Source of the DNA: Candidatus Nitrospira allomarina
Lineage (GTDB): Bacteria; Nitrospirota; Nitrospiria; Nitrospirales; UBA8639
Length of the DNA: 64,000 nt
Reading direction: 5' to 3'
Assembly (NCBI RefSeq): GCF_032050975.1
Contig: NZ_CP116967.1
Coordinates: 682,001 to 746,000, forward strand
Shown here: positions 1 to 64,000 of the stretch, piece after piece
Layout: the number at the start of each line of letters is the position of its first letter
How positions within the stretch are numbered: the first letter of the stretch is position 1
The notes under the pieces: generated by a model
The model's database searches: none
What the model was told of the DNA's origin: nothing
What the model saw: the letters and a program-made list of their open reading frames with translations, nothing else
Program-made: the position numbers and the translations under genes

Positions 1-2
1 AA

Positions 3-116
3 ATCGATCAACGATCAAAAGCTCAGGAACTGTGGAACTCCATCATCCAAGATTACCCAGATTCACCAGAATCCACCCAAGCGAAGGAACAATTAAAAAA
101 ATCTGGGCTGTCCTGA
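3..116 (+). CDS. C-terminal end of a TPR/BamD-like protein (partial)
   Basis: Open from the window edge in frame 3; only the last 37 residues are present, ending at TGA 114-116. The visible piece includes AQELWNSIIQDYPDSPES, which resembles the last helix of a tetratricopeptide repeat of the kind found in BamD/YbgF outer-membrane assembly lipoproteins, where a 'YPxSP' turn recurs. It is followed by 58 bases and then mutL on the same strand. The family is inferred from this short tail only; the start and any signal peptide lie outside the window. Confidence 0.45.
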   Translation: MDQRSKAQELWNSIIQDYPDSPESTQAKEQLKKSGLS

Positions 117-174
117 TTCTCTGCAAGTCTTCACATTCTATTGTTCACCCTAATCACCCCGTGCTTGGAATCCC

Positions 175-1965
175 ATGCTTTCGACCGTAACTGGAAAAGT
201 TCAAATCCTTCCAGACAGCGTGTCATGTCGTATTGCCGCAGGAGAAGTGGTTGAACGACCAGCCTCCGTGGTAAAGGAACTGGTCGATAACAGCCTGGAT
301 GCTGGCAGCACGTTGATCACCGTGGAGGTCGAAGAGGGTGGCCGCCGGGTCATTCGCGTCATCGATAATGGGACGGGCATGACGCGAATGGATGCCCAAC
401 TGGCCTATCAACGTTTTGCAACCAGCAAACTACGATCCGAAGACGATCTCTTGACACTCATGACGATGGGATTCCGAGGGGAAGCTCTTCCCAGTATTGC
501 TTCCATTTCTCGTTTTTGCTTGAAGACCGTTCCTCGCGAGAGCACGCTTGGCACCCAAACACAGTCCACGGGAGGTGTGACATGGGAGGTTCAAGACTAT
601 ACCGGACCTCAAGGCACTCAAGTGGAGGTGCGTGATCTCTTTTTTAATACTCCAGGACGGCTGAAATTTCTCAAGACCGTTCCCACTGAATTTTCTAAAA
701 TCTGTTATGTCGTCCAACAGGCGGCAGCCGTGCATCCAGAGATCCACTTCCGATTACGCCACCAGAACCATAAGGTGCTGGAGTACCCTGCCGTGTCCTC
801 GCTGCAAGATCGATTATTACAGATCTACGGACCAGACTTCCTTGAGCGCTTTCTTCCCGTCACCTATAACGCCGGTTCATTTCAACTCACGGGGTATACG
901 GTCAGTCCTCACCATGCACGAGGGTCTCGTGCGCCACAGGAAATTTTTGTCAATGGACGCCCTATAAAGAATTCGACCATATCCCATGCGGTGGTTGAAG
1001 CCTACGGATCTTTTTTACCAAAAGGGAAACATCCACAATTTACTATATTTATCCATCTTGACCCCCAGTCCATCGATATCAATGTCCACCCGACGAAACG
1101 GGAGATTCGCTTCTCTCATCCGGAATTCATTCATACGGGCGTTCTTCGTGGCATCAAAGCTCTTTTTTTCACGCAACCCTCATCCGATATCCCATCCGAT
1201 GAACACAAGAAAAAGACTGGCCCAGTTCCTCATTCTGCCAGGCCACCATCTGGGTCACTCACCGTCGCCCCGGCTCCATTCCAGCATGCTTCTGTAATCC
1301 CTGGAGACAGCACCAATCGACATCCCGCTCTTTCTCTATTTGTCCAGGAGCCGCCTGCTATCTATACGGACACGGAGCAGCCCTACGAGGTATATCCTCT
1401 TGGGCAGATTCATCACACGTATCTTCTCGGACAAATCGATCAAAACCTATTCATTGTCGATCAACACACGGCCCATGAACGGGTTCGTTTTGAGAGACTG
1501 CTTCGGTCATGGAAGAAAAAAGAAGTTCTTCAACAACCCTTACTCATTCCTGAGCCGGTTGAACTCCTTCCACACCAGGGAGAATTATTGGAAGAATGGC
1601 TGCCCCTCCTGGCTCAAGCGGGATTGGAGGTGGAACGATTTGGTACCACATCGTATGTTGTGCGAGCCATTCCAGCCATATTAGGAAATATATCCGTTGG
1701 TCCCTTGGTCCTGGAATTATTGGATGAACTCTCTGAATGGCAATCAACAGATTCGCTGGACAACACGATTAAACCCATTCTGGCTACCATGGCCTGTCAA
1801 AGTGCCGTTCAAGCCGGACGACCCATGACGCAACCTGAAATCACCATCCTTTTACAGGACTGGGCACAGGAAAATTTTCCCATGACTTGTCCTCACGGAA
1901 GGAGAGTGGCTGTTCGACATTCCTTGGAAGAATTGCACACCCTATTTGCCCGTCCATTAAAATAA
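175..1965 (+). CDS. mutL: DNA mismatch repair protein MutL (endonuclease type)
   Basis: Couples mismatch recognition by MutS to strand incision or removal. The 596-residue protein has the N-terminal GHKL ATPase: IAAGEVVERPASVVKELVDN (Mg/ATP Asn-Glu box), DNGTGM and TMGFRGEAL in the first ~105 residues. A proline-rich linker (about 345-410) leads to the C-terminal dimerisation domain. That domain carries DQHTAHERVRFE, matching the metal-binding motif DQHA(x2)E(x4)E except Thr for Ala, plus CPHGR and FAR near the end, so it should be a nicking MutL like those of bacteria lacking MutH. ACQ replaces the usual ACR. miaA follows after 20 bases, a linkage also common elsewhere (mutL-miaA). The start ATG at 175 puts the conserved ATPase box at a normal distance from the N terminus. 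Confidence 0.96.
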   Translation: MLSTVTGKVQILPDSVSCRIAAGEVVERPASVVKELVDNSLDAGSTLITVEVEEGGRRVIRVIDNGTGMTRMDAQLAYQRFATSKLRSEDDLLTLMTMGFRGEALPSIASISRFCLKTVPRESTLGTQTQSTGGVTWEVQDYTGPQGTQVEVRDLFFNTPGRLKFLKTVPTEFSKICYVVQQAAAVHPEIHFRLRHQNHKVLEYPAVSSLQDRLLQIYGPDFLERFLPVTYNAGSFQLTGYTVSPHHARGSRAPQEIFVNGRPIKNSTISHAVVEAYGSFLPKGKHPQFTIFIHLDPQSIDINVHPTKREIRFSHPEFIHTGVLRGIKALFFTQPSSDIPSDEHKKKTGPVPHSARPPSGSLTVAPAPFQHASVIPGDSTNRHPALSLFVQEPPAIYTDTEQPYEVYPLGQIHHTYLLGQIDQNLFIVDQHTAHERVRFERLLRSWKKKEVLQQPLLIPEPVELLPHQGELLEEWLPLLAQAGLEVERFGTTSYVVRAIPAILGNISVGPLVLELLDELSEWQSTDSLDNTIKPILATMACQSAVQAGRPMTQPEITILLQDWAQENFPMTCPHGRRVAVRHSLEELHTLFARPLK

Positions 1966-1985
1966 TTTTTATTCGTTGATGGTTC

Positions 1986-3011
1986 ATGAAACAAGCCGAC
2001 ATCATCTCAGCATGGAAACCCGTCGTCGCCATTGCGGGACCCACCGCAATCGGAAAAAGCCGTATCGGGATTGAAGTCGCTAAAATGCTCAACACGGAAA
2101 TTTTAACCGCAGACTCCCGACAGGTTTATCGTGGGATGGACATCGGCACCGACAAACCCTCAATAGCCGAGCAACGGAATATCCCGCATCGCTTAATCGA
2201 TCTCGTCGATCCAGACCAATCCTTTAACGCCGGTGACTTCAGGCGTCACGCCATCCAAGACATTGCCCGCCTGCATCGCCTGGGTCTCCTGCCTCTTGTC
2301 ATCGGAGGTACGGGGTTCTATATCCGAGCCCTTTTACGAGGTCTTTGCCCTGGCCCACCGGCTAATTGGCTGATTCGGAGTGAATTAGCCCAAGAAGCCA
2401 AAATGCAAGGACCCGCTTTTCTTTATGAAAAGCTTCAACAAGTGGATCCCGAACTCGCACAACGGCTACATCCCAATGACCAGCCCAAGGTCCAGCGCGC
2501 ACTTGAAGTGTATCGCATTCTTGGCACGCCCCTATCAGTCATCCAGCAACAACACCGATTTGACGAAGCGCCATATCCCTTTTTATTGATTGGGCTCACC
2601 ATGAAACGCCAGACCCTCTATCAACGAATAGAAACCCGCGTCGATTGGGAAATTCAAAAAGGGCTTGTGGAAGAAACGCAATCCCTCATGAGTCAAGGAT
2701 TTACTCGAGAACTCGGTTCCATGAAAGGGCTGGGCTATCGACAATTTTCAGGATTTTTAGCGGGGGATTATTCTTATGAAGAGGCTGTGCGATTATTAAA
2801 ACGCGATACCCGTCACTTCGCCAAACGACAAATGACCTGGTTCCAGAAGGAATCCGAGATCCAGTGGATGACAGTGGAAGAGTCAGACATCCCTGATCGA
2901 GCGGCCGCCAAAATCGTGGACCATATCAATCAGTTTCTCTCAACCTTCGTAAATTTACCATTTCCTGCAAAAGAAAGGTCCCATTTCAATTCCACTCAAT
3001 CGTCGGGTTAA
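1986..3011 (+). CDS. miaA: tRNA dimethylallyltransferase MiaA
   Basis: Transfers the dimethylallyl group from DMAPP to N6 of A37 in tRNAs reading UNN codons. The P-loop is AGPTAIGKS (residues ~17-25), followed by ILTADSRQVYRGMDIGTDKP, the family signature holding the catalytic Asp and the tRNA-contacting segment. VIGGTGFYIRALLRG and the C-terminal QMTWFQKE (family RQxTWFR) are also visible. At 341 residues it is slightly longer than the usual ~310, because of a Ser/Phe-rich tail. It lies 20 bases after mutL and is probably co-transcribed. Confidence 0.96.
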   Translation: MKQADIISAWKPVVAIAGPTAIGKSRIGIEVAKMLNTEILTADSRQVYRGMDIGTDKPSIAEQRNIPHRLIDLVDPDQSFNAGDFRRHAIQDIARLHRLGLLPLVIGGTGFYIRALLRGLCPGPPANWLIRSELAQEAKMQGPAFLYEKLQQVDPELAQRLHPNDQPKVQRALEVYRILGTPLSVIQQQHRFDEAPYPFLLIGLTMKRQTLYQRIETRVDWEIQKGLVEETQSLMSQGFTRELGSMKGLGYRQFSGFLAGDYSYEEAVRLLKRDTRHFAKRQMTWFQKESEIQWMTVEESDIPDRAAAKIVDHINQFLSTFVNLPFPAKERSHFNSTQSSG

Positions 3012-3148
3012 CCATACAGGACCGTTCATGGTACAATGCGGGAAATTTTGGTCCGATGAGACATGAGAGACTCCCCGATAGTTCGGGCTGAATCAGCATG
3101 CCACCAAAACTACATGCCTTTCCCCTTTAATCAGAGAGACCTTTTCAC

Positions 3149-4087
3149 ATGACGGAGAATGAGGAAGCGAAGACTAAACGGCCCTCTTTACGCACCCAAA
3201 AGGCCCAAATCGGGATTATCGGAGGCAGTGGACTCTATGAAATGGAGGGGTTTACCAACCTCAAAGAGGTCAGGATGGCCACCCCGTTTGGAAAGCCCTC
3301 GGACGCCATTATTGTGGGAACCTTGCATGGCATGCGAGTCGCCTTTTTGGCTCGTCACGGACGAGGACACCGCACGCTACCTTCCGCCATAAATTATCGC
3401 GCAAATATTCATGCCCTCAAAGCCCTGGGTGTGACGCGGATATTTTCCATCAGTGCGGTGGGAAGCATGAAGGAATCCATTCGACCGGGGGATTTTGTCC
3501 TGCCTGATCAATTCATTGACCGAACCACTCAACGTGCCAATACGTTTTTCGACCAGGGGATTGTCGCGCATGTGGCTTTTGCAGATCCCCTGTGTGGGAC
3601 CTTATCGAGTGTGTTAGAAAAAGCTAGTCTGGGAGCCCCCGTCAGGGTGCACCGTCCGGGAACATACCTCTGCATAGAAGGCCCACAATTCTCCAGTCGA
3701 GCAGAATCGTTTCTCTACCGACAATGGGGCGTTGATGTCATCGGGATGACAAATATTCCTGAAGCCAAATTGGCTCGTGAAGCCGAAATTTGCTATGCCA
3801 CACTTGCGCTGGTCACGGATTATGATTGCTGGCACGAGACGGAAGATGCGGTTTCCGTTGGGGCCATCCTATCTATCATGCATCAAAATGTCGAAACCGC
3901 TAAAATCGTTCTGCGGCACGCGCTAGAACTTGCAAAAGACCTCGGGCCTTGCTCCTGTCAGACCGCATTGGAACACGCCGTCATCACCCCGCTCAATCGC
4001 ATCAGTCCGGCCTTGCGAAAGCGGTATCAGCTTCTGTTACGGCGTCATTTATTATCGACCACCCTACACTCCAAAAAAAGGGCCTAA
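3149..4087 (+). CDS. mtnP: S-methyl-5'-thioadenosine phosphorylase
   Basis: Phosphorolysis of methylthioadenosine to adenine and methylthioribose-1-phosphate in methionine salvage. Visible signatures: IGIIGGSGLYEMEGF (phosphate site), RHGRGH, ISAVGSM, EGPQFSSRAE, and GMTNIPEAKLAREAEICYA followed by VTDYDCWH, which is the MTAP version (Asn-Ile-Pro-Glu, Asp in the base pocket) rather than the purine nucleoside phosphorylase version. 312 residues, with a ~25-residue variable N-terminal extension and a Cys-containing C-terminal tail. A gap of 137 bases separates it from miaA and only 5 bases separate it from the PfkB kinase gene. The adenine released could feed the adenine deaminase and Hpt genes encoded at 30-32 kb. 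Confidence 0.93.
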   Translation: MTENEEAKTKRPSLRTQKAQIGIIGGSGLYEMEGFTNLKEVRMATPFGKPSDAIIVGTLHGMRVAFLARHGRGHRTLPSAINYRANIHALKALGVTRIFSISAVGSMKESIRPGDFVLPDQFIDRTTQRANTFFDQGIVAHVAFADPLCGTLSSVLEKASLGAPVRVHRPGTYLCIEGPQFSSRAESFLYRQWGVDVIGMTNIPEAKLAREAEICYATLALVTDYDCWHETEDAVSVGAILSIMHQNVETAKIVLRHALELAKDLGPCSCQTALEHAVITPLNRISPALRKRYQLLLRRHLLSTTLHSKKRA

Positions 4088-4092
4088 TCATT

Positions 4093-5007
4093 ATGGGTAA
4101 TTTATTAGTCGTTGGATCCGTTGCCTTTGATTCTGTACGAACGCCGTTTGGGGAAGCCTCGAATGTGCTGGGAGGATCCGCCACGTATTTTTCAACCTCA
4201 GCCAGTTTTTTTACAGATGTGAATCTCATTGCGGTCGTTGGTGAAGACTTTCCAAAAGAACATCTCGATTTCCTGCACAGTCGCGGCATCAATCTGGACG
4301 GATTAGAGCACCGACCTGGAAAAACTTTTCGCTGGCGAGGAGAATATTCCTATCAACTCAACGAAGCTCAAACCCTGGAAACCCATCTCAATGTTCTCGA
4401 AACGTTTCGACCGAAAATTCCCGACAGCTACACCACGCCATCCGCCCTGTTTCTGGGCAACATCGATCCGGAATTACAACTGGATGTCCTGAATCAAGTG
4501 AAGCGGCCCTCTATCGTGGCCTGCGATACCATGAATTTTTGGATTGAGGGGAAAAGGGAAGCATTATGGAAAGTCCTTGAACATATCGATATCCTCGTCA
4601 TTAATGACGGAGAGGCCCGTGCATTGGGCAGTGATGCAAATCTCGTACAAGTGGCGAAACGGATCTTATCGCGCGGCCCCAAAACCCTGATTATTAAACG
4701 GGGAGAATATGGGGTCTTGATGTTTCATCAGCAGGAAATTTTCGGGGCTCCAGCCTATCCGCTGGAAGCGGTAAAAGATCCAACCGGCGCAGGCGACACT
4801 TTTGCCGGCGGCTTTATGGGGTACCTTTCTGCTACGGAAAATTACTCCCAAGCTGGGCTTCGACAGGCCATCATTTTTGGAAGTGTCATGGCGTCCTTCA
4901 ATGTGGAGGAATTCAGCCTGGACCGACTCAGGCATTTAACCCGCGAAGAAATTGACCAACGATTTACATCGTTCAAACATCTGACTCATTTTGAGGATTT
5001 GTCATAG
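4093..5007 (+). CDS. PfkB-family carbohydrate/nucleoside kinase
   Basis: ATP-dependent sugar or nucleoside kinase of the ribokinase (PfkB) fold, 304 residues. The N-terminal strand MGNLLVVGSVAFD and GGSATYFSTSAS (sugar-binding di-Gly region) are present, as is the C-terminal signature DPTGAGDTFAGGF with the catalytic Asp and the anion hole. I start it at ATG 4093: an in-frame ATG exists at 3949 but lies deep inside mtnP, and homologous kinases begin with this strand. The 5-base gap to mtnP implies one transcript. Substrate is not evident; the pairing with mtnP makes an adenosine- or ribose-type substrate plausible but unproven. Confidence 0.88.
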   Translation: MGNLLVVGSVAFDSVRTPFGEASNVLGGSATYFSTSASFFTDVNLIAVVGEDFPKEHLDFLHSRGINLDGLEHRPGKTFRWRGEYSYQLNEAQTLETHLNVLETFRPKIPDSYTTPSALFLGNIDPELQLDVLNQVKRPSIVACDTMNFWIEGKREALWKVLEHIDILVINDGEARALGSDANLVQVAKRILSRGPKTLIIKRGEYGVLMFHQQEIFGAPAYPLEAVKDPTGAGDTFAGGFMGYLSATENYSQAGLRQAIIFGSVMASFNVEEFSLDRLRHLTREEIDQRFTSFKHLTHFEDLS

Positions 5008-5021
5008 GACTCAGGATTTCG

Positions 5022-5053
5022 GAAGGCACACCTATTACATGACGTGTGCCTTC
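5022..5053 (+). other. Hairpin between PfkB kinase and RodZ-like genes
   Basis: A perfect 10-bp stem, GAAGGCACAC and GTGTGCCTTC, with a 12-base loop. No T-run follows, so it is not a standard intrinsic terminator; it could stabilise the upstream mRNA end or act as a weak terminator. Confidence 0.35.
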
Positions 5054-5071
5054 TCATGACAAGTCAATTAC

Positions 5072-5986
5072 ATGAATACCGGAAAGGCCTTTCCCATTCA
5101 GGATAACGCCATGGAAACTCTTGGGGGATTATTCCGACAGACCCGGGAACGACAACGTTTATCGTTGGAGCAGATCGCTTCCAGAACTCGCATTCAACAG
5201 CACCACCTTCAAGCACTTGAAGAAGAGAATTTTGCAAGCCTGCCGGCTAAAGTGTTCGTCAAAGGATTCGTTCGGTCATATGCACGTGCGTTGGGACTGG
5301 ATGAAGAAAATGCTATTCAGCTTTTCCTAACCTCCTCTAGCAATTTCTATGACCGCACCCAAGAAGAGGAACAACACGTTCAAGTCACTTTACAAGCAGC
5401 TCATCGAAAACGTTTCAATTGGAATTTTGTTGTCATACTTTTTCTCGCCCTCGGTGGAATCCTCTTTTATCTGCTACCCGAACAGCAGGAACCCCTTCCA
5501 CCCGCCTCTGAATCCGTAACCCCTTTACCTATCAATGAGATCCAGAAGGAAGTCGTAGATGAGCCCGCACCCCCCATTGAAGAATTTCCCGCCAGTGTTA
5601 CATCAGAAATCCCTGTCGATACCGAGTTGCCGCTCACTTCTCCTCCCCCATCCGGCATCACACCTTCACCACTACCCCCTGAGCCTCGACCGATATCCCC
5701 GCCCGTGCCTGTTTCCCCCGTTCCTGAGAAAACCACAGGGACAGATGGAACGCTGGTCCTGGAAATTGAAGCCACCCAGCTGACCTGGGTGGTGGTGCAG
5801 TCCGACGATCAGGCTCCGCATGAGGCCCTGCTACAACCTGGACAAAAAAGCACCTGGAAGGCAAACACACAATATATGCTCACGTTAGGGAACGCTGCCG
5901 GTGTGGTCATCCGTCTTAATGGAGAACCACAAGGTCCATTTGGAAAACCGGGTCAGGTGGTCAGAGACATTCGCTTGAAGCCCTGA
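5072..5986 (+). CDS. RodZ-like HTH membrane protein
   Basis: Cytoskeletal/cell-shape type protein. A Cro/C1-like helix-turn-helix occupies residues ~17-85 (LGGLFRQTRERQRLSLEQIA; LPAKVFVKGFVRSYARALGL is the typical RodZ end of this domain). A single transmembrane segment at ~115-134 (FNWNFVVILFLALGGILFY) is followed by a long Pro/Glu-rich periplasmic linker (140-225). A C-terminal beta domain of the DUF4115 type ends in GPFGKPGQVVRDIRLKP. In RodZ the HTH contacts MreB. Two starts are possible, ATG 5072 and ATG 5111; the second begins directly before the HTH. Confidence 0.82.
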   Translation: MNTGKAFPIQDNAMETLGGLFRQTRERQRLSLEQIASRTRIQQHHLQALEEENFASLPAKVFVKGFVRSYARALGLDEENAIQLFLTSSSNFYDRTQEEEQHVQVTLQAAHRKRFNWNFVVILFLALGGILFYLLPEQQEPLPPASESVTPLPINEIQKEVVDEPAPPIEEFPASVTSEIPVDTELPLTSPPPSGITPSPLPPEPRPISPPVPVSPVPEKTTGTDGTLVLEIEATQLTWVVVQSDDQAPHEALLQPGQKSTWKANTQYMLTLGNAAGVVIRLNGEPQGPFGKPGQVVRDIRLKP

Positions 5987-6150
5987 AATCACAAAACGAA
6001 TGCCAAGGGCTCCACTTCTTCCTCCCTCTTGCCTTCCAAAATTTACTTGATAAAGGTTAAAAAACCTTAATCCTGGCAATTGCACCCATCTCAAAAGTTC
6101 AAATGAAGTGACTCGTCAATCTATGTCCACAACACCTCATATTCACCTTC

Positions 6151-6180
6151 TTGACAGTCTAAAAAAGTGATTGATATGAT
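6151..6180 (+). promoter_or_regulatory. Candidate sigma70-type promoter for the cytochrome c gene
   Basis: TTGACA at 6151-6156 and TATGAT at 6175-6180, spaced 18 bases, in the 360-base gap before the cytochrome gene. Together with the terminator after that gene this suggests a monocistronic unit with a ~160-base leader. Motif match only. Confidence 0.45.
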
Positions 6181-6346
6181 GACGGAGTTTGGGTGGCTTA
6201 AGGTCAACCTATCTTATAAATATGGTATGATTATGAATAAGTTAGGTGCACTCAAACGACACCATCCAAAGAGGAAAAAAGGGGAAGCGATAATGCACCC
6301 GTGCTTTTTACGGTCTCATCAACTCTGTTTAACCTAGGAGGCTTAC

Positions 6347-6808
6347 ATGACGTTTTCGATGAAAGTGCTTGGAACCTTAACCGCTGCCATGTTTTTGACC
6401 ACGGGCTTGGCCATTGCCGGACCCGAAAAAGATCCCTTACCCTCCCGTGTTCCAGCTGATAAACGTAGTGAAGCCAAAAAAGACAAATCCCCTCTATACG
6501 ACAAAGCCGAAGATGCTTCGCCTGAGATCGTAGCGGAAGGAAAAGCTTTGTATGAGGGAAAAGGGACTTGCATTAACTGCCACGGCAAAGAAGGCAATGG
6601 CCAAGGTCCGGCAGGAGCCGTCTTAAATCCGGGTCCCCGCGATTTCACCAATTGCAAATTTCACAAGAAACGGAAAGATGGCGAACTCATGTGGGTCATC
6701 AAGAACGGTAGCCCGGGCACAGGCATGGTTCCCTTAGTCCCAGCCACTATCAATGAAGAAGAAGCCTGGAAGATCATTGCGTACGAAAGAAGTTTCTGCA
6801 AGGGTTAA
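6347..6808 (+). CDS. Secreted monohaem c-type cytochrome
   Basis: Periplasmic electron carrier, 153 residues. A Sec signal peptide (MKVLGTLTAAMFLTTGLAIA, cleavage near residue 24) is followed by a charged linker and a class I cytochrome c fold with one haem-binding CINCH (Cys75, Cys78, His79). GTGMVPL holds the likely axial Met127. The protein also contains Cys103 and a Cys three residues from the end, which could form a disulfide. A strong Shine-Dalgarno (AGGAGG) lies 6 bases before ATG 6347. A terminator follows at 6828, so the gene stands alone. It could serve a respiratory or nitrite-oxidising chain, but nothing in the neighbourhood fixes its partner. Confidence 0.9.
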   Translation: MTFSMKVLGTLTAAMFLTTGLAIAGPEKDPLPSRVPADKRSEAKKDKSPLYDKAEDASPEIVAEGKALYEGKGTCINCHGKEGNGQGPAGAVLNPGPRDFTNCKFHKKRKDGELMWVIKNGSPGTGMVPLVPATINEEEAWKIIAYERSFCKG

Positions 6809-6827
6809 TAGTAGGTATTTTCACGAT

Positions 6828-6865
6828 AACCCCCGCTGGGCTTGTCCCGGCGGGGGTTTTTTTTT
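6828..6865 (+). terminator. Intrinsic terminator after cytochrome c gene
   Basis: GC-rich stem (CCCCCGCTGGG with CCCGGCGGGGG), short loop, then nine T residues; 20 bases after the cytochrome stop. Confidence 0.9.
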
Positions 6866-7004
6866 GAGAAGAACCTAACCCCTGCCAATAATGACGGTTC
6901 CCCGTTGACACCATTCAAATCCCTTGACTAGACTCAACGTGGGAGAAGGCAACCCATACCACTATTCGTCAATCAAATTTTTAGTGTAAGGAGATCAAAA
7001 TCAT

Positions 7005-7208
7005 ATGGCCAAACGACGATCACTTCAGGAGGACGCATCCTCTCTAAAAGCCAAGGTCACGAAATCTCTAGCCAGTAGCGACAATCCTGAGGGAGATTCA
7101 GCCATTCGGTCATTACGAAAACGATTACGACGGGTGCAACGGAAGGTCCGAACCGCCAAGCGGCGCGAGGAACACCGAAAATCAAAGAAAGTCGTGGCAG
7201 AGGCCTAA
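7005..7208 (+). CDS. Small basic protein, unknown
   Basis: 67 residues, about one third Lys/Arg, with a helical Arg/Lys-rich C-terminal half (SLRKRLRRVQRKVRTAKRRE). No Cys and no membrane segment. A good Shine-Dalgarno (AAGGAGATC) precedes ATG 7005. It is followed after 42 bases by the HEAT-repeat gene. The charge suggests nucleic-acid or ribosome contact, but no family was recognised. The strongly acidic N terminus of the neighbouring HEAT protein makes physical pairing of the two products a reasonable guess. Confidence 0.7.
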   Translation: MAKRRSLQEDASSLKAKVTKSLASSDNPEGDSAIRSLRKRLRRVQRKVRTAKRREEHRKSKKVVAEA

Positions 7209-7253
7209 AATTCTGCAGATCGACCCTGAAGAGTAATGTGGAGGAATTAAGTG

Positions 7254-8123
7254 ATGCGAGACGACCAAAACAATATCGATGATGCATTTTCAGATCAAAC
7301 GGAGGAGTTTGTATCGCTGGAAGGCAAGACAACCCTGCCTCAAGACGAACTAGTGGATGAAGTCTCAGAAGCCATCACGGCAGAAGCAGATGAAGAAACA
7401 ACCGACACCGTCGCCTCTGCTGAATCCGAAGAAGGCGTAGAACCGGAAGAAGAGTTGGTCGAAGAGCAGGTTAAAGATGAAATCGATATTCAGATCGATC
7501 TCTTGAATGACTCCGAATGGGTCGTCCGACGTGAAGCAGTCATTACCCTTGGCGAAATGGGCGATGAACGCTGTGTCGAGCCTCTCGTTCGGTGCCTTCG
7601 AGACGGGGATTGGCAGGTTCGGGATGCCGCCGTTGAGGCCATTGCCATGATTGGGTCACCGGCCGTGGACCTGCTCCTCCGCTATATACGAGACTACGAT
7701 GCTCGGAAATCAGTGATCAAAGCGTTGGGGAAGATCAACGATGAACGAGTCCTTGATCCGTTAATTTCGATGCTTCACAATGATGAATTTAAGGACGATG
7801 CGACCTGGGCGCTTGCAGAACTTGGACAACCCGCTGTTGGACGGTTACTCGAATGTCTAAAGAATCAAGATGAAGTGATTAGAAAACAGGCCATCCTGGC
7901 TCTCGGAGAGATTAAGGATGCCAGTTGCGTGGATTTATTGATCGAACGCTTGCAAGACCCTGACTGGTTCATCCGACTCTCGTCAGCTGCCGCGTTAGAA
8001 AAAATCGGAGATCCTCGTGGCCGTGAGGCGATCAAGCCTTTGGCAAAAGATCCTGATCTGGTTGTGCGCTTACGGATCGAACGCATGTTGGCAGCATGGA
8101 AAAAGCAGGCTGTCACGGCTTAA
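7254..8123 (+). CDS. HEAT-repeat (PBS lyase-like) protein with acidic N terminus
   Basis: About 289 residues. The first ~75 are Glu/Asp-rich and probably disordered. The rest is a run of ~6 short HEAT/EZ repeats of ~31 residues: EWVVRREAVITLGEMGDERC, then similar WQVRDAAVEAIAMIG, DYDARKSVIKALGKI, FKDDATWALAELG, EVIRKQAILALGEI and WFIRLSSAAALEKIGDPRG. Such solenoids act as protein-binding scaffolds; in phycobilin lyases they assist chromophore attachment, but nothing here indicates that role. GTG 7251 and ATG 7254 are both possible starts after GGAGG at 7240-7244. A strong terminator follows. Confidence 0.85.
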   Translation: MRDDQNNIDDAFSDQTEEFVSLEGKTTLPQDELVDEVSEAITAEADEETTDTVASAESEEGVEPEEELVEEQVKDEIDIQIDLLNDSEWVVRREAVITLGEMGDERCVEPLVRCLRDGDWQVRDAAVEAIAMIGSPAVDLLLRYIRDYDARKSVIKALGKINDERVLDPLISMLHNDEFKDDATWALAELGQPAVGRLLECLKNQDEVIRKQAILALGEIKDASCVDLLIERLQDPDWFIRLSSAAALEKIGDPRGREAIKPLAKDPDLVVRLRIERMLAAWKKQAVTA

Positions 8124-8157
8124 TCCTATTCAAACCCTCAGGGTTGCGAACAAACCT

Positions 8158-8195
8158 GAGCCCTCAATTGTCCGGACAATTGAGGGCTCTTTTTT
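8158..8195 (+). terminator. Strong intrinsic terminator after HEAT-repeat gene
   Basis: Perfect 16-bp inverted repeat, GAGCCCTCAATTGTCC and its complement, directly followed by a T-run (8190-8195). The facing minus-strand gene ends at 8285. Confidence 0.9.
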
Positions 8196-8284
8196 ATGGG
8201 CAAAAATGGACGAATCCGGAATACTACGATGCGACTGACAACAACAAAAAACGCGTGCAGCGGCGGGCTATTTGAACAACTTAA

Positions 8285-8710
8285 TCAAGGCATAACGGAT
8301 TGCAATTCTTGACGAAGATCGTCCAGCATGTGAGGAGGAAGGCTATGCCCTTGAGCCAGACTTAGCTGAGCCTCTCGAATTTTCTGTTTAACGTTTTTGA
8401 TTTTTTGAGCCATGGGTCCTTGAGGGTCCAACTCAACCGCCTGATCTAAATGGTGAAGTGCACGCTCAAACTCCTCTGACGCTTCCTTGAAATGATGATC
8501 TAACAGATACGCTCGCCCTTCCAAAAAGCCATCTTTTGCTGCCAGCATTTGTCTCTGCAAATTAATCTTCTGATCATATCCAATCGTGTTCTCCAGGACT
8601 TGTCCCGACAAGTCTCGCAATCGTTGCTTCACCTCGTCCGGTTTTTGCCCCGTGTAATAACCCAATCCAAATACAATACCCAGCAGGATCAATATTCGTA
8701 ACACCTTCAT
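8285..8710 (-). CDS. Membrane-anchored helical (TPR-like) protein
   Basis: 141 residues. An N-terminal membrane anchor or uncleaved signal (VLRILILLGIVFGLGYYTG, residues ~3-21) is followed by an all-helical domain with TPR-like spacing (EGRAYLLDHHFKEASEEFER, then ALHHLDQAVELDPQGP). The protein would face the periplasm. The start ATG at 8710 overlaps the stop of the small upstream ORF in an ATGA, suggesting translational coupling. No specific family recognised. Confidence 0.75.
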   Translation of the reverse strand: MKVLRILILLGIVFGLGYYTGQKPDEVKQRLRDLSGQVLENTIGYDQKINLQRQMLAAKDGFLEGRAYLLDHHFKEASEEFERALHHLDQAVELDPQGPMAQKIKNVKQKIREAQLSLAQGHSLPPHMLDDLRQELQSVMP

Positions 8711-8895
8711 AGTGGACCTCGCCGGCTCAGAATGCCTCCCGCTCTTCGCTGAATAGACATCGACCCCAGTTCACTCCATGAATAAGACTGGAAGGGAAAT
8801 TCATATCGATCGAGGAGCAACCGATGAGACAGGGAATGATGCACCATACGTAAGCCGATGGTATCACTGCATTGCAGAAGGTACAACTCTGACAC
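8707..8895 (-). CDS. Small ORF coupled to the membrane-anchored gene
   Basis: 62 residues from a GTG start at 8895; the frame stays open upstream for ~11 more codons without a better start. The sequence (VSELYLLQCSDTIGLRMVHH...) has no recognised domain. Support comes from the ATGA overlap with the following gene and the position between that gene and glgP on the same strand. No strong ribosome-binding site. A competing minus-strand frame at 8727-8921 is judged a shadow. Confidence 0.4.
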   Translation of the reverse strand: MSELYLLQCSDTIGLRMVHHSLSHRLLLDRYEFPFQSYSWSELGSMSIQRRAGGILSRRGPL

Positions 8896-8973
8896 AGGAT
8901 ACTCGATGACCTTCTGGGCAAAGAGTCAGGCTACCGCACATGAGCCGAAAGTTTATGGAACCCGCTAAGAGAT

Positions 8974-11127
8974 TCAGGCCAACTTTTCGTCTCGTGCCTT
9001 CCCTGCCTCCGAAAACAACGGCGTATAGGCACGCTGCACGTATTCTTTGAGCATGCGACGGGCACTAAACCGTGGAGCCGAAGTCCGAATGGAATTTTTG
9101 ACGACAGTGCACCACCCATGTGGAACGCCATCAACACCACGATCGTAATACAACGGAATCACCTCGTTTTCAAGTTTGGTGTAGAGGCCGACCATATCCA
9201 GGTCATCCTGGGCCCAATCACCAAGTGGCTCTTCAGGGAGAGGCACTGCCCAGCCATTGCTTCCATCATAGCCTTCTTTCCACCACCCATCTAACACACT
9301 CAAATTAGGCACGCCATTTAAGGCGGCTTTCTGGCCACTTGTCCCGCTCGCCTCCAATGGCGGGCGAGGATTATTGAGCCACACATCGACCCCTTGCACT
9401 AAAAATTTGGCCACATGCATATCGTAATCTTCGACAAAGGCAATATGGCCACCCAAATGATGCGCTTTGGCAAATTGATAAATACGATGGATGAGTTCGC
9501 GCCCTGCCTGATCGGCGGGATGTGATTTTCCGGCAAAGATAATTTGAACAGGCCGCCATGGATTCAACAGAATTTGTTTCAGCCGGTCCAGATCTGAAAA
9601 TAACAACGTGGCCCGCTTATAGGAGGCAAATCGCCTGGCAAAGCCCAGCGTCATCGAATGCGGTTCAAGAAATGCCCCGCTCGCCAACACCTGGATAGGC
9701 TCCATCGTCCCATCCATCCATCCCATACGCGCGCGCTGACGGATAAAGGTCAACAGCTTTCGTTTCAAAAATTGCCGGACCTCCCAAATTTCCCCATCCG
9801 GCACCTCTTGCATGCGCTGCCACATGTTCGGATCGTCACACTTTTCACGCCAATCAGAGCCAAGATATTTTTGATACAACACATCCATTTCCTGGGCAAT
9901 CCAGGTGGGAACATGCACCCCATTCGTGACGCTATGAATAGGGACCTCCTGCAGCGGTCGTTCCGGCCACAGAATGTGAAACATTTTTTTTGAAACCTGT
10001 TCGTGTTCCTTGCTCACCCCATTAATGAACGAGGCCAGGCGGATAGGCAATGTCGTCATATGGAATTGGTCCGCTGATAATTCCGGATGACGACCCAACG
10101 CCATAAAATCTTCCTGCGTGAGCCCTACCTCCTCCCACCACCATTGACAATGCTCACGAATAAGGTCTCCCGAAAAGACATCATGCCCGGCCGGGACGGG
10201 CGTATGGGTGGTAAATACGGTGCTCTGGCGAATTTGAGCGGCCGCCTCCGACAGGGACAGCCCTTGTTGAAGTTGTTCCCGCATCCGTTCGACTAGAAAA
10301 AAGGCCGGATGTCCTTCATTGGCATGCCACACATCGGGATCCCGCCCCACGGCACGAAGGGCCCGTACACCGCCGATGCCCAACAGCAACTCCTGACAAA
10401 GCCGTGTGCGATGATCCCCTCCATAGAGCCGGGCACTCAGATGACGATCTTCTGGTGAATTTTCCGGTGTATCGGTATCCAAAAGATACAGCGAAACCCG
10501 GCCAACCTGGATCTGCCAGATCACACATGCGACCATTCGGGAACCCAATTGGACTTGAACCTTCGCCAAATCCCCGGCAGGTGTCCGTGCCAACTCAATC
10601 GGCATCATCATCGGATCGACGGAATCATACACGGCTTCCTGCCAACCGTTGGTATCCACGACCTGACGAAAATACGCCTGGCTATACATAAATCCGACAG
10701 CCACCAGGGGCACTCCCAGATCGCTGGCTTCTTTGAGATGATCACCAGCCAGAATCCCCAATCCCCCGCTATACAGGGGAACGGAACGATGCAACCCAAA
10801 TTCTGCAGAAAAATAGGCAATGGTGCGATCCTGCCACTGAGGATAGGTTCGCCCAAACCAGTGGTCCTTGGCCTCCATATAAACAAGAAACGCCTTCATC
10901 GCCTCGCGATACAGGGAAAGAAACACCACATCTTGTCTGAGAGTCTCCAATCGATCAGAGGAAATCTTCTGCAACTGCTTAATGGGATCGTGATACGTTA
11001 GTCGCCAAAGCGTGGGATCAATATAAGAAAAAACGGCCCGGCCCTCAGGAGACCAACTCCACCACACATTTTGAGCTAACTCAGAAAGATTCCGAAATTC
11101 ATCCGTCAATGTACGAGTTTGATTCAT
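8974..11127 (-). CDS. glgP: Alpha-glucan phosphorylase (GT35, AgpA type)
   Basis: Phosphorolysis of alpha-1,4-glucan or maltodextrin to glucose-1-phosphate. 717 residues, in the range of the short bacterial/archaeal AgpA branch rather than the ~800-840 of classical glycogen phosphorylase. The N-terminal DUF3417 segment contains LAQNVWWSWSPEGRAVF. AYFSAEFGLHRSVPLYSGGL and VWHANEGHPAF are followed by SVTNGVHVPTW. The PLP site is EASGTSGQKAALNG, with the Schiff-base Lys near residue 600 (Gln replaces the usual Met). Together with the GH94 phosphorylase at 25.6 kb this gives two phosphorolytic routes to sugar phosphates in one window. No glycogen synthase or branching enzyme adjoins it. Confidence 0.94.
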   Translation of the reverse strand: MNQTRTLTDEFRNLSELAQNVWWSWSPEGRAVFSYIDPTLWRLTYHDPIKQLQKISSDRLETLRQDVVFLSLYREAMKAFLVYMEAKDHWFGRTYPQWQDRTIAYFSAEFGLHRSVPLYSGGLGILAGDHLKEASDLGVPLVAVGFMYSQAYFRQVVDTNGWQEAVYDSVDPMMMPIELARTPAGDLAKVQVQLGSRMVACVIWQIQVGRVSLYLLDTDTPENSPEDRHLSARLYGGDHRTRLCQELLLGIGGVRALRAVGRDPDVWHANEGHPAFFLVERMREQLQQGLSLSEAAAQIRQSTVFTTHTPVPAGHDVFSGDLIREHCQWWWEEVGLTQEDFMALGRHPELSADQFHMTTLPIRLASFINGVSKEHEQVSKKMFHILWPERPLQEVPIHSVTNGVHVPTWIAQEMDVLYQKYLGSDWREKCDDPNMWQRMQEVPDGEIWEVRQFLKRKLLTFIRQRARMGWMDGTMEPIQVLASGAFLEPHSMTLGFARRFASYKRATLLFSDLDRLKQILLNPWRPVQIIFAGKSHPADQAGRELIHRIYQFAKAHHLGGHIAFVEDYDMHVAKFLVQGVDVWLNNPRPPLEASGTSGQKAALNGVPNLSVLDGWWKEGYDGSNGWAVPLPEEPLGDWAQDDLDMVGLYTKLENEVIPLYYDRGVDGVPHGWCTVVKNSIRTSAPRFSARRMLKEYVQRAYTPLFSEAGKARDEKLA

Positions 11128-11239
11128 AGGGTATACTCACAAAAAAAATGGCATCATCCAAAGGCGAAGGATCTTCACCAAACATGGACACATGTTGAAG
11201 TGGTCAAAGAGAACACGCAGAAGAGTCAGTTAGAGAGGG

Positions 11240-12136
11240 TTAGGCATTCCCAACAGGCTGATTTGGATTCGTCCCCGCTTGCGCCAACGAAGCCACAACC
11301 GCAAACCGCTCGCCCACGATCCGGGTCGCCCGGTTCATGTGCTTGGCCAATTCCTTGGCTTCATCAGGGGGAAGGTCGCGGCGAAACTGTGGATGAAGCC
11401 CCCACCAGGATTCGACTTCCTCTCCCTGTGCGCGAGACACCACGCTAATCAATTTGATCAGGTTTTTCCCTGCTGTCTCCGGGCCACCTGATTGGGTCGA
11501 AGAACTGCCTTTTTCAGCAGCCCCGGACGAACCGATCCCTTCCGCCACGGAGTGAGACGCAGCCGCCGCCGGTTGAACGTTGGGTTTAGTCGCATCTTCA
11601 AATAGGCTTTTGAGGGCCGGGACGACCGCGCTTCCACACAAAAATGCCGCAGCGGTTATTTCCTGCTTGCCCGGAGCTCCGGCTTTAGAGGCAATGCGTT
11701 CCGAAAAAAACTGGAAATATTGATCCCGCTCTTTGGTTTGGTCTGTGACCACAAACTTAAATTTTTCATAGGTTTTTCGACTATCCGCCACTACCTGGCC
11801 AACGGACAGCGTCACTTCCATGTCATCTACTTCACTTGAACTCAACGACGGGGCCAGGACCGTTTTTAATTGGTGGGCCACGGAATCTTCCAAACTATTC
11901 ATAAAGTCTTTTTGGCCTTGAATCGGGATATAAAATCCAGACAGGCGATCCACCAGGTTAAACAGCATACGCAGAAATTCCAAATAAATTTCCCATTCCT
12001 GCTTCCGCTGCAGCTTCATGGCTAGCTTTTGATCAGACCGTTTGATCAGGCCGACCGATTCCCGAGCCACACTCATCATGGTATGAGCAAGATCCTTCAG
12101 CACACTCTCGTAATTTTCAGCAGATTGTTTGGCCAT
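11240..12136 (-). CDS. Unknown conserved-looking protein with Ala/Ser-rich linker
   Basis: 298 residues from ATG 12136, which sits 6 bases after GGAG; an upstream TTG (12142) is less likely. No signal peptide. An N-terminal helical part (1-180; includes ESVGLIKRSDQKLAMKLQRK) leads to a low-complexity Ser/Ala/Gly stretch (~190-220) and a C-terminal helical part (WWGLHPQFRRDLPPDEAKEL). No family recognised. Apparently monocistronic on the minus strand, head-to-head with the repeat and helicase region. Confidence 0.65.
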   Translation of the reverse strand: MAKQSAENYESVLKDLAHTMMSVARESVGLIKRSDQKLAMKLQRKQEWEIYLEFLRMLFNLVDRLSGFYIPIQGQKDFMNSLEDSVAHQLKTVLAPSLSSSEVDDMEVTLSVGQVVADSRKTYEKFKFVVTDQTKERDQYFQFFSERIASKAGAPGKQEITAAAFLCGSAVVPALKSLFEDATKPNVQPAAAASHSVAEGIGSSGAAEKGSSSTQSGGPETAGKNLIKLISVVSRAQGEEVESWWGLHPQFRRDLPPDEAKELAKHMNRATRIVGERFAVVASLAQAGTNPNQPVGNA

Positions 12137-12200
12137 TTTCAACTCCGTAATTGTGTAAAGTATAACCGAGGGCCCACGACCTGTCCAAGCCTAATATGGA

Positions 12201-12317
12201 AGTGTTGAAAAAAGCCGCCAGTGGCGTTCTCCCCACTTGGCCGTGCTCACGTACTTCTTGTACGCTCCCCTCGTCCAAGTAGCTGCGCCCCTACTGGACG
12301 AGCCTTTTTTTCACACT
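12201..12317 (-). repeat. Dispersed palindrome-ended repeat, copy 1
   Basis: About 117 bases with imperfect terminal inverted repeats (AGTGTTGAAAAAAGC and a degenerate complement GCCTTTTTTTCACACT). It contains the core GTGCTCACGTACTTCTTGTAC and CTGGACGAGCC. It is the inverted, more diverged counterpart of the repeat at 14598-14722; the two bracket the helicase gene. Confidence 0.85.
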
Positions 12318-12502
12318 CCCCTATTGTTTTCATTTGCTTTTGGCCACTCCTCTGCTCGGGAAAAGGAGAACATATTCAAAATTTCAACAGACCGAATTTC
12401 GCCCGCGTTGCAACCCACCACCACGTATGCTATACACGGCCAAAGGTCTTCGAAAGACGAAACTCGGGTTCATATCTCCCGTTAATTCCTGCCCATGGAT
12501 TC

Positions 12503-14515
12503 ATGGATTCCACGTCACCATCATCTAAAGTTTATGTCCTGAAACGTCCCCTGGAGGAGTCCACTCCGCCAAAATTATCGCGTAATTACGCGGAAGAATT
12601 GAATCCCCAACAACTCGCCGCCGTGGAGGCCGTGCAAGGCCCGGCCCTTGTCATCGCCGGAGCGGGCAGCGGGAAAACACGCACGCTCGTATATCGGGTC
12701 GCCAGGCTCATCGACCTGGGCATTGTCCCCAGCTCCATTTTACTCCTGACCTTTACCCGAAAAGCCTCACAGGAAATGCTCAGCCGGGTCGGACTCCTCA
12801 TCGGACTCCGCGCCCAGCAGGTCGGCGGTGGAACTTTTCACTCAATGGCCAATATCCTCCTGCGGCGATATGGCCGCCCCGTCGGACTGGAACCAGGGTT
12901 TACCATACTCGATCGGGGAGATTCCGAAGATCTTTTGAGCCTCCTCCGTGGTCAATTGGGGCTGAACGATACCGGCAAACGGTTCCCCCGCAAACATACC
13001 CTGGCCGAAATATTCGGCAAAACAGCCAACACGCTGGAAAGCCTGGAAGACATTGTCATCAACGAATACAGCCACTTCGGGGAGTATCTGGGAGAACTCC
13101 AGAAACTCCAGGCCGCCTATGAGGCCGCCAAGCGCCAACGGCAACTGGTCGATTACGACGACCTCTTAGTCAAACTCCTTGAACTCCTGGTCATCGACCA
13201 ACAGGCCCGAGAAACCATTAGCCAAATTTTTCGCTATATTCTGGTGGATGAATATCAAGACACCAATCCCCTGCAAGCCTCACTGGTCCGCAATCTGGCG
13301 GCCACCCATGACAATGTCATGGTGGTGGGCGACGATTCCCAATCCATCTATGCCTTTCGTGGTGCCACCTTCCGCAATATCATGGAATTTCCCGACCTCT
13401 TCCCGGGAGCCACTATATACAAATTGGAGGAAAACTACCGGAGCACGCAACCGATTCTCCAACTGGCGAACAAACTTATCGAAGCGGCGCCCGAAAAATA
13501 CAGCAAAACGCTCTTCACACGAAAAGCAGAGGGACCATTACCCACCGTCGTGGAGGCCATGGGAGAAAACGCCCAATCGCGATTCATCGCGCAAAAAATT
13601 CTGGAATTAAGGGAAGAAGGTATCCCCTTACATGAGATCGCCGTCCTGTTCCGATCCAGCTTTCATGCCTTTGACCTTGAATTGGAACTCACCCGGCGAA
13701 ACCTCCCCTTCATCAAACGAGGCGGGTTCAAATTCATCGAAACCGCTCATGTCAAAGACCTCATGGCCCATTTGCGGATCATTCACAATCCTTTGGACAC
13801 GGTCAGTTGGAACCGGCTCCTCTTGCTCCTCGAAGGGGTCGGCCCCAAAAAAGCCAAAGATCTGATCGCGTCAATCCTCCAGGCCCATGGCCAATATGAG
13901 ATCTTGAAACACAGTACCGGCCGCTCCGCCTCGGGATTGCGACACCTGGCCGCCACACTGGACCAATTAATGGAACATCCCCTCACTCCTGCCGTACTGC
14001 TCGGGGAAATGATGGAATACTATGTCCCTCTCCTCAAAGATCAGTATGACGATTACCCCAAACGGATTCGAGACCTGGAACATTTATCCGTCATGGCGGA
14101 ACGATACGAAAGTCTTAACGACTTCCTGGCCGATCTCACGCTTGAGCCCCCCAATGAAAGTGTGGTGGACGTCGAAGCCCCCGATCGGGACGATGAGCGG
14201 CTGATTCTTTCCACCATTCACTCGGCCAAGGGATTAGAATGGCAATGCGTCTTTGTCATCTGGCTGGTGGACGGACGGTTTCCCTCCGCCTACTCCTTCA
14301 TGGGCCCAGAAGAACTGGAAGAAGAGCGCCGACTGCTTTACGTCGCGGTTACCAGAGCCAAACATCACCTCTTCCTCACCTACCCCATCAATGTGTACGA
14401 TAAAATGACCGGGTCGGTCCTCACGAAACCCTCACGGTATCTGGATCACATCCCGCCATCCTATTTCGACACCTGGAGTTTAGTTGAAGAAGATCAAACC
14501 TATTCCTGGAGGTAA
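12503..14515 (+). CDS. UvrD/Rep-family superfamily 1 DNA helicase
   Basis: ATP-dependent 3'-5' DNA helicase, 670 residues from ATG 12503. Motifs in order: LNPQQLAAVEAV (Q motif), VIAGAGSGKTRTL (Walker A), LLTFTRKAS (Ia), LVDEYQDTNPLQ (II), VGDDSQSIYAFRGA (III), LEENYRSTQPIL (IV), STIHSAKGLEWQ (V) and RRLLYVAVTRAKHHL (VI). The open frame extends upstream to 12221, but that part runs through the dispersed repeat and does not resemble a helicase N terminus. It is shorter than UvrD/PcrA (~720) and lacks their C-terminal tail. Repair or replication-restart roles are known for the family; no partner gene is adjacent. Confidence 0.92.
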   Translation: MDSTSPSSKVYVLKRPLEESTPPKLSRNYAEELNPQQLAAVEAVQGPALVIAGAGSGKTRTLVYRVARLIDLGIVPSSILLLTFTRKASQEMLSRVGLLIGLRAQQVGGGTFHSMANILLRRYGRPVGLEPGFTILDRGDSEDLLSLLRGQLGLNDTGKRFPRKHTLAEIFGKTANTLESLEDIVINEYSHFGEYLGELQKLQAAYEAAKRQRQLVDYDDLLVKLLELLVIDQQARETISQIFRYILVDEYQDTNPLQASLVRNLAATHDNVMVVGDDSQSIYAFRGATFRNIMEFPDLFPGATIYKLEENYRSTQPILQLANKLIEAAPEKYSKTLFTRKAEGPLPTVVEAMGENAQSRFIAQKILELREEGIPLHEIAVLFRSSFHAFDLELELTRRNLPFIKRGGFKFIETAHVKDLMAHLRIIHNPLDTVSWNRLLLLLEGVGPKKAKDLIASILQAHGQYEILKHSTGRSASGLRHLAATLDQLMEHPLTPAVLLGEMMEYYVPLLKDQYDDYPKRIRDLEHLSVMAERYESLNDFLADLTLEPPNESVVDVEAPDRDDERLILSTIHSAKGLEWQCVFVIWLVDGRFPSAYSFMGPEELEEERRLLYVAVTRAKHHLFLTYPINVYDKMTGSVLTKPSRYLDHIPPSYFDTWSLVEEDQTYSWR

Positions 14516-14597
14516 TTTTTAGTAGTATGCCGAAAAGCCTAAAGAACATTAAAATGCTCAACTTTATTCAGTACTTCACATTATCTCATCAGCGGCG

Positions 14598-14722
14598 GCA
14601 GAGTGTTCAAAAAGGCTCGTCCAGCAAGGCCGCAGGCATTTTGGCGAGCGCAGCGTACGGGGGAGTACGTGAGCACGACAAAAGGCCGAGAACGCAGTTG
14701 GCGAACTTTTTCAACACTCTGC
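14598..14722 (+). repeat. Dispersed palindrome-ended repeat, copy 2
   Basis: 125 bases with near-perfect terminal inverted repeats: GCAGAGTGTTCAAAAAGG at the left, and its complement-like AAGTTTTTCAACACTCTGC form at the right (ends GCAGAGTGTT on both strands). The core includes GCTCGTCCAGCAAGGCCGCA and GAGTACGTGAGCACGAC. It lies between the helicase stop and the start of the HExxH gene, and the reading frame of that gene stays open through it. Confidence 0.9.
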
Positions 14723-14742
14723 TATTGACATATTTCGGTCGG

Positions 14743-15633
14743 ATGTTGGGCCTGGCCTTTCTGGTCAGTCTGATAAGTGTGAACATGCCAAGCCAAGCCT
14801 GGTCGGCTGAGGACGCCACCTCAAGTCGTCCCAACCCCCGTCATCCCTGGCCTGCCCTCCTGCAGCAAGCCGACACCCTGGGGCTGCCAACGGGGTTCCT
14901 CAAACACATCGACCCCACATTTGTCACCGTACACTTTGAAGACCTCCGCACGTACGCCGCAGAATACCATCCACACGATCACACCATGATTCTCAACCTG
15001 CGGCTGTCCTTCAATGAAGCCGGCGGCGCGTTGGCCGATCTGGCCCGGATGACCCACCATGATGTCGCCCTGCTCTATCATGAACTCCTGCATGCCTATC
15101 TGGACTACCTCTACGCCACCGACCATGGACAAGCGCTGACCGCGGAAGACCAGCAGGTATTGGAGGCCGCCAACAACCAGATGGCCTGTCACTACCGCTT
15201 TGTCCGGATCAATCCTATTCGCCAGCTCAAAGGCGCCACCGAACTCCGGTTTCTCTCGGATCAGGATACGTGGGAAGTCATGAATGAAACCTGGGCGGTC
15301 TTTGTCGGCTGGGTGCTATGGACCAAATTGGAACTCTTCCAGGACCACCTGACCACAAAAAGCTGGACACCCGCACTCATCGAGCAATGGACCCAACGGT
15401 TAACGGATGCGGTGAACTCCGGTGAATTATTGGGCTACTACGAACCCGATGATCCGGAGGAACGCCAGATCGCCCGTAAACGCTTCATCGCCCCTTCCAA
15501 TGGCCTCACCCCGCAGGATGTCGAACTGTTGTTAACCACCGTCCTAGGGGAACCACCCGAACTGGTCCAAGCTTCCACCGCGGTGTTTAAGCAGTACCAA
15601 ACCACGATGGAACCGGCTCCCTCTTGCGAATAA
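14743..15633 (+). CDS. Secreted putative zinc protein with HExxH motif
   Basis: 296 residues from ATG 14743, giving a clean signal peptide (MLGLAFLVSLISVNMPSQAWSA). The frame is open back to 14527, but that extension is encoded by the dispersed repeat. The mature part contains LLYHELLHAYLDYL, a HExxH zinc motif, and about 70 residues later NETWAVF, where the Glu could be the third ligand of a gluzincin-type metallopeptidase. Whether it is an active peptidase is uncertain. No family name recognised. It follows the helicase by ~230 bases with the repeat in between, so common regulation is doubtful. Confidence 0.7.
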   Translation: MLGLAFLVSLISVNMPSQAWSAEDATSSRPNPRHPWPALLQQADTLGLPTGFLKHIDPTFVTVHFEDLRTYAAEYHPHDHTMILNLRLSFNEAGGALADLARMTHHDVALLYHELLHAYLDYLYATDHGQALTAEDQQVLEAANNQMACHYRFVRINPIRQLKGATELRFLSDQDTWEVMNETWAVFVGWVLWTKLELFQDHLTTKSWTPALIEQWTQRLTDAVNSGELLGYYEPDDPEERQIARKRFIAPSNGLTPQDVELLLTTVLGEPPELVQASTAVFKQYQTTMEPAPSCE

Positions 15634-15782
15634 ATTGAGGGCCTCCGGCAGGTAGACATCACCTGAACATCCATGCTAGCTTCAGAACTTTTCCGGGGCG
15701 GTTGCCCTCTGTTTTTCCTCTCGCATGGCGGAGAGGCCACAAGAACTAGAGGCCGGATGTAATCGCACATGAACACAATCTT

Positions 15783-15858
15783 GCGCCTGTAGCTCAGTGG
15801 ATAGAGCACTTGCCTCCGGAGCAAGGGGCCACAGGTTCAAATCCTGTCAGGCGCACCA
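15783..15858 (+). tRNA. tRNA-Arg (anticodon CCG)
   Basis: 76 bases with acceptor GCGCCTG/CAGGCGC, D arm AGCTCAGTGGATAGAGC, anticodon stem CTTGC/GCAAG with loop CTCCGGA (anticodon CCG), T arm AGGTTCAAATCCT, and encoded CCA end. Reads CGG codons. Confidence 0.95.
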
Positions 15859-16016
15859 TGCAGGTGAATACTTTGAAAGTTCCCCTATTTGTCATGAAGG
15901 CCAAAGGGAGATAGAATTCCCCTTCTTGATCACTCACAAAGGAAAACGATCAGAAAAACTAAGAATAAGACGAACGACAAACCGCTAGACACATTTTAGA
16001 TATCTTCATCTCGGTG

Positions 16017-16092
<76 letters not shown>

Positions 16093-16831
16093 TATTTATC
16101 CCAACATCCAAACCTACACCAATCCACGACAAAACCAAATACTCTTAGGAGAGCGCAGAAATAAAAAGAGCGCCCCCCAATTTCTGCACATCTTTTGCAC
16201 ATCCTTCTGGCCACAACCCTTCTCATTCATCTAGTCTCTTGAGTTCCCATTTCACAGGTATCCGCACTTGATCACGTTGGTTATCTGGTGAAGGCCATGT
16301 GACATTCCTAGACGCATTGGTCGACACGAAGTTTCGTGGGACTCCAAGACCCAGGCAGTGTTTCAAGGCCGCATGATCCTAACTCACTCTCAATAAGCTA
16401 GAGATTTTCCCTTTGGGAGATTCCGCTGCGATCCAAAGTCTTCACATCCGATAGTGTGAGGTCCTCAAGAAATTTCCTATCAAAGATCAAGAATTAGGAT
16501 GAATTGTCCTCGAAAAGCCAATATAAGATTTCTCTCGATAATTTCTAAGTCCCTTCACCTCTTCAGGGGAGAACTACATCTTTGCTCTCCCCTTCAACCA
16601 ATTAGACCATTTCACCATTCATACATTGCTGGCAGACGAGGTATGCCTGCTCAGCAGAATCAACTCGATTCATGGAAAACATCAGGCCAGAATTATTGAG
16701 TGTCCTTCAAAAACACGCTTCTATAGCGGGAAACCAATCCATTTTTTTGTAAGGTTGAAAGAGTATGGCCAATCATTTATCCTTTTTTTCTTCCAAAATA
16801 ATTATTCAATAATGAGATAAAGGAGGTAATT
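16093..16831. other. Intergenic stretch after tRNA-Lys, no gene seen
   Basis: 739 bases. Short open frames exist but lack ribosome-binding sites and protein-like composition. The last ~100 bases are AT-rich and probably hold the promoter of the lipoprotein gene. Confidence 0.5.
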
Positions 16832-17518
16832 TTGACACGACAGAACCACAAATTTATCCTACTTACAGTCCTCTCTGCATTCATTGCGTCTTGCTCAGTT
16901 ATTGAACGCCTTGATTTTGAACCGACAAACACCGGATTTTTTTCTGCGGAGGATCTCCCTTCCTATCGGAACAACTACCAGCGGATATCCAGCTATCAAT
17001 TCAACCCCGGGTATGGTGAATTTCACATGGGTCGCGGTCGCGTGAAAATGACCGGCATGTATTCGCTTCAAGATTCAACGACTGCGGGTTTGACTCAACT
17101 GGGCCAGATCGATTTGGTCATCGACTTTAGCGAAAGGGATGAAACCAGGACAGGCGGGCCAGGCACGGTCGAAGTTCCGATTGTCGAGGGCCAAGTTAGC
17201 CGAGTGACTAATTTGGGTGGAGCAGAAATTCCCGAGGTTGGAATCGGGTGGGAAGGAACCTTGCCGATCACCGGATACGTGACACTTAACGAACCTGTTG
17301 GGACAGGTAATCCCCCGCAAGACATCACATTTGAGGCCAAAGGAAACCTTCGGTCGATTTCACCTCATGGGGAGGCCGGTACCCAACGGATGGTCAATTT
17401 GTCCTTTTCGGGAACCTTTAAGAAGGAAATAGAACTTGGGAGCTTTCTCGTCGCAGCAGCGGGAAAGATTGAGTCGACGAACGGGGAATCAGATTTCTAT
17501 CTGGAGGAAGTGCGGTAA
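16832..17518 (+). CDS. Putative lipoprotein, unknown
   Basis: 228 residues starting at TTG 16832, chosen because a strong Shine-Dalgarno (AAAGGAGG, 16820-16827) is spaced 4 bases before it. The signal peptide ends in a lipobox (FIASC, Cys ~21), so the product should be lipid-anchored. The rest looks beta-rich, with alternating short strands (GRGRVKMTGMY, VNLSFSGTFKKEI, GKIESTNGES). It resembles in style the lipoprotein at 49117-49734 (GTF-type strands near the C terminus), though homology is not certain. It sits between the tRNA-Lys gene and its broken copy. Confidence 0.75.
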   Translation: MTRQNHKFILLTVLSAFIASCSVIERLDFEPTNTGFFSAEDLPSYRNNYQRISSYQFNPGYGEFHMGRGRVKMTGMYSLQDSTTAGLTQLGQIDLVIDFSERDETRTGGPGTVEVPIVEGQVSRVTNLGGAEIPEVGIGWEGTLPITGYVTLNEPVGTGNPPQDITFEAKGNLRSISPHGEAGTQRMVNLSFSGTFKKEIELGSFLVAAAGKIESTNGESDFYLEEVR

Positions 17519-17569
17519 GAGTAAGAAGATCGCAACTGGTTGATTTTCCCAATATTCGCCGTGTTGGTG

Positions 17570-17639
17570 TGGCCGTTAGCTCAGTTGGTAGAGCAGCTGA
17601 CTCTCAATCAGCGGGCCGTCAACCTCTGGCGGCCCACCA
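17570..17639 (+). pseudogene. Degenerate tRNA-Lys copy with CTC anticodon
   Basis: Bases 17571-17620 match positions 2-51 of the tRNA-Lys at 16017 almost exactly (D arm, anticodon arm and variable region). The anticodon loop reads CTCTCAA instead of CTCTTAA, changing the anticodon from CTT to CTC. The T arm is replaced by CAACCTCTGGC, too short to form the arm, and the end GGCCCACCA returns. Acceptor pairing is imperfect at both ends. It should not fold as a normal tRNA. Confidence 0.85.
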
Positions 17640-17853
17640 TTTCAATCACCCCATTGCCTGTTCCCGCTACTAACCCGTTTCCCAAAAACCTGCTTTAAAT
17701 CTGTTTCTGGAAATCTGGCGAGCGCGTTCCCCTGGATTTAACGGCAGGCTTTGCGTTGTTTGACCACAGGCGATCAGAGAAGACTTTGACCACTTTAGCT
17801 CGAGGCGATAAGAGCTAGAGTCAACCATTCCGTGACCGAGGTAAACTGATGAC

Positions 17854-20193
17854 TCAGTTCAATTCAATGGTCACTGCCGCCAATTGGCCCGTGAATTTGA
17901 ATGGTATCTCATATCCTTCCGTCAACGGCGTACCCGTGTCAAAACCAATGTCGAGCGTTTCGTCAAGCGTCACACGGTTCGGAATACTTTTCTCCACTCG
18001 GCCTTCCCCGATTTGTTTCTCGTTCGCATAAAGGGTCACGGTGGCTCCGGCAAACGGTTTGTCCGTGTCCGATTTATACACGGCTTTGAGCGTCACGTCT
18101 CCTACCGGAATGGGCTCCGTTGACATGATGGTATACCGTGCGACACCAACGAGGTTGTAGTGATAGATGAGCCGTTCTTTCTGCACGTACAGCCCGTATC
18201 CCCCGAAGCGACCTCCCTGAGTGAGGAGCATGCCCTCAGCCTTACTCTCAGGTATCACCACCTTGGCGGTAATCGTATGGTCCTTGTGCTTGAGATTAGG
18301 GGAGGCCCCTTCAGGAAGCCGAAGCAAGTTCGGATAGGTGAAAGATGTACGACCTTCTGTGAGGCTTGGGCGGTTTGCCACATTCAACCGCTCGGTTTTC
18401 CGATCATCGAGAGGCAAAACGTTATATTTCGCAGCTTCGGCAAAGAAGAGTTTGACGAGGCTGTTGAGCTTCTCCGGATTCTTATCTGCAAGATTCAACG
18501 CTTGGCTGAAGTCCTCCTCCACATGGTAGAGCTCCCAGGACATGTCCAGCAGGTCGGCAGGGGTGTTCTCGCTGAGCCAGGGTATCCCACGTATCGCACT
18601 GGCCATCCATCCGTCATGGTAGATGCCTTGGTTCCCGAGCATCTCGAAATACTGGGTAGTTCGCCGACCGGGAATATCCGGATTATCAAAGGTGTAGGCC
18701 ATGCTGATCCCCTCAATGGGCTTTTGGGCAACTCCATTGAATTGAGCCGGAGCTTGCACGCCGACGGCTTCCAGGATAGTCGGGGCGATATCGATGACAT
18801 GGTGGAACTGATTTCGGATTTCCCCCCGCGCCTTGATGCGCTGCGGCCATGAAATGGCGAGCCCATTGCGCGTTCCACCAAAATGGCTGGCAATCTGCTT
18901 CGTCCACTGGAACGGCGTGTCCATGGCCCAAGCCCAAGCCGCAGGAAAATGATTGTAATGTTTCTCTCCCCCTAGGGTGTCGAGGGAAGCGACCTTAGCC
19001 TCCAACGATTCGGGAAGCCCGTTAAAGAACGTCATTTCATTGAGTAGCCCATGTATGCCTCCTTCGGCACTCGATCCGTTGTCCCCGGCCATGTAGATCA
19101 CGAGGGTATTATCCAGTTGCCCCAAATGCTCGATCGCATCGATGAGCCGTCCTACCTCATGGTCCGTATGAGCGGTGAAGGCGGCAAAGACCTCCATCAT
19201 CCTGGCATACACTCTCCGTTCATCTTCAGGCAATGAATCCCAGGCTGGTAATGAGGCAGGGCGCGTGGTGAGTTGTGCGTGCTTAGGAACCACCCCGAGA
19301 CGCTGTTGACGCGCAAAGGTCTCCTCTCGATATTGGTCCCACCCCATGTCAAACTGCCCCTTGAATTTGTCGATCCATTCCTGTGGCACCTGGTGCGGAG
19401 CATGGGTGGCGCCGGTGGAGAAGTACACAAAGAACGGTCGTTGGGGGGCCACGGCTTTAGTTGCCCGGATCATCCGGATGGCGTGGTCAGCCAGATCGGT
19501 CGTCAAGTGATACGGCGAGCCATCTTCATTGGTATCAGGGGGTTCAATACGTTTCTTATTTTCGACCAAGGCCGGATGAAACTGATCGGTATCACCACCG
19601 ACGAAGCCGTAAAAGTAATCAAATCCCAATCCACCCGCCCAACGATCGAAGGGTCCCACAAGGCTGGTCTCCCAGTCTGGAACATTGTGGTTTTTGCCAA
19701 ACCAGGCATTGGCGTATCCGTACTCCCGCAGCACCTCCGCAAAGGTCGCGGCGGATGCCGGGATAATGCCGGTATACCCAGGGAAGCCAGTCCCGGCCTC
19801 GCCAATGACCCCCGTTCCAACGGAGTGGTGGTTGCGCCCGGTCAGGAGTGCCGCCCGAGTCGGGCTGCAGAGCGCTGTGGTGTGAAAACGGGTGTAACGC
19901 AACCCATTATTGGCAATGCGGTCTAGGGTGGGAGTCGGAATGGCGCCACCGAAGGTGCCCATCTGCCCATAACCCACGTCATCAAGCAGAACAATGAGAA
20001 TATTGGGTGGATCGGTCAAACCAAACGTCTCAGGAACCTTCAGCCGGGGTTTCACAGGCTGGGAATCTTTATACGTCAATCCAATCTTTCCCTCAAAGGG
20101 GCCTTCCGGTCGGGGAAGCACTTCCTGGGCGGAGACCGTTGTGTGCAAGAGTACAGGAAGTAAGACGAAAAGCAGCATCTGAAGTTTTTTCAT
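17854..20193 (-). CDS. Periplasmic sulfatase (arylsulfatase family)
   Basis: Hydrolyses sulfate esters; formylglycine-dependent type I sulfatase, 779 residues. The signal peptide (MKKLQMLLFVLLPVLLHTTVSA) is followed by NILIVLLDDVGYGQ with metal-binding Asp71/Asp72. The core signature CSPTRAALLTGR starts at Cys109, which must be converted to formylglycine. GKNHNVPDWE, THAPHQVP and MAGDNGSSAEGG follow. The long C-terminal part (650-779) is beta-rich and ends in DIGFDTGTPLTEGY, as in large arylsulfatases of the ~780-residue class. No formylglycine-generating enzyme gene is in the window. Transcribed alone; divergent from the SNase-like gene. Confidence 0.93.
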   Translation of the reverse strand: MKKLQMLLFVLLPVLLHTTVSAQEVLPRPEGPFEGKIGLTYKDSQPVKPRLKVPETFGLTDPPNILIVLLDDVGYGQMGTFGGAIPTPTLDRIANNGLRYTRFHTTALCSPTRAALLTGRNHHSVGTGVIGEAGTGFPGYTGIIPASAATFAEVLREYGYANAWFGKNHNVPDWETSLVGPFDRWAGGLGFDYFYGFVGGDTDQFHPALVENKKRIEPPDTNEDGSPYHLTTDLADHAIRMIRATKAVAPQRPFFVYFSTGATHAPHQVPQEWIDKFKGQFDMGWDQYREETFARQQRLGVVPKHAQLTTRPASLPAWDSLPEDERRVYARMMEVFAAFTAHTDHEVGRLIDAIEHLGQLDNTLVIYMAGDNGSSAEGGIHGLLNEMTFFNGLPESLEAKVASLDTLGGEKHYNHFPAAWAWAMDTPFQWTKQIASHFGGTRNGLAISWPQRIKARGEIRNQFHHVIDIAPTILEAVGVQAPAQFNGVAQKPIEGISMAYTFDNPDIPGRRTTQYFEMLGNQGIYHDGWMASAIRGIPWLSENTPADLLDMSWELYHVEEDFSQALNLADKNPEKLNSLVKLFFAEAAKYNVLPLDDRKTERLNVANRPSLTEGRTSFTYPNLLRLPEGASPNLKHKDHTITAKVVIPESKAEGMLLTQGGRFGGYGLYVQKERLIYHYNLVGVARYTIMSTEPIPVGDVTLKAVYKSDTDKPFAGATVTLYANEKQIGEGRVEKSIPNRVTLDETLDIGFDTGTPLTEGYEIPFKFTGQLAAVTIELN

Positions 20194-20412
20194 GAAAACG
20201 CTCCTTCTGATTACTACAACAACTGATCAATCGCAAAGCATGGGATCGTTAAGTGTGGTGAAGAAACACGCCGGTGAATTAGGGCATACCGTCAATGGCA
20301 AAGTCCACCTTCAAGAGAATGGAAGAAATATACACTTTTATCAAACATAAGCGGTATACCATCGCATAGTCCTACTTTGTCCAGGACATCAGAAGTGATA
20401 GGATTTCTTATC

Positions 20413-21036
20413 ATGATTCCCCGCGTCCTCCTACTCATAATTGGTCTGTTTTCGCTGTTGAGCGAAGAATTGTTTGCCCAGACCGAGGGTGTAGTCCTTG
20501 AGCGGCGCTACTTTTATAAACAAGGGATTGTCGGTGTGTTCGGTATCGACGGAGAGTTTAACCCGGGTCGCTATAAATGGTCGATTCTTACCCCTTCGCA
20601 GAACTCGCTCCCGGGACTACCCGCTTATGTGGATCCCAATCGCATTCTCCCGTTCCCGGAAACCTCCCAACAGCCGGAGACATCTACCTTTTCTGCACTT
20701 GTGTACGAGGGCTGCTCCGATAGTAACCAGTGCGAATTTTATTTCCAACAGACGAACGAGCCCGCTGCAAAACGCCTAGTTATCCGACTTGCAGGCATCC
20801 GAACTCCGCACATCAAGGCGTCCTGTGAACAAGAAACGCTGTTGGGCCGACAGGCCCAGGAACTCATCCATGGATATCTTTCCTCCGCCGTTCACATTGA
20901 GCTCATTTCCTCCTCGATAGACCGGAGAGAAATCGTGGGACGGTTGGTTGCTGATGACCAAGATCTTTCCGAGCTCTTAATCAGCCAAGGACTTGCCATT
21001 CCCGTTAGGGAAGGGAAAAGGGATTGGTGCTCATAG
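20413..21036 (+). CDS. Secreted SNase-like (thermonuclease fold) protein
   Basis: 208 residues from ATG 20413; an upstream in-frame TTG (20377) is less likely because the signal peptide MIPRVLLLIIGLFSLLSEEL begins at this ATG. The C-terminal half resembles the staphylococcal nuclease (OB) fold: LVIRLAGIRTPHIKASCEQE, LLGRQAQELIHGYL, and the REIVGRLVADDQDLSELLIS segment. In active nucleases a conserved Arg-Asp-Glu-Arg set is needed; VIRLAGIRTP has Ile-Arg in place of the usual IDAPE, so catalysis may be lost. Four Cys in the mature part could form disulfides. Confidence 0.65.
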   Translation: MIPRVLLLIIGLFSLLSEELFAQTEGVVLERRYFYKQGIVGVFGIDGEFNPGRYKWSILTPSQNSLPGLPAYVDPNRILPFPETSQQPETSTFSALVYEGCSDSNQCEFYFQQTNEPAAKRLVIRLAGIRTPHIKASCEQETLLGRQAQELIHGYLSSAVHIELISSSIDRREIVGRLVADDQDLSELLISQGLAIPVREGKRDWCS

Positions 21037-21421
21037 AAATCGGCATCGGTTCTTCTGAAGAAAAAAAACCGTTCCACGTTTTCGGTAACGCGCGAATGCG
21101 CCACCGTGGTCGCAGGCGGTATGGTCCGCTGAAGTAAAATATCGCCTATCCCTTCTATTCATTCCTCCGCATGGAAATACATGTGATTTTGGTTTCCCTA
21201 GGCTCGATGAATGTTTTGGCCATAGCAACGTCCTCAGCAGCCTAACCTACTTCCTTTCTCGTCTGCCGGTCATGGTCATCACCGGCTTCACCGACCTTGA
21301 TCAGAGAGAAGGACAGATCAGCACGGCGCTCTTGCCTTCCACCACAAGCCTGCTAATCGAGTAAAAGTTCCGGCGAATAAGGCGTTGAAATCTCAATTCC
21401 AGCAGGCCAGATTTTTTTTCG
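21037..21421. other. Intergenic stretch, nothing recognised
   Basis: 385 bases between the SNase-like gene and the membrane protein gene. No coding frame with support, and no hairpin with T-run noticed. Confidence 0.5.
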
Positions 21422-22171
21422 ATGGCACCCTCTCAATCCCTTTTGCCCAGCTTGCCCTCAGAATCTAAGCCATTTATTCTTGTCCTTCCCATGGAATCTG
21501 AATTAAGTTTGCCTGCATCCGAACATTCGAGCACGTCTCCACTTGGCGGGATTCTCTCGGCTATCCTTCCAGGACTTGGGCTACTGGTCCGAAGGTATCC
21601 CATTCAGATGGCCTGGGTGCTAATAGTGGGAGGGCTGCTCGGCGTCGCCACCTGGGGGCTCGGAGCCGTCGGGGGGCCGGGAGCAGGTTTGTTCTTTGGC
21701 ATGTTAATAATCTTGCCGTGGTGGTGCCTGCAAGCCTACCAAGCCTATCTCCCAGCTCCACAAGGCCAACTGGCCACGTTACGCCTTGCCTGGAAACGTG
21801 GTCACGACATCCGATTTCTTGGCGGATTATTTCTGTGGACAGCCCTCATGGACCTGTACATTATTTTGGCAAACCCTGAATACCACCTGTCCGTCTTTTG
21901 CACCAAACCTACCGGCATCTTAGGTCTCTTGTTCAAAGTGCAATCACCAGTGCTGCATATCGCCATCGGGTATGGCTTTCTCACACTTCGTCGTTGGGCC
22001 TTATTTGTCTTCCTGGCCTATGCCGGCTTTGGCATTCTCAATGCCACCAGCAACTTCGTATGCTTTGGATTCGGACGCATTCGCACCGTGTTCTTCATCT
22101 CAGTCTTGGCCTTTACGGCTTACGTCATCTGGCGCAGAGACTGTTTGGTGACCCATTCCCGACCATCCTAG
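21422..22171 (+). CDS. Integral membrane protein, unknown
   Basis: 249 residues with about six hydrophobic segments: MAWVLIVGGLLGVATWGLG (~63-82), GLFFGMLIILPWWCLQAY (~88-106), FLGGLFLWTALMDLYIILA (~136-155), LLFKVQSPVLHIAIGYGFL, ALFVFLAYAGFGIL and TVFFISVLAFTAYVIW. The N-terminal ~45 residues are polar and Ser/Pro-rich; a second ATG at 21491 could be the true start. No family recognised. Confidence 0.65.
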   Translation: MAPSQSLLPSLPSESKPFILVLPMESELSLPASEHSSTSPLGGILSAILPGLGLLVRRYPIQMAWVLIVGGLLGVATWGLGAVGGPGAGLFFGMLIILPWWCLQAYQAYLPAPQGQLATLRLAWKRGHDIRFLGGLFLWTALMDLYIILANPEYHLSVFCTKPTGILGLLFKVQSPVLHIAIGYGFLTLRRWALFVFLAYAGFGILNATSNFVCFGFGRIRTVFFISVLAFTAYVIWRRDCLVTHSRPS

Positions 22172-22525
22172 AAATGGGAGTTAGACCACAAAAGTTCGCC
22201 CAAGTATTTGAGTAGAATTTCTGCGTTCCTCGATCTCACGCCTCCTCGCCTCGTATGGCGCTTTTTAGATGTGCCAACCGAATGGGGAATAGCCCAGTCG
22301 GCTCCAGGCTATCTGATACCAATCGATTGTATCAGCCTGGCTATCGCGGCTTAACTAGTTGTCCATAAAACCAGTGGAAGACCATGGACTGATTTAAGTT
22401 TTAAGGTCCGCAAAAAATTCGAACTTGATAATATCTCCAAGGAAAGGTAGTTTTTACAAAAATTTCAAACTTTTACCAGGCAGAATTTTCAATATTACGA
22501 CCGTTTCTTTCTATCCTTAAACAAA
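22172..22525. other. Intergenic stretch with one hairpin
   Basis: 354 bases. It contains an interrupted inverted repeat at 22305-22339 (CTGATAC/GTATCAG extended by CAGGCT/AGCCTG), without a T-run. Base composition becomes AT-rich from ~22380 onward, marking the left side of the following cassette. Confidence 0.4.
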
Positions 22526-22558
22526 ATGGCCCATGCGAATTTATGGGATAGGACTTAT

Positions 22559-23212
22559 ATGAACCAAATCAATAAAGAGTGGGAAGAGTATAAAATCCTT
22601 CAAGACAAGCTCGACAAAATTGGTGACTTTCGATTCAAAGTAAGGGGATGGACTATTACTGTAATATCTGCGGTGGTGACAGGCGGATTTATTGGGAACA
22701 TGACTCCATTTTTTTTAATTCTTCCCCTATTGTTAGTTTTCATTTTTCAACTTTTAGAGAAAAATCAGGACATTTGGCAAGAAGCTTTTTCCAAGCGAGT
22801 TTTCAGACTGGAAAGACAAATTTCCAGAAAACCTAACGAATCTCCTAGAATTGCACGATCAATAAGAGAAAGGCACTCAGAAGTAAAACATGGAGGATGG
22901 TTTGATAAACTCGCCCTTTATGCCTATCCGAATTTTTTTATAGGCATGTATTTTTTAATAATATTAGTTCTCCTTTTGAAGCTTTTCCTATCACAACCTC
23001 AACCTAATACGGTTGTTAAAACACCGGTAATCAAACCACTGTCGGCTACTATCCATCAGGTATCACCACCCAAAAAAGAAAATAGCTTTACCAATTCAAA
23101 TGCAACCGCAAATCCTTTGAATTCCCAAAAACAGTCGCCTCAGCCAAATGATAAAGATATACTAAAAGAAAAAGAGAAAATGCATCCAGAAGATTTGCAA
23201 TTTGCCCAATAG
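22559..23212 (+). CDS. Membrane protein of AT-rich cassette (gene 1 of 3)
   Basis: 217 residues from ATG 22559, which has GGGATAGGA close upstream; ATG 22526 would add 11 residues. An amphipathic N-terminal helix (NKEWEEYKILQDKLDKIGDF) leads to a membrane hairpin (ITVISAVVTGGFIG and FFLILPLLLVFIFQLL, ~33-70). A charged helical stretch is followed by a third hydrophobic segment (FIGMYFLIILVLLLKLFL) and a polar, Gln/Asn/Pro-rich tail of ~65 residues. The layout of helix, close pair of membrane spans and charged helix recalls SLATT-type predicted effectors that accompany nucleotide-signalling systems, but I cannot show homology. Lower GC than the flanking genes suggests recent transfer. Confidence 0.7.
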   Translation: MNQINKEWEEYKILQDKLDKIGDFRFKVRGWTITVISAVVTGGFIGNMTPFFLILPLLLVFIFQLLEKNQDIWQEAFSKRVFRLERQISRKPNESPRIARSIRERHSEVKHGGWFDKLALYAYPNFFIGMYFLIILVLLLKLFLSQPQPNTVVKTPVIKPLSATIHQVSPPKKENSFTNSNATANPLNSQKQSPQPNDKDILKEKEKMHPEDLQFAQ

Positions 23213-23224
23213 GATACAGGAAAA

Positions 23225-23626
23225 ATGTCTAAGAAGGGTTCTCACCAAAAGTATATAGAGGAAATTATTGCGGAAATTGAGGAATTAGGAGTTGATAGTG
23301 TTAAAGGCCTTTACGAGTTTCAAAATTACATGGACGCCTTAGCATCACAATTATCTAAATTTCATGACATTCTTTTTAATAGTGACGAGGAAAATCCCCC
23401 TTCCCTTTCTGAAGTACTAGAGACCCTTTCTGGAAAATTAAAGAACTCTCACCTCAAAGATGTTGCCGGAGATATTGGCAGCCTCGATGACATATTTTCT
23501 GACATTGAGTATGAATCAGATTATAGCCCTGATTACATTGAGGCAGTTGAAGATACTAAAGTGCAAATGGTCACCGTCCTTCGAGAACAGATGCCATGCC
23601 TGCTTCAGAAACAATCGTTGGATTAA
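23225..23626 (+). CDS. Acidic helical protein of AT-rich cassette (gene 2 of 3)
   Basis: 133 residues, strongly acidic (IEEIIAEIEELGVDSVKG; DIFSDIEYESDYSPDYIEAV), probably all-helical, no membrane segment. It begins 12 bases after gene 1 with GGATACAGGAAAA before the ATG, and its 3' end overlaps gene 3 by 31 bases. No family recognised. The tight packing shows one transcription unit; an antitoxin, adaptor or regulator role would fit the context but is a guess. Confidence 0.65.
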   Translation: MSKKGSHQKYIEEIIAEIEELGVDSVKGLYEFQNYMDALASQLSKFHDILFNSDEENPPSLSEVLETLSGKLKNSHLKDVAGDIGSLDDIFSDIEYESDYSPDYIEAVEDTKVQMVTVLREQMPCLLQKQSLD

Positions 23627-24228
23627 AACACCGAGCCATTGAAGCCCTAGAGAAAGCTGATTTTTCCTGGGCCGATCTCAGTGAAGTATCTGAAGAGATT
23701 ATTCTGTACGGATCTCGTGCCGCTGGAGTAGAACGAGAATCTTCAGATTGGGATTTTCTTTGTGTCGGTTCTGGGAAAAATTGCAGAAAAAAAAAGATTG
23801 AAATTAAGTGGGTCAGCCACGAATATGTACTCTCAGAGAAATGGTTGGGCTCAGAATTGGCGGGCCATATTGCCAAATACGGAATTTGGCTAAAAGGTAA
23901 TGGGACTTGGGTTTCTATGGTTTTCGTATCGGCAGATGCATTAAAAAGAAAAGAAATAGCAATTTGTGGCTATTTGGCTGGAATGAAGATAGCATGGTAC
24001 TTTTGGGGAGATGATTATAAGAATGTAAAGGTGCGGAAATTAAGAAGACACATTCAAAGATTTGATTGCCTTTTTAACAATAGAGCAGTTCCCCCTAACT
24101 TTACCCTTGATCAAGAGTGGGGAGCACTTAAAAAGCCCAAAAATAAATTAGAAGAAATTATGGGCAAGATTAAATGTGTTCGTGAGTACAAGGAATTCAT
24201 CGAGAATACAATTCTTCCCGTTATTTGA
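23596..24228 (+). CDS. Pol-beta-fold nucleotidyltransferase of AT-rich cassette (gene 3 of 3)
   Basis: 210 residues. The N-terminal part carries the nucleotidyltransferase signature: ILYGSRAAGVERESSDWDFL gives Gly39-Ser40 and Asp51-x-Asp53, with Glu69 in KIEIKWVS as a possible third metal ligand. The C-terminal half is helical (ICGYLAGMKIAWYFW; VRKLRRHIQRFDCLF). This is the minimal NT fold seen in MNT antitoxins, aminoglycoside adenylyltransferases and some signalling or tRNA-modifying enzymes; the substrate cannot be told. It overlaps gene 2 by 31 bases in another frame, implying coupling. Same low GC as genes 1 and 2. Confidence 0.75.
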   Translation: MPASETIVGLKHRAIEALEKADFSWADLSEVSEEIILYGSRAAGVERESSDWDFLCVGSGKNCRKKKIEIKWVSHEYVLSEKWLGSELAGHIAKYGIWLKGNGTWVSMVFVSADALKRKEIAICGYLAGMKIAWYFWGDDYKNVKVRKLRRHIQRFDCLFNNRAVPPNFTLDQEWGALKKPKNKLEEIMGKIKCVREYKEFIENTILPVI

Positions 24229-24788
24229 TTTAAGATCAATTCTTATTTTTGACAAATTGTAGAATAATCCATAAAAAGCCTCAAAGCATGTTTTTTAATT
24301 TCAATCCTTAATTCAGAGGTGCCAAATTTCAGTACTTACACGACCCACCTTACTTTTCATCAATTACCAAAAACCACCTCCGTTTCTTAATCCGAGCGTG
24401 ACATACTATTAATAAAAAAAACGTTTTAATACCCTTTCCCCAAACTCCTCTTAAAAAATTCAGCCTAAAGTGCTTAATTTACAGAGACTAGGATCGAGTG
24501 AAAATGGCGTTCATAAATCGGGTAGTTTTTTTACACGCGGGTGTGCAAGCAGAAGGGAGGGGATAGGGAAGGAAACCTACAGTTTCTGTGGTTTAACATC
24601 CTTCCAAGTAGGTAAGAGTAGGCAAGGTAAACTAGCTCCCACGACCTACAACTCCTGACGCTTTGGGTTTGGAGTGCCACGTCACGCAACGCACAAGCGT
24701 GCATACGCAAGCGTAATGAATGGCTTAATTTCCCGCATACATTTGTTGGGCGACCCCTCGCTCTACGCAACGAATAATCTTGCCGGCG
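24229..24788. other. Intergenic stretch after the cassette, no gene seen
   Basis: 560 bases. The first ~240 are AT-rich like the cassette; then composition returns to that of the chromosome near 24520. No supported coding frame, tRNA or clear repeat was found. Confidence 0.5.
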
Positions 24789-25520
24789 TCACCGACCTTC
24801 GTCTTCCACGGCTAGAGCGATCACGATGAGAACCGCATAGTCTTGCTTCTTGCAGCCCACGACTGGAGGCATCGTCCCGCCTGGAGTGACCGGAAACGCC
24901 GTCTTCTGCACGTTTGCCGGAGAACACGAACCCTCACCGGTCGTCGGTGTATAGCGCGCGGAGCGGCACCTCAGGTGCGTCACGTCATAGAGCGTCGCCT
25001 GGTCATCAAGCTTCCAGCGGCTATTTCCATTCTTATCAGGGGGGTGAATGGTCAGCACGGTCGTGACCTCGCGGTCACCCGTGACCAGGTATTTGCCGGG
25101 AGGGATTGGAAATGTCGGCTGTTCCATGATGAGACCGTGTTCCTCCAGCCACCAGTCTGTGGGATCGAATTTCCAGCGTGCCGGGGCGACGCCACCCGCC
25201 TCCTCCAACTGCTTCAAGCTGCTCAACCGCACTCCCCGAGGACCTGGATCCAGCGGCCAGAGACCCCACGACTCCGCACCGTTCCCGGAGGTTGCATCCG
25301 GATCACCCAAGGCTGCGATGTACTGCGTTGAAATGCGCTGAAACTTCGGCTGACCTTCGCCTGCGGCATAAACCGTTTGACCGAAGCCGGCCATCATCAC
25401 GAGCAATGCCGTTGCCAGACATGCCCCACCAATCAGGAGCATTGTTCCGAGAGTCGGAAACCAAATAAATCTTCGCTGTAAAGGGGTTCGCACTCTGAGT
25501 ATCTTGGGCATTGAAATCAT
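24789..25520 (-). CDS. Membrane-anchored or secreted protein, unknown
   Basis: 243 residues. After ~18 positively charged residues comes a hydrophobic segment (TMLLIGGACLATALLVMMAG, ~26-45) ending near AYAAGEG, which may be a signal peptide with a long n-region. The mature part contains ALGDPDATSGNGAESWGLWP, RWKFDPTDWWLEEHG and LRCRSARYTPTTGEGSCSPA with three Cys. It looks like a well-conserved family of unknown function, but I cannot name it. Its start faces the GH94 gene across an ~90-base divergent region. Confidence 0.7.
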   Translation of the reverse strand: MISMPKILRVRTPLQRRFIWFPTLGTMLLIGGACLATALLVMMAGFGQTVYAAGEGQPKFQRISTQYIAALGDPDATSGNGAESWGLWPLDPGPRGVRLSSLKQLEEAGGVAPARWKFDPTDWWLEEHGLIMEQPTFPIPPGKYLVTGDREVTTVLTIHPPDKNGNSRWKLDDQATLYDVTHLRCRSARYTPTTGEGSCSPANVQKTAFPVTPGGTMPPVVGCKKQDYAVLIVIALAVEDEGR

Positions 25521-25565
25521 ATAGTGACTTTCCTCCTTGGATGGGAAGGAACTCCCTAAATAAGT

Positions 25566-25581
25566 TAGGCTATATAGCCTA
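25566..25581. promoter_or_regulatory. 16-bp palindrome in divergent promoter region
   Basis: TAGGCTATATAGCCTA is a perfect palindrome lying 45 bases from the start of the minus-strand gene and 44 bases before the GTG start of the GH94 gene. Its place and symmetry fit an operator for a dimeric regulator, or an overlapping divergent promoter element. Confidence 0.4.
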
Positions 25582-25593
25582 GCGCCAACGATA

Positions 25594-25632
25594 ACGGACT
25601 GACAAACTGGTGCTGCGAGTTTGTCAGTCCGT
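25594..25632 (+). other. 15-bp perfect stem-loop over the GH94 start
   Basis: ACGGACTGACAAACT at 25594-25608 pairs perfectly with AGTTTGTCAGTCCGT at 25618-25632 around a 9-base loop. No T-run follows. The upstream-most start codon (GTG 25610) lies inside the loop, so the structure could hide it from ribosomes, or the real start lies downstream. Confidence 0.55.
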
Positions 25633-28600
25633 GTTGATTATGTTGTTATGCGGTACTCAACTTTTTGCGACAGAACCATCGGGAGACACTATGTCGACAT
25701 TTCGATCACGGTATGAGCTTGAAACAATTGAGTTAGCCAACTCAAGCGGCCTTGTCTTTGAATTTTTTCCGAATGGCGGGTTATTCCGTGTGATGTGTGA
25801 TGAGGTGATGATTAATCAAATACTGGGCAACCCGCTTGAAGGATCATTGAACAATATCTATTTACGTCTCCGCACAGCTGATTCAATCACGTTCCTCCCG
25901 CTGATCGGACCCTCATCACCCAGCTCATTCGCGCATGCTCCCAACCAAGCTAGATGGCAAGGGCACTGGCAGGATCTGGCGTATACCTGTTCATTGACGC
26001 TCCACCCGGAGGCCACGATGTGGCTTTGGACTATCGATATTCGTAACACCGCCTCAACGGATCGTCTCTGCGATGTGATTTATACCCAGGATATCGGCCT
26101 GGCCCACGAAGGGGCGGTCCGGAACAATGAAGCGTATTGCAGCCACTACATTGATCATCATGTTCTGACTCACAACCTCTACGGACCTGTCGTCTGTTCA
26201 CGCCAGAATCAGGCCTGCGGAGATCAGCATCCCTGGTTGATGCAGGGATGTACCACCCATGCCAGAGGCCTCGTGACAGATGGTCTGGCCTTTTTTGGTT
26301 TGTCGCATAAACACACCAATATCCCGGTTGGACTGACCCAGGATTGCCTCGTGAGTGTCAAACAGCAATATGAAATGGCATTTTGCGGTCTGCAATCCGA
26401 TATCCTCCGGATTGCTCCCGGTGAGTCCCGATCGGTCACGTTTTATGCCGAATATGTCCCGCACCATCCGGAGCCCACCCAGGCCGCTGACGCCGACCGT
26501 ATTCAGTCCACGATAACTCGTATCGAACGATTGCAAGCTCAATCACCCAATCGCGTGTTCACCCCGCAACCGGCCGCCGACACCATCTTGCACAACCTGA
26601 CGATGCTGACCGGACAGGATGTAACCGACGACGAGGTCCAAAACCTCTACCCGGACCGAAGACGCCATGAGGAAGTCCAGAACGGAAGGTTGTTGTCGTT
26701 TTTCTATGCAGATGCCACCCATGTGGTGTTACAAGCCAAAGAGCTCCTCGTCGAACGCCCCCACGGCCATATCTTACGTAGCGGGAGCGCCCGAATGCCG
26801 CAGGACGATGGACTGAGTTCCACCACGCATATGGCCGGCGTCTTTCACTCCCATCTCACCATTGGCAACACGTCGTTCAACAAACTGTTCTCCATTACGA
26901 GAACTCCCTTCAACATCTTCAAAACGAGCGGCCTGCGCATTTTGATCAAGCGAGGCGCCACATATCATCTTCTCGGGATGCCGTCGTGTTATGAGATCGG
27001 CCTGCACTCCTGCCGATGGCGGTACAAGACCGATCAAGGATGGATTGTGGTCAATGCCTGGGTCAGCTCAGAAGACGCCGCCGCGTTTGTGAGTATCGAG
27101 TCCGATCAGGCCGAGACTTTTGTCATCCTCGGCAATCTGGTTTTAGGCAACCATGAGCTGGACCATCAAGGCCATATCGATATTGATGTCCAAACCGCAA
27201 CGGCGACCTTGAGACCACATGCCACTACGGAGATGACCCAACGCTATCCGGATACAGTTTTCTACATCACCACGTCAGAACCGGCCAAGGTCGAGCACAT
27301 CGGAACAGATGACGAATTATTTACCGATCACCAGTCCCGTGGACTCCCCTATCTGACATTTCGTACCAAACCGGTAGAGACGTTTTCTTTAGTGATCACG
27401 GGTTCAATTATCGACGCCGAGCAGGCAAAGACATTATGCCAGAAATATCAAGCGCAGCCAGCTCATTTGCAACAGGACCAACAGGCCGGCTGGTCATTTT
27501 GGCAATCACTCGGAAGACAATTTTACCTCTCACTCCCCAAGACGAATCCGCTGTGTGACAAACTCAATGATATCTTTTACTGGTACGTCCACAATGCCAT
27601 GGTGCACCTCACGATCCCCCATGGTCTCGAACAATTTTCCGGTGCCGCATGGGGTGTCCGCGATGTCTGCCAGGGCCCGCTCGAACTCCTGTTGGCCACC
27701 CAACACCATCCTGAAGCGAAACAGATCTTGTTAACGGTCTTTGCCCAGCAATATGAGAAGACGGCTGATTGGCCGCAATGGTTTATGTTTGACCGGTTCG
27801 CCAATATCCAGCACCCGGAGAGCCATGGTGACATCATCATTTGGCCGTTAAAAGCCCTGGCGATGTACCTCGAAGCCAGCAATGATTTCAGCATCCTGGA
27901 CATCGAGCTTCCCTATACTGAGCTGCCAAACTTCGGCCGTACCCCAACCCAATCAACTCTGCTACGCCATGTTCAGCGCACGATTGACGCTATCGAATCC
28001 CGCTTTATTCCGGGTACGGCGTTATCGGCCTATGGAGCCGGGGATTGGGACGATACCCTTCAACCTGCTCAATCCGCCATGCGCGAGCATATGGTCAGCA
28101 CCTGGACGGTCGCCTTAACCTATCAAGTGTTCCAACAATTGGCCATCGCCTTTAGCAAGGCCGGGCTCTATACCGACGAACAACGGCTGCTGCAGTTAGC
28201 CCGGCGCATCAAAGCGGATTTTCACCAGCATCTGATACCGGATAAGGTCGTGAGCGGATTTGGCTATCGGCACCCGGATGGGCGGGTCGAACCCATCATT
28301 CATCCGAGCGATACGCGCACAAAGATTCACTACCGGCTGCTGCCGATGACCCGCAGCATGATCGGCGAGTTATTTGCCCCTGAGCAAGTGCAGAATCACC
28401 TGCGGCTCATCGAGTCCCATTTACGCTTTCCGGACGGTGTCCGCCTCATGAACAAACCCGTATCGTATCAAGGCGGGGTACGAGTGTTATTCCGTCGGGC
28501 CGAAGAGTCGGCCCATTTCGGACGTGAGATCGGGTTGCAATATGTCCACGCCCACATCCGCTATATCGAAGCCATGTGCAAAATCGGCCAAGCCCGGAAC

Positions 28601-29122
28601 GCCTATGACGCGATCTTGCAGATTCTACCAATCACCATTCAGGATCAGGTATCCAATGCGGTGACACGGCAAAGCAATACCTACTTCAGTAGCTCTGATG
28701 CGGATGTGCGGGATCGGTATGAGGCCGAACAGCTATGGGATGCACTACGGGCGGGTCAGGTGCGGGTGAAAGGCGGTTGGCGCATCTACTCCAGCGGGCC
28801 CGGTATCCTGATCAATCAAATCGTCAGCAATTTTTTGGGCCTGAGACTGTCGTATGACGATGTCATCATCGATCCCATCCTGCCCAAACAACTGGATGGA
28901 TTACAATTTACCTTTGCCATGAATGAAAAACCCATCACTGTGATCTACACCATTGCCGGTGATGCCCCGGCTTCGGTCCAATCCGTCACCATCAATGGAA
29001 CCGAAATGGGATTTACACGCGATCACAATCCCTATCGCCCTGGTGGGGTCCGGATCCCACGCCCCGACGTGTACCCCCTCCTGACTGACGGCCCCAATCG
29101 CATTCTCATCAGCATAGGCTAA
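25610..29122 (+). CDS. GH94-family glycoside phosphorylase (1,2-beta-oligoglucan phosphorylase-like)
   Basis: 1170 residues. Inverting phosphorolysis of beta-glucans to glucose-1-phosphate. The N-terminal beta-sandwich begins at STFRSRYELETIELANSSG. The (alpha/alpha)6 barrel contains SGAAWGVRDVCQGPLELLLA and the catalytic-acid motif YGAGDWDD (Asp812-Asp815; family GDWND). The C-terminal part has GGWRIYSSGPGI and an all-beta end. Length and the VRDVCQGP segment are closer to 1,2-beta-oligoglucan phosphorylases and the GH94 end of cyclic beta-1,2-glucan synthase than to cellobiose phosphorylase (~800). Start is uncertain: GTG 25610 gives a signal-like N terminus (LIMLLCGTQLFA), whereas ATG 25691 gives the cytoplasmic form expected for a phosphorylase. 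Confidence 0.85.
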   Translation: MLRVCQSVLIMLLCGTQLFATEPSGDTMSTFRSRYELETIELANSSGLVFEFFPNGGLFRVMCDEVMINQILGNPLEGSLNNIYLRLRTADSITFLPLIGPSSPSSFAHAPNQARWQGHWQDLAYTCSLTLHPEATMWLWTIDIRNTASTDRLCDVIYTQDIGLAHEGAVRNNEAYCSHYIDHHVLTHNLYGPVVCSRQNQACGDQHPWLMQGCTTHARGLVTDGLAFFGLSHKHTNIPVGLTQDCLVSVKQQYEMAFCGLQSDILRIAPGESRSVTFYAEYVPHHPEPTQAADADRIQSTITRIERLQAQSPNRVFTPQPAADTILHNLTMLTGQDVTDDEVQNLYPDRRRHEEVQNGRLLSFFYADATHVVLQAKELLVERPHGHILRSGSARMPQDDGLSSTTHMAGVFHSHLTIGNTSFNKLFSITRTPFNIFKTSGLRILIKRGATYHLLGMPSCYEIGLHSCRWRYKTDQGWIVVNAWVSSEDAAAFVSIESDQAETFVILGNLVLGNHELDHQGHIDIDVQTATATLRPHATTEMTQRYPDTVFYITTSEPAKVEHIGTDDELFTDHQSRGLPYLTFRTKPVETFSLVITGSIIDAEQAKTLCQKYQAQPAHLQQDQQAGWSFWQSLGRQFYLSLPKTNPLCDKLNDIFYWYVHNAMVHLTIPHGLEQFSGAAWGVRDVCQGPLELLLATQHHPEAKQILLTVFAQQYEKTADWPQWFMFDRFANIQHPESHGDIIIWPLKALAMYLEASNDFSILDIELPYTELPNFGRTPTQSTLLRHVQRTIDAIESRFIPGTALSAYGAGDWDDTLQPAQSAMREHMVSTWTVALTYQVFQQLAIAFSKAGLYTDEQRLLQLARRIKADFHQHLIPDKVVSGFGYRHPDGRVEPIIHPSDTRTKIHYRLLPMTRSMIGELFAPEQVQNHLRLIESHLRFPDGVRLMNKPVSYQGGVRVLFRRAEESAHFGREIGLQYVHAHIRYIEAMCKIGQARNAYDAILQILPITIQDQVSNAVTRQSNTYFSSSDADVRDRYEAEQLWDALRAGQVRVKGGWRIYSSGPGILINQIVSNFLGLRLSYDDVIIDPILPKQLDGLQFTFAMNEKPITVIYTIAGDAPASVQSVTINGTEMGFTRDHNPYRPGGVRIPRPDVYPLLTDGPNRILISIG

Positions 29123-29372
29123 AGCGATTTCCCGCGAAGCTGAGGTATTCGTCAATAACAGACTTGGCTCCAACTATTGTATGGATGGGCAGCACATTGT
29201 GAATCCCACAGATCTATAAGACATGATGCGGAAATGACGGGGACAACATCCAGCATCCCGTCTTTCCCTGTCGTTGACTTCACCTCTTTCAGTATGCGAT
29301 TTTTTTTAGCAGGCCGCATGTTCAATTTGTTTCGGAGGAACCATTTATTAACCTTATGGATTAAGGAACATC

Positions 29373-29807
29373 ATGATGGTGAAAAGATTTCTGCATTCTT
29401 TTTCCTTGCCGAAGGTAGTTTCTCTCATAATGGCCTGTGCCTCGATGCTCTTTTGGGGCAGTGGACAAGCGGAAGACGCGGCCTCTCCCGCAACGCAACA
29501 ATCCCCCGTGGTTCCCAAACAGGGCTATTCCCCTCCCGGCTATAATCCGCCACAGCCAGGGTACGAATACGTTCCCAACCCCCAGTATAATGGCTATAGT
29601 ACCTTTGACTATGATTACGGAGGGCCGACCTACATTCAACGGAAAGCTCAAGCTCCCTACGTGACGGAATATGGGGAACCCGTTCTGGAGGAATGGCAGT
29701 ATTCCGGGGGCTACCAGGGAGCATTAGACCGCGGAGAAATCCATTACCAACCCGGCTCCGGGTACAACAGTCAGATAGCTCCTCCCACTCAAGGGAAGGG
29801 ACAATGA
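29373..29807 (+). CDS. Secreted Pro/Gly/Tyr-rich protein, unknown
   Basis: 144 residues (or 143 from the second of two adjacent ATGs). The signal peptide ends near GSGQAEDA. The mature part is low-complexity, rich in Pro, Gly, Tyr and Gln (QGYSPPGYNPPQPGYEYVPN; YNGYSTFDYDYGG), and lacks Cys. Such sequences occur in surface or envelope-associated proteins. No homologous family named. AAGGAACATC precedes the start. Confidence 0.65.
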   Translation: MMVKRFLHSFSLPKVVSLIMACASMLFWGSGQAEDAASPATQQSPVVPKQGYSPPGYNPPQPGYEYVPNPQYNGYSTFDYDYGGPTYIQRKAQAPYVTEYGEPVLEEWQYSGGYQGALDRGEIHYQPGSGYNSQIAPPTQGKGQ

Positions 29808-29934
29808 CCGGGGAGGTTTAGTCGAACACTCGGAATGAGGGTCAAAAACCCATTCAGTCGTGCCACATCTTCAACCCCTTTTTTAATAAATTCCTGATCT
29901 CATGGCCAGGAGACACCCCTCAAAGACCTGTAAT

Positions 29935-30092
29935 TTAGGTGTCTCTGCGAAAAAATGCGGATGGAGAAGGATCGGGCATAAGAAATTCCATAATCTTTTG
30001 GCCATTAAAATCAGGAAGGGAGACATTGAACAACGGCCCAATAGTGAAGGGAAAAATCCATAAGAGATACCGACCGATCCGGGGCCTTTTTA
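29935..30092 (-). pseudogene. C-terminal fragment of a second phosphodiesterase copy
   Basis: On the minus strand this encodes NVSLPDFNGQKIMEFLMPDP...FFRRDT, closely matching the C terminus of the phosphodiesterase-like gene at 32264 (NVSLPDVDGRPIDELLMPLH...SSRRDT), including the stop. DNA similarity extends to about 30092 (ATCCATAAGNGANACCG region) and then stops. No start or metal-binding region is present. It points to an old duplication, with adenine deaminase and hpt now between the fragment and the longer copy. Confidence 0.8.
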
Positions 30093-30191
30093 AACCACCC
30101 ATCTCAAGCGACCGTATGAATTCCCATGTTGTGTGGTAATTTGGGAATATCATTTTTTCAGAATGGACAAACCCCAATTTCAGGTTAATCC

Positions 30192-31211
30192 ATGAACCAG
30201 AACGAACTCGAACAATGGATTCTTGATCTTCCCAAAGTCGAACTTCACCTTCATATCGAAGGGACCCTCGAACCGGATTTGATGTTCGATCTCGCGAGGC
30301 GTAACAGCCTCTCTCTTCCCTTTGCGACAAGTGAGGAGCTGAAGCGGGCTTACAACTTTCAAGATCTGCAGTCCTTCTTAAATATTTACTATGAAGGCTC
30401 GCAGGTCTTACGACAGGAACGTGATTTTTTTGATCTGACCTGGGCCTACCTCAGACGCGTGGTGAAGGAACATGTCCGCCACGTGGAAATCTTTTTTGAC
30501 CCCCAGGCGCATATGAATCGGGGGGTAGACCTTCACAACGTCATTTCAGGTATTCACACCGCCCTTGAGCAAGCTCGCACCGAGTTGCAAGTCTCCTCCA
30601 AACTGATTCCCTGTTTCCTTCGCGATCTCCCTCCCGATTCTGCCAGACAGACGATGGAAAAGATCCTGGATTATCGAGACTGGGTATCGGCTGTGGGGCT
30701 GGATTCTTCCGAGAAGGGGCGTCCTCCGGAGCTTTTTCAGGACGTCTTCGATCGCGCACGGACTGAAGGATTGCTGACCGTGGCTCACGCCGGAGAAGAA
30801 GGTCCTCCGGAATATATTTGGCAGGCCCTCGAGCTACTCAAAGTCGTCCGCATCGACCACGGCATTCGTTGTATTGAGGATGAATCCCTCGTTCATCATC
30901 TGGTTCACACTCAAATTCCTCTCACGGTTTGCCCTCTCTCGAATGTGAAACTCAAAGTGTTCCCCTCACTGGGTCATCATAACTTAAAGGTGCTTCTCCA
31001 ACGAGGTTTATGCGTGTCGATCCATTCCGATGACCCTGCCTACTTTGGAGGGTACATTACCGATAATTATCTTGCCGCTCAGCGGGCGCTCAATCTCCAG
31101 CCAACCGATATCCTTCAATTGGCAAAAAATGGCGTGAAGGCTAGCTTCCTGTCAGACACAGAAAAGGAAAAGCTCATTGGTGAAATTCAGGACCATGCCG
31201 CAAACCTGTAG
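30192..31211 (+). CDS. Adenine deaminase (adenosine deaminase-like superfamily)
   Basis: Deaminates adenine to hypoxanthine; 339 residues. Metal ligands are in LPKVELHLHIEGTLEPDL (His19, His21). VGLDSSEKGRPPELF and VAHAGEEGPPEYIWQAL are the versions typical of the adenine deaminase branch (adenosine deaminases differ in both). RIDHGIRC and SIHSDDPAYFGGYI complete the zinc and catalytic residues. The neighbour hpt, convergent at 31514, would convert hypoxanthine to IMP. Adenosine as substrate remains possible but less likely from these motifs. Confidence 0.88.
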   Translation: MNQNELEQWILDLPKVELHLHIEGTLEPDLMFDLARRNSLSLPFATSEELKRAYNFQDLQSFLNIYYEGSQVLRQERDFFDLTWAYLRRVVKEHVRHVEIFFDPQAHMNRGVDLHNVISGIHTALEQARTELQVSSKLIPCFLRDLPPDSARQTMEKILDYRDWVSAVGLDSSEKGRPPELFQDVFDRARTEGLLTVAHAGEEGPPEYIWQALELLKVVRIDHGIRCIEDESLVHHLVHTQIPLTVCPLSNVKLKVFPSLGHHNLKVLLQRGLCVSIHSDDPAYFGGYITDNYLAAQRALNLQPTDILQLAKNGVKASFLSDTEKEKLIGEIQDHAANL

Positions 31212-31352
31212 CATTGGCAGTTTTGAGATCATACAGAATATAGGGTCTCCGTCCTACAGCGCTCATCATTCTGAGAAGATGAATCCTGATGGAGGTCCAT
31301 TGAACGTCTGATGATGACCAAAAATTAGGTGGGAGACACCCTCAACAAAATG

Positions 31353-31455
31353 GTCATGCTGAGCCGCTCGATTCCGTTCAGGGCAGACACAAGCATTTGC
31401 CTGAGACATGCCGTGGTTAGGCTGGGCTCAGATCCTTCGTTTCTCTCAGGATGAC
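31353..31455. repeat. Palindromic intergenic repeat between convergent genes
   Basis: Ends form an inverted repeat, GTCATGCTGAG at 31353-31363 and CTCAGGATGAC at 31445-31455 (one mismatch). The interior contains GCTCAGATCCTTCG. The end sequence GTCATNCTGAG with ATCCTTCG resembles widespread REP/MITE-like intergenic repeats. Its position between converging genes fits. Confidence 0.65.
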
Positions 31456-31513
31456 AAGGAGAGGACCGGAAAAGGGCTCGAACCGTAATTTTCGTATGAT
31501 CCTTTTCAACACC

Positions 31514-32062
31514 CTATTTGGGGTCTTCCCGGCCTTCCCGCTCAACTGCCGCTAAGTAAGGTAAAGCCCGACCCTCACCCCCTAGGTCCAAGCCATACCC
31601 GATTACCCACACATCCGGGATCTCAAATCCGACGTAATCTACCCTGAGACCCACCTGATGACGGCTTGGCTTATCCAAGAGGGTACAGAAACGGACCCAG
31701 GCCGGCTGCTGTTGTTTCAGATGTTCATGCACCGCGTGCAACGAGAACCCTGAATCGAAAATATCATCGACGACCACTACCACTTCATCTGTGATATGAG
31801 GGAGTTCCTCCCTCAGAAAGCTGACTGACCCGCTGGCCTCACTGGTGCCACCATAGTGTGAAACTTTTAAAAATTCGACTTGTGACTCGATGCCATGGTG
31901 TGAAAGGTGTCGCACGAGATCAGCCAGGAAGACAAAGCTTCCTGTCAACAATCCAAGCAGGATGGGCTTTCGGGTCGGCAAATCGGTTGCGATCAGTTTG
32001 GCTAATTCGCCAACCCGCGTCTCAATGGTCTTTTCATCAATCAGGACAGAATGAGGAAGCAC
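31514..32062 (-). CDS. hpt: Hypoxanthine phosphoribosyltransferase
   Basis: Forms IMP (or GMP) from hypoxanthine (or guanine) and PRPP. 182 residues, the usual size. LLTGSFVFLADLVRHL is the first loop, followed by VEFLKVSHYGG. The PRPP-binding signature is VVVVVDDIFDSGFSL (two acidic residues then Asp-Ser-Gly), and DYVGFEIPDVWVIGYGLD is the purine-binding end. Together with the convergent adenine deaminase gene it completes an adenine-to-IMP route. Confidence 0.93.
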   Translation of the reverse strand: MLPHSVLIDEKTIETRVGELAKLIATDLPTRKPILLGLLTGSFVFLADLVRHLSHHGIESQVEFLKVSHYGGTSEASGSVSFLREELPHITDEVVVVVDDIFDSGFSLHAVHEHLKQQQPAWVRFCTLLDKPSRHQVGLRVDYVGFEIPDVWVIGYGLDLGGEGRALPYLAAVEREGREDPK

Positions 32063-32263
32063 AAAGTCCCTTCTATCAATTCCTGTGTCATGAAATTCTT
32101 GACTATTCTACATAGCCACCGCAAGCACAGAAGAGGAAAAATCTACCTTTTAACCACCTAATCGAGCCACTCCGACAGACGGACCCATGGCTAACTCAAG
32201 AAGGTCCGAAACAAGAGGAGACTGCGAGATGAAAGAACATTCCTTGGCTTTATGGCGTTGTAT

Positions 32264-33863
32264 TCAAGTATCTCGGCGGGAAGATGCTTGGGGAGCGTGA
32301 AGGGGCATAAGAAGTTCATCAATCGGCCGGCCATCAACATCAGGAAGGGAGACATTAAGCAACTGTGCAATCGTGGGGGCATAATCCATAAGCGACACCG
32401 TCCGATCTACAGTTCCCGGTTGAATTGATGGTCCGAAGGCCAGGAACATGCCGCCCGCTCGATGATGCCCTGTACGAGGATGCCAGAAATTTGTCGAGAT
32501 TTTCCCGAATTTTTCTGAAAAGACGGCTGGAATAGGATCTTCTTCATACCATTCCACCAGGAGATCGGGCAGATGAGCAAGGTTCTCACCGGAATAATAA
32601 TCGGCTGTACGAACAATTCGCTGGATCACCGGCTTTCCTGTCTTGACGTTGATGATCCCTAACAAATCCTTTTCGAGCTCCATACAAAATTGTTGAAATT
32701 CCAGCCCCGGCTGGACCTTGCCTTCTGGTTCCCGGCCAACCAGATTCACTCTGATCCCGGCATGGGAAGGCGTGTCATGAATAGAAAAGCACTTACTCCC
32801 CGCTCGATCCACCAGTGGGCCAGAGTCTGAGGACAGTTTATGAGAAAGAGGATATATTATGGGCGCAAGGAATTTCTGAACGTCCGACGGAATCTTCTGC
32901 CACATTCGGTACAGGAAGGCGAGTGATCTTCGTTGAAGAAGAGGGCCTGTGACATTGTTCGCCGGGATTTTTGGCGGCACAGCCACCTTTAACTGAAGCA
33001 GGAATTTTTCCAAGAAGCCATATGGGATGTTCGTTTGCCCCATTCCATGGCTGACAAAAACGATCACCGTGGTTTCTTCGTCAATATCCTTGAGAATTTC
33101 TCCAATGGCCGTGTCGATGGCTTTATAGACATCCTTGATCGGATCCCCAACGTTCCTGGCAAGATCTGCATCATGCCATTGATGGGTGGGATCGTGTACA
33201 TGCCAGCACTGATGACCGATACAGTGACTTTCGGTGAAAACCTGGGCAAACAAATCCCAATTATTTTGTTGCAGAAAATGTTTCGTGACCGCAGTCTTTC
33301 TGTCGACCCCGTTTATAAGAGTATCACGAAAGGCCGCGACCCCCGCCGCATCCCGTTTTGCATCACAGTCTCCCTGGATAGGATGAGAGCACGGTGAACC
33401 AAAGCGTTGTTCCACCTCAGCAGCCAGCGAGGGTGGCCATGTCATAAAACCGGAATGCGCATCGTGTGCGCCATATTCAACCAATTGAATCCCGTTGAGA
33501 TTGTGCGACAGGGGCAGTCAGAGGAATATCAAGGATGGCGACCCTTCGCCCTGCCCGGCTTAGATGGTTCCAAAAGGGTTCACGTTTAACACTTTCTCCT
33601 GCATACGTTGGATGCAGCTCATACGTTCCCGACTGAAGCTGATGTAGGGAATGAATCCCGTGCTTACCCGGGTTGACGCCGGTATACCATGTGGGCCACG
33701 TCGAACCGACAAAAAGCCCTGGAGTGCTCATGGTGGCTCCCACCATACTTTTTGCGAACAGGGCTTGCATGGTCGGCAGAGTTCCATCCTGCGCCCATCG
33801 TTTGAATAAATCTCTCGATCCCGCATCAATACCCAGCAACACAACTTTTTGGGGTTTTTCCAA
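32264..33863 (-). pseudogene. Frameshifted alkaline-phosphatase-superfamily phosphodiesterase
   Basis: Two abutting frames together give a ~534-residue type I phosphodiesterase/nucleotide pyrophosphatase-like protein. The first (33863 to ~33510) has KVVLLGIDAGSRDLFKRWAQ (first metal Asp) and GSTWPTWYTGVNPGKHGIHS with the nucleophile region. The second (from ~33510 to 32264) continues with NLNGIQLVEYGAHDAHSGF, VFVSHGMG, HTPSHAGIRVNL-like and ISTNFWHPRTGHHRAGG metal segments. The switch needs a one-base shift near 33485-33515, close to a CCCC run. It may be a genuine mutation, a sequencing error, or programmed; both halves otherwise look intact. A C-terminal fragment of a paralogue lies at 29935. 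Confidence 0.82.
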
Positions 33864-34158
33864 CTGAATACTCCTCAGAAATCCAACCGCGGTATTTCTA
33901 CACCATGCAACGAGAAGAGGTTTGAAGTTGTCACGAATTTTTCAATACGATGGTTCAGATCCGGCTCGTATGACCGAGCTAACCTACAGACCTTAATTGA
34001 AAAAAAGTGGAATATCAAACCACACCTCGCTAATGGCAGAAGGCTGCGTTGGGAATGGACCGTGAAGTATTGGGATACCAGGAAGACGGTGGTAGTCTCT
34101 CGTAATGGCAGCTTAAACGGATTTCTCTATTAGCCAAAGAAAGTCAGGTAGGGTTGCG

Positions 34159-35412
34159 ATGCGAATGGCATATGTTATTGATTCCTGCTCATGGGTCACG
34201 ACCTTTACGATCAATGAAATGGTAGAGATTCAGCGTGCAGGCCATCAAATAATTCTGGCGCCTCTTTATTCAGGCGGGCCCTCTCTTACTCATTATGGAA
34301 GAGCTGAGCATGTGAAACCCGAAGCCGTCCTGCCTGACCCTCCGTTTGACCTCCAAGTCGCAGGCTTAGCCCTTCTAATGCTCCTGAGGCGTCCCTGGCG
34401 CGTCTTGAAAACTCTTGCTGCCCTTCATTGGGCTGCAGGGCTAAATCCTTATGCGCATATCAGTAATATTATATGGACGCCCAAAGCGCTGGCCACGGCC
34501 TGGCGCCTGAAAAAGATGAACGTAGATCGGATCCATGCACCGTTTGCCACCCGGTCAGCCACCTGCGCCGGTATTGCGGGACGTGTCAGTGAGATTCCTT
34601 TCTCATTCACCGCCCATGCCTACGATATTTACTGTACCTCACTTAAACTGCGTAACGACACCCTCAGATGGAAGATTCGCCATGCAACCCAGGTGTTTGC
34701 CATTAGCGAAGATGGGATTCGCCTCCTCCGCCGGATGGCACCTGATTGTTCCCACATACACCTTGTTCATGTGGGTATCCCGTTGACATTGTTTACGCGG
34801 AGACCTGCTCCTCCTCACCATGGAGTTCTTCAGCTGTTATGCGTGGCCAGTTATGTTGAAAAGAAAGGCTTGGATACGCTCCTGGATGCCTGCAAGATTC
34901 TGTGTGAGAATAACTTCAGATTCTATTTGCGCTTATATGGCAATGGCCCGTTACAACCAGTGTTGGAGCAGCAAATTTCCGAATTGGACTTACTTGACAA
35001 GGTTTCGCTTGGAGGTCCCATCACACAGGACGAAGTGTTGGAGCAAATGACGAAGAGTCATCTTGTTGTCATGCCATGCCGCAAAGATGGCACAGGGAAT
35101 ATGGATGGGATCCCGACTGTTTTTATGGAGGCCATGGCCGTCGGGCGCCCCGTGATCAGTTGCCCCATTGGAGGAATACCAGAGCTCGTGCGGGATGGAG
35201 AAACAGGTTTATTGGTGGGTTCCAATGATCCACATGCATTGGCTGCAGCAATTATGCGGCTTGGGGAAGACCCGGCTCTTCGAAATCGCCTGGTCCAACA
35301 GGCTCGCGCCTTGGTCGAAAAACACCATGACATACAGACGACGGTAACCTTGATGCTTCGTCATATGAACCAGCCTCACAAATGCGGGCAACAGGAGGGA
35401 GAATGCGAGTAG
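34159..35412 (+). CDS. GT4-family glycosyltransferase
   Basis: Transfers a sugar from a nucleotide donor; 417 residues, GT-B fold. The N-terminal domain holds RIHAPFATRSATCAGIAGRV and SFTAHAYDIY. The C-terminal Rossmann domain holds LCVASYVEKKGLDTLLDACK, LYGNGPLQPVL, and the donor-site segment GIPTVFMEAMAVGRPVISCP followed by GGIPELVRDGETGLLV (E-x7-E type). A GT2 gene follows 10 bases later, so the pair probably acts on one glycan (exopolysaccharide or glycolipid). No Wzx/Wzy or sugar-nucleotide genes are adjacent. Confidence 0.9.
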   Translation: MRMAYVIDSCSWVTTFTINEMVEIQRAGHQIILAPLYSGGPSLTHYGRAEHVKPEAVLPDPPFDLQVAGLALLMLLRRPWRVLKTLAALHWAAGLNPYAHISNIIWTPKALATAWRLKKMNVDRIHAPFATRSATCAGIAGRVSEIPFSFTAHAYDIYCTSLKLRNDTLRWKIRHATQVFAISEDGIRLLRRMAPDCSHIHLVHVGIPLTLFTRRPAPPHHGVLQLLCVASYVEKKGLDTLLDACKILCENNFRFYLRLYGNGPLQPVLEQQISELDLLDKVSLGGPITQDEVLEQMTKSHLVVMPCRKDGTGNMDGIPTVFMEAMAVGRPVISCPIGGIPELVRDGETGLLVGSNDPHALAAAIMRLGEDPALRNRLVQQARALVEKHHDIQTTVTLMLRHMNQPHKCGQQEGECE

Positions 35413-35422
35413 CGACAGGGTC

Positions 35423-36322
35423 ATGTCCCGTGCAAAGACTGTCGCGCATGGTCCAATTATGATCCAGGTTTCCGTCATCGTACCCTTTTATAATTCGGAA
35501 CGGTATATCCAGAGATGTGTCGAAGGATTACTTCAGCAAAGCTTACCACGAGAGGCCTACGAACTGATCCTGATCGATAATAACTCTACGGATTCCTCTG
35601 CGGAAACGGCGAGACAATATCCCGGCATTCGGTTGCTGACAGAACCGAAACAAGGCGCGTATGCGGCCAGGAATCGAGGGCTACAGGAAGCGAAGGGCGA
35701 AGTCCTGGCCTTTATCGATGCGGATTGTGTCCCCGCTCACGATTGGCTGCACCAAATCATGATGGCAATGGAGCAACCAAACCTCAGCATTGTTCTCGGT
35801 CAGAGAGAATATGGCGGGGACTCTCATGTGCTATCGATGTTTGCAGCTTACGAGGATGAAAAGCATCATTACGTGTTCAATAGCAGAAAAAAAGAACTCT
35901 ATTACGGGCATACGAACAATATGGCCGTAAAAAAACACTTGTTTGACGACCTGGGTCCCTTCGTAGAGCGAGCCAGGGGAAGCGACACGGTTTTTGTTCG
36001 ACAATCTGTCAATAAGTATTCTTGTGAGGTCGTCCGGTATTGCCCACAGATTCGAGTCCGGCATTTGGAAATTGAAACTCCAAGGAATCTGTACCAAAAA
36101 TTTTTTATTTATGGGCGTAGCAGAAGAAGCCATAGACTTATTGTGGAGCAAGAACCGTTAAGTAATAAGGAACGGCTGCAGGTATTTCGCAATGTCGTCC
36201 GTACCCGGCGGTACTCTTGGATGGAATCCATGATGTTAATTCTGTATCTTGGAATCGGCCTTGCTTACTGGAATCTGGGTGCAATCAGCCTCGCCAAAGA
36301 GGAAAAAGATCCCGTGAAATAA
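35423..36322 (+). CDS. GT2-family glycosyltransferase
   Basis: 299 residues, GT-A fold. VSVIVPFYNSERYIQRCVEG, LILIDNNSTDSSAETA, KQGAYAARNRGLQEAKGEVL and AFIDADCVP (DxD-type metal site) are classic. The C terminus carries a likely membrane helix (WMESMMLILYLGIGLAYWNLG), placing it at the inner membrane. Start ATG 35423 is followed by an alternative ATG at 35459, just before the first strand. Gap to the GT4 gene is 10 bases. Confidence 0.88.
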   Translation: MSRAKTVAHGPIMIQVSVIVPFYNSERYIQRCVEGLLQQSLPREAYELILIDNNSTDSSAETARQYPGIRLLTEPKQGAYAARNRGLQEAKGEVLAFIDADCVPAHDWLHQIMMAMEQPNLSIVLGQREYGGDSHVLSMFAAYEDEKHHYVFNSRKKELYYGHTNNMAVKKHLFDDLGPFVERARGSDTVFVRQSVNKYSCEVVRYCPQIRVRHLEIETPRNLYQKFFIYGRSRRSHRLIVEQEPLSNKERLQVFRNVVRTRRYSWMESMMLILYLGIGLAYWNLGAISLAKEEKDPVK

Positions 36323-36328
36323 AGAAAC

Positions 36329-36994
36329 ATGGATGGATGGCTGATGGTTTTGAACAGAACAGTTACTGAAAGATATTCTATCCAGTGCATAAAATTTTTG
36401 GCGATGGCCATCGTACTGTTAGCGGGATGCGCATCAATGCCCCCCAGACATCAGGAGAATCTGTGCACAATTTTCGACCAATACCCCGAATGGTACGATG
36501 CGGCCAAAGATTCCCAGGAAAAATGGGGCACCCCACCCCACATTCTCATGGCTTTCGTCAAACAGGAGTCGGCGTTTCGCCACGACGCGACGCCCCCATG
36601 GGATTGGTTCTTGTTCATTCCACTCGGACCCCAATCGTCGGCGGAAGGCTATGCCCAAGCTAAAGATGAAACATGGGAGGAGTATGAGGATGAGGCCGGT
36701 GGGTTCTTCAATAGCCGTTCATCCATGGAGGACGCCCTGGACTTCATCGGCTGGTACAACCACAAAACCAGCAGAGAGCTTGGCATATCCAAATGGGACC
36801 CCAAGCGCCTCTATTTGGCTTACCATGAAGGTCGCGGCGGCTATCGGCGTGGGAGCTACGAGCGTAAACCGAAGGTCGTGCGCATCGCGAATCGTGTGGA
36901 TCGCCAAGCCAGGCAATACGGCGCTCAGTTACGCCAATGCGAACATCGGTTCAGGTGTCGACACTGGTATCAATTCTGGCCATTCTGCAGCTGA
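36329..36994 (+). CDS. Lipoprotein with SLT-like lytic transglycosylase domain
   Basis: 221 residues (206 from a second ATG at 36344). The lipobox VLLAGC places the acylated Cys near residue 34. GTPPHILMAFVKQESAFRHD resembles the SLT catalytic segment, with Glu in QES as candidate acid; GPQSSAEGYAQAKDETWEEY and DALDFIGWYNHKTSRELG follow. Tail is Cys/Trp-rich. It would cleave peptidoglycan at the outer membrane inner face. It begins 6 bases after the GT2 stop, so it may share that transcript. Confidence 0.8.
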   Translation: MDGWLMVLNRTVTERYSIQCIKFLAMAIVLLAGCASMPPRHQENLCTIFDQYPEWYDAAKDSQEKWGTPPHILMAFVKQESAFRHDATPPWDWFLFIPLGPQSSAEGYAQAKDETWEEYEDEAGGFFNSRSSMEDALDFIGWYNHKTSRELGISKWDPKRLYLAYHEGRGGYRRGSYERKPKVVRIANRVDRQARQYGAQLRQCEHRFRCRHWYQFWPFCS

Positions 36995-37138
36995 AACTCC
37001 AATCTCTGATCACGGCAGGGTATTGTAACGGGGGGAATCAGAATTTGCTGTATACTATTACTTTATCCTGCCGCATTCCGGTTAGGCCTGTCTGTCCCCA
37101 AATAACACCTCTGGAACATAATATCCGCGTTTTAAAAA

Positions 37139-38590
37139 TTACATGGGACAAGCATGTTGGACTGACCCACCCGCATTAACACCAGCCATTTTAAAAATGA
37201 GCGCAAGGAGCAGGTTATCTTTGAGCAATTCCCGGGTTATATGACACCGTTCCGTGTATCCTGCCGAAGCCGGGTCGCCGGTCGAGGAGGCACTCTTGGC
37301 ATAGCAGTCTCCTGCACAATTATATTTTGCGATACACCCCTGGCACTTCGGCATGTCATGAACATTAAGTTTCCCTAAACGATCAATCGCTTCATGATCC
37401 AGAACGAATTCACCATCCTTCTGATTCCACGCTCCATATTGGAACAACCTGGATCGAGGATCCGTAGGTTGAAGAACTTCGTTACATGAAGTCACAATTC
37501 CACGCGAGGTGACCAGGAAGTTGCTCGCATCACTGGCACCACAAAAAGTCTCCCGGTGCTTCAGAGAAGCCGCTGAATAGTGCAGTTGAATACCAAATCC
37601 GGCAGCCACTTGTCTTGCGGTGCGGAAGTTCTCAACGAATATCTGCCCATCAAGATGTCCAATCTGGTCCTTCAGGTTTGTCACTTTTGTGGCATCGAAC
37701 ACCGGTTCGAAGTGGAGACTTTTGCATTGGAGGTTCTCCCCGACAAACGCAACAAATTCCGACAATGTCGAACTCCCTGCGACTGTCACCGTCGATCGGA
37801 TATCGTAGGTCCTCCCACGCATCTCAAGCCCCTTCATGATGGCAATAATTCGATCGAACGAACCCCCGCCATTCGGCAGGACCCGATGCTCATCATGCAC
37901 TTCTCGCACACCGTCCAAGGAAAAGGTCAGATGAGTGCAGTTCACTGCAATGTAATCCAGCCGGGATTGGGCAAACACACCATTCGTGCTCAACGATACG
38001 GAGGGCTTGAAATGATGGACCCTGCACTGTTCTTTGTAGTATTCAATAATTTCCCGAAATATACCCCAACTAGCCGTGGCTTCCCCTTCTCCTAAAAACC
38101 TGATGGACGGATCCACATTTTGCACGTGTGCATTCTGAACAATTAAATCAATTGCCCCTTTCGCTATGGGCAAGGGTATATCTAGATCTTCCAGCCTCCC
38201 ACCTTCCGCATAACAATACGTGCACCGCAAGGTGCACTTCTGAGTGTTGGAGAAGGTCGCGCTGGTTGGGGCCCATCGTGTGCTGGGCTTGACCAGGGAC
38301 CGCTGTGGCGTCTCGGGAATCTTGAACACGTTGCGTTTGACGAGGCCATCGATCAGAGATTGCTCATTTGGTAGGAGCGTCTCATGACGAAAATATTTTC
38401 TGACGGTCGAAGCGCCAAATTCGTCCAGAATCATGCTGAAATTTGAAAGGGGACTGTAAAACAAGTATCCGTTGAGAAATGAAACAAGAAAGATATCTCC
38501 TGCTCCTTCTATTCGCTCTTCAATGAAGTTCTCTGAAGGATGACTGCGACTGTTGCTACGTTTCTGCGGCATAAGTAAGGTTGTTGGCAT
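37139..38590 (-). CDS. Radical SAM/SPASM enzyme, probable peptide maturase
   Basis: 483 residues. The N-terminal ~100 residues (FLNGYLFYSPLSNFSMILDE) look like the small peptide-recognition region common in RiPP maturases. The radical SAM cluster motif is CTLRCTYC (Cys119, Cys123, Cys126), with FLGEGEAT and LSTNG. A canonical SPASM domain is readable: Cys350-x13-Gly-x4-Cys369, then Cys416-x2-Cys419-x5-Cys425-x3-Cys429, then Cys449, enough for two auxiliary 4Fe-4S clusters. It lies 21 bases after the Cys-Ser-Cys repeat peptide gene with AAAAGGAG before ATG 38590. Likely reaction is a thioether or other crosslink on that peptide; the exact chemistry is unknown. Confidence 0.92.
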   Translation of the reverse strand: MPTTLLMPQKRSNSRSHPSENFIEERIEGAGDIFLVSFLNGYLFYSPLSNFSMILDEFGASTVRKYFRHETLLPNEQSLIDGLVKRNVFKIPETPQRSLVKPSTRWAPTSATFSNTQKCTLRCTYCYAEGGRLEDLDIPLPIAKGAIDLIVQNAHVQNVDPSIRFLGEGEATASWGIFREIIEYYKEQCRVHHFKPSVSLSTNGVFAQSRLDYIAVNCTHLTFSLDGVREVHDEHRVLPNGGGSFDRIIAIMKGLEMRGRTYDIRSTVTVAGSSTLSEFVAFVGENLQCKSLHFEPVFDATKVTNLKDQIGHLDGQIFVENFRTARQVAAGFGIQLHYSAASLKHRETFCGASDASNFLVTSRGIVTSCNEVLQPTDPRSRLFQYGAWNQKDGEFVLDHEAIDRLGKLNVHDMPKCQGCIAKYNCAGDCYAKSASSTGDPASAGYTERCHITRELLKDNLLLALIFKMAGVNAGGSVQHACPM

Positions 38591-38611
38591 AGGAGACTCT
38601 CCTTTTAGACA

Positions 38612-38980
38612 TTAGGATTTTTTCTTGTCCGTGGAGCGAGTCGGAAGCCTGGACGAATTCATTTTTGTACGGATTTCGTCCACAATAGACAGGAAATCTT
38701 CTATGCTCTTGAGTTTTTTGATATCCATTCCTGCCACAACTTCACGAAAAATTGGATTGGACACCACCTCAAGAATATCTGTTTTAACCGGCTTCAATTG
38801 ACAGGAACAGCCAGGCCCCGGCTTATCTTCGCATGAACAGCCAGGAGGCTTGTCCTGACAGGAACAGCCGGGTCCCGGCTTGCCTTCACATGAACAGTAT
38901 AGGGGACCATGATTTACGAGGACGTCAGCAAGAGCAATGATACCGAGGGGATCAATGGCACGAACCGGTTTATCAGGCAT
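38612..38980 (-). CDS. Cys-Ser-Cys repeat peptide, candidate RiPP precursor
   Basis: 122 residues. After 28 residues come four CSC motifs (Cys 29/31, 39/41, 48/50, 58/60) separated by EGKPGPG, QDKPPG and EDKPGPG. This is two tandem units of about 19 residues, also visible as a ~57-bp DNA repeat at ~38805-38900. There are no other Cys. The C-terminal ~60 residues are helical and charged (DILEVVSNPIFREVVAGMDI; IEDFLSIVDEIRTKM), which would place the recognition part after the core rather than before it, or on both sides. The gene is immediately upstream of a radical SAM/SPASM gene. A metal-binding role for the eight Cys is the main alternative. GGGGG precedes the ATG. Confidence 0.8.
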   Translation of the reverse strand: MPDKPVRAIDPLGIIALADVLVNHGPLYCSCEGKPGPGCSCQDKPPGCSCEDKPGPGCSCQLKPVKTDILEVVSNPIFREVVAGMDIKKLKSIEDFLSIVDEIRTKMNSSRLPTRSTDKKKS

Positions 38981-39326
38981 ACATACCCCCTATTGAAAAC
39001 AGATGGAACCCCTGTTTCAGGTTAATGGCTATTGCTCATTACCCATGTGGTAATTTTTCAATGCGCCATTCTAAAGTACGGACATAAATTGTCAATGAAA
39101 ATAATGACCCCGTTTTCCACAGACATCCGACGTCCTGATGTATAGAGAATCAACACCTTGTCATGGGGGATTCACTTATTTCGTGGTTGGGGAGATTGAT
39201 ATTCGCGAGGCCGTGATGTCATCAAGGCAACTGTTATAGAGACTTCCTGGCTGAACGGACTAGACAGCTTCTTGCGTTTGAAGGGCAGCACAAACGGAAC
39301 ACTTTCCGACTGCTCAGGCTATCTAT
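38981..39326. other. Upstream region of the peptide-maturase operon
   Basis: 346 bases between the peptide gene start and the end of the GAF-sensor gene, both on the minus strand. It should contain the operon promoter; no gene, repeat or clear terminator was recognised. Confidence 0.45.
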
Positions 39327-40364
39327 TTATCGTAATTCGTCATGAATGCCTTCGGCGGTTCTCTTGTGACCACCCGGCACGTCTTCTAGTTCCCGCACCG
39401 CTTTGATTCGGCCGTAAAGGCGTCTCAAGTGGTCCTCATATTCGCCCCGTTTGAGACCGGCGTGATCTCGTTCAAAGATGCGACCCAGCAGATAGCCGAT
39501 GATTTCCATCACGTCCAGGAGCTTGCCATCCGGCTCCATCGCTTCTTCAGAGAAAAACTCCATCACCGCCACCACTTTCGGTCCAATTAAAATAGGAAAG
39601 GCAAAGCCGGCCTTTACGCCTATTTCCTTGGCAAGACGGGCGCGAGGGAAATTGGGATCCTTGGTCACATTTTTGATCCAAGCTGCCTTTCCACTGGCCA
39701 ACACTCGACCAGGCAGCCCTTCTCCGGGAACGAACTTCGTTGATTCCGTCACCTGTCGAAACGTATCGAACTTACTCCAGTCCCTCAGAATCCAAATTTT
39801 TCCGGGACTCAACAGATCATTATCGCCGTCACGAATATAGAGATGGGCGACCGGCCACCCCGTATAGTCGCAGATCACTTTCATCGCCTGTTTTAACGCA
39901 TCCTCCACCGGATCATTGGTATTGGATAACACGGCAATTTCCTGATTCAGTTTCAGAAAGGTTGTTTCCTGCTTCAACAGATTATATGCCATTTTCATTT
40001 TTTCCGATTCTTTCTGCTCTTCGATAAATCGGAGTTGTCCCAAGGCAAACACGGCGACCAGCCATATGATAAAAATGGAAAGTGCCCGATTGATTTCTCC
40101 CATCCATAACGGCACGCCGGGGTCGGAAATAAACGCCCCTTCTAATGTGAGAATCGTCCCGGCAATGGCCCCGCCATAGATCAACCGCTTATCTTTCGCC
40201 GTGAAACCCAATAACACCAAAACAGCATAGGCTTCACTAATGGACACGCCCAACGGGAACATGCCATCAACCACGGAGATGACCAGGGCAACACTGCCCA
40301 TTAGGACCACATAGCCAATAGTCGTGATCGAAAAAACGGGAATGGCTGAAAGGGGTTTAATCAT
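39327..40364 (-). CDS. Membrane sensor with GAF domain
   Basis: 345 residues. About four membrane helices in the first ~115 residues (YVVLMGSVALVISVVDGMFP; AYAVLVLLGFTA; LIYGGAIAGTILTLEGAFI; ALSIFIIWLVAVFALGQL) precede a coiled segment (~118-150) and a GAF domain (~160-300; FVPGEGLPGRVLASGKAAWI, FAFPILIGPKVVAVMEFFS). No kinase, GGDEF or effector domain follows; the tail is charged (RRLYGRIKAVRELEDVPGG). It may signal through a separate partner. It lies next to the SulP transporter on the same strand, 84 bases apart, which could mean control of or by anion supply. Confidence 0.82.
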   Translation of the reverse strand: MIKPLSAIPVFSITTIGYVVLMGSVALVISVVDGMFPLGVSISEAYAVLVLLGFTAKDKRLIYGGAIAGTILTLEGAFISDPGVPLWMGEINRALSIFIIWLVAVFALGQLRFIEEQKESEKMKMAYNLLKQETTFLKLNQEIAVLSNTNDPVEDALKQAMKVICDYTGWPVAHLYIRDGDNDLLSPGKIWILRDWSKFDTFRQVTESTKFVPGEGLPGRVLASGKAAWIKNVTKDPNFPRARLAKEIGVKAGFAFPILIGPKVVAVMEFFSEEAMEPDGKLLDVMEIIGYLLGRIFERDHAGLKRGEYEDHLRRLYGRIKAVRELEDVPGGHKRTAEGIHDELR

Positions 40365-40448
40365 AAGATTCCTGCATTAGTGCCGAAGTGTGATTGAGGT
40401 TCGTGAGCGTTATCATTTTTTCCGGCACCGTTTTTGGCAATCGACGTC

Positions 40449-42155
40449 CTAGAGTTCAAGCACTCGTGGCTTCAGGGGAGATTCGCCCGACACAAACTCT
40501 TCCTCCAGGCATCGCACGCAATCGAAAATATCACCAAAAATATGATGTTCCGGAATGAGTCTTGGCGTCAGATTCACCGCGCGGAGCATCTCCAGAGGCT
40601 GTGGATTCACGTTGGCCAACAGGACTCGAATACCCCGCTTTTGCATGTATTCAAAAACTAATTCCAGAGCATGAGCGGCTGATTGGTCGAGATACGGCAC
40701 ACGATTCATCTCAAAAATAAGAATTTTGACTGCGGGTAACTGTTTAATATTATCGATTAAAAAATGAGAAAAGCCGAAGAAAACCGGACCGGTAAATGTT
40801 TTGATATACACGGTATCTAAATAATCCTGTGGTAAAACGAATTCTTCCCTCAGGTCGCAGGGTTTTCGGATTTTTAGCGACCGAAGGGGAAACAGGACAA
40901 TTTTTTCTTCTCCGATGTCCCCCATTTTTTTCATGAACACAAAGACTGAGAGGGTCATCCCTGCTCCGACGGCTGTGATCAAATCGACAAATACAGTCAG
41001 GAACAACACGATGAAGAGGATGGCGCTTTCAGCCCGGTCCACTTTCACCACTTCCTTGAGGCCCTTATAGTCGATAATGTCCAAACCGACAGTTATGAGT
41101 ATGGCCGCCAGAACGGGAATGGGCACGTATTGAACATAGGTACCCAAGCCTAACAACACAGCCAGCAGAAAAAGACTGGAAACAACCCCGGCGAGCCGTG
41201 TACGACCTCCAGCCTTCACATTGACAATCGACGACATGGTCGTTCCCGCACCGGGTAATCCACCAAAGAGTGCCGATGCCACATTGCCCATACCCTGACC
41301 AATTAATTCCCGATTACTCTGATGCTTGGTTTCGGTAATTTTGTCGACAATGACTGCAGTCAAGAGGGTGTCAATGCATCCCAAGGCTCCAAGGGTCAAT
41401 GCGGCGGTGATGATAAAGGACGGTCGAGATACGTCCACATTTAATAAACGTTCAAGTTGTAAGGAAGGCAAGCCCTGGGACACCTCCCCAATTAGAGGAA
41501 CAGACAAACCGGTCGCCAGTGCGAGGAAGGTTCCAAACAACAAGGCCATTAGTGCAGCCGGAATTGTGGTACTGACCTTAGGGGCCGCATACAGAATCAC
41601 CAGGGTCACCCCCCCCAGCGCCAGCGCGTGTATATTCATGTCACGAAAAGCCTGCGCCCCCCCGGTGAACACTCCATAGATGGTGGAGGGAGCCGACAAG
41701 CCCATTAACGGAAACACTTCAAATAAGATCAGAATAATGCCAATGCCGGTCATAAACCCGGAAAGCACCGGATAGGGAATATATTTGATATTTCCGCCAA
41801 TTTTTATGAGTCCGAAAACGATTTGCACCACACCCGCTAAGATGAATATTCCAATGATCGTCCCCAGGGCCAATTCCAAGCTCCCGGCGAAACTGATGGC
41901 TTGAGAAACAGTCAACGCGGCCACCACCGTCATGGGGCCGGTTGGAGTACTGATGAGCGTGCGCGTGCCGCCAAAAAGAATGGCAATGGCTCCCAGCAGG
42001 ATTGCACAATACAGCCCGGAAACCGCTCCCAGTCCTGATTGAAGGCCAAAGGCCAGTGCCAAGGGTAAGGTCACCACTCCAGCGGTCAAACCGCCGAGAA
42101 CATCTCCCTTGATATGAAGAAAATTATATTGTGATTCCTGCGCGGCGTATGTCAT
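40449..42155 (-). CDS. SulP-family anion permease with STAS domain (BicA-like)
   Basis: 568 residues. Na- or H-coupled import of sulfate or bicarbonate. The membrane domain (~20-400) has the family pattern GDVLGGLTAGVVTLPLALAF, TGPMTVVAALTVSQAI and GGLPGAGTTMSSIVNVKAGG. A cytoplasmic STAS domain (~435-545) ends it (ILIFEMNRVPYLDQSAAHAL). PLALAFG and the short N terminus are closer to BicA-like bicarbonate transporters than to the plant-type sulfate carriers; substrate cannot be decided from sequence. Bicarbonate would suit an autotroph. Confidence 0.88.
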   Translation of the reverse strand: MTYAAQESQYNFLHIKGDVLGGLTAGVVTLPLALAFGLQSGLGAVSGLYCAILLGAIAILFGGTRTLISTPTGPMTVVAALTVSQAISFAGSLELALGTIIGIFILAGVVQIVFGLIKIGGNIKYIPYPVLSGFMTGIGIILILFEVFPLMGLSAPSTIYGVFTGGAQAFRDMNIHALALGGVTLVILYAAPKVSTTIPAALMALLFGTFLALATGLSVPLIGEVSQGLPSLQLERLLNVDVSRPSFIITAALTLGALGCIDTLLTAVIVDKITETKHQSNRELIGQGMGNVASALFGGLPGAGTTMSSIVNVKAGGRTRLAGVVSSLFLLAVLLGLGTYVQYVPIPVLAAILITVGLDIIDYKGLKEVVKVDRAESAILFIVLFLTVFVDLITAVGAGMTLSVFVFMKKMGDIGEEKIVLFPLRSLKIRKPCDLREEFVLPQDYLDTVYIKTFTGPVFFGFSHFLIDNIKQLPAVKILIFEMNRVPYLDQSAAHALELVFEYMQKRGIRVLLANVNPQPLEMLRAVNLTPRLIPEHHIFGDIFDCVRCLEEEFVSGESPLKPRVLEL

Positions 42156-42659
42156 AGGAAAATAGCGATCACCCGGTCAGAGCTTCAGCCCGACTCCTAT
42201 GCCTTGGGTTTGCACCCCGTCCAAAGCCCTCTGGGCATGTGTGTCCCCTTACACCAGTCAACGACGCGATAGTATAGGCTATGAACCTAATGTTTTAAAG
42301 CCAACGGCGGCTGGATGGAAGGTGGGATCGATGCCCGATTTCAGGGAGACACGGTAAAAAGAGGACAATATGACGACTTAGGTTCGTTTGGCCCCTTTAC
42401 GAAACTCTTTTCAGGAAGTTGCCGGAATATAATCATATCCTCAAAATCATATCCTGCGCGTTACAGTCCCGAATGTCATCGCGTCGCGGTGGTGCAAACC
42501 TCCGGTTGGACCCTGAGAAGAAAATTGATGAGTGGCAATAGGTCGATTCTGTTGGGACATTTGACCTTAGTTACGCGAAAGTCGGCGTACGACATCTGTC
42601 CCACAAGGATTCCTACAGTCGACTCGCTCGGGCCATGGGGTGCAGATATGCCTCACTCA

Positions 42660-42900
42660 TTACCGGTCGCGAACAATGGCGGAAAGGAAAGGATTTCTTG
42701 GATACGATTCCAATTGCGTGGGGCTGCTTAGCAGGTGACCGCGCATATGATGCGTTGGCTCGACTACAAGGGATTGAGCAAGACTCCGGGCCAGCAATAC
42801 AGAATCCATGACACCAGCATTCATGGGAGGAAGCCAACCTCAACACCGGACGTATTGTCACCGGAACGAACGAGACTTAGACCCGGCTTTGCTGATCCCC
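42660..42900 (+). pseudogene. Possible remnant of an IS5-type transposase
   Basis: One frame reads IAWGCLAGDRAYDALARLQG then stops; another continues with QPQHRTYCHRNERD. Together they resemble the IS5-family stretch in which a metal-ligand Asp (ADxAYD) is followed by a P-x-R-x-N region and Y-x-x-RN-x-xE. Several frameshifts would be required and no terminal repeats were found. It sits in a 1.27-kb gene-poor stretch (42156-43422) in which nothing else was recognised. Confidence 0.35.
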
Positions 42901-43422
42901 GTGAATCCAGCCTCGAACAGACATGGTTCACCGAACATCATGAGGCCGCATTCCCATACAGTTGTGAGTTTAACCCTTATGTTGGGGTTGAGATCATGCA
43001 ATGCATTTTTGGCAAACAAATCCTTCGAAAACAAAAATCTCCTCAACTGCGTTCAACCAAGAAAAGGAATGAATACTCTTTTTTTCCAGCTTGATAATCA
43101 ATATCTTCTCCAAAAGAAAAAGTGAGAATAAGTAAACCGAGATGTCTCCCTCATCTTTTAAAACAGACGTTAAAAGGTTGGGCTAAAGTCACCATAATTT
43201 CAACATGCTTTGAGGGCCAGCTTAGAACAGCTTTCTCCTTCGTGGAAAGTCCCCCTAGGGCAAAATTGCCATATTCCTTTTACTTTACACCGCCTTTGAA
43301 ATTATTAAAAAAAGAGAATACAGTAAACCCGTTCCGGTAAAGCTCGCTCTGATAGAAGGGATTCGGTCTTTGCTTCATTAAGGATTGAAAGGTCTTAACC
43401 TTTCTGGAACAGGTCGTCCATC

Positions 43423-43794
43423 ATGAAACGCATTCTCCTTGTTGATGATCATGAGATGGCCCGGAAAGCCATGAAGCATTTTCTTGAGCACCATGGATAT
43501 GCCTGCGAGGAAGCCGGACACGGAGCCGTTGCCCTGGCTAAGTTGGAGCAAGAGCCGAGCATAGATCTCATCGTTTCCGATAACCAGATGCCGGTCATGA
43601 CCGGCATGGCCTTACTCCTCCAGGTGAAAGCCAACCCTCATTTCCGCTCCATCCCTTTCATTCTGTATTCGGGAAACATCACCGACGAGATGTACCAACA
43701 GGCGAATGACGCGGGAGCTCTGGCCGTACTCAACAAACCGTACAACTTTTCAGATTTTGTCGGGATGGTTAATAAAGCTCTCAAAACGCCGTAA
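43423..43794 (+). CDS. Single-domain response regulator (CheY-like)
   Basis: 123 residues, receiver domain only. Acidic pair Asp8-Asp9, phospho-acceptor Asp53 (LIVSDNQMP), Ser83 in place of Thr (ILYSGN) and Lys105 (LNKPY) are all present. There is no output domain, so it must act through protein contact or phosphotransfer. No histidine kinase is adjacent. A short inverted repeat (GAAAGG...CCTTTC) lies just upstream. Confidence 0.93.
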   Translation: MKRILLVDDHEMARKAMKHFLEHHGYACEEAGHGAVALAKLEQEPSIDLIVSDNQMPVMTGMALLLQVKANPHFRSIPFILYSGNITDEMYQQANDAGALAVLNKPYNFSDFVGMVNKALKTP

Positions 43795-43996
43795 ATCGTC
43801 GAGAGGGCGCTCCCGGGGTTCTTCATCTCCAAAATATTGTGATAGTTCAGCTTGTCCGTGAGGTCACAGGTTGCACGGAGAAGCATAGACCAGCCTGGGA
43901 CCGGACTCTTTTGAAGTATAGGGATGAACCATGCTCCGAGACATGGTCAATCACCCGCAATCATGCTGCACAAGGAAAATCACGCCAGAGGAAAGG

Positions 43997-46171
43997 TCAG
44001 GGCGCCACCACTTGAAAAAGATTGCTGTAGTCGTCTGTCCAGAGGATTTCTTCGAGTGATCGCCAGGGTGCAATCCGGAAGTTGACGAAGGGGTCTTTTA
44101 AAAACGCCTGGTTGTTCGTGACCAGAATCCAATCACTATAGCTATTCCCTTTTTTAGGGTCAGCCACGTCCTTGATCCAGAGCGCCTGTTTGCCAAACTC
44201 TCGAGCCAGGGCCCGGACCACGGGGCTGAAGTCAAAGTGACGATTCGAGACATGGAGGGCGAGGATCCCGTCGGGTTGTAAATGCTCCCAGTAGAGAGCA
44301 AAGGCCTCCCTCGTCAGCAGGTGCACCGGAATGCCGTCCCCACTGAAGGCATCCACCGCTAAAATATCGAACTGCTGTCGATGCCCGTTATCCAATTCCC
44401 GCTCGAGGGAAATTCGTCCATCTCCAAGGACCACCTGCAGGGATCCCTTAGCATCTTTGAGAAACGTGAAGTACTCCCTGGCCATTCGATCCACCTCAGG
44501 ATTGATTTCATAAAATCGATACGTATCGCCGGCCCGGGCATACACGGCGGTGGTGCCAACCCCCAATCCGATGTTCCCAACCCGCAAGCCCCCTTGCCGT
44601 TTCCTGTCCTCGAGCGTGTTGAACCTCAGTTGTTGAGGATGACGGCTGATAGCCAAGCTGATTCCACTGAACGGCCCATAATAGGCGGTCGGGTATGAGT
44701 GCCGGGGGGGATTCAGAAATTGCCGGCCATGGTTGATGCGACCGTGATAGAGGAAACGGCTGGCGGACTTTGTCTCTTTGTCCGTCTCCTTTATTCGCAG
44801 GACACCATAAAAACTACGCGATGTCAGAATAGTACTCGCTTGCTGGTCGTGAATATGCAGTGCCAGAAAACCTGCAAGAGTGGCAATTGCCCCAACAAAC
44901 ACAACCCTTTCTGACCAGAACATGAGTGGCGGTCTGCGTGGATTTCTTGTCCGAAACAGGCATATTCCCAGGAGCATCATTGTGGCCACCAGCCCAAAAT
45001 GAAATTCCCAGTATCCTTGAAAAAGAACGGGTGCGACCAGGTTGACAAACACTCCACCCAACGCTCCCCCCAACGCGACCATGAGATAGAAAGATGTGAG
45101 AAACCTGGCGGGAGGCTTCAAGCGAACCAGTTCGCCATGGCACACCATGCAGCAGGCAAATAGGACCCCCGAATAGATGAAAATCTGGAGGTAGATATTG
45201 ATCTCCGTCTCCGCATATTCCTGATGCAGCAGGTAAACAACCGCGGAGAGCAATACCAGCAATCCGGGTACCCAGATCCGTCGGTCGTACCATCTCGGGT
45301 GATCGAAACACAGAATGAAGGAGATAAGGTAGAGACCCAGCGGAAGGACCCAAAGAAAAGGGATGACCGCAATATCCCGGCAAATCTGATTCGTGCCTGC
45401 GAGGAGAACCACTGATCCGCAAGCTGCGAGGGCAAGTGTCAGAAGACTCTCAGGCTGCCCCGGCTTCTTGTCTGGTCCATACTCAGGATTTTCTGAGAAT
45501 CCGCTCTTCGTGACTAATCGAAACAGCGGCCTGGCACCCCACGCACACATGACCGCATATAGGGCGTACCCGCCCGACCAGAAGAGGGTCTGCGTACGCA
45601 ACCCCAGTTGCGGCTCGATAAAAAAAGGATAGGAGACCAATCCCAAGAGTGAGCCAAGATTCGATAGGGCGAAAAGCCGATACGGTGACACAGTGGGATG
45701 GACTCGATTAAACCAATGTTGCAGGAGAGGGCCAGAAGCCGAGATGAGGAGAAACGGCACCCCAATGGTCACCATGAGAAGGATAAGAATCGCCAGCATC
45801 GGATTTTGTGTGCCATCCGGCTTCCATCCGTCCCCTGGGGTGATAGGAAGAAAAACCAGAGAACACACCACCAAACCCAGATGAACCAGCGCCTGATACC
45901 GAGGGGAGAGGTGGCTTGCGAGAAGATGGGCATAGGCATACCCGACCAAAAGACAGACCTGAAAGAAGAGCATGCACGTCGTCCAGACCGCCGGGGTGCC
46001 TCCAAACCAGGGAAGAATATACCGGGCGATGATGGGCTCTACTTGAAACAGCAGAAAGGCACTGAGAAAGATCGCAAGGGCATACGGGAGGACAGACACC
46101 TGGGGCATTTTTGGTGGAAGGGAGGTCATGACCTTTAGGTTGACAGACGGTGGCGATGGGGCATTGTTCAT
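43997..46171 (-). CDS. Fused membrane/spermidine-synthase-like protein
   Basis: About 724 residues. An N-terminal membrane region of roughly 10-12 helices (LPYALAIFLSAFLLFQVEPI; WTTCMLFFQVCLLVGYAYAH and so on to ~440) is joined to a C-terminal Rossmann domain of the spermidine synthase type: VGNIGLGVGTTAVYARAG, FYEINPEVDRMA, VVLGDGRISLERE and ILAVDAFSGDGIPVHLL. Proteins of this architecture are common but their reaction is unproven; the catalytic Asp of true spermidine synthases seems present in VDAF. Candidate starts are TTG 46183, ATG 46171 and ATG 46129. Confidence 0.82.
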   Translation of the reverse strand: MNNAPSPPSVNLKVMTSLPPKMPQVSVLPYALAIFLSAFLLFQVEPIIARYILPWFGGTPAVWTTCMLFFQVCLLVGYAYAHLLASHLSPRYQALVHLGLVVCSLVFLPITPGDGWKPDGTQNPMLAILILLMVTIGVPFLLISASGPLLQHWFNRVHPTVSPYRLFALSNLGSLLGLVSYPFFIEPQLGLRTQTLFWSGGYALYAVMCAWGARPLFRLVTKSGFSENPEYGPDKKPGQPESLLTLALAACGSVVLLAGTNQICRDIAVIPFLWVLPLGLYLISFILCFDHPRWYDRRIWVPGLLVLLSAVVYLLHQEYAETEINIYLQIFIYSGVLFACCMVCHGELVRLKPPARFLTSFYLMVALGGALGGVFVNLVAPVLFQGYWEFHFGLVATMMLLGICLFRTRNPRRPPLMFWSERVVFVGAIATLAGFLALHIHDQQASTILTSRSFYGVLRIKETDKETKSASRFLYHGRINHGRQFLNPPRHSYPTAYYGPFSGISLAISRHPQQLRFNTLEDRKRQGGLRVGNIGLGVGTTAVYARAGDTYRFYEINPEVDRMAREYFTFLKDAKGSLQVVLGDGRISLERELDNGHRQQFDILAVDAFSGDGIPVHLLTREAFALYWEHLQPDGILALHVSNRHFDFSPVVRALAREFGKQALWIKDVADPKKGNSYSDWILVTNNQAFLKDPFVNFRIAPWRSLEEILWTDDYSNLFQVVAP

Positions 46172-46479
46172 ACATGCAACCAATTTTGCTTGGTCATTGC
46201 TGGATTAGTACTAGCCTTGATCTCACATTGCCAGGTATCAGCTCTTCATTCAATTTAATTCCATGCACTCAATCCAATATTTAGCGTTGAGCATCGAACC
46301 ATTGTGCCCTGTAAGACCGGAACCAATATTCTATTTGGGTGCTCCGCCAAGCCCTATCCTATAAAACACAGGGCCTAAATGTCGGGCATCATACTATCCT
46401 TTTTCTAGACGATCCACGCTCCACAGCGCCAATGTGGCACATTTGGATTAGACCAAACATTCCAACTGCTGAATTTTGA

Positions 46480-46517
46480 CAAAAAAAGGGAGAGATCGTA
46501 TTGATCTCTCCCTTTTC
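46480..46517 (-). terminator. Intrinsic terminator of the RRM gene
   Basis: Stem AAAAGGGAGAGATC with its perfect complement, a 5-base loop, and seven T residues on the minus strand; 22 bases after the RRM stop. Confidence 0.9.
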
Positions 46518-46538
46518 TGAAACGTATTGGTGTTCTGG

Positions 46539-46862
46539 TTAGAACCGGCTGCGACGTTTATCGCCGCCAAAATCTCCACCGCCGCCACCATACCCTCCAC
46601 CACCCGTGCGTGGAGCTTGGGGTTTAGCTTCGTTGACCGTCAATGTGCGGCCACCAAACTCGGTAGAGTTCAGGGCTGAAATCGCCGCTTGCGCTTCCTC
46701 TCCCGAAGACATTTCGACAAATCCGAACCCGCGCGATTGGCCGGTGAATTTATCGCTAATAACATTGGCTGACTCGACGGTGCCATGTGCCGAAAACAAG
46801 TCGGTTAATTCTGCTTGAGTCGCGGAATACGGCAAACCACCTACATACAATTTTGAACCCAT
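46539..46862 (-). CDS. Small RRM RNA-binding protein with Gly-rich tail
   Basis: 107 residues from ATG 46862, which is preceded by AGGAGG; an upstream in-frame start at 47000 is rejected. One RNA recognition motif: RNP2 KLYVGGLPY (4-12) and RNP1 RGFGFVEM (~44-51). Then a Gly-rich tail GGGGYGGGGGDFGG and a basic end. This is the cyanobacterial-type Rbp family found in many bacteria, often cold- or stress-regulated. Monocistronic with its own terminator. Confidence 0.93.
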   Translation of the reverse strand: MGSKLYVGGLPYSATQAELTDLFSAHGTVESANVISDKFTGQSRGFGFVEMSSGEEAQAAISALNSTEFGGRTLTVNEAKPQAPRTGGGGYGGGGGDFGGDKRRSRF

Positions 46863-47484
46863 GGGGGTCCTCCTTTTGAAAAATGATATTGTCTTAGGCT
46901 CGAGAAAGGGTAAAACCTGGAGAAGGAGTAGGCCGCGGACGCTGCATTCATGCGACAGTGGACAGACACTTTTCGAGTAATCTCTCGGGCAAAACAACAC
47001 CGGTTACGGGCTTTGGTAATTTGATTGCTCATCGCCAAGCCCTAGGCGTTAAGTTCATTCAAACTAGCACAAGAGAAGGGAAGAAGATAGCCAATTTCAG
47101 TAGAAGGGAACGGAAAATTTTGACTGAAATATGGACGTGGCTCTGAGCAATTGAGGCGAGAAAGCCTTTTTCTTTAACATTTTCAGGGTTCTACGAAAAA
47201 GCCATCCCTTCTTGGTACAAAAAGACAGTGTGGAAACACGCCGGAAATACAGTGTTCAAATCCGGATTTCCCATCGGCTTCCACCCTTATTTTTCGCGGA
47301 ATTCCCAAACGGTCAGGCTGTTCCTGGCCAAATGAACGGATTTCCCCTCAGCTACCCTTGGCTTGGATAGCCGTTTTGTCGTCGTGAAGAGAGAGGCATA
47401 TATTTCATTTTTTAACGAAACGAGAGGTATACATATACAACAGGAGTGACTGGCCCATTCAGGAAACCTGGGGGAAATTTACTC
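46863..47484. other. Intergenic stretch upstream of the RRM gene
   Basis: 622 bases. It should hold the RRM promoter and perhaps a long leader, as is usual for cold-inducible RNA-binding protein genes. No supported reading frame or tRNA was seen. Confidence 0.45.
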
Positions 47485-48462
47485 CTAGACACCTTGGAGT
47501 TCCTGCTCATAACAATTCCATATACGAAGGGCATAATACAGGGGAGCGTGATCATTGAAGCAATCAATGGGTATATCACTAAACTCGGCATTGGACCATT
47601 GATTCATCATCTCACGAAGAAGCTGAACCTGGCCTCCCACACCACGCTGTACTCTATCCAACATGGAGGGATTGTCGAAAAGTTTACCGGTTTCATCGTT
47701 GTATTTAAGGAGACCGACATGTTCATAACGACCCCACTTCATCAGGTTCAACGCATTGGGACCCCAGGGTGGTATTCGAGCAACCACATCATTATTGTTC
47801 ACAAATCGATACCCACTGACATAGAAATCCCTCGCAAAACTCTCATCCCCGACCAGCGGAGACCCAAAGGTGTAGAGCCCTTGCACATCTCCATAGCGGT
47901 CGGCAGCTAATGTCGCCAGAGCCGCGCCAAGACTATGGCCGGTAAACCAAAAAGTTCGATTTGGCTCTTCCTCTTTCAATCCATTTAAATACGCATTGAG
48001 GGGTTCCCACACTTCGTCCAAGGCCTTTTTAAAGCCCTCATGCACAGACCCACCTTGACCAGATACGATCAACCGAAATTTTCCGTCCGTCCACAAATCC
48101 TTGACTACCTGACGCCAGATCTCACCAGGGAGCTGACCTCCTACCGGCTTCAGCACCTGCGTGCCGCGAAAGGCCACAATCACAACATCCTGAGTATGGG
48201 CCACATAGCATTGCGTACTTCCACCATTGCTAAAAGGCTGATGGCCTTCCACGATCAAGCCGGCCTTAGTGTATTGAGGAATTGCAAATTCATTTTCGGC
48301 ATACGCCAGTAAGGCGGCTTCCGCCAACCACCAGGCATTCACCAATTGAAAGCTTTGGGACCTAAACCGGAATGGATGGTGGCTGGCCTCGGCGAAATAT
48401 TTATGGTTCAAATTTGGAGGTAACACTACCTCTAGTTTTGGACTAGGAATAATCTTTGGCAT
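47485..48462 (-). CDS. Class 3 lipase (alpha/beta-hydrolase)
   Basis: 325 residues, no signal peptide. Oxyanion segment FRGT (98-101), nucleophile FTGHSLGAALATLAADRY (Ser177), Asp225 in FVNNNDVVARIPP, and His305 in NDHAPLYYA complete the triad. TFGSPLVGD is also typical. Substrate may be acylglycerol or another ester. Monocistronic on the minus strand. Confidence 0.9.
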   Translation of the reverse strand: MPKIIPSPKLEVVLPPNLNHKYFAEASHHPFRFRSQSFQLVNAWWLAEAALLAYAENEFAIPQYTKAGLIVEGHQPFSNGGSTQCYVAHTQDVVIVAFRGTQVLKPVGGQLPGEIWRQVVKDLWTDGKFRLIVSGQGGSVHEGFKKALDEVWEPLNAYLNGLKEEEPNRTFWFTGHSLGAALATLAADRYGDVQGLYTFGSPLVGDESFARDFYVSGYRFVNNNDVVARIPPWGPNALNLMKWGRYEHVGLLKYNDETGKLFDNPSMLDRVQRGVGGQVQLLREMMNQWSNAEFSDIPIDCFNDHAPLYYALRIWNCYEQELQGV

Positions 48463-48762
48463 GGGCTGAGCTTGTTATGGATTGAACTTATATTCCAATG
48501 TAACTGGAATCAGGTCCATTGCCACAAAGTAATTCCAAACAGTGACGTTTACAATTTGCCTGCAAAAGGCGTTGATGAAGAGGAAGTCGAACCCTACAGT
48601 GCATCCTTTACCAAGGAGAAGGAACGCTCTTTGAATTTGGACCACAGAAATCGCGATTGCTGGATTCTAATGGGAAATAGAAAATTTTGAATCACTTCTT
48701 TTCCCTGCTGCTTGTGGCGGGAATCTTTTATTTGAACTGTGCCAATATTATCAATTAAAAGC

Positions 48763-48996
48763 TAGCAGCCTGCTGAAATTCAAAAACATGAAAAAGGTCT
48801 ATATTGACTCACACTTTAGGAACTTTAGGCACCCACGGCAGGACTTCCAAATAGATCCATCCAACAAAACCGCAGGCGTTTTGGGGGGCGGAGGGTACAA
48901 AGGAATACGTGAGCACGACACAGGGCCGACCGGCTTTGGCGTAGCCGCTCCGGCGAAGACAGGGAGCGCAGCCGGCTAACTTTCAACACCCTGCTA
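48763..48996 (+). repeat. Dispersed palindrome-ended repeat, copy 3 (extended)
   Basis: 234 bases with ends TAGCAGCCTGCTGAAA and TTTCAACACCCTGCTA as inverted repeat. The interior shares AAAACCGCAGGCGTTTTGG, ATACGTGAGCACGACA and GGGAGCGCAGCCGGCTAACT-like segments with the 14598 copy, in the same orientation, plus ~100 extra bases near the left end. It lies in the non-coding 48463-49116 gap, which holds nothing else recognised. Confidence 0.8.
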
Positions 48997-49116
48997 GAAA
49001 TGAAACGGGTAGGAATCCCGGATCAAAGATTCCAGCACAACGCGGATATATCATTCATCAAGAGGACAAGGAATGGGGTCGGTCACGAAGGGTTGAGTGG
49101 CTAATCGGAATGGCGA

Positions 49117-49734
49117 TCAGCCCTTCGGTACATCTTTTCCGGAATAGGCTGAATCCTGAAATACGACTCTCCTCCCCAAAGGCAAATCAAACGTGCCCGT
49201 GGCTGAGATCTGTCCCCCTTCGCTGTTTTCCGTCACAAATTGAAAAGTTCCGGTAATATTACTATTACCGGAACCAGCACTGTTAGGAGCGAAATCCTCT
49301 AGAGTAATGGTCCCTTCGGTATTGGATTGGTATGAAATGGATCTTCCTTCTTCTACCATTTCAACCTGCACCTCAAAATTTTCACCCACCCTCAAAGGAT
49401 CGGGTGCCACCAAATTATGATCGCCAGGTTGTGCCTCACCAGGGACTCGAAAAATAATGAGAAACTCTCTTTTGTCATTCCTAGCTGAATTGAGATTCGC
49501 AACCAGAAAGTAACCGGGACGCACTCCAGTCACGGGGTCCCCTTCCTTGGGGGGCAGGTAGGTCACCACACCTGCCCCCGACACTTCACCACTCACAGAT
49601 CCGGATAGGCTTGCGGTAAATCCCGACTGATCCACCTTAGGCTCTTGGGAAGCAGGGTCAGTGGATGAGTCCGAACATCCAATGCTGACAAGCAACATAA
49701 TCAAGGCCGCTGTTTGTCCAAGAATCTGATACAT
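49117..49734 (-). CDS. Putative lipoprotein, unknown
   Basis: 205 residues. The signal peptide ends in LLVSIGC (lipobox, Cys ~20), followed by a Ser/Asp-rich linker. The body looks beta-rich, with ASLSGSVSGEVSGAGVVTYL, FLVANLNSARNDKREFLIIF, and a C-terminal pair of strands TGTFQFVTENSEGGQISATG. Such calyx-like lipoproteins are common in this group, but the function is unknown. Confidence 0.75.
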   Translation of the reverse strand: MYQILGQTAALIMLLVSIGCSDSSTDPASQEPKVDQSGFTASLSGSVSGEVSGAGVVTYLPPKEGDPVTGVRPGYFLVANLNSARNDKREFLIIFRVPGEAQPGDHNLVAPDPLRVGENFEVQVEMVEEGRSISYQSNTEGTITLEDFAPNSAGSGNSNITGTFQFVTENSEGGQISATGTFDLPLGRRVVFQDSAYSGKDVPKG

Positions 49735-49855
49735 TGCTGGTACTTGCTCCCTCCGTTCCCTTTTGCCTCTCCCACTCTGAGAAACCGGGTTTTTGTCGTT
49801 TGAGACGTTATTCTTTATTAAAAAAAATCGAGTAGAGCGGGTATTATGACATTTT

Positions 49856-50248
49856 TTACTGCGTGCGATTCAGTACCGTCATGAATTCTTCCTTGAGGGC
49901 CGGGTCATTTTGAATTGATTGAAAAATTGTATTGTAGTCCTTGATGGTCAATCCATGATCCGTCACGGCCTGACTCATCTTCCGATTAGCCTCTTCTTGA
50001 AGAGCTTCACTTTTGGTTGGGTCACCTGCCTGGATGATACGCTCCTTGTACGTCGTATGGATCTCGGAAATTTCCTTGTAGGCTTCAGCAAAGGGTTCAA
50101 GGTTCGGACCAATCAGTTGGGATTCAACTTTCTGTGGTTGGGAATTAACATTTTGCGCCTGTACCACAGAAAAAAGTCCCAAGCCACATAGACTTGGAAT
50201 CACTAGCAGCACACTCAATTTCTGTAAACTCGTTGCCATGGAATTCAT
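49856..50248 (-). CDS. DUF4168-type secreted protein
   Basis: 130 residues. Signal peptide (LSVLLVIPSLCGLGLFSVVQA) then a helical domain with the DUF4168 pattern: FAEAYKEISEIHTTYKERI, QEEANRKMSQAV, HGLTIKDYNTIFQSIQNDP. Function of the family is unknown. Monocistronic; ~120 bases after the lipoprotein gene start on the same strand. Confidence 0.85.
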   Translation of the reverse strand: MNSMATSLQKLSVLLVIPSLCGLGLFSVVQAQNVNSQPQKVESQLIGPNLEPFAEAYKEISEIHTTYKERIIQAGDPTKSEALQEEANRKMSQAVTDHGLTIKDYNTIFQSIQNDPALKEEFMTVLNRTQ

Positions 50249-51127
50249 ACCAGCTCTCCTTTGTTAGTTTGAATAATTATTCCCCAGCAAGCTGAGATCA
50301 AATACGTCTTTTTATCTTTTCAAAACAGTTACGCCGCAAACTCAAGTAGGGGGTCTCCCAACAATCATTTCTTCTTTTAGAACAGTGGATTGAGTCAGAG
50401 AAACGTGAAACCCATTCATAACCTCATAACCTTCATAAACTTAATTTTCATCCCATTCTTTTGTACATAAGGCAAAAGCCAGGCCAAAATCAGCGGCCGA
50501 AGTGCGGAAGTACCCTTTTGAAAGGCATAACTTAAGGCAGGGGCGCAAAATCCTCCTCTAGGGCCTCTTTTGGGGTGATCCTGTGTTTTTCGCATGTAGC
50601 GTAGGGAAGAGCCTACGAATGCACATGAAATCCCTACAGTTTCAAGCGAAAGTAAATTAGGAAAACTTGAACAGTCCTTGAGATTGTCCGAATTAAGAAT
50701 CCATATCTTATCCATTGACTTGGTCTTTTTGCTTTCGTACAGAGATCGCTTCGCGTGAATTCCATTGGTTGAGAAAGAATTTTCGTCCTATTCACAAAGG
50801 GAATACGAGAAAGGAGGGACCATGCTCGATCAATGACGCTAGGCAGAATTTCAGATGATATGAGATGGATTGAACCATATGCTCTATAACCATTTCTTAA
50901 TAAAGGGCCCAGATGGTCTCGAAACATAGGTATTTCGTCTCAAATCTCTCGGCACCTATGCTCAGTTTATTTGATCAATAGAGCCATCGCAGAAAGTATG
51001 GGAAGGGCAGGCCATTTGATTACCCATTATTTCTTTACTCAAGAAAATCACGACTGCAAGCTTTGGGGAAATATCTGGCATGATGAGGGGGATAAGTGGA
51101 AGAAACAGGAAGCATGCCACACGTCGA
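50249..51127. other. Gene-poor stretch, nothing recognised
   Basis: 879 bases. Overlapping short minus-strand frames show no known domain and no good ribosome-binding sites. Probably decayed DNA. Confidence 0.45.
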
Positions 51128-52537
51128 CTAGGCGATAATTTCATAACACGGCTTGAAATTCTGTTGATCAATTTTCATGCGGTGCTGATTAACGAAGGAT
51201 TGCAGGAGTTCATCCATGAGCTTCATAATTGTTGAATCCCCGTGTATGGTGAATGGCCCATTTTTTTCAATGGCATTGAGCACTTGGGACTTCACATGAC
51301 CGGCGACAATTCCTGAAAATGCCCGACGCAGATTGGCGGCCAACATATGGATGGGTTGGTCGACATGGAGATCCAATTGCGCCATCGACTCATGTGTGGG
51401 CTCAAATGGCTTCTGAAATTCATGGTCAATGGTTAGATGCCAGTTGAAATAGAAAGCGTCATGGGTCCGCTTTCGAAATTCCCGTACACGTTGTATGCCT
51501 GTTGTCATTTCATAGGCCCCACGTTGAGGATCGTCAATGATGATTTGATATCGTTGCGCGGCTTGAGGGCCGAGCGTTTGCTTGATAAAGGTATCAATCG
51601 TTCCAAAATAGCTGGCACTGCCTTTGGGGCCCGTAAAGATAAGCGGAAAGGGCACCTCATTATTATTTGGGTGCAACAGGACGCCGAGCAGGTAAAGAAT
51701 CTCTTCCAGGGTCCCCGCCCCGCCGGGAAATACGATAAACCCATGTCCGACACGAACAAATGCTTCAAGGCGTTTTTCAATATCCGGCATGATAACCAGT
51801 TCATTCACAATGGGATTCGGAGCTTCAGCCGTAATGATGCCTGGTTCCGTGATGCCCAAATACCGCCCGTTTTTAATACGTTGTTTCGCGTGAGCAATCG
51901 TGGCCCCTTTCATCGGACCCTTCATCGCCCCTGGCCCACAGCCCGTGCAAATATCCATGGAACGCAAGCCGAGTTGATGCCCCACTTCTTTCGTGTACCG
52001 ATATTCGACCTCGCTGATCGAATGGCCTCCCCAGCACACCACTAAATGCGGATCATCAACAGAATGAATGATCTCGGCGTTTCGTAAGATATGGAAAATG
52101 GCGTTGGTGATTCCATTGGATGTCGTTAAATCAAATTTTTTATTGTGGTGTATTTCGTTATGGACATAGATGATGTCACGTAGCACCGAAAAGAGATGTT
52201 CTTTAATACCTTGAATTATCTTCCCGTCCACAAACGCACTGGCCGGAGCGTTGATGAGTTCAAGTTTCACTCCGCGATCCCGTTGCTCCAAGGCAACGTC
52301 GAAATCTGCATACCGGGCGAAAAAGGCTTTCGTGTCGTCCGTATCATTGCCACTCGTCAGAACCGCTAAGGCACTGCTCCTGAAAATTTCATGAAGGCCG
52401 CCCTCACTGGTCTCCCTGAGCTTCTCAACTTCATGCTGCGACAGCATGTGCATTGAGGTATCCGGGGTGATGCTCACACTCACTCCCTGACCGGAAGATG
52501 TGCGTTTCGATGTTATGTACTCTCGATTGTTTTCCAT
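51128..52537 (-). CDS. ppnN: PpnN-type nucleotide 5'-monophosphate nucleosidase (LOG family)
   Basis: Cleaves purine/pyrimidine nucleoside monophosphates to base and ribose-5-phosphate; in E. coli it is (p)ppGpp-stimulated. 469 residues, near the E. coli length (~454). The central LOG domain has VVCWGGHSISEVEYRYT, CTGCGPGAMKGPMKGA and the active-site FPGGAGTLEEILYL. The flanking N- and C-terminal domains (DUF4478/DUF3412 type) are present (VALEQRDRGVKLELINAPAS; FKPCYEII end). It would release bases that the Hpt/adenine deaminase route can recycle. Confidence 0.92.
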   Translation of the reverse strand: MENNREYITSKRTSSGQGVSVSITPDTSMHMLSQHEVEKLRETSEGGLHEIFRSSALAVLTSGNDTDDTKAFFARYADFDVALEQRDRGVKLELINAPASAFVDGKIIQGIKEHLFSVLRDIIYVHNEIHHNKKFDLTTSNGITNAIFHILRNAEIIHSVDDPHLVVCWGGHSISEVEYRYTKEVGHQLGLRSMDICTGCGPGAMKGPMKGATIAHAKQRIKNGRYLGITEPGIITAEAPNPIVNELVIMPDIEKRLEAFVRVGHGFIVFPGGAGTLEEILYLLGVLLHPNNNEVPFPLIFTGPKGSASYFGTIDTFIKQTLGPQAAQRYQIIIDDPQRGAYEMTTGIQRVREFRKRTHDAFYFNWHLTIDHEFQKPFEPTHESMAQLDLHVDQPIHMLAANLRRAFSGIVAGHVKSQVLNAIEKNGPFTIHGDSTIMKLMDELLQSFVNQHRMKIDQQNFKPCYEIIA

Positions 52538-52852
52538 TCTTACGCCCTAGCTCCTAATCAAATGAGAGCCCTTTTTGTGTGAACGTGGCCCAATGCCGGC
52601 CACGAGCAAGAGGTCAATTTATCACACCAACCTGTTCAGGCTCTATGGGCGGTGTCAGAACACAACCTATTGCGCAGGAACACATCCGGCAGAATATACC
52701 GTGCTACGATTATGTAAAGAATCTGGAAAATCCGTTGAGGGTAGGCAGGCGAAGGTCCCCATTCGATATGATCACGAGGGGGAGATTGAAATTCAACATC
52801 TCTTTACCAGTATTCTCTTCGGTTTTTGCGTTTCCTCCCTCAAAATCCCTAA

Positions 52853-53250
52853 ATGACCGTCTGGGAGGCTATGATGCCAACTCTGTCGTCGTGGATGTCT
52901 TTTTAACAAAGGTTGGGACGACCCGGTCGTGGGTCGGTTTTTTGTGGGAATGGGAACTGACACCCGGGATAAATTGCGCCAAAAAAATAAAAACCTCTTG
53001 GGCTTCAATACAGGGGGTCCCTGCTAGAAGATTAATCGACCACTAGAGCTGACCCATGAGGGTTTGGGGGATCACCGACACAAAGTTCGACATTGTGGTT
53101 AACCATTTGGCTGCGACACTCAAGAAATCTAAAATTCCTGAACGGGAACATGATGAGGTGACGGCCAAAATCGGCAATCTGCGATCCTATATTGTTGAAT
53201 GGAAAAAGTTAAAAATAGATCGGGTTATCAGAATCGTAGCATGTCTTTGA
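52853..53250 (+). pseudogene. Frameshifted group I truncated haemoglobin
   Basis: Three frames must be joined to read a ~130-residue trHb. First NDRLGGYDANSVVVDVFL (from 52852). Then in another frame GWDDPVVGRFFVGMGTDTRD, KNLLGFNTGGPC, an in-frame TAG at 53025-53027, and NRPLELTHEGLG with the proximal-His-type THEGLG. Then, after a one-base slip in the GGGGG run at 53066-53070, ITDTKFDIVVNHLAATLKKS to RSYIVE. All parts are collinear with truncated haemoglobins. Two frameshifts and a stop make it non-functional as written. The flanking 52538-52852 stretch shows nothing else. Confidence 0.85.
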
Positions 53251-53329
53251 ATCACACGCTTATGGCGGCCCACGTTCAGCTCCGGGATACACTTTCCCAC
53301 AACATGAAGACCTTTTTTTGTAAGTCCGC

Positions 53330-54091
53330 TTAGGGCCTACGCAACCAGGCTAATCGTTGGCGATCATCCTCAAATTGTGGGAGCCGATAGGTTCGATCGA
53401 TTTGCACGACACGCTCCAAACAGCGAAGCGCCGAGATATGATCATTTCGCTCGATATAGACGTCAGCCAGTAGACGCAAGGCTCCTGCCTCTCCCGTACC
53501 ATGTCCCAGTTTGATGAAATGTTCAGTCGCATTATTGAGACAGGCCTCGGCCCGTGTAAGATTGCCCAGATGAAAAAATGTTTTTCCAAGTTGCCCATAG
53601 GTGGTAGCCAGGCCGTCTTCATTTCCGACTTTGCGGTGATAGTCTAAAGCCGTGTGAAAGGCTTGAATGGCAGGTTCGGACCGATGTAACTTTAATTCTT
53701 GCAGGGCCAGATTGCTGTATAAAATCCCCAAAGCCCGGTCATGGCCTAACGGGGCCAAATAATCTATAGCTTCCAAATAGAACGCGTGAGCCGTTTCCGG
53801 TTCACCCCTGTCGGCTTTGAGACTTCCTAAATTCACAAGGGTTTCCCCGATGGCCTGCCCTTCTTGCAAGGTTCGTTGAATTTCCAGGACTTCTCGATAA
53901 CAGGCCTCGGCTTGTTCATACTGTCCTAACAAGGCGCTGACATTTCCCAGATTGCCCAAAGCATCTGACAAGGCCTTGGGTAATCCCAGCTGTCTTGCCT
54001 CTGCGGTAGCCTGTTCATAGCACTCACGCGCTTTTGACAGATCGCCACGATGAAGGAAAATTTCGCCGAGACGAGAAGCAGAGCTGGCCAT
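53330..54091 (-). CDS. Tetratricopeptide-repeat protein
   Basis: 253 residues, about five to six TPRs of the ~40-residue Rapsyn/LGN-like kind: SRLGEIFLHRGDLSKARECY, NLGNVSALLGQYEQAEACYR, NLGSLKADRGEPETAHAFYL, NLALQELKLHRSEPAIQAFH, YGQLGKTFFHLGNLTRAEAC and LADVYIERNDHISALRCLER. No signal peptide, so a cytoplasmic adaptor is likely. The partner is unknown. Confidence 0.85.
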   Translation of the reverse strand: MASSASRLGEIFLHRGDLSKARECYEQATAEARQLGLPKALSDALGNLGNVSALLGQYEQAEACYREVLEIQRTLQEGQAIGETLVNLGSLKADRGEPETAHAFYLEAIDYLAPLGHDRALGILYSNLALQELKLHRSEPAIQAFHTALDYHRKVGNEDGLATTYGQLGKTFFHLGNLTRAEACLNNATEHFIKLGHGTGEAGALRLLADVYIERNDHISALRCLERVVQIDRTYRLPQFEDDRQRLAWLRRP

Positions 54092-54340
54092 GATAACAAT
54101 AAAAATCCTGTAACAATTGTTCAGTTCTCAAACAAGAGCCGGTAAAACATATTTCCTGACCGACTCTCTAGCCTTGTACCTGCATGAAAACCTATGACAC
54201 GTAAGCGCCTTAGCAAGATTACACCTTTTCTCTGAAAAGGATCAGAGAAACCTCAGCGGATCAAAGGGCTGTTGCGACTTTTAGTCTGAAAAGCGTCCCA
54301 TCTACGTTGTTCTGTCCAGAGCCCACTCAGCCTAAAAACA

Positions 54341-54376
54341 CAACAGCCGAGTCCAGACATCTGGACTCGGCTGTTG
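54341..54376 (-). terminator. Intrinsic terminator of the HU gene
   Basis: Perfect 16-bp stem CAACAGCCGAGTCCAG with its complement and a 4-base loop; on the minus strand it is followed by TGTTTTTA. It lies 105 bases after the HU stop. Confidence 0.75.
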
Positions 54377-54481
54377 AAAGACACTCAAAATAAAAAGGCA
54401 GGGCCCAGCCTTTTCATTCATTCAAACCAACCGGCTTAGAGAGGGGAAAGCCGACAGGATAATGCCTTGAGAAGGGTACAG

Positions 54482-54772
54482 TTATTTTTTAACCCCCAAG
54501 ATCGCATCTTTAGCCGCCTTGGCTACGCGGAACTTCACGACACGTTTGGCTGGGATTTTAATCGCAGCTCCAGTTTGGGGATTTCTGCCCATTCTGGCTT
54601 TTCGGTGTGCAAGGACCAACTTGCCAATTCCAGGTACCACAAACGCATTTTTGGCTTCCTTGTAAGCCAACGCGGCAAAATCATCAAGAATTTGCGTGGC
54701 AATCTTCTTGGTAACATCCGCTTTTTTAGCCAGGTGATCGGCAATCTGCGATTTTGTCATGGCCTTTCCCAT
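54482..54772 (-). CDS. HU/IHF-family DNA-binding protein
   Basis: Nucleoid protein that bends DNA; 96 residues from ATG 54772, which stands 8 bases after GGAGG (ATG 54778 is too close). MTKSQIADHLAKKADVTKKI is the helical dimer core; FVVPGIGKLVLAHRKARMGR NPQTG is the beta-arm region (NPxTG with the intercalating Pro), ending IPAKRVVKFRVAKAAKDAIL. Monocistronic. Confidence 0.95.
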   Translation of the reverse strand: MGKAMTKSQIADHLAKKADVTKKIATQILDDFAALAYKEAKNAFVVPGIGKLVLAHRKARMGRNPQTGAAIKIPAKRVVKFRVAKAAKDAILGVKK

Positions 54773-55106
54773 ACACATTTCCTCCTCATTTGAATTGTTT
54801 TAGTGAGAGACACCATTTGTTGATTCTAAAAGTCCAAGGAAGGGTTGCCTTGTCTGTCATTTTGGAAGAAGGGTTTAACGCGGGAACACCTCTCCCTTCT
54901 GTCACAACGGCGGCAGAGTCTACCGAATGCCTCAAAAACTGTCAACAAAAAACAAGCCCAGTGCGGCGAATATTCTTTTGTCATAAGTTTCCCAATGACT
55001 TTTCTGTCTTGCTGCCTCGGCTTTTGTCACGGTAAAGTAGCTAAAATACACATTTTACTTACTTTAGTCATTCGTGCAATTGGCACAACACACACGAGGC
55101 ATCGAT

Positions 55107-55709
55107 ATGGCAAAAGAATTACCTGTTATCCCATTCCCCAAACAATCAGAATCCTCAGAACAAGAAGAACTGATATATTCCAGAGTGTTTTGCACGCGGG
55201 AGGATAGCCCCCCTTTGAAGCTGCTTCTGGACTTTCTCAAATCCAAAAATCAGGTTCCACTAATTCCCAAAATGGATCCGGCCGCCCTGGAAGATTGGGA
55301 CTGGGTCCATGTATCCCTTGGGTATAGCCGGGAGAGAAAGCCCATCCGTTTATTTTGCTTGCGTGACCGGGGTACCTATCAGGACGTGTTTGAGGGAGAA
55401 AAAACCTCATTTTTCAACCGCATATCTGTGTTTGATGATGTCGAAGCCGAGATTGCCCGAGAATGTATTTCAAAAGCCCGCTTCATTGCCACCACGCAAA
55501 TGGTGAAAAAAGATATGACTGATGAGGGGTATGATTTTAACGGATGGATCCTGGAATTTTTTCAAGAAAACTGCAATGGCATTGTGCAAATCGATGGGCA
55601 GGGATTTTATTCACCGAAGGGCGAACTCATTGTGGATTTGGAAGAAGTCGCTGAAACTGGGGATGATATAGCGCCTACACCCAAGACTGATACCCAATCA
55701 TTGGCATAA
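55107..55709 (+). CDS. Unknown soluble protein
   Basis: 200 residues from ATG 55107 (an in-frame ATG at 55074 is less likely). No signal peptide or membrane segment; acidic C terminus. Includes LKLLLDFLKSKNQVPLIPKM, DWVHVSLGYSRERKPIRLFC and GWILEFFQENCNGIVQIDGQ with a closing small beta unit (GFYSPKGELIVDLEE). No family recognised. The compact, well-formed sequence and codon use support a real gene. Confidence 0.65.
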   Translation: MAKELPVIPFPKQSESSEQEELIYSRVFCTREDSPPLKLLLDFLKSKNQVPLIPKMDPAALEDWDWVHVSLGYSRERKPIRLFCLRDRGTYQDVFEGEKTSFFNRISVFDDVEAEIARECISKARFIATTQMVKKDMTDEGYDFNGWILEFFQENCNGIVQIDGQGFYSPKGELIVDLEEVAETGDDIAPTPKTDTQSLA

Positions 55710-55746
55710 GACACATTGTATTTCAATCCTGCTCTGAAGAAGAGGC

Positions 55747-57057
55747 TCACGAAGAGCTTGATCCGAGGGCCAAGTCCACGCAATGCGGAAAGGTCCGTTG
55801 CCTCATCCCCGGAAGTCCATTGCGATAGGCCCAGCCATCTTTCAACACCTCCAAAAGGGCTCCGTTTTCAAATCGCGACGGGTCCTCAACCACATCTTCC
55901 CTGCAGACCAGGATATCGGCGCGTTTGCCCTCCAATAGTGTTCCTGTATCGGTTTGTCCAAGTTGATCTGCCGCCAACCCCGTCGCTCCGAACCATGCTG
56001 CCAGAGGCGGTATGCCCTCTGCGATCAATGCCACCAACTCCATGTAATTCCGGCCATGCATATCGGGTAATACCGGATCAGTGCCAGCCAACAGTTTGAG
56101 CCCGCTAGCTTGCGCAGTTTTGACTGCCTGAGCATGGCTCTCTGCCACCTGTTGAACTTTGGCGCGAATGAAGGCATTGAACCCCTCTGACTGAGCCAAT
56201 TTTTGCCCCACCCATGCAGTCGGAGTCACCACACACCCCTTCGCATAGGCCAATTCGGCCAGGTCCTCATTCATAAATGAAATGTGTTGGATATCCTTAA
56301 CTCCAGCCTGAATGGCCAACTTGATGCCATTTCGACTATGGGCATGGGCGGCCACATACATCCCCCGCCCAGCCGCTTCGTCACAGATCGCTTCCATTTC
56401 TTCAAGAGTAAAATCCCGATGCTCCAGATGGTCGGTAGGAGACACTACACCCGGGCTGGCACAAATTTTCACAAGATCGCCCCCGCAGGCCGCAATCTCT
56501 CTTACCCGCTTTCGGCATTCCCACGGCCCATCGACGATACTAGAAGGACGACCGGGGCCAGCAGGCCACAAACGGGAAAGCTCCCCGCAGCACCGATCCG
56601 GCCCTCGAAAATCCGCATGCCCTCCGGTAGTGGAGAGCATGCATATGGCCAACTTGAGACGTGGACCTAACACCACCCCCTGATCCACCAGTCGTTTCAG
56701 AACAGAGGTGGCTCCACCCACATCCCGCAGGGTCGTCACGCCTCCCTGAACTAAGGTGCGATATAAGATACGTTCAGCCCAAAACGGGGCCTCCGGTGAA
56801 TTCATTCGGTCCAGTTCAGCATTTCCCACTCCCCAAAGTGTCACATGCCCATGACAGTCGATAAGTCCTGGGGTGACGGTATAGGTTGCGCAGTCGATCC
56901 GATGAACATCAGATCCCTGAGGACGAGCGGGGTTATGAGGAGTAACGGCCTGGATGGTTCCATCATCTATCCACACATCAACTCGTTCGTGAATAGACCT
57001 GGCTGTGGCCGACGTCCCATCATAGAGTTTGTGTATATTTGAGAGAACAATCATCAC
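55747..57057 (-). CDS. Metal-dependent amidohydrolase (imidazolonepropionase/prolidase-like)
   Basis: 436 residues, cytoplasmic. TVTPGLIDCHGHVTLWG carries the HxH metal pair; GVTTLRDVGGA, DLVKICASPGVVSP (Lys metal bridge), YVAAHAHSRNGIKLAIQAGV (HxH), IQHISFMNEDL and LLAGTDPVLPDMHGRNYME (metal Asp) follow the order of the prolidase-like branch. The substrate may be an Xaa-Pro dipeptide or another amide; it cannot be told here. Confidence 0.85.
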   Translation of the reverse strand: MMIVLSNIHKLYDGTSATARSIHERVDVWIDDGTIQAVTPHNPARPQGSDVHRIDCATYTVTPGLIDCHGHVTLWGVGNAELDRMNSPEAPFWAERILYRTLVQGGVTTLRDVGGATSVLKRLVDQGVVLGPRLKLAICMLSTTGGHADFRGPDRCCGELSRLWPAGPGRPSSIVDGPWECRKRVREIAACGGDLVKICASPGVVSPTDHLEHRDFTLEEMEAICDEAAGRGMYVAAHAHSRNGIKLAIQAGVKDIQHISFMNEDLAELAYAKGCVVTPTAWVGQKLAQSEGFNAFIRAKVQQVAESHAQAVKTAQASGLKLLAGTDPVLPDMHGRNYMELVALIAEGIPPLAAWFGATGLAADQLGQTDTGTLLEGKRADILVCREDVVEDPSRFENGALLEVLKDGWAYRNGLPGMRQRTFPHCVDLALGSSSS

Positions 57058-57502
57058 ATTCCTCTTTTCAAGATATAAATCTTATGAACCCTCCACTTTT
57101 TCTTTACCGTATATTCGTCAATATCTGCAACACATTCGATCACGCTCATTCCCGGAAGACTCCTCCGGACAAGCAGGGGATGTTCGGCCTCCCCTCTGAG
57201 CGTCCCTTAATCCGGAGGCGTTCACTTTTTAACACCTGGTAATAAATCACATCAATAACATTGTTGGCATTGAAATTTTGCGGATTCATAATAAACATGA
57301 TAATCTTCGAAAATGTTGACTCATCTCTTTTCTCCATTCATACGAGATGCATTTGTCAATTATGTTTTATTTCGGAATACCTCTCGAAGTTTTTCATCAT
57401 TGGTCTAAAACTAGAAATCATCATTTCCTCAATACGGTTATCGCAACGAATTTCCCATCTGCTTGAGGGATAACCATCACATCACATGAGGTGTAGCCAG
57501 GC
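57058..57502. other. Divergent intergenic region before gcvP
   Basis: 445 bases. An inverted repeat GGTTATC/GATAACC at 57436-57475 stands 27 bases before the gcvP start. I do not see the conserved core of a glycine riboswitch. No other feature recognised. Confidence 0.4.
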
Positions 57503-60358
57503 ATGACCACGTTCGCCCACCGGCATATTGGAAGCAATGAGAGCCAAATTCAAGAAATGTTAGGAGCGCTGGGGCTCTCTTCACTCAATGCCCTTATGCA
57601 AGCCACGGTTCCGCAGGAAATTCGCCTCGCCCGATCCTTGGATTTGCCCCCGGCACAATCGGAAGAAGCGGTGCTTGCTGAACTCCGCCACCTCAGCGCA
57701 CGCAATCAAGTCTATCGATCATTTCTCGGCATGGGTTATTACGATTGTCTGACCCCACCGGTGATTGGACGGAACATTCTGGAAAATCCCGCCTGGTATA
57801 CCCAATATACGCCCTATCAAGCGGAAATTGCCCAGGGACGATTAGAGGCGTTACTCAATTTTCAAACCATGGTCGCCGATCTGACTGCGCTTCCCCTGGC
57901 TAATGCCTCACTGCTAGACGAAGCCACGGCAGCGGCGGAAGCCATGAGCATGTGTCAGGCACTCAGCACCCTGCAGGGACGTACCTTTTTCGTCGCGGAG
58001 GATTGTCACCCGCAAATCATTGGCGTCCTACAGACTCGGGCCAAGCCATTGAATATCTCAATTACCATAGGGAATCCGGATACATTACATTTTTCAAACG
58101 ATGAGACCTTCTTCGGCATTCTCCTCTCCTATCCGTCCACTGACGGCACGCTCCGCTCCTATGAAGCCCTGGTCCGGAAGGCACATGAAGCGGGGGCACT
58201 CGTCGTGGTCAGTACGGATCTCCTCGCCCTAACCCTCTTAGTGCCACCCGGAGAATGGGGAGCGGATATTGCGGTGGGGTCATCGCAACGATTTGGGGTC
58301 CCGCTGGGCTATGGCGGTCCCCACGCGGCATTTCTGGCCACAAAAGAGGCCTTCAAACGACACATTCCAGGCAGGATGGTGGGAGTATCCAAAGACGCTC
58401 ACGGCCAAACGGCATACCGCCTGGCCCTCCAAACCCGAGAGCAACATATCCGGCGCGATCGAGCCACGAGTAACATTTGTACCGCACAGGTGCTGCTGGC
58501 AAATATGGCCGGCATGTATGCGGTCTACCATGGCCCGGAAGGATTAAAAAACATCGCCACCAAAGTTCATCACCTTACGGCGCTCACAGCCGAGGGACTT
58601 CGTCGCTTGGGATGTCAACTCGACTCCACTGCCTTCTTTGATACCCTCCGGGTTCGGTGCCCGCACCTGAGCCCGGCCCAAATCATTAAGAATAGTCAGC
58701 AGAGTTTCATCAATCTTCGACAATATCCAGACGGGTCCTTTGGCATCGCGTTGGACGAAGCGACCACCATCACAGACGTGAGTCAGCTCTTGACCCTTTT
58801 CACCGACAATACATCACTTCCCTTCTCCTTACACGATCTGGCGGAACAACTCGGTTCCTCCATCCCAAACACCTTTCAGCGACATTCTCCTTTCCTCACA
58901 CATCCTGTTTTTCACGACTATCATTCCGAGCACGAATTGCTCAGGTATATGTATCGGCTCCAATCGAAGGACCTCTCCCTCGTCCATTCCATGATTCCCT
59001 TGGGATCATGCACCATGAAGCTCAATGCGACGGCGGAGATGGTTCCCGTGACATGGCCGGAATTCAGTCGGATTCACCCCTTTGCCCCCAGTGAGCAGGC
59101 GCAAGGATATCAGTTGTTGTTTCGGCAATTGGAGGCATGGCTCGCCGAAATCACCGGATTTGAGGCTGTTTCACTTCAACCCAACGCCGGCTCTCAAGGA
59201 GAATATACCGGATTGATGGTTATTCGGGCCTACCAAGAGGAGCAAGGGCAGAAAAGACGGAATATCTGTCTTATTCCGGTATCCGCGCACGGGACCAACC
59301 CGGCGAGTGCGGTCATCGCCGGATTGAAGGTCGTTCCTGTCGCCTGTGATAACCATGGAAACATCGACATTCAGGATTTAGAAGCCAAGTCAGCACAATA
59401 CCATGACACCCTCTCCTGTTTAATGGTGACATACCCATCTACCCATGGCGTATTCGAAGAAGGCATTCGCAAGGTCTGTGAAATCGTGCACACACATGGA
59501 GGCCAAGTCTATTTGGATGGCGCCAATATGAATGCCATGGTTGGCTTGGTGCATCCAGGTGCATTCGGGGCCGATGTGTGCCATCTCAACCTGCACAAAA
59601 CCTTTTGTATCCCCCACGGTGGCGGGGGCCCAGGGATGGGCCCCATTGCCGTCGCCTCTCACTTGGCCCCCTTTCTACCAGGTCATCCCTTGGTACAGGT
59701 AGGAGGACCAAAAGGTATCGGGCCCATCGCCGCTGCCCCGTATGGCAGCCCGAATATTCTTCCTATCTCTTGGGTCTTCATTAAGCTCATGGGCGGAGAG
59801 GGACTCACAAAAGCCTCTCAAGTGGCCATCCTCAATGCCAACTATATGGCCAACAAATTAGATAAACATTATTCGATGCTCTTTGCGGGTAAAAACGGTA
59901 TGGCGGCCCACGAATTTATTTTAGATCTTCGTCCTTTCAAAAAATCAGCGGACATCGAAGTGGAAGATGTGGCCAAACGGCTCATGGATTTCGGATTCCA
60001 TGCTCCCACGATTTCATGGCCCGTCCCCGGCACCATGATGATCGAGCCAACCGAAAGTGAATCCAAGGCGGAATTAGACCGATATTGCGATGCGCTCATT
60101 CTGATCCGCCAGGAAATTGCCGAAATTGAAGCAGGTCGCCTCCCTCGCGACAATAATCCTTTAAAACATGCGCCTCATACCATTGAGATCCTCACGCAAT
60201 CTGAATGGCCGCATCCCTATTCCCGTGAAACTGCGGCATTTCCAGCTCCCTGGTTACGGCAGCATAAATTTTGGCCATCCGTCTCCAGGATCGATAATGT
60301 CTATGGAGATCGGAATTTGGTCTGTACCTGTCCACCCATGGACACCTATTCATCCTAG
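57503..60358 (+). CDS. gcvP: Glycine dehydrogenase (decarboxylating), full-length P protein
   Basis: PLP-dependent decarboxylase of the glycine cleavage system; in autotrophs it may also run in the reductive glycine direction. 951 residues, the fused alpha-beta form. N-terminal [39 protein letters not shown]-like segment, and the PLP-binding [20 protein letters not shown] with Lys699. The C terminus has [19 protein letters not shown] and [15 protein letters not shown]. gcvT, gcvH and lpd are not in the window. The symporter gene follows after 73 bases. Confidence 0.96.
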
Positions 60359-60431
60359 ACTTCCTCTAGGCTTTTCATCGACCATTGGATAGCCCGTTCC
60401 TATTCTTGATGGGGAAACAGCATCCAACCAC

Positions 60432-61691
60432 ATGAAAGCCTCCAGCCCGCATCATCTGCTCATTGCCATGCTTTCGGGCATTGTCGTCGGCATTCTCCTG
60501 GGTGGGCTTGCACCATCCATCGGATTGAGCCTCGCATTTATCGGTGACCTGTTTTTACAAGCCTTGTTCGCGCTCGTCGTCCCCTTGGTTATGAGCTCAA
60601 TGATTGTCGGCATTGCCAGTTTGGGGGACGTGCGGCAACTCGGATCTATCGGCCTTCGCACCATCCTATTTTTCATGACGACGACTGGACTGGCTGTGTT
60701 GGTCGGCTTGATCTTGGTCATCGTCATTCACCCTGGAACCCCGAACGAACAAGCCAGCCCTGATACACCAGCGTTACAGACCACAAACCTGTCAGAACGA
60801 ATGGAAGACAAACCCACCACCCTAGGTGATTTGTTTAAATCCATCCTTACGAGTTTAGTCCCCAAAAATTTATTTGCGGCCATGGCCGAAACACAAATCT
60901 TGCCGTTGATCGTCTTTGCCTTGGTCTTTGGTGGAGTCCTCACCACCATAGGCGAAAGAGGCACGTTGGTCATTCGAGTCTTTGAAGGCATCAACGAGGC
61001 TATGATGGCCATCGTCCACCTACTCATGTGGGTCGCCCCGGTAGGCATTGGCGCCTTGTTAGCCGGACGGTTAGGCGAAGCCGGGGGGTTCACAGGATTT
61101 TTGCCCCAGTTGGTGAGCTTAGGAACCTATGTAGGTACCGTGCTCCTTGCCTTAGCCATTCATGGCTTAGTCATGCTTCCTTTATCTTTACGATTTATCG
61201 GTCAACGTTCCGTCCCAGCTTATGCCAAAGCCATGAGTACCCCACTGATGACCGCCTTCTCAACCAGCTCCAGTTCGGCCACCCTCCCCCTCACGATGGA
61301 AGGCCTGATTGAAGAAGCAAAGGTTTCTCGACGGGTCGTGAGTTTCGTGGTCCCCTTAGGAGCCACCATCAATATGAATGGAACCGCGCTCTATGAAGCC
61401 GTGGCGGCGATGTTTATTGCCCAAACCTATGGGATTGAAATGGGGTTAGGCGAAACCATTGTGGTCTTGCTCACCGCCACCCTCTCTGCAATAGGCGCTG
61501 CAGGTATTCCGGAGGCTGGGCTCGTCACAATGGTCATTGTGCTCAAAGCCGTGGACCTGCCAATTGAAGGTATTTCCCTAATCTTGGTGGTGGATTGGTT
61601 TTTAGATCGTTGCAGGACCACCGTCAACGTCTGGGGCGACGCAGTCGGCGCGGCGGTGATTGATCGGTGGGAATCTGCTAACAAGACATAA
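60432..61691 (+). CDS. Dicarboxylate/amino acid:cation symporter (DAACS)
   Basis: 419 residues, Na- or H-coupled uptake of acidic or neutral amino acids or C4-dicarboxylates. GltP/GltPh-type fold: GDLFLQALFALVVPLVMSSM, hairpin 1 STSSSSATLPLTMEG, GATINMNGTALYEAVAAMFI (NMNGT cation site), hairpin 2 AGIPEAGLVTMV and the last helix VDWFLDRCRTTVNVWGDAVG (Asp and Arg that select substrate side chain; DxxxxxxRTTxNVxGD). The Asp/Arg pair favours an acidic substrate. Position after gcvP may be incidental. Confidence 0.93.
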   Translation: MKASSPHHLLIAMLSGIVVGILLGGLAPSIGLSLAFIGDLFLQALFALVVPLVMSSMIVGIASLGDVRQLGSIGLRTILFFMTTTGLAVLVGLILVIVIHPGTPNEQASPDTPALQTTNLSERMEDKPTTLGDLFKSILTSLVPKNLFAAMAETQILPLIVFALVFGGVLTTIGERGTLVIRVFEGINEAMMAIVHLLMWVAPVGIGALLAGRLGEAGGFTGFLPQLVSLGTYVGTVLLALAIHGLVMLPLSLRFIGQRSVPAYAKAMSTPLMTAFSTSSSSATLPLTMEGLIEEAKVSRRVVSFVVPLGATINMNGTALYEAVAAMFIAQTYGIEMGLGETIVVLLTATLSAIGAAGIPEAGLVTMVIVLKAVDLPIEGISLILVVDWFLDRCRTTVNVWGDAVGAAVIDRWESANKT

Positions 61692-61796
61692 AGCTTCTCT
61701 TCGTCTACCATCCTTTTCGTTCCCGTAACTACCCCAAAGGAATGCCCACTCTAGGGATCATGAAATAGCTTGATCAACTTTTCTCATTTGATGTTT

Positions 61797-61981
61797 GCCG
61801 GGTTTCGCCCCGGCAGACGATCTACTTTTCTTTCGGGAAAAGTAGACAAAACCATTGACGCCCAGTCAGGCCACATCAGATGGGACGGACGCCAGAGGGA
61901 GAGCGGACCAACTCGCTCCGCTCAAACAAGGCCCGCAAGATGAGCAAGAGCGTCCGTCCCTAAGACCTGACTGAAGGCGTC
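61797..61981 (+). repeat. Inverted ~185-bp repeat, left copy
   Basis: Starts with a small hairpin GCCGGGTTTCGCCCCGGC, then CTACTTTT...AAAAGTAG, then CCATTGACGCC. A fully conserved stretch starts at AGCGGACCAACTCGCTCCGC and continues for ~35 bases, and the repeat ends at GAAGGCGTC. The reverse complement of the same elements, in the same order, is at 62754-62938. Confidence 0.9.
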
Positions 61982-62292
61982 GAACTTTTGGAAGAGTGAG
62001 TCATATAAGGATATATGACACTAATGCGTCGGCTTGTTTAGCAAGAACGACAAAAGTCCTTGGCTTGCAGAGCAGGAGGCAAACCAGAACCGCAGAAGAT
62101 GGCCAATCATAATATAAAGCTTACCCTGCACTATATCATCAAAATTTGGCCATCCTTACTCAAGATGACTTCCCTTCAGAACAATATCCGCAGGTATTTC
62201 TATTGGGTCTAAGCTACCTTTATTTTATCCCTCTATAATGTGAATATTTTGAATTGGGTTTAACGACAAATCTAGTAAATTTTTTAAAGGCC

Positions 62293-62601
62293 ATGGCAAT
62301 GATTGTATGCAGATATTTTTCCAATGTTTACCCTGTCGAAACACTCCGAAACCTTTTATTTAAAGTATCCAATCCAAGCGAACTAAATGATCCCTTCGAA
62401 AACTCTGCATATTTCAGAAAACCTGAAGAGAAAGAATGGGAATATTATCTTAAGCAAGATTCAACTATTGAGGAATATTACATTTTTGCACATCGCCAAT
62501 TTGGGATAACCAAGGAGGAATTTCTGGAGAAATGGGAAGGCAGTGTTAGGCAAAATGTTCAGACGGGTCTCATGCAAACTGATGAGGCATCATGGATTTG
62601 A
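62293..62601 (+). pseudogene. Truncated DUF2971 gene
   Basis: 102 residues from ATG 62293 (100 from ATG 62299). The N terminus CRYFSNVYPVETLRNLLFKV followed by SNPSELNDPFEN is the hallmark start of DUF2971 proteins, which are normally ~250-300 residues. It ends after 102 residues at TGA 62601, about 150 bases before the right inverted repeat. A 34-residue frame at 62592-62696 overlaps its end and may be decayed remains. Lower GC than the neighbouring chromosome. DUF2971 genes often travel in mobile or defence regions; the function is unknown. Confidence 0.7.
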
Positions 62602-62753
62602 TGAAAGGAAATGATTTTGCGCACATTAAAATTCGTCATGCAAAAATTCATGAAACCAAGTTTGAATTAATTTATGAAACCCAAAATTTCACTTAGATTT
62701 TTTAAAAGAATAATTTTTCGAACCCCTTAAACGGCATCCAGTATCTCCCTCCG

Positions 62754-62938
62754 TGACGCCTTCCGTTCGGCCTTCGGGTCGGACGCTCTTTAGGTTGGCG
62801 GGCCTTGTTTGAGCGGAGCGAGTTGGTCCGCTCTTCAATTCTGCGTCAGACCACTCCAATGTGGCCGGACGGGGCGTCAATGGTTTTCCCTACTTTTGCC
62901 AAAACAAAAGTAGGTCGCCTGCCGGGGCGAAATCCGGC
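62754..62938 (-). repeat. Inverted ~185-bp repeat, right copy
   Basis: Reverse-complement counterpart of 61797-61981, with the same hairpin end (GCCGGATTTCGCCCCGGC on the minus strand), CTACTTTTG...AAAAGTAG and the same conserved AGCGGACCAACTCGCTCCGC block. Confidence 0.9.
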
Positions 62939-63029
62939 ACCACCAATTATTGATTGGACATTATGGTTGTGAATACACAAGAAGGATTCCCGAAAACAAC
63001 CGGGAATGATGAAGTACAGAAAATAATTT

Positions 63030-63956
63030 CTAGAGGCCCTTGCGATCTTCTCGTGGAATAGCCAACTTGGCATCTAGAAAATCCTGGTGACTAAGATCCA
63101 TGCCTTTCGCAATAATTCGAATTTCCTCAATTTCCTCAAACGAGGTCTGATCGGCCGCATTGGCCACTTCAAATAAACAATGGAGAAATTCTTTCCGCTC
63201 AGTCCTCGTCGTTAATTCCTTAAAACGTTTCACCAATCGTACGCTATCCAACCCTCGAAAAATCCGGTGATGACTGATTTCCGCCACCAGTTGTGCCTGT
63301 TCGTCTGTTAATGCCCAGTGACGTTTAAGTACGGCACTCATGGCCGTGGTTTCTACTGAATCCACCACATGATCAACGCCGGCTACTCGTGCCATCAATC
63401 CTGCCGCAAGGCACAGCTTGCGAATCTCGGCATCAGGGAGATCAAAGGTGATGCCCCGATCTCGTAATTCCATAGTGACCTGGAAATAAATGGTGTTTTT
63501 AATGAAATCTTCCAATCGACTTTCACGATCATGCTCGTCGGTATAACGCTGCCCCCGCAGATTCAGTATTTGCCGAAATGGTCGTCGAAGATGTTCTAAA
63601 AATCCGCTACTCCCCTCCTCAAGATCGGCTTTAAGTTGTTGGACCACTTCTGTCTGTTGATCTCCACCTGAGGTTTCTGAGGTCAGAAGCTTTCCAATCG
63701 TCGTTACAGCCAGGGCTTTATCCTCTGCTGATCCCATACGTCCTAGCACACGATGTAAAAGACGTTGCCGTTCTTCCTCGCTCACCGGCGAAACCATATA
63801 CAGCTCTAATTCCATCCATTCCTCTCCGGAAATCTCCGGCAATTGAAACAAGAGTTCTTTTAACCCGTTCACTTCGGTGGACGACAGCTTCCCGTCAGCC
63901 CATGCGGCACCGATCAAAAGTTTACCAAGTTCAAGAATAAAGCTTTTATCGACCAT
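63030..63956 (-). CDS. TerB-like helical protein (two domains)
   Basis: 308 residues, all-helical, no signal. The N-terminal ~30 residues (LELGKLLIGAAWADGKLSST EVNGLK) show the TerB pattern in which an acidic residue of the ADGxLSxxE loop binds metal. A second similar unit is seen at ~180-300 (LCLAAGLMARVAGVDHVVDS; CLFEVANAADQTSFEEIEEI RIIA). TerB proteins occur in tellurite resistance and in wider stress systems, but no other ter gene is near. A GGGAGG sits just before the start codon (63957-63975). Confidence 0.78.
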   Translation of the reverse strand: MVDKSFILELGKLLIGAAWADGKLSSTEVNGLKELLFQLPEISGEEWMELELYMVSPVSEEERQRLLHRVLGRMGSAEDKALAVTTIGKLLTSETSGGDQQTEVVQQLKADLEEGSSGFLEHLRRPFRQILNLRGQRYTDEHDRESRLEDFIKNTIYFQVTMELRDRGITFDLPDAEIRKLCLAAGLMARVAGVDHVVDSVETTAMSAVLKRHWALTDEQAQLVAEISHHRIFRGLDSVRLVKRFKELTTRTERKEFLHCLFEVANAADQTSFEEIEEIRIIAKGMDLSHQDFLDAKLAIPREDRKGL

Positions 63957-64000
63957 CCCTGTCCTCCCTTTCTGTAGACTCTAGGCATAGCATACCTGTA

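Follow-up and report, generated by a model that had tools for sequence, protein, structure and literature searches.

A C-x-C-repeat peptide encoded beside a radical SAM/SPASM enzyme in Nitrospirales: a likely variant of SPASM-dependent peptide and protein modification

The closest described relatives of the gene pair considered here are SPASM enzymes that act on Cys-containing peptides or proteins. In the PapB/PapA ranthipeptides (freyrasin), several motifs per substrate combine Cys with acidic acceptors, and PapB joins the Cys sulfur to the C-beta of Asp or the C-gamma of Glu, tolerating Cys-Xn-Asp with n = 0–6, in line or nested (PMC9413430). QhpD forms three leader-guided Cys-to-Asp/Glu bonds within QhpC, the gamma subunit of quinohemoprotein amine dehydrogenase, so that the thioether bridges lie inside one protein chain rather than in a small peptide (PMC7876137); in its logic, this is the closest analogy to the system described below. 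Further described systems include the SCIFF ranthipeptides (CteB-ScfB) and the CefB (Cys-every-fifth), CcpM, CXXX-repeat and TIGR04463 maturases, which, like the enzyme studied here, are SPASM enzymes beside Cys-repeat peptides. A published account of a CxC peptide paired with a SPASM enzyme was not found in the mostly non-subscription literature searched, and no published RiPP of such a kind was found in the nitrite-oxidisers to which the host lineages belong.

The window, that is, the whole 64,000-nucleotide stretch of contig NZ_CP116967.1 of the marine-type Nitrospirales bacterium Candidatus Nitrospira allomarina that was analysed, contains two adjacent minus-strand ORFs coding for a 122-aa peptide and a 483-aa radical SAM/SPASM protein, with a gap of 21 bases between them (38591–38611; Table 1). 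The earlier note on this DNA had described eight Cys arranged as four CSC motifs at this distance ahead of the enzyme, and the ORFs confirm that description. Of the window's 247 ORFs that reach 60 aa or more, the peptide's alone has two or more CxC[DENQ] motifs, so the pattern is not due to chance. The source genome carries a single copy of each gene. Across the neighbourhoods of the genera examined, no third gene, protease or transporter linked to the pair was common to different genera, which agrees with the earlier statement that neither a protease nor a transporter gene adjoins it. The adjoining SulP transporter, GAF gene and lytic transglycosylase are kept with the cassette among close relatives only. 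The SulP-family gene (40449–42155) lies upstream of the GAF-domain gene, has BicA as its top NCBIfam match, below cutoff, and is not kept with the cassette outside the genus. A recent mobile origin of the cassette was also considered: the best plasmid relatives listed are only 24–31% identical, and hence no recent transfer is seen.

Table 1. Features of the peptide–enzyme locus, in window coordinates
Feature	Position	Strand	Basis
Sigma-70-like promoter (predicted), TTGACA-16-TAGAAT	39095-39068	-	11/12 matches; block kept in close relatives
Putative precursor/substrate peptide, 122 aa, 8 Cys (four CSC)	38612..38980	-	ORF; 9 homologues aligned; purifying selection
Conserved N-terminal part, residues 1-28 (MPDKPVRAIDPLGIIALADVL...)	38897..38980	-	invariant residues; helix 11-23
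Cys core, residues 29-64, CSCEGKPGPGCSCQDKPPGCSCEDKPGPGCSCQLKP, four C-x-C-[E/Q]-x-K hexads	38789..38896	-	motif counts; model
57-nt tandem duplication in core	38790..38897 (copies 38790-38840, 38847-38897)	-	82% identical copies
C-terminal follower, residues 65-122, helical (NPxFREVV...SIEDFLxIxDEIRxKM)	38615..38788	-	invariant residues; predicted helices
Putative radical SAM/SPASM maturase, 483 aa	37139..38590	-	ORF; PF04055; CteB 5wgg match; 9 orthologues
N-terminal domain (~residues 24-91), RRE-like in element order	38318..38521	-	AF2 secondary structure
Radical SAM cluster motif CxxxCxxC (C119, C123, C126)	38213..38236	-	sequence; invariant in orthologue alignments
SPASM region CX13GX4C...CX2CX5CX3C...C (C350-C449)	37244..37543	-	sequence; all seven Cys invariant

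The enzyme matches PF04055 (radical SAM) at 35.3 bits, above the gathering score. Its C119, C123 and C126, together with the SPASM Cys 350, 369, 416, 419, 425, 429 and 449, are invariant in 10 orthologues, and the same ten Cys are invariant in a set of 8 enzymes with identities down to 26%, which bears out the earlier reading of a complete SPASM set. G364 is also invariant, and the seven-Cys pattern CX9-15GX4C-CX2CX5CX3C-C is present in full. CteB was the top PDB sequence match (5wgg, 7e-21) and the best solved-structure match (5wgg/5why) by both sequence and fold. The AF2 model of the enzyme is poor (mean pLDDT 52.5) and for this reason served only the fold ranking and the order of elements in the N-terminal segment. 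There, three strands are followed by two helices (E34-38, E41-46, E51-55, H57-67, H74-85; local pLDDT ~41–86), an order resembling that of an RRE; the segment had no PqqD match in Pfam and nothing significant in a PDB sequence search.

By the described families' own cutoffs, the enzyme is outside PapB, SCIFF, QhpD, CefB and the other modelled families, and it scores below cutoff for each of the NCBIfam maturase models listed. Its top matches are the PapB (NF047865, 120.5 bits against a cutoff of 340) and SCIFF (TIGR03974, 105.4 against 425) maturases, followed by QhpD (TIGR03906, 83 against 453), CefB (73 against 600), CcpM (68 against 500), CXXX-repeat (66 against 350) and TIGR04463 (42 against 525). 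The substrates differ as well. In contrast to the CX3D/E repeats of PapB precursors, which are absent here, the motif is CxC[E/Q/D]xK, with Gln or Asn also at the presumed acceptor position and a conserved follower after the core; the Cys spacing likewise differs from that of the CefB, CcpM, CXXX-repeat and TIGR04463 systems. Unlike QhpD, the enzyme has no qhp genes nearby. No named family, SCIFF and PapB included, was matched above cutoff, in keeping with the earlier note's view that the arrangement is unlike SCIFF/ranthipeptide precursors. The precursor itself matched no NCBIfam family, and Pfam gave no relevant match.

The enzyme or a close orthologue (65–93% identity) occurs in 10 of 236 Nitrospirales genomes including that of the window, spanning four genera and two families, and in 10/10 a peptide homologue is located directly upstream, nine of them intact and one frameshifted. 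Among 396 Nitrospirota genomes, convincing peptide homologues occur only in enzyme-carrying genomes, with the weak phylum-level matches (E > 1e-4) left out as likely composition matches. Homologues of the peptide lacking a radical SAM neighbour, which the earlier note had said would speak against its proposal, were thus sought in both the order and the phylum, and no convincing case was seen. We regard the enzyme–substrate pairing as strongly supported. Two genomes carry two precursor paralogues (122 and 116 aa) ahead of one enzyme; the window carries only the first of these types. Two irregular copies may be mentioned: in Dino_bin26 the precursor (L021:7620-7979) is frameshifted after the N-terminal part, perhaps through a sequencing or assembly error (~4x coverage, from the contig name), and in NPIRA06 a second precursor copy (L019:481-759) has decayed, with a single CTCESKP unit and a portion of the follower left.

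An alignment of the ten peptides showed two conserved ends, the N-terminal MPDKPVRAIDPLGIIALADVL and the C-terminal DILEVVSNPxFREVVxGxDIxKLKSIEDFLxIxDEIRxKM, with R7, D10, P11, G13, A16, A18, V20 and L21 invariant in the former and N75, P76, F78, R79, E80, V82, D86, D95, F96, E102, I103 and R104 in the latter. The Cys core enclosed by these ends is variable: its length and spacing differ, as does the number of Cys (7–10 per peptide). As the ends are conserved and only the core varies, this is the anatomy of a RiPP, and the Cys block indeed takes the place of the core that the earlier note had assigned to it. The AlphaFold model of the peptide, of modest confidence (mean pLDDT 61), has helices at 11-23, 69-73, 76-84 and 93-110 and a low-confidence, largely unstructured core; the long helical part noted earlier after the Cys block therefore corresponds to the follower, with predicted helices within 69-110. 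A PDB search with this model gave no significant match. The peptide gene is under purifying selection, which is strong in the core within the genus: across five close genomes, every pair has 0 nonsynonymous against 2–9 synonymous core substitutions, and the whole-gene dN/dS is mostly 0.05–0.12, with a maximum of 0.18. Read from sequence, the two genes form a precursor–maturase pair, with a conserved putative recognition part and a variable core beside the maturase in all ten genomes; the enzyme belongs to the SPASM enzymes, and its substrate is of RiPP type.

We placed the enzyme in a maximum-likelihood tree of 39 enzymes. There it groups with 16 others in a supported clade (97/91), and 14 of these 17 enzymes have an adjacent CxC substrate, whereas CteB, QhpD-like and GoxB-like enzymes form a separate supported clade (99/98). 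Of the three members without such a neighbour, one is a planctomycete enzyme (G925a), whose genome has a CxC tail on another contig, and the other two come from Salmonella and Edwardsiella plasmids, where they adjoin a short peptide with CC. None of 21 control loci, comprising these three and other SPASM enzymes, had an ORF with two CxC[DENQ]. Judged by their neighbours, the relatives at L022–L024 look GoxB-like and those at L025–L030 QhpD-like, and these have no CxC partner. Five changes suffice to explain the CxC label on the tree, and 0/500 shuffles were as low, a result driven by close copies in the tree. Some caution is due: long branches are numerous in the tree, and the enzymes of Methylocystis and planctomycete G1080 lie outside the clade without a firm placement. 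In addition, CxC-partnered enzymes contributed to the profile with which relatives were sought.

Enzyme relatives from plasmids and other phyla are ~25–31% identical, and several adjoin CxC sequences on unrelated scaffolds. The CxC-tail systems of two Nitrospirota genomes (G301 and G176), Candidatus Chlorohelix and planctomycete G925 share with the window's pair the same clade and CxC[D/N/Q] repeats. They differ in having as substrate an exported Tat protein, of WD40 or other type, that carries a C-terminal tail, and their enzymes are only ~26–31% identical to that of the window. G301 has a Tat-signal WD40 protein ending in ...ICTCDCICTCQAV next to the enzyme relative, while G176 codes for two Tat WD40 proteins, and Chlorohelix for two Tat proteins, whose tails are PCGSPIPPGAVCTCNCVPG or closely similar to it. 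In two groups, a profile of the tail was found in 1/150 and 1/149 genomes, exactly the two with a clade enzyme (G176 and G925). Other relatives adjoin a Tat-type peptide (...ADCSCNKESGCACVGHERCVC) in Caballeronia NK8 and a 107-aa CxC peptide in a planctomycete. The Tat signals were read from RR-x-F/L-L motifs in the sequence, and a prediction model saw only one of them, just below cutoff; the window's peptide has no Tat or other signal sequence. The distant CxC substrates tested against NCBIfam matched no relevant family.

Comparison of the cores pointed to a motif code. The earlier note had described two tandem units of ~19 residues, and these do reflect a true DNA duplication of two 51-nt copies lying 57 nt apart (Table 1). 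This duplication is, however, specific to the window's lineage, and the real repeat unit, judging from the aligned motifs, is the hexad C-x-C-[E/Q/D]-x-K, which is common to all cores and is clearest in one homologue (L047) as CSCELK CVCDGK CSCELK CVCDLK. The 25 CxC of seven different cores have, without exception, E (16), Q (4), D (4) or N (1) as the next residue, against a background of 22.5% (p = 6e-17, indicative only, as related motifs are treated as independent), and Lys follows two positions later, at +3, in 21/25. In seven distant substrates, E/Q/D/N follows 24 of 35 CxC, and the Lys is not conserved; as Asx/Glx is retained where Lys is lost, the common acceptor is more likely the Asx/Glx side chain than Lys. 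This acceptor position is CX2 from the first Cys of the CxC. The window's core has eight Cys and four motif acceptors, two of them Gln, so that not every Cys could be linked via these acceptors.

Most likely, the pair is a variant of SPASM-dependent RiPP or protein modification, probably with thioethers from CxC Cys to the following Asp/Glu/Asn/Gln. We put at slightly better than even the chance that peptide and enzyme are a self-contained cassette for repeated core modification, above all by radical thioether formation at C-x-C-[E/Q/D/N]. The enzyme would grip the peptide by its conserved ends, through the N-terminal helix and/or the helical follower, and modify the unstructured core repeatedly, with one or more events for each unit. 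A deoxyadenosyl radical would abstract H from the side-chain carbon adjoining the carbonyl of the Glx/Asx after CxC, which is C-beta in Asp/Asn and C-gamma in Glu/Gln. The radical carbon would then be bonded by a Cys sulfur, perhaps of the first Cys (CX2[E/Q/D/N]), the other Cys being free or also linked; such a bond, from Cys sulfur to a non-alpha carbon, would make the product a ranthipeptide in the chemical sense. The product would be a multiply bridged Cys-rich peptide or protein, still attached to the helical part in the cell or processed by unlinked genes. With no signal sequence and no linked protease or transporter common to genera, the window's product may stay inside the cell; as a guess, it may serve as a metal- or redox-active element. 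For the distant substrates, the Tat signals are consistent with a protein that is first modified in the reducing cytoplasm and then exported in folded form. In favour of this reading, most clade enzymes adjoin CxC substrates, and the 21 other loci have no such ORF. Against it, adjacency of enzyme and peptide is not proof of modification, CxC is a classic metal-binding motif that needs no enzyme, the core has more Cys than motif acceptors, and among characterised enzymes of this kind we are aware of none with Gln or Asn as acceptor.

A different SPASM reaction on the core is unlikely, yet deserves weight. Alpha-carbon thioethers of the sactipeptide type, Cys-Lys or carbon-carbon links, epimerisation or group removal are reactions of a kind that SPASM enzymes catalyse in known families; the conserved Lys at +3 in the window's lineage would suit some such role, and Gln/Asn alternate with Glu/Asp after CxC. 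Nevertheless, the top profile matches, none of which reaches its cutoff, are to enzymes that make thioethers (PapB, SCIFF and QhpD), and it is Asx/Glx rather than Lys that the distant relatives keep. We consider it improbable that the peptide is a metallothionein-like metal binder, with the enzyme acting elsewhere or only tuning it. CxC clusters are typical of metallothioneins, and the copper metallothionein MymT is the only NCBIfam match of the peptides, but that match is not significant (E = 0.37, 2/10 peptides), the enzyme adjoins the peptide gene in every genome found, enzyme and CxC are retained together in distant relatives although the scaffolds there are unrelated, and to our knowledge no metallothionein follows a strict rule of E/Q/D/N after each CxC. 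An equally improbable fate for a modified CxC peptide is that of an exported antimicrobial or signal matured by an unlinked housekeeping protease and transporter: the paralogues with different cores and the decayed NPIRA06 copy look like diversification, but no signal sequence, protease, transporter or immunity gene is common to genera, purifying selection on the core is strong within the genus, and the long conserved follower stays C-terminal to that core.

It is plausible, though only tentatively so, that an undescribed SPASM clade reads C-x-C-[D/E/N/Q] and bridges diverse scaffolds, namely free-standing helical peptides that stay inside the cell (Nitrospirales) and, in Nitrospirota, Chloroflexota, Planctomycetota and Pseudomonadota, the tails of folded proteins exported by Tat, WD40 proteins among them. 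Of the earlier note's proposal of a new RiPP class, it stands that the system is real and probably new; its status as a class is not established, and it reaches wider than one phylum. If the clade does read this code, it would be a general route to protein-anchored bridged Cys sites before export. To SPASM chemistry, the system brings a further substrate family and a substrate code that can be tested. Were the code right, one enzyme clade would mark both peptides and large exported proteins, blurring the line between RiPP natural products and protein cofactor maturation, as with QhpD. Made up of two genes only, the cassette is compact and lends itself easily to expression.

Some further observations concern the surroundings of these genes. 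The promoter block and the stretch after it are conserved in close relatives; the ~87 nt from the promoter to the precursor start codon (38981–39067) are strongly conserved within the genus, and an Rfam search for a structured RNA upstream of the precursor was without match. On a Methylocystis iwaonis plasmid, a 128-aa ORF (L058:4152-4538) with 19 Cys and nine CxC, missing from the gene table, lies beside a radical SAM gene. G176 (L083, C63:48000-67000) and G925 (L081, C448) have in common a cluster of several radical SAM genes that are pairwise related in the tree, and in G176 this cluster adjoins the two CxC-tail WD40 Tat proteins. Finally, on the Salmonella serovar India and Edwardsiella tarda plasmids (L059 and L060), the enzyme relative accompanies a peptide of 57–59 aa with FEFLCCRGG and a Gly-rich end, together with ABC transporter and S8 peptidase genes, and looks to be part of a separate RiPP cluster.
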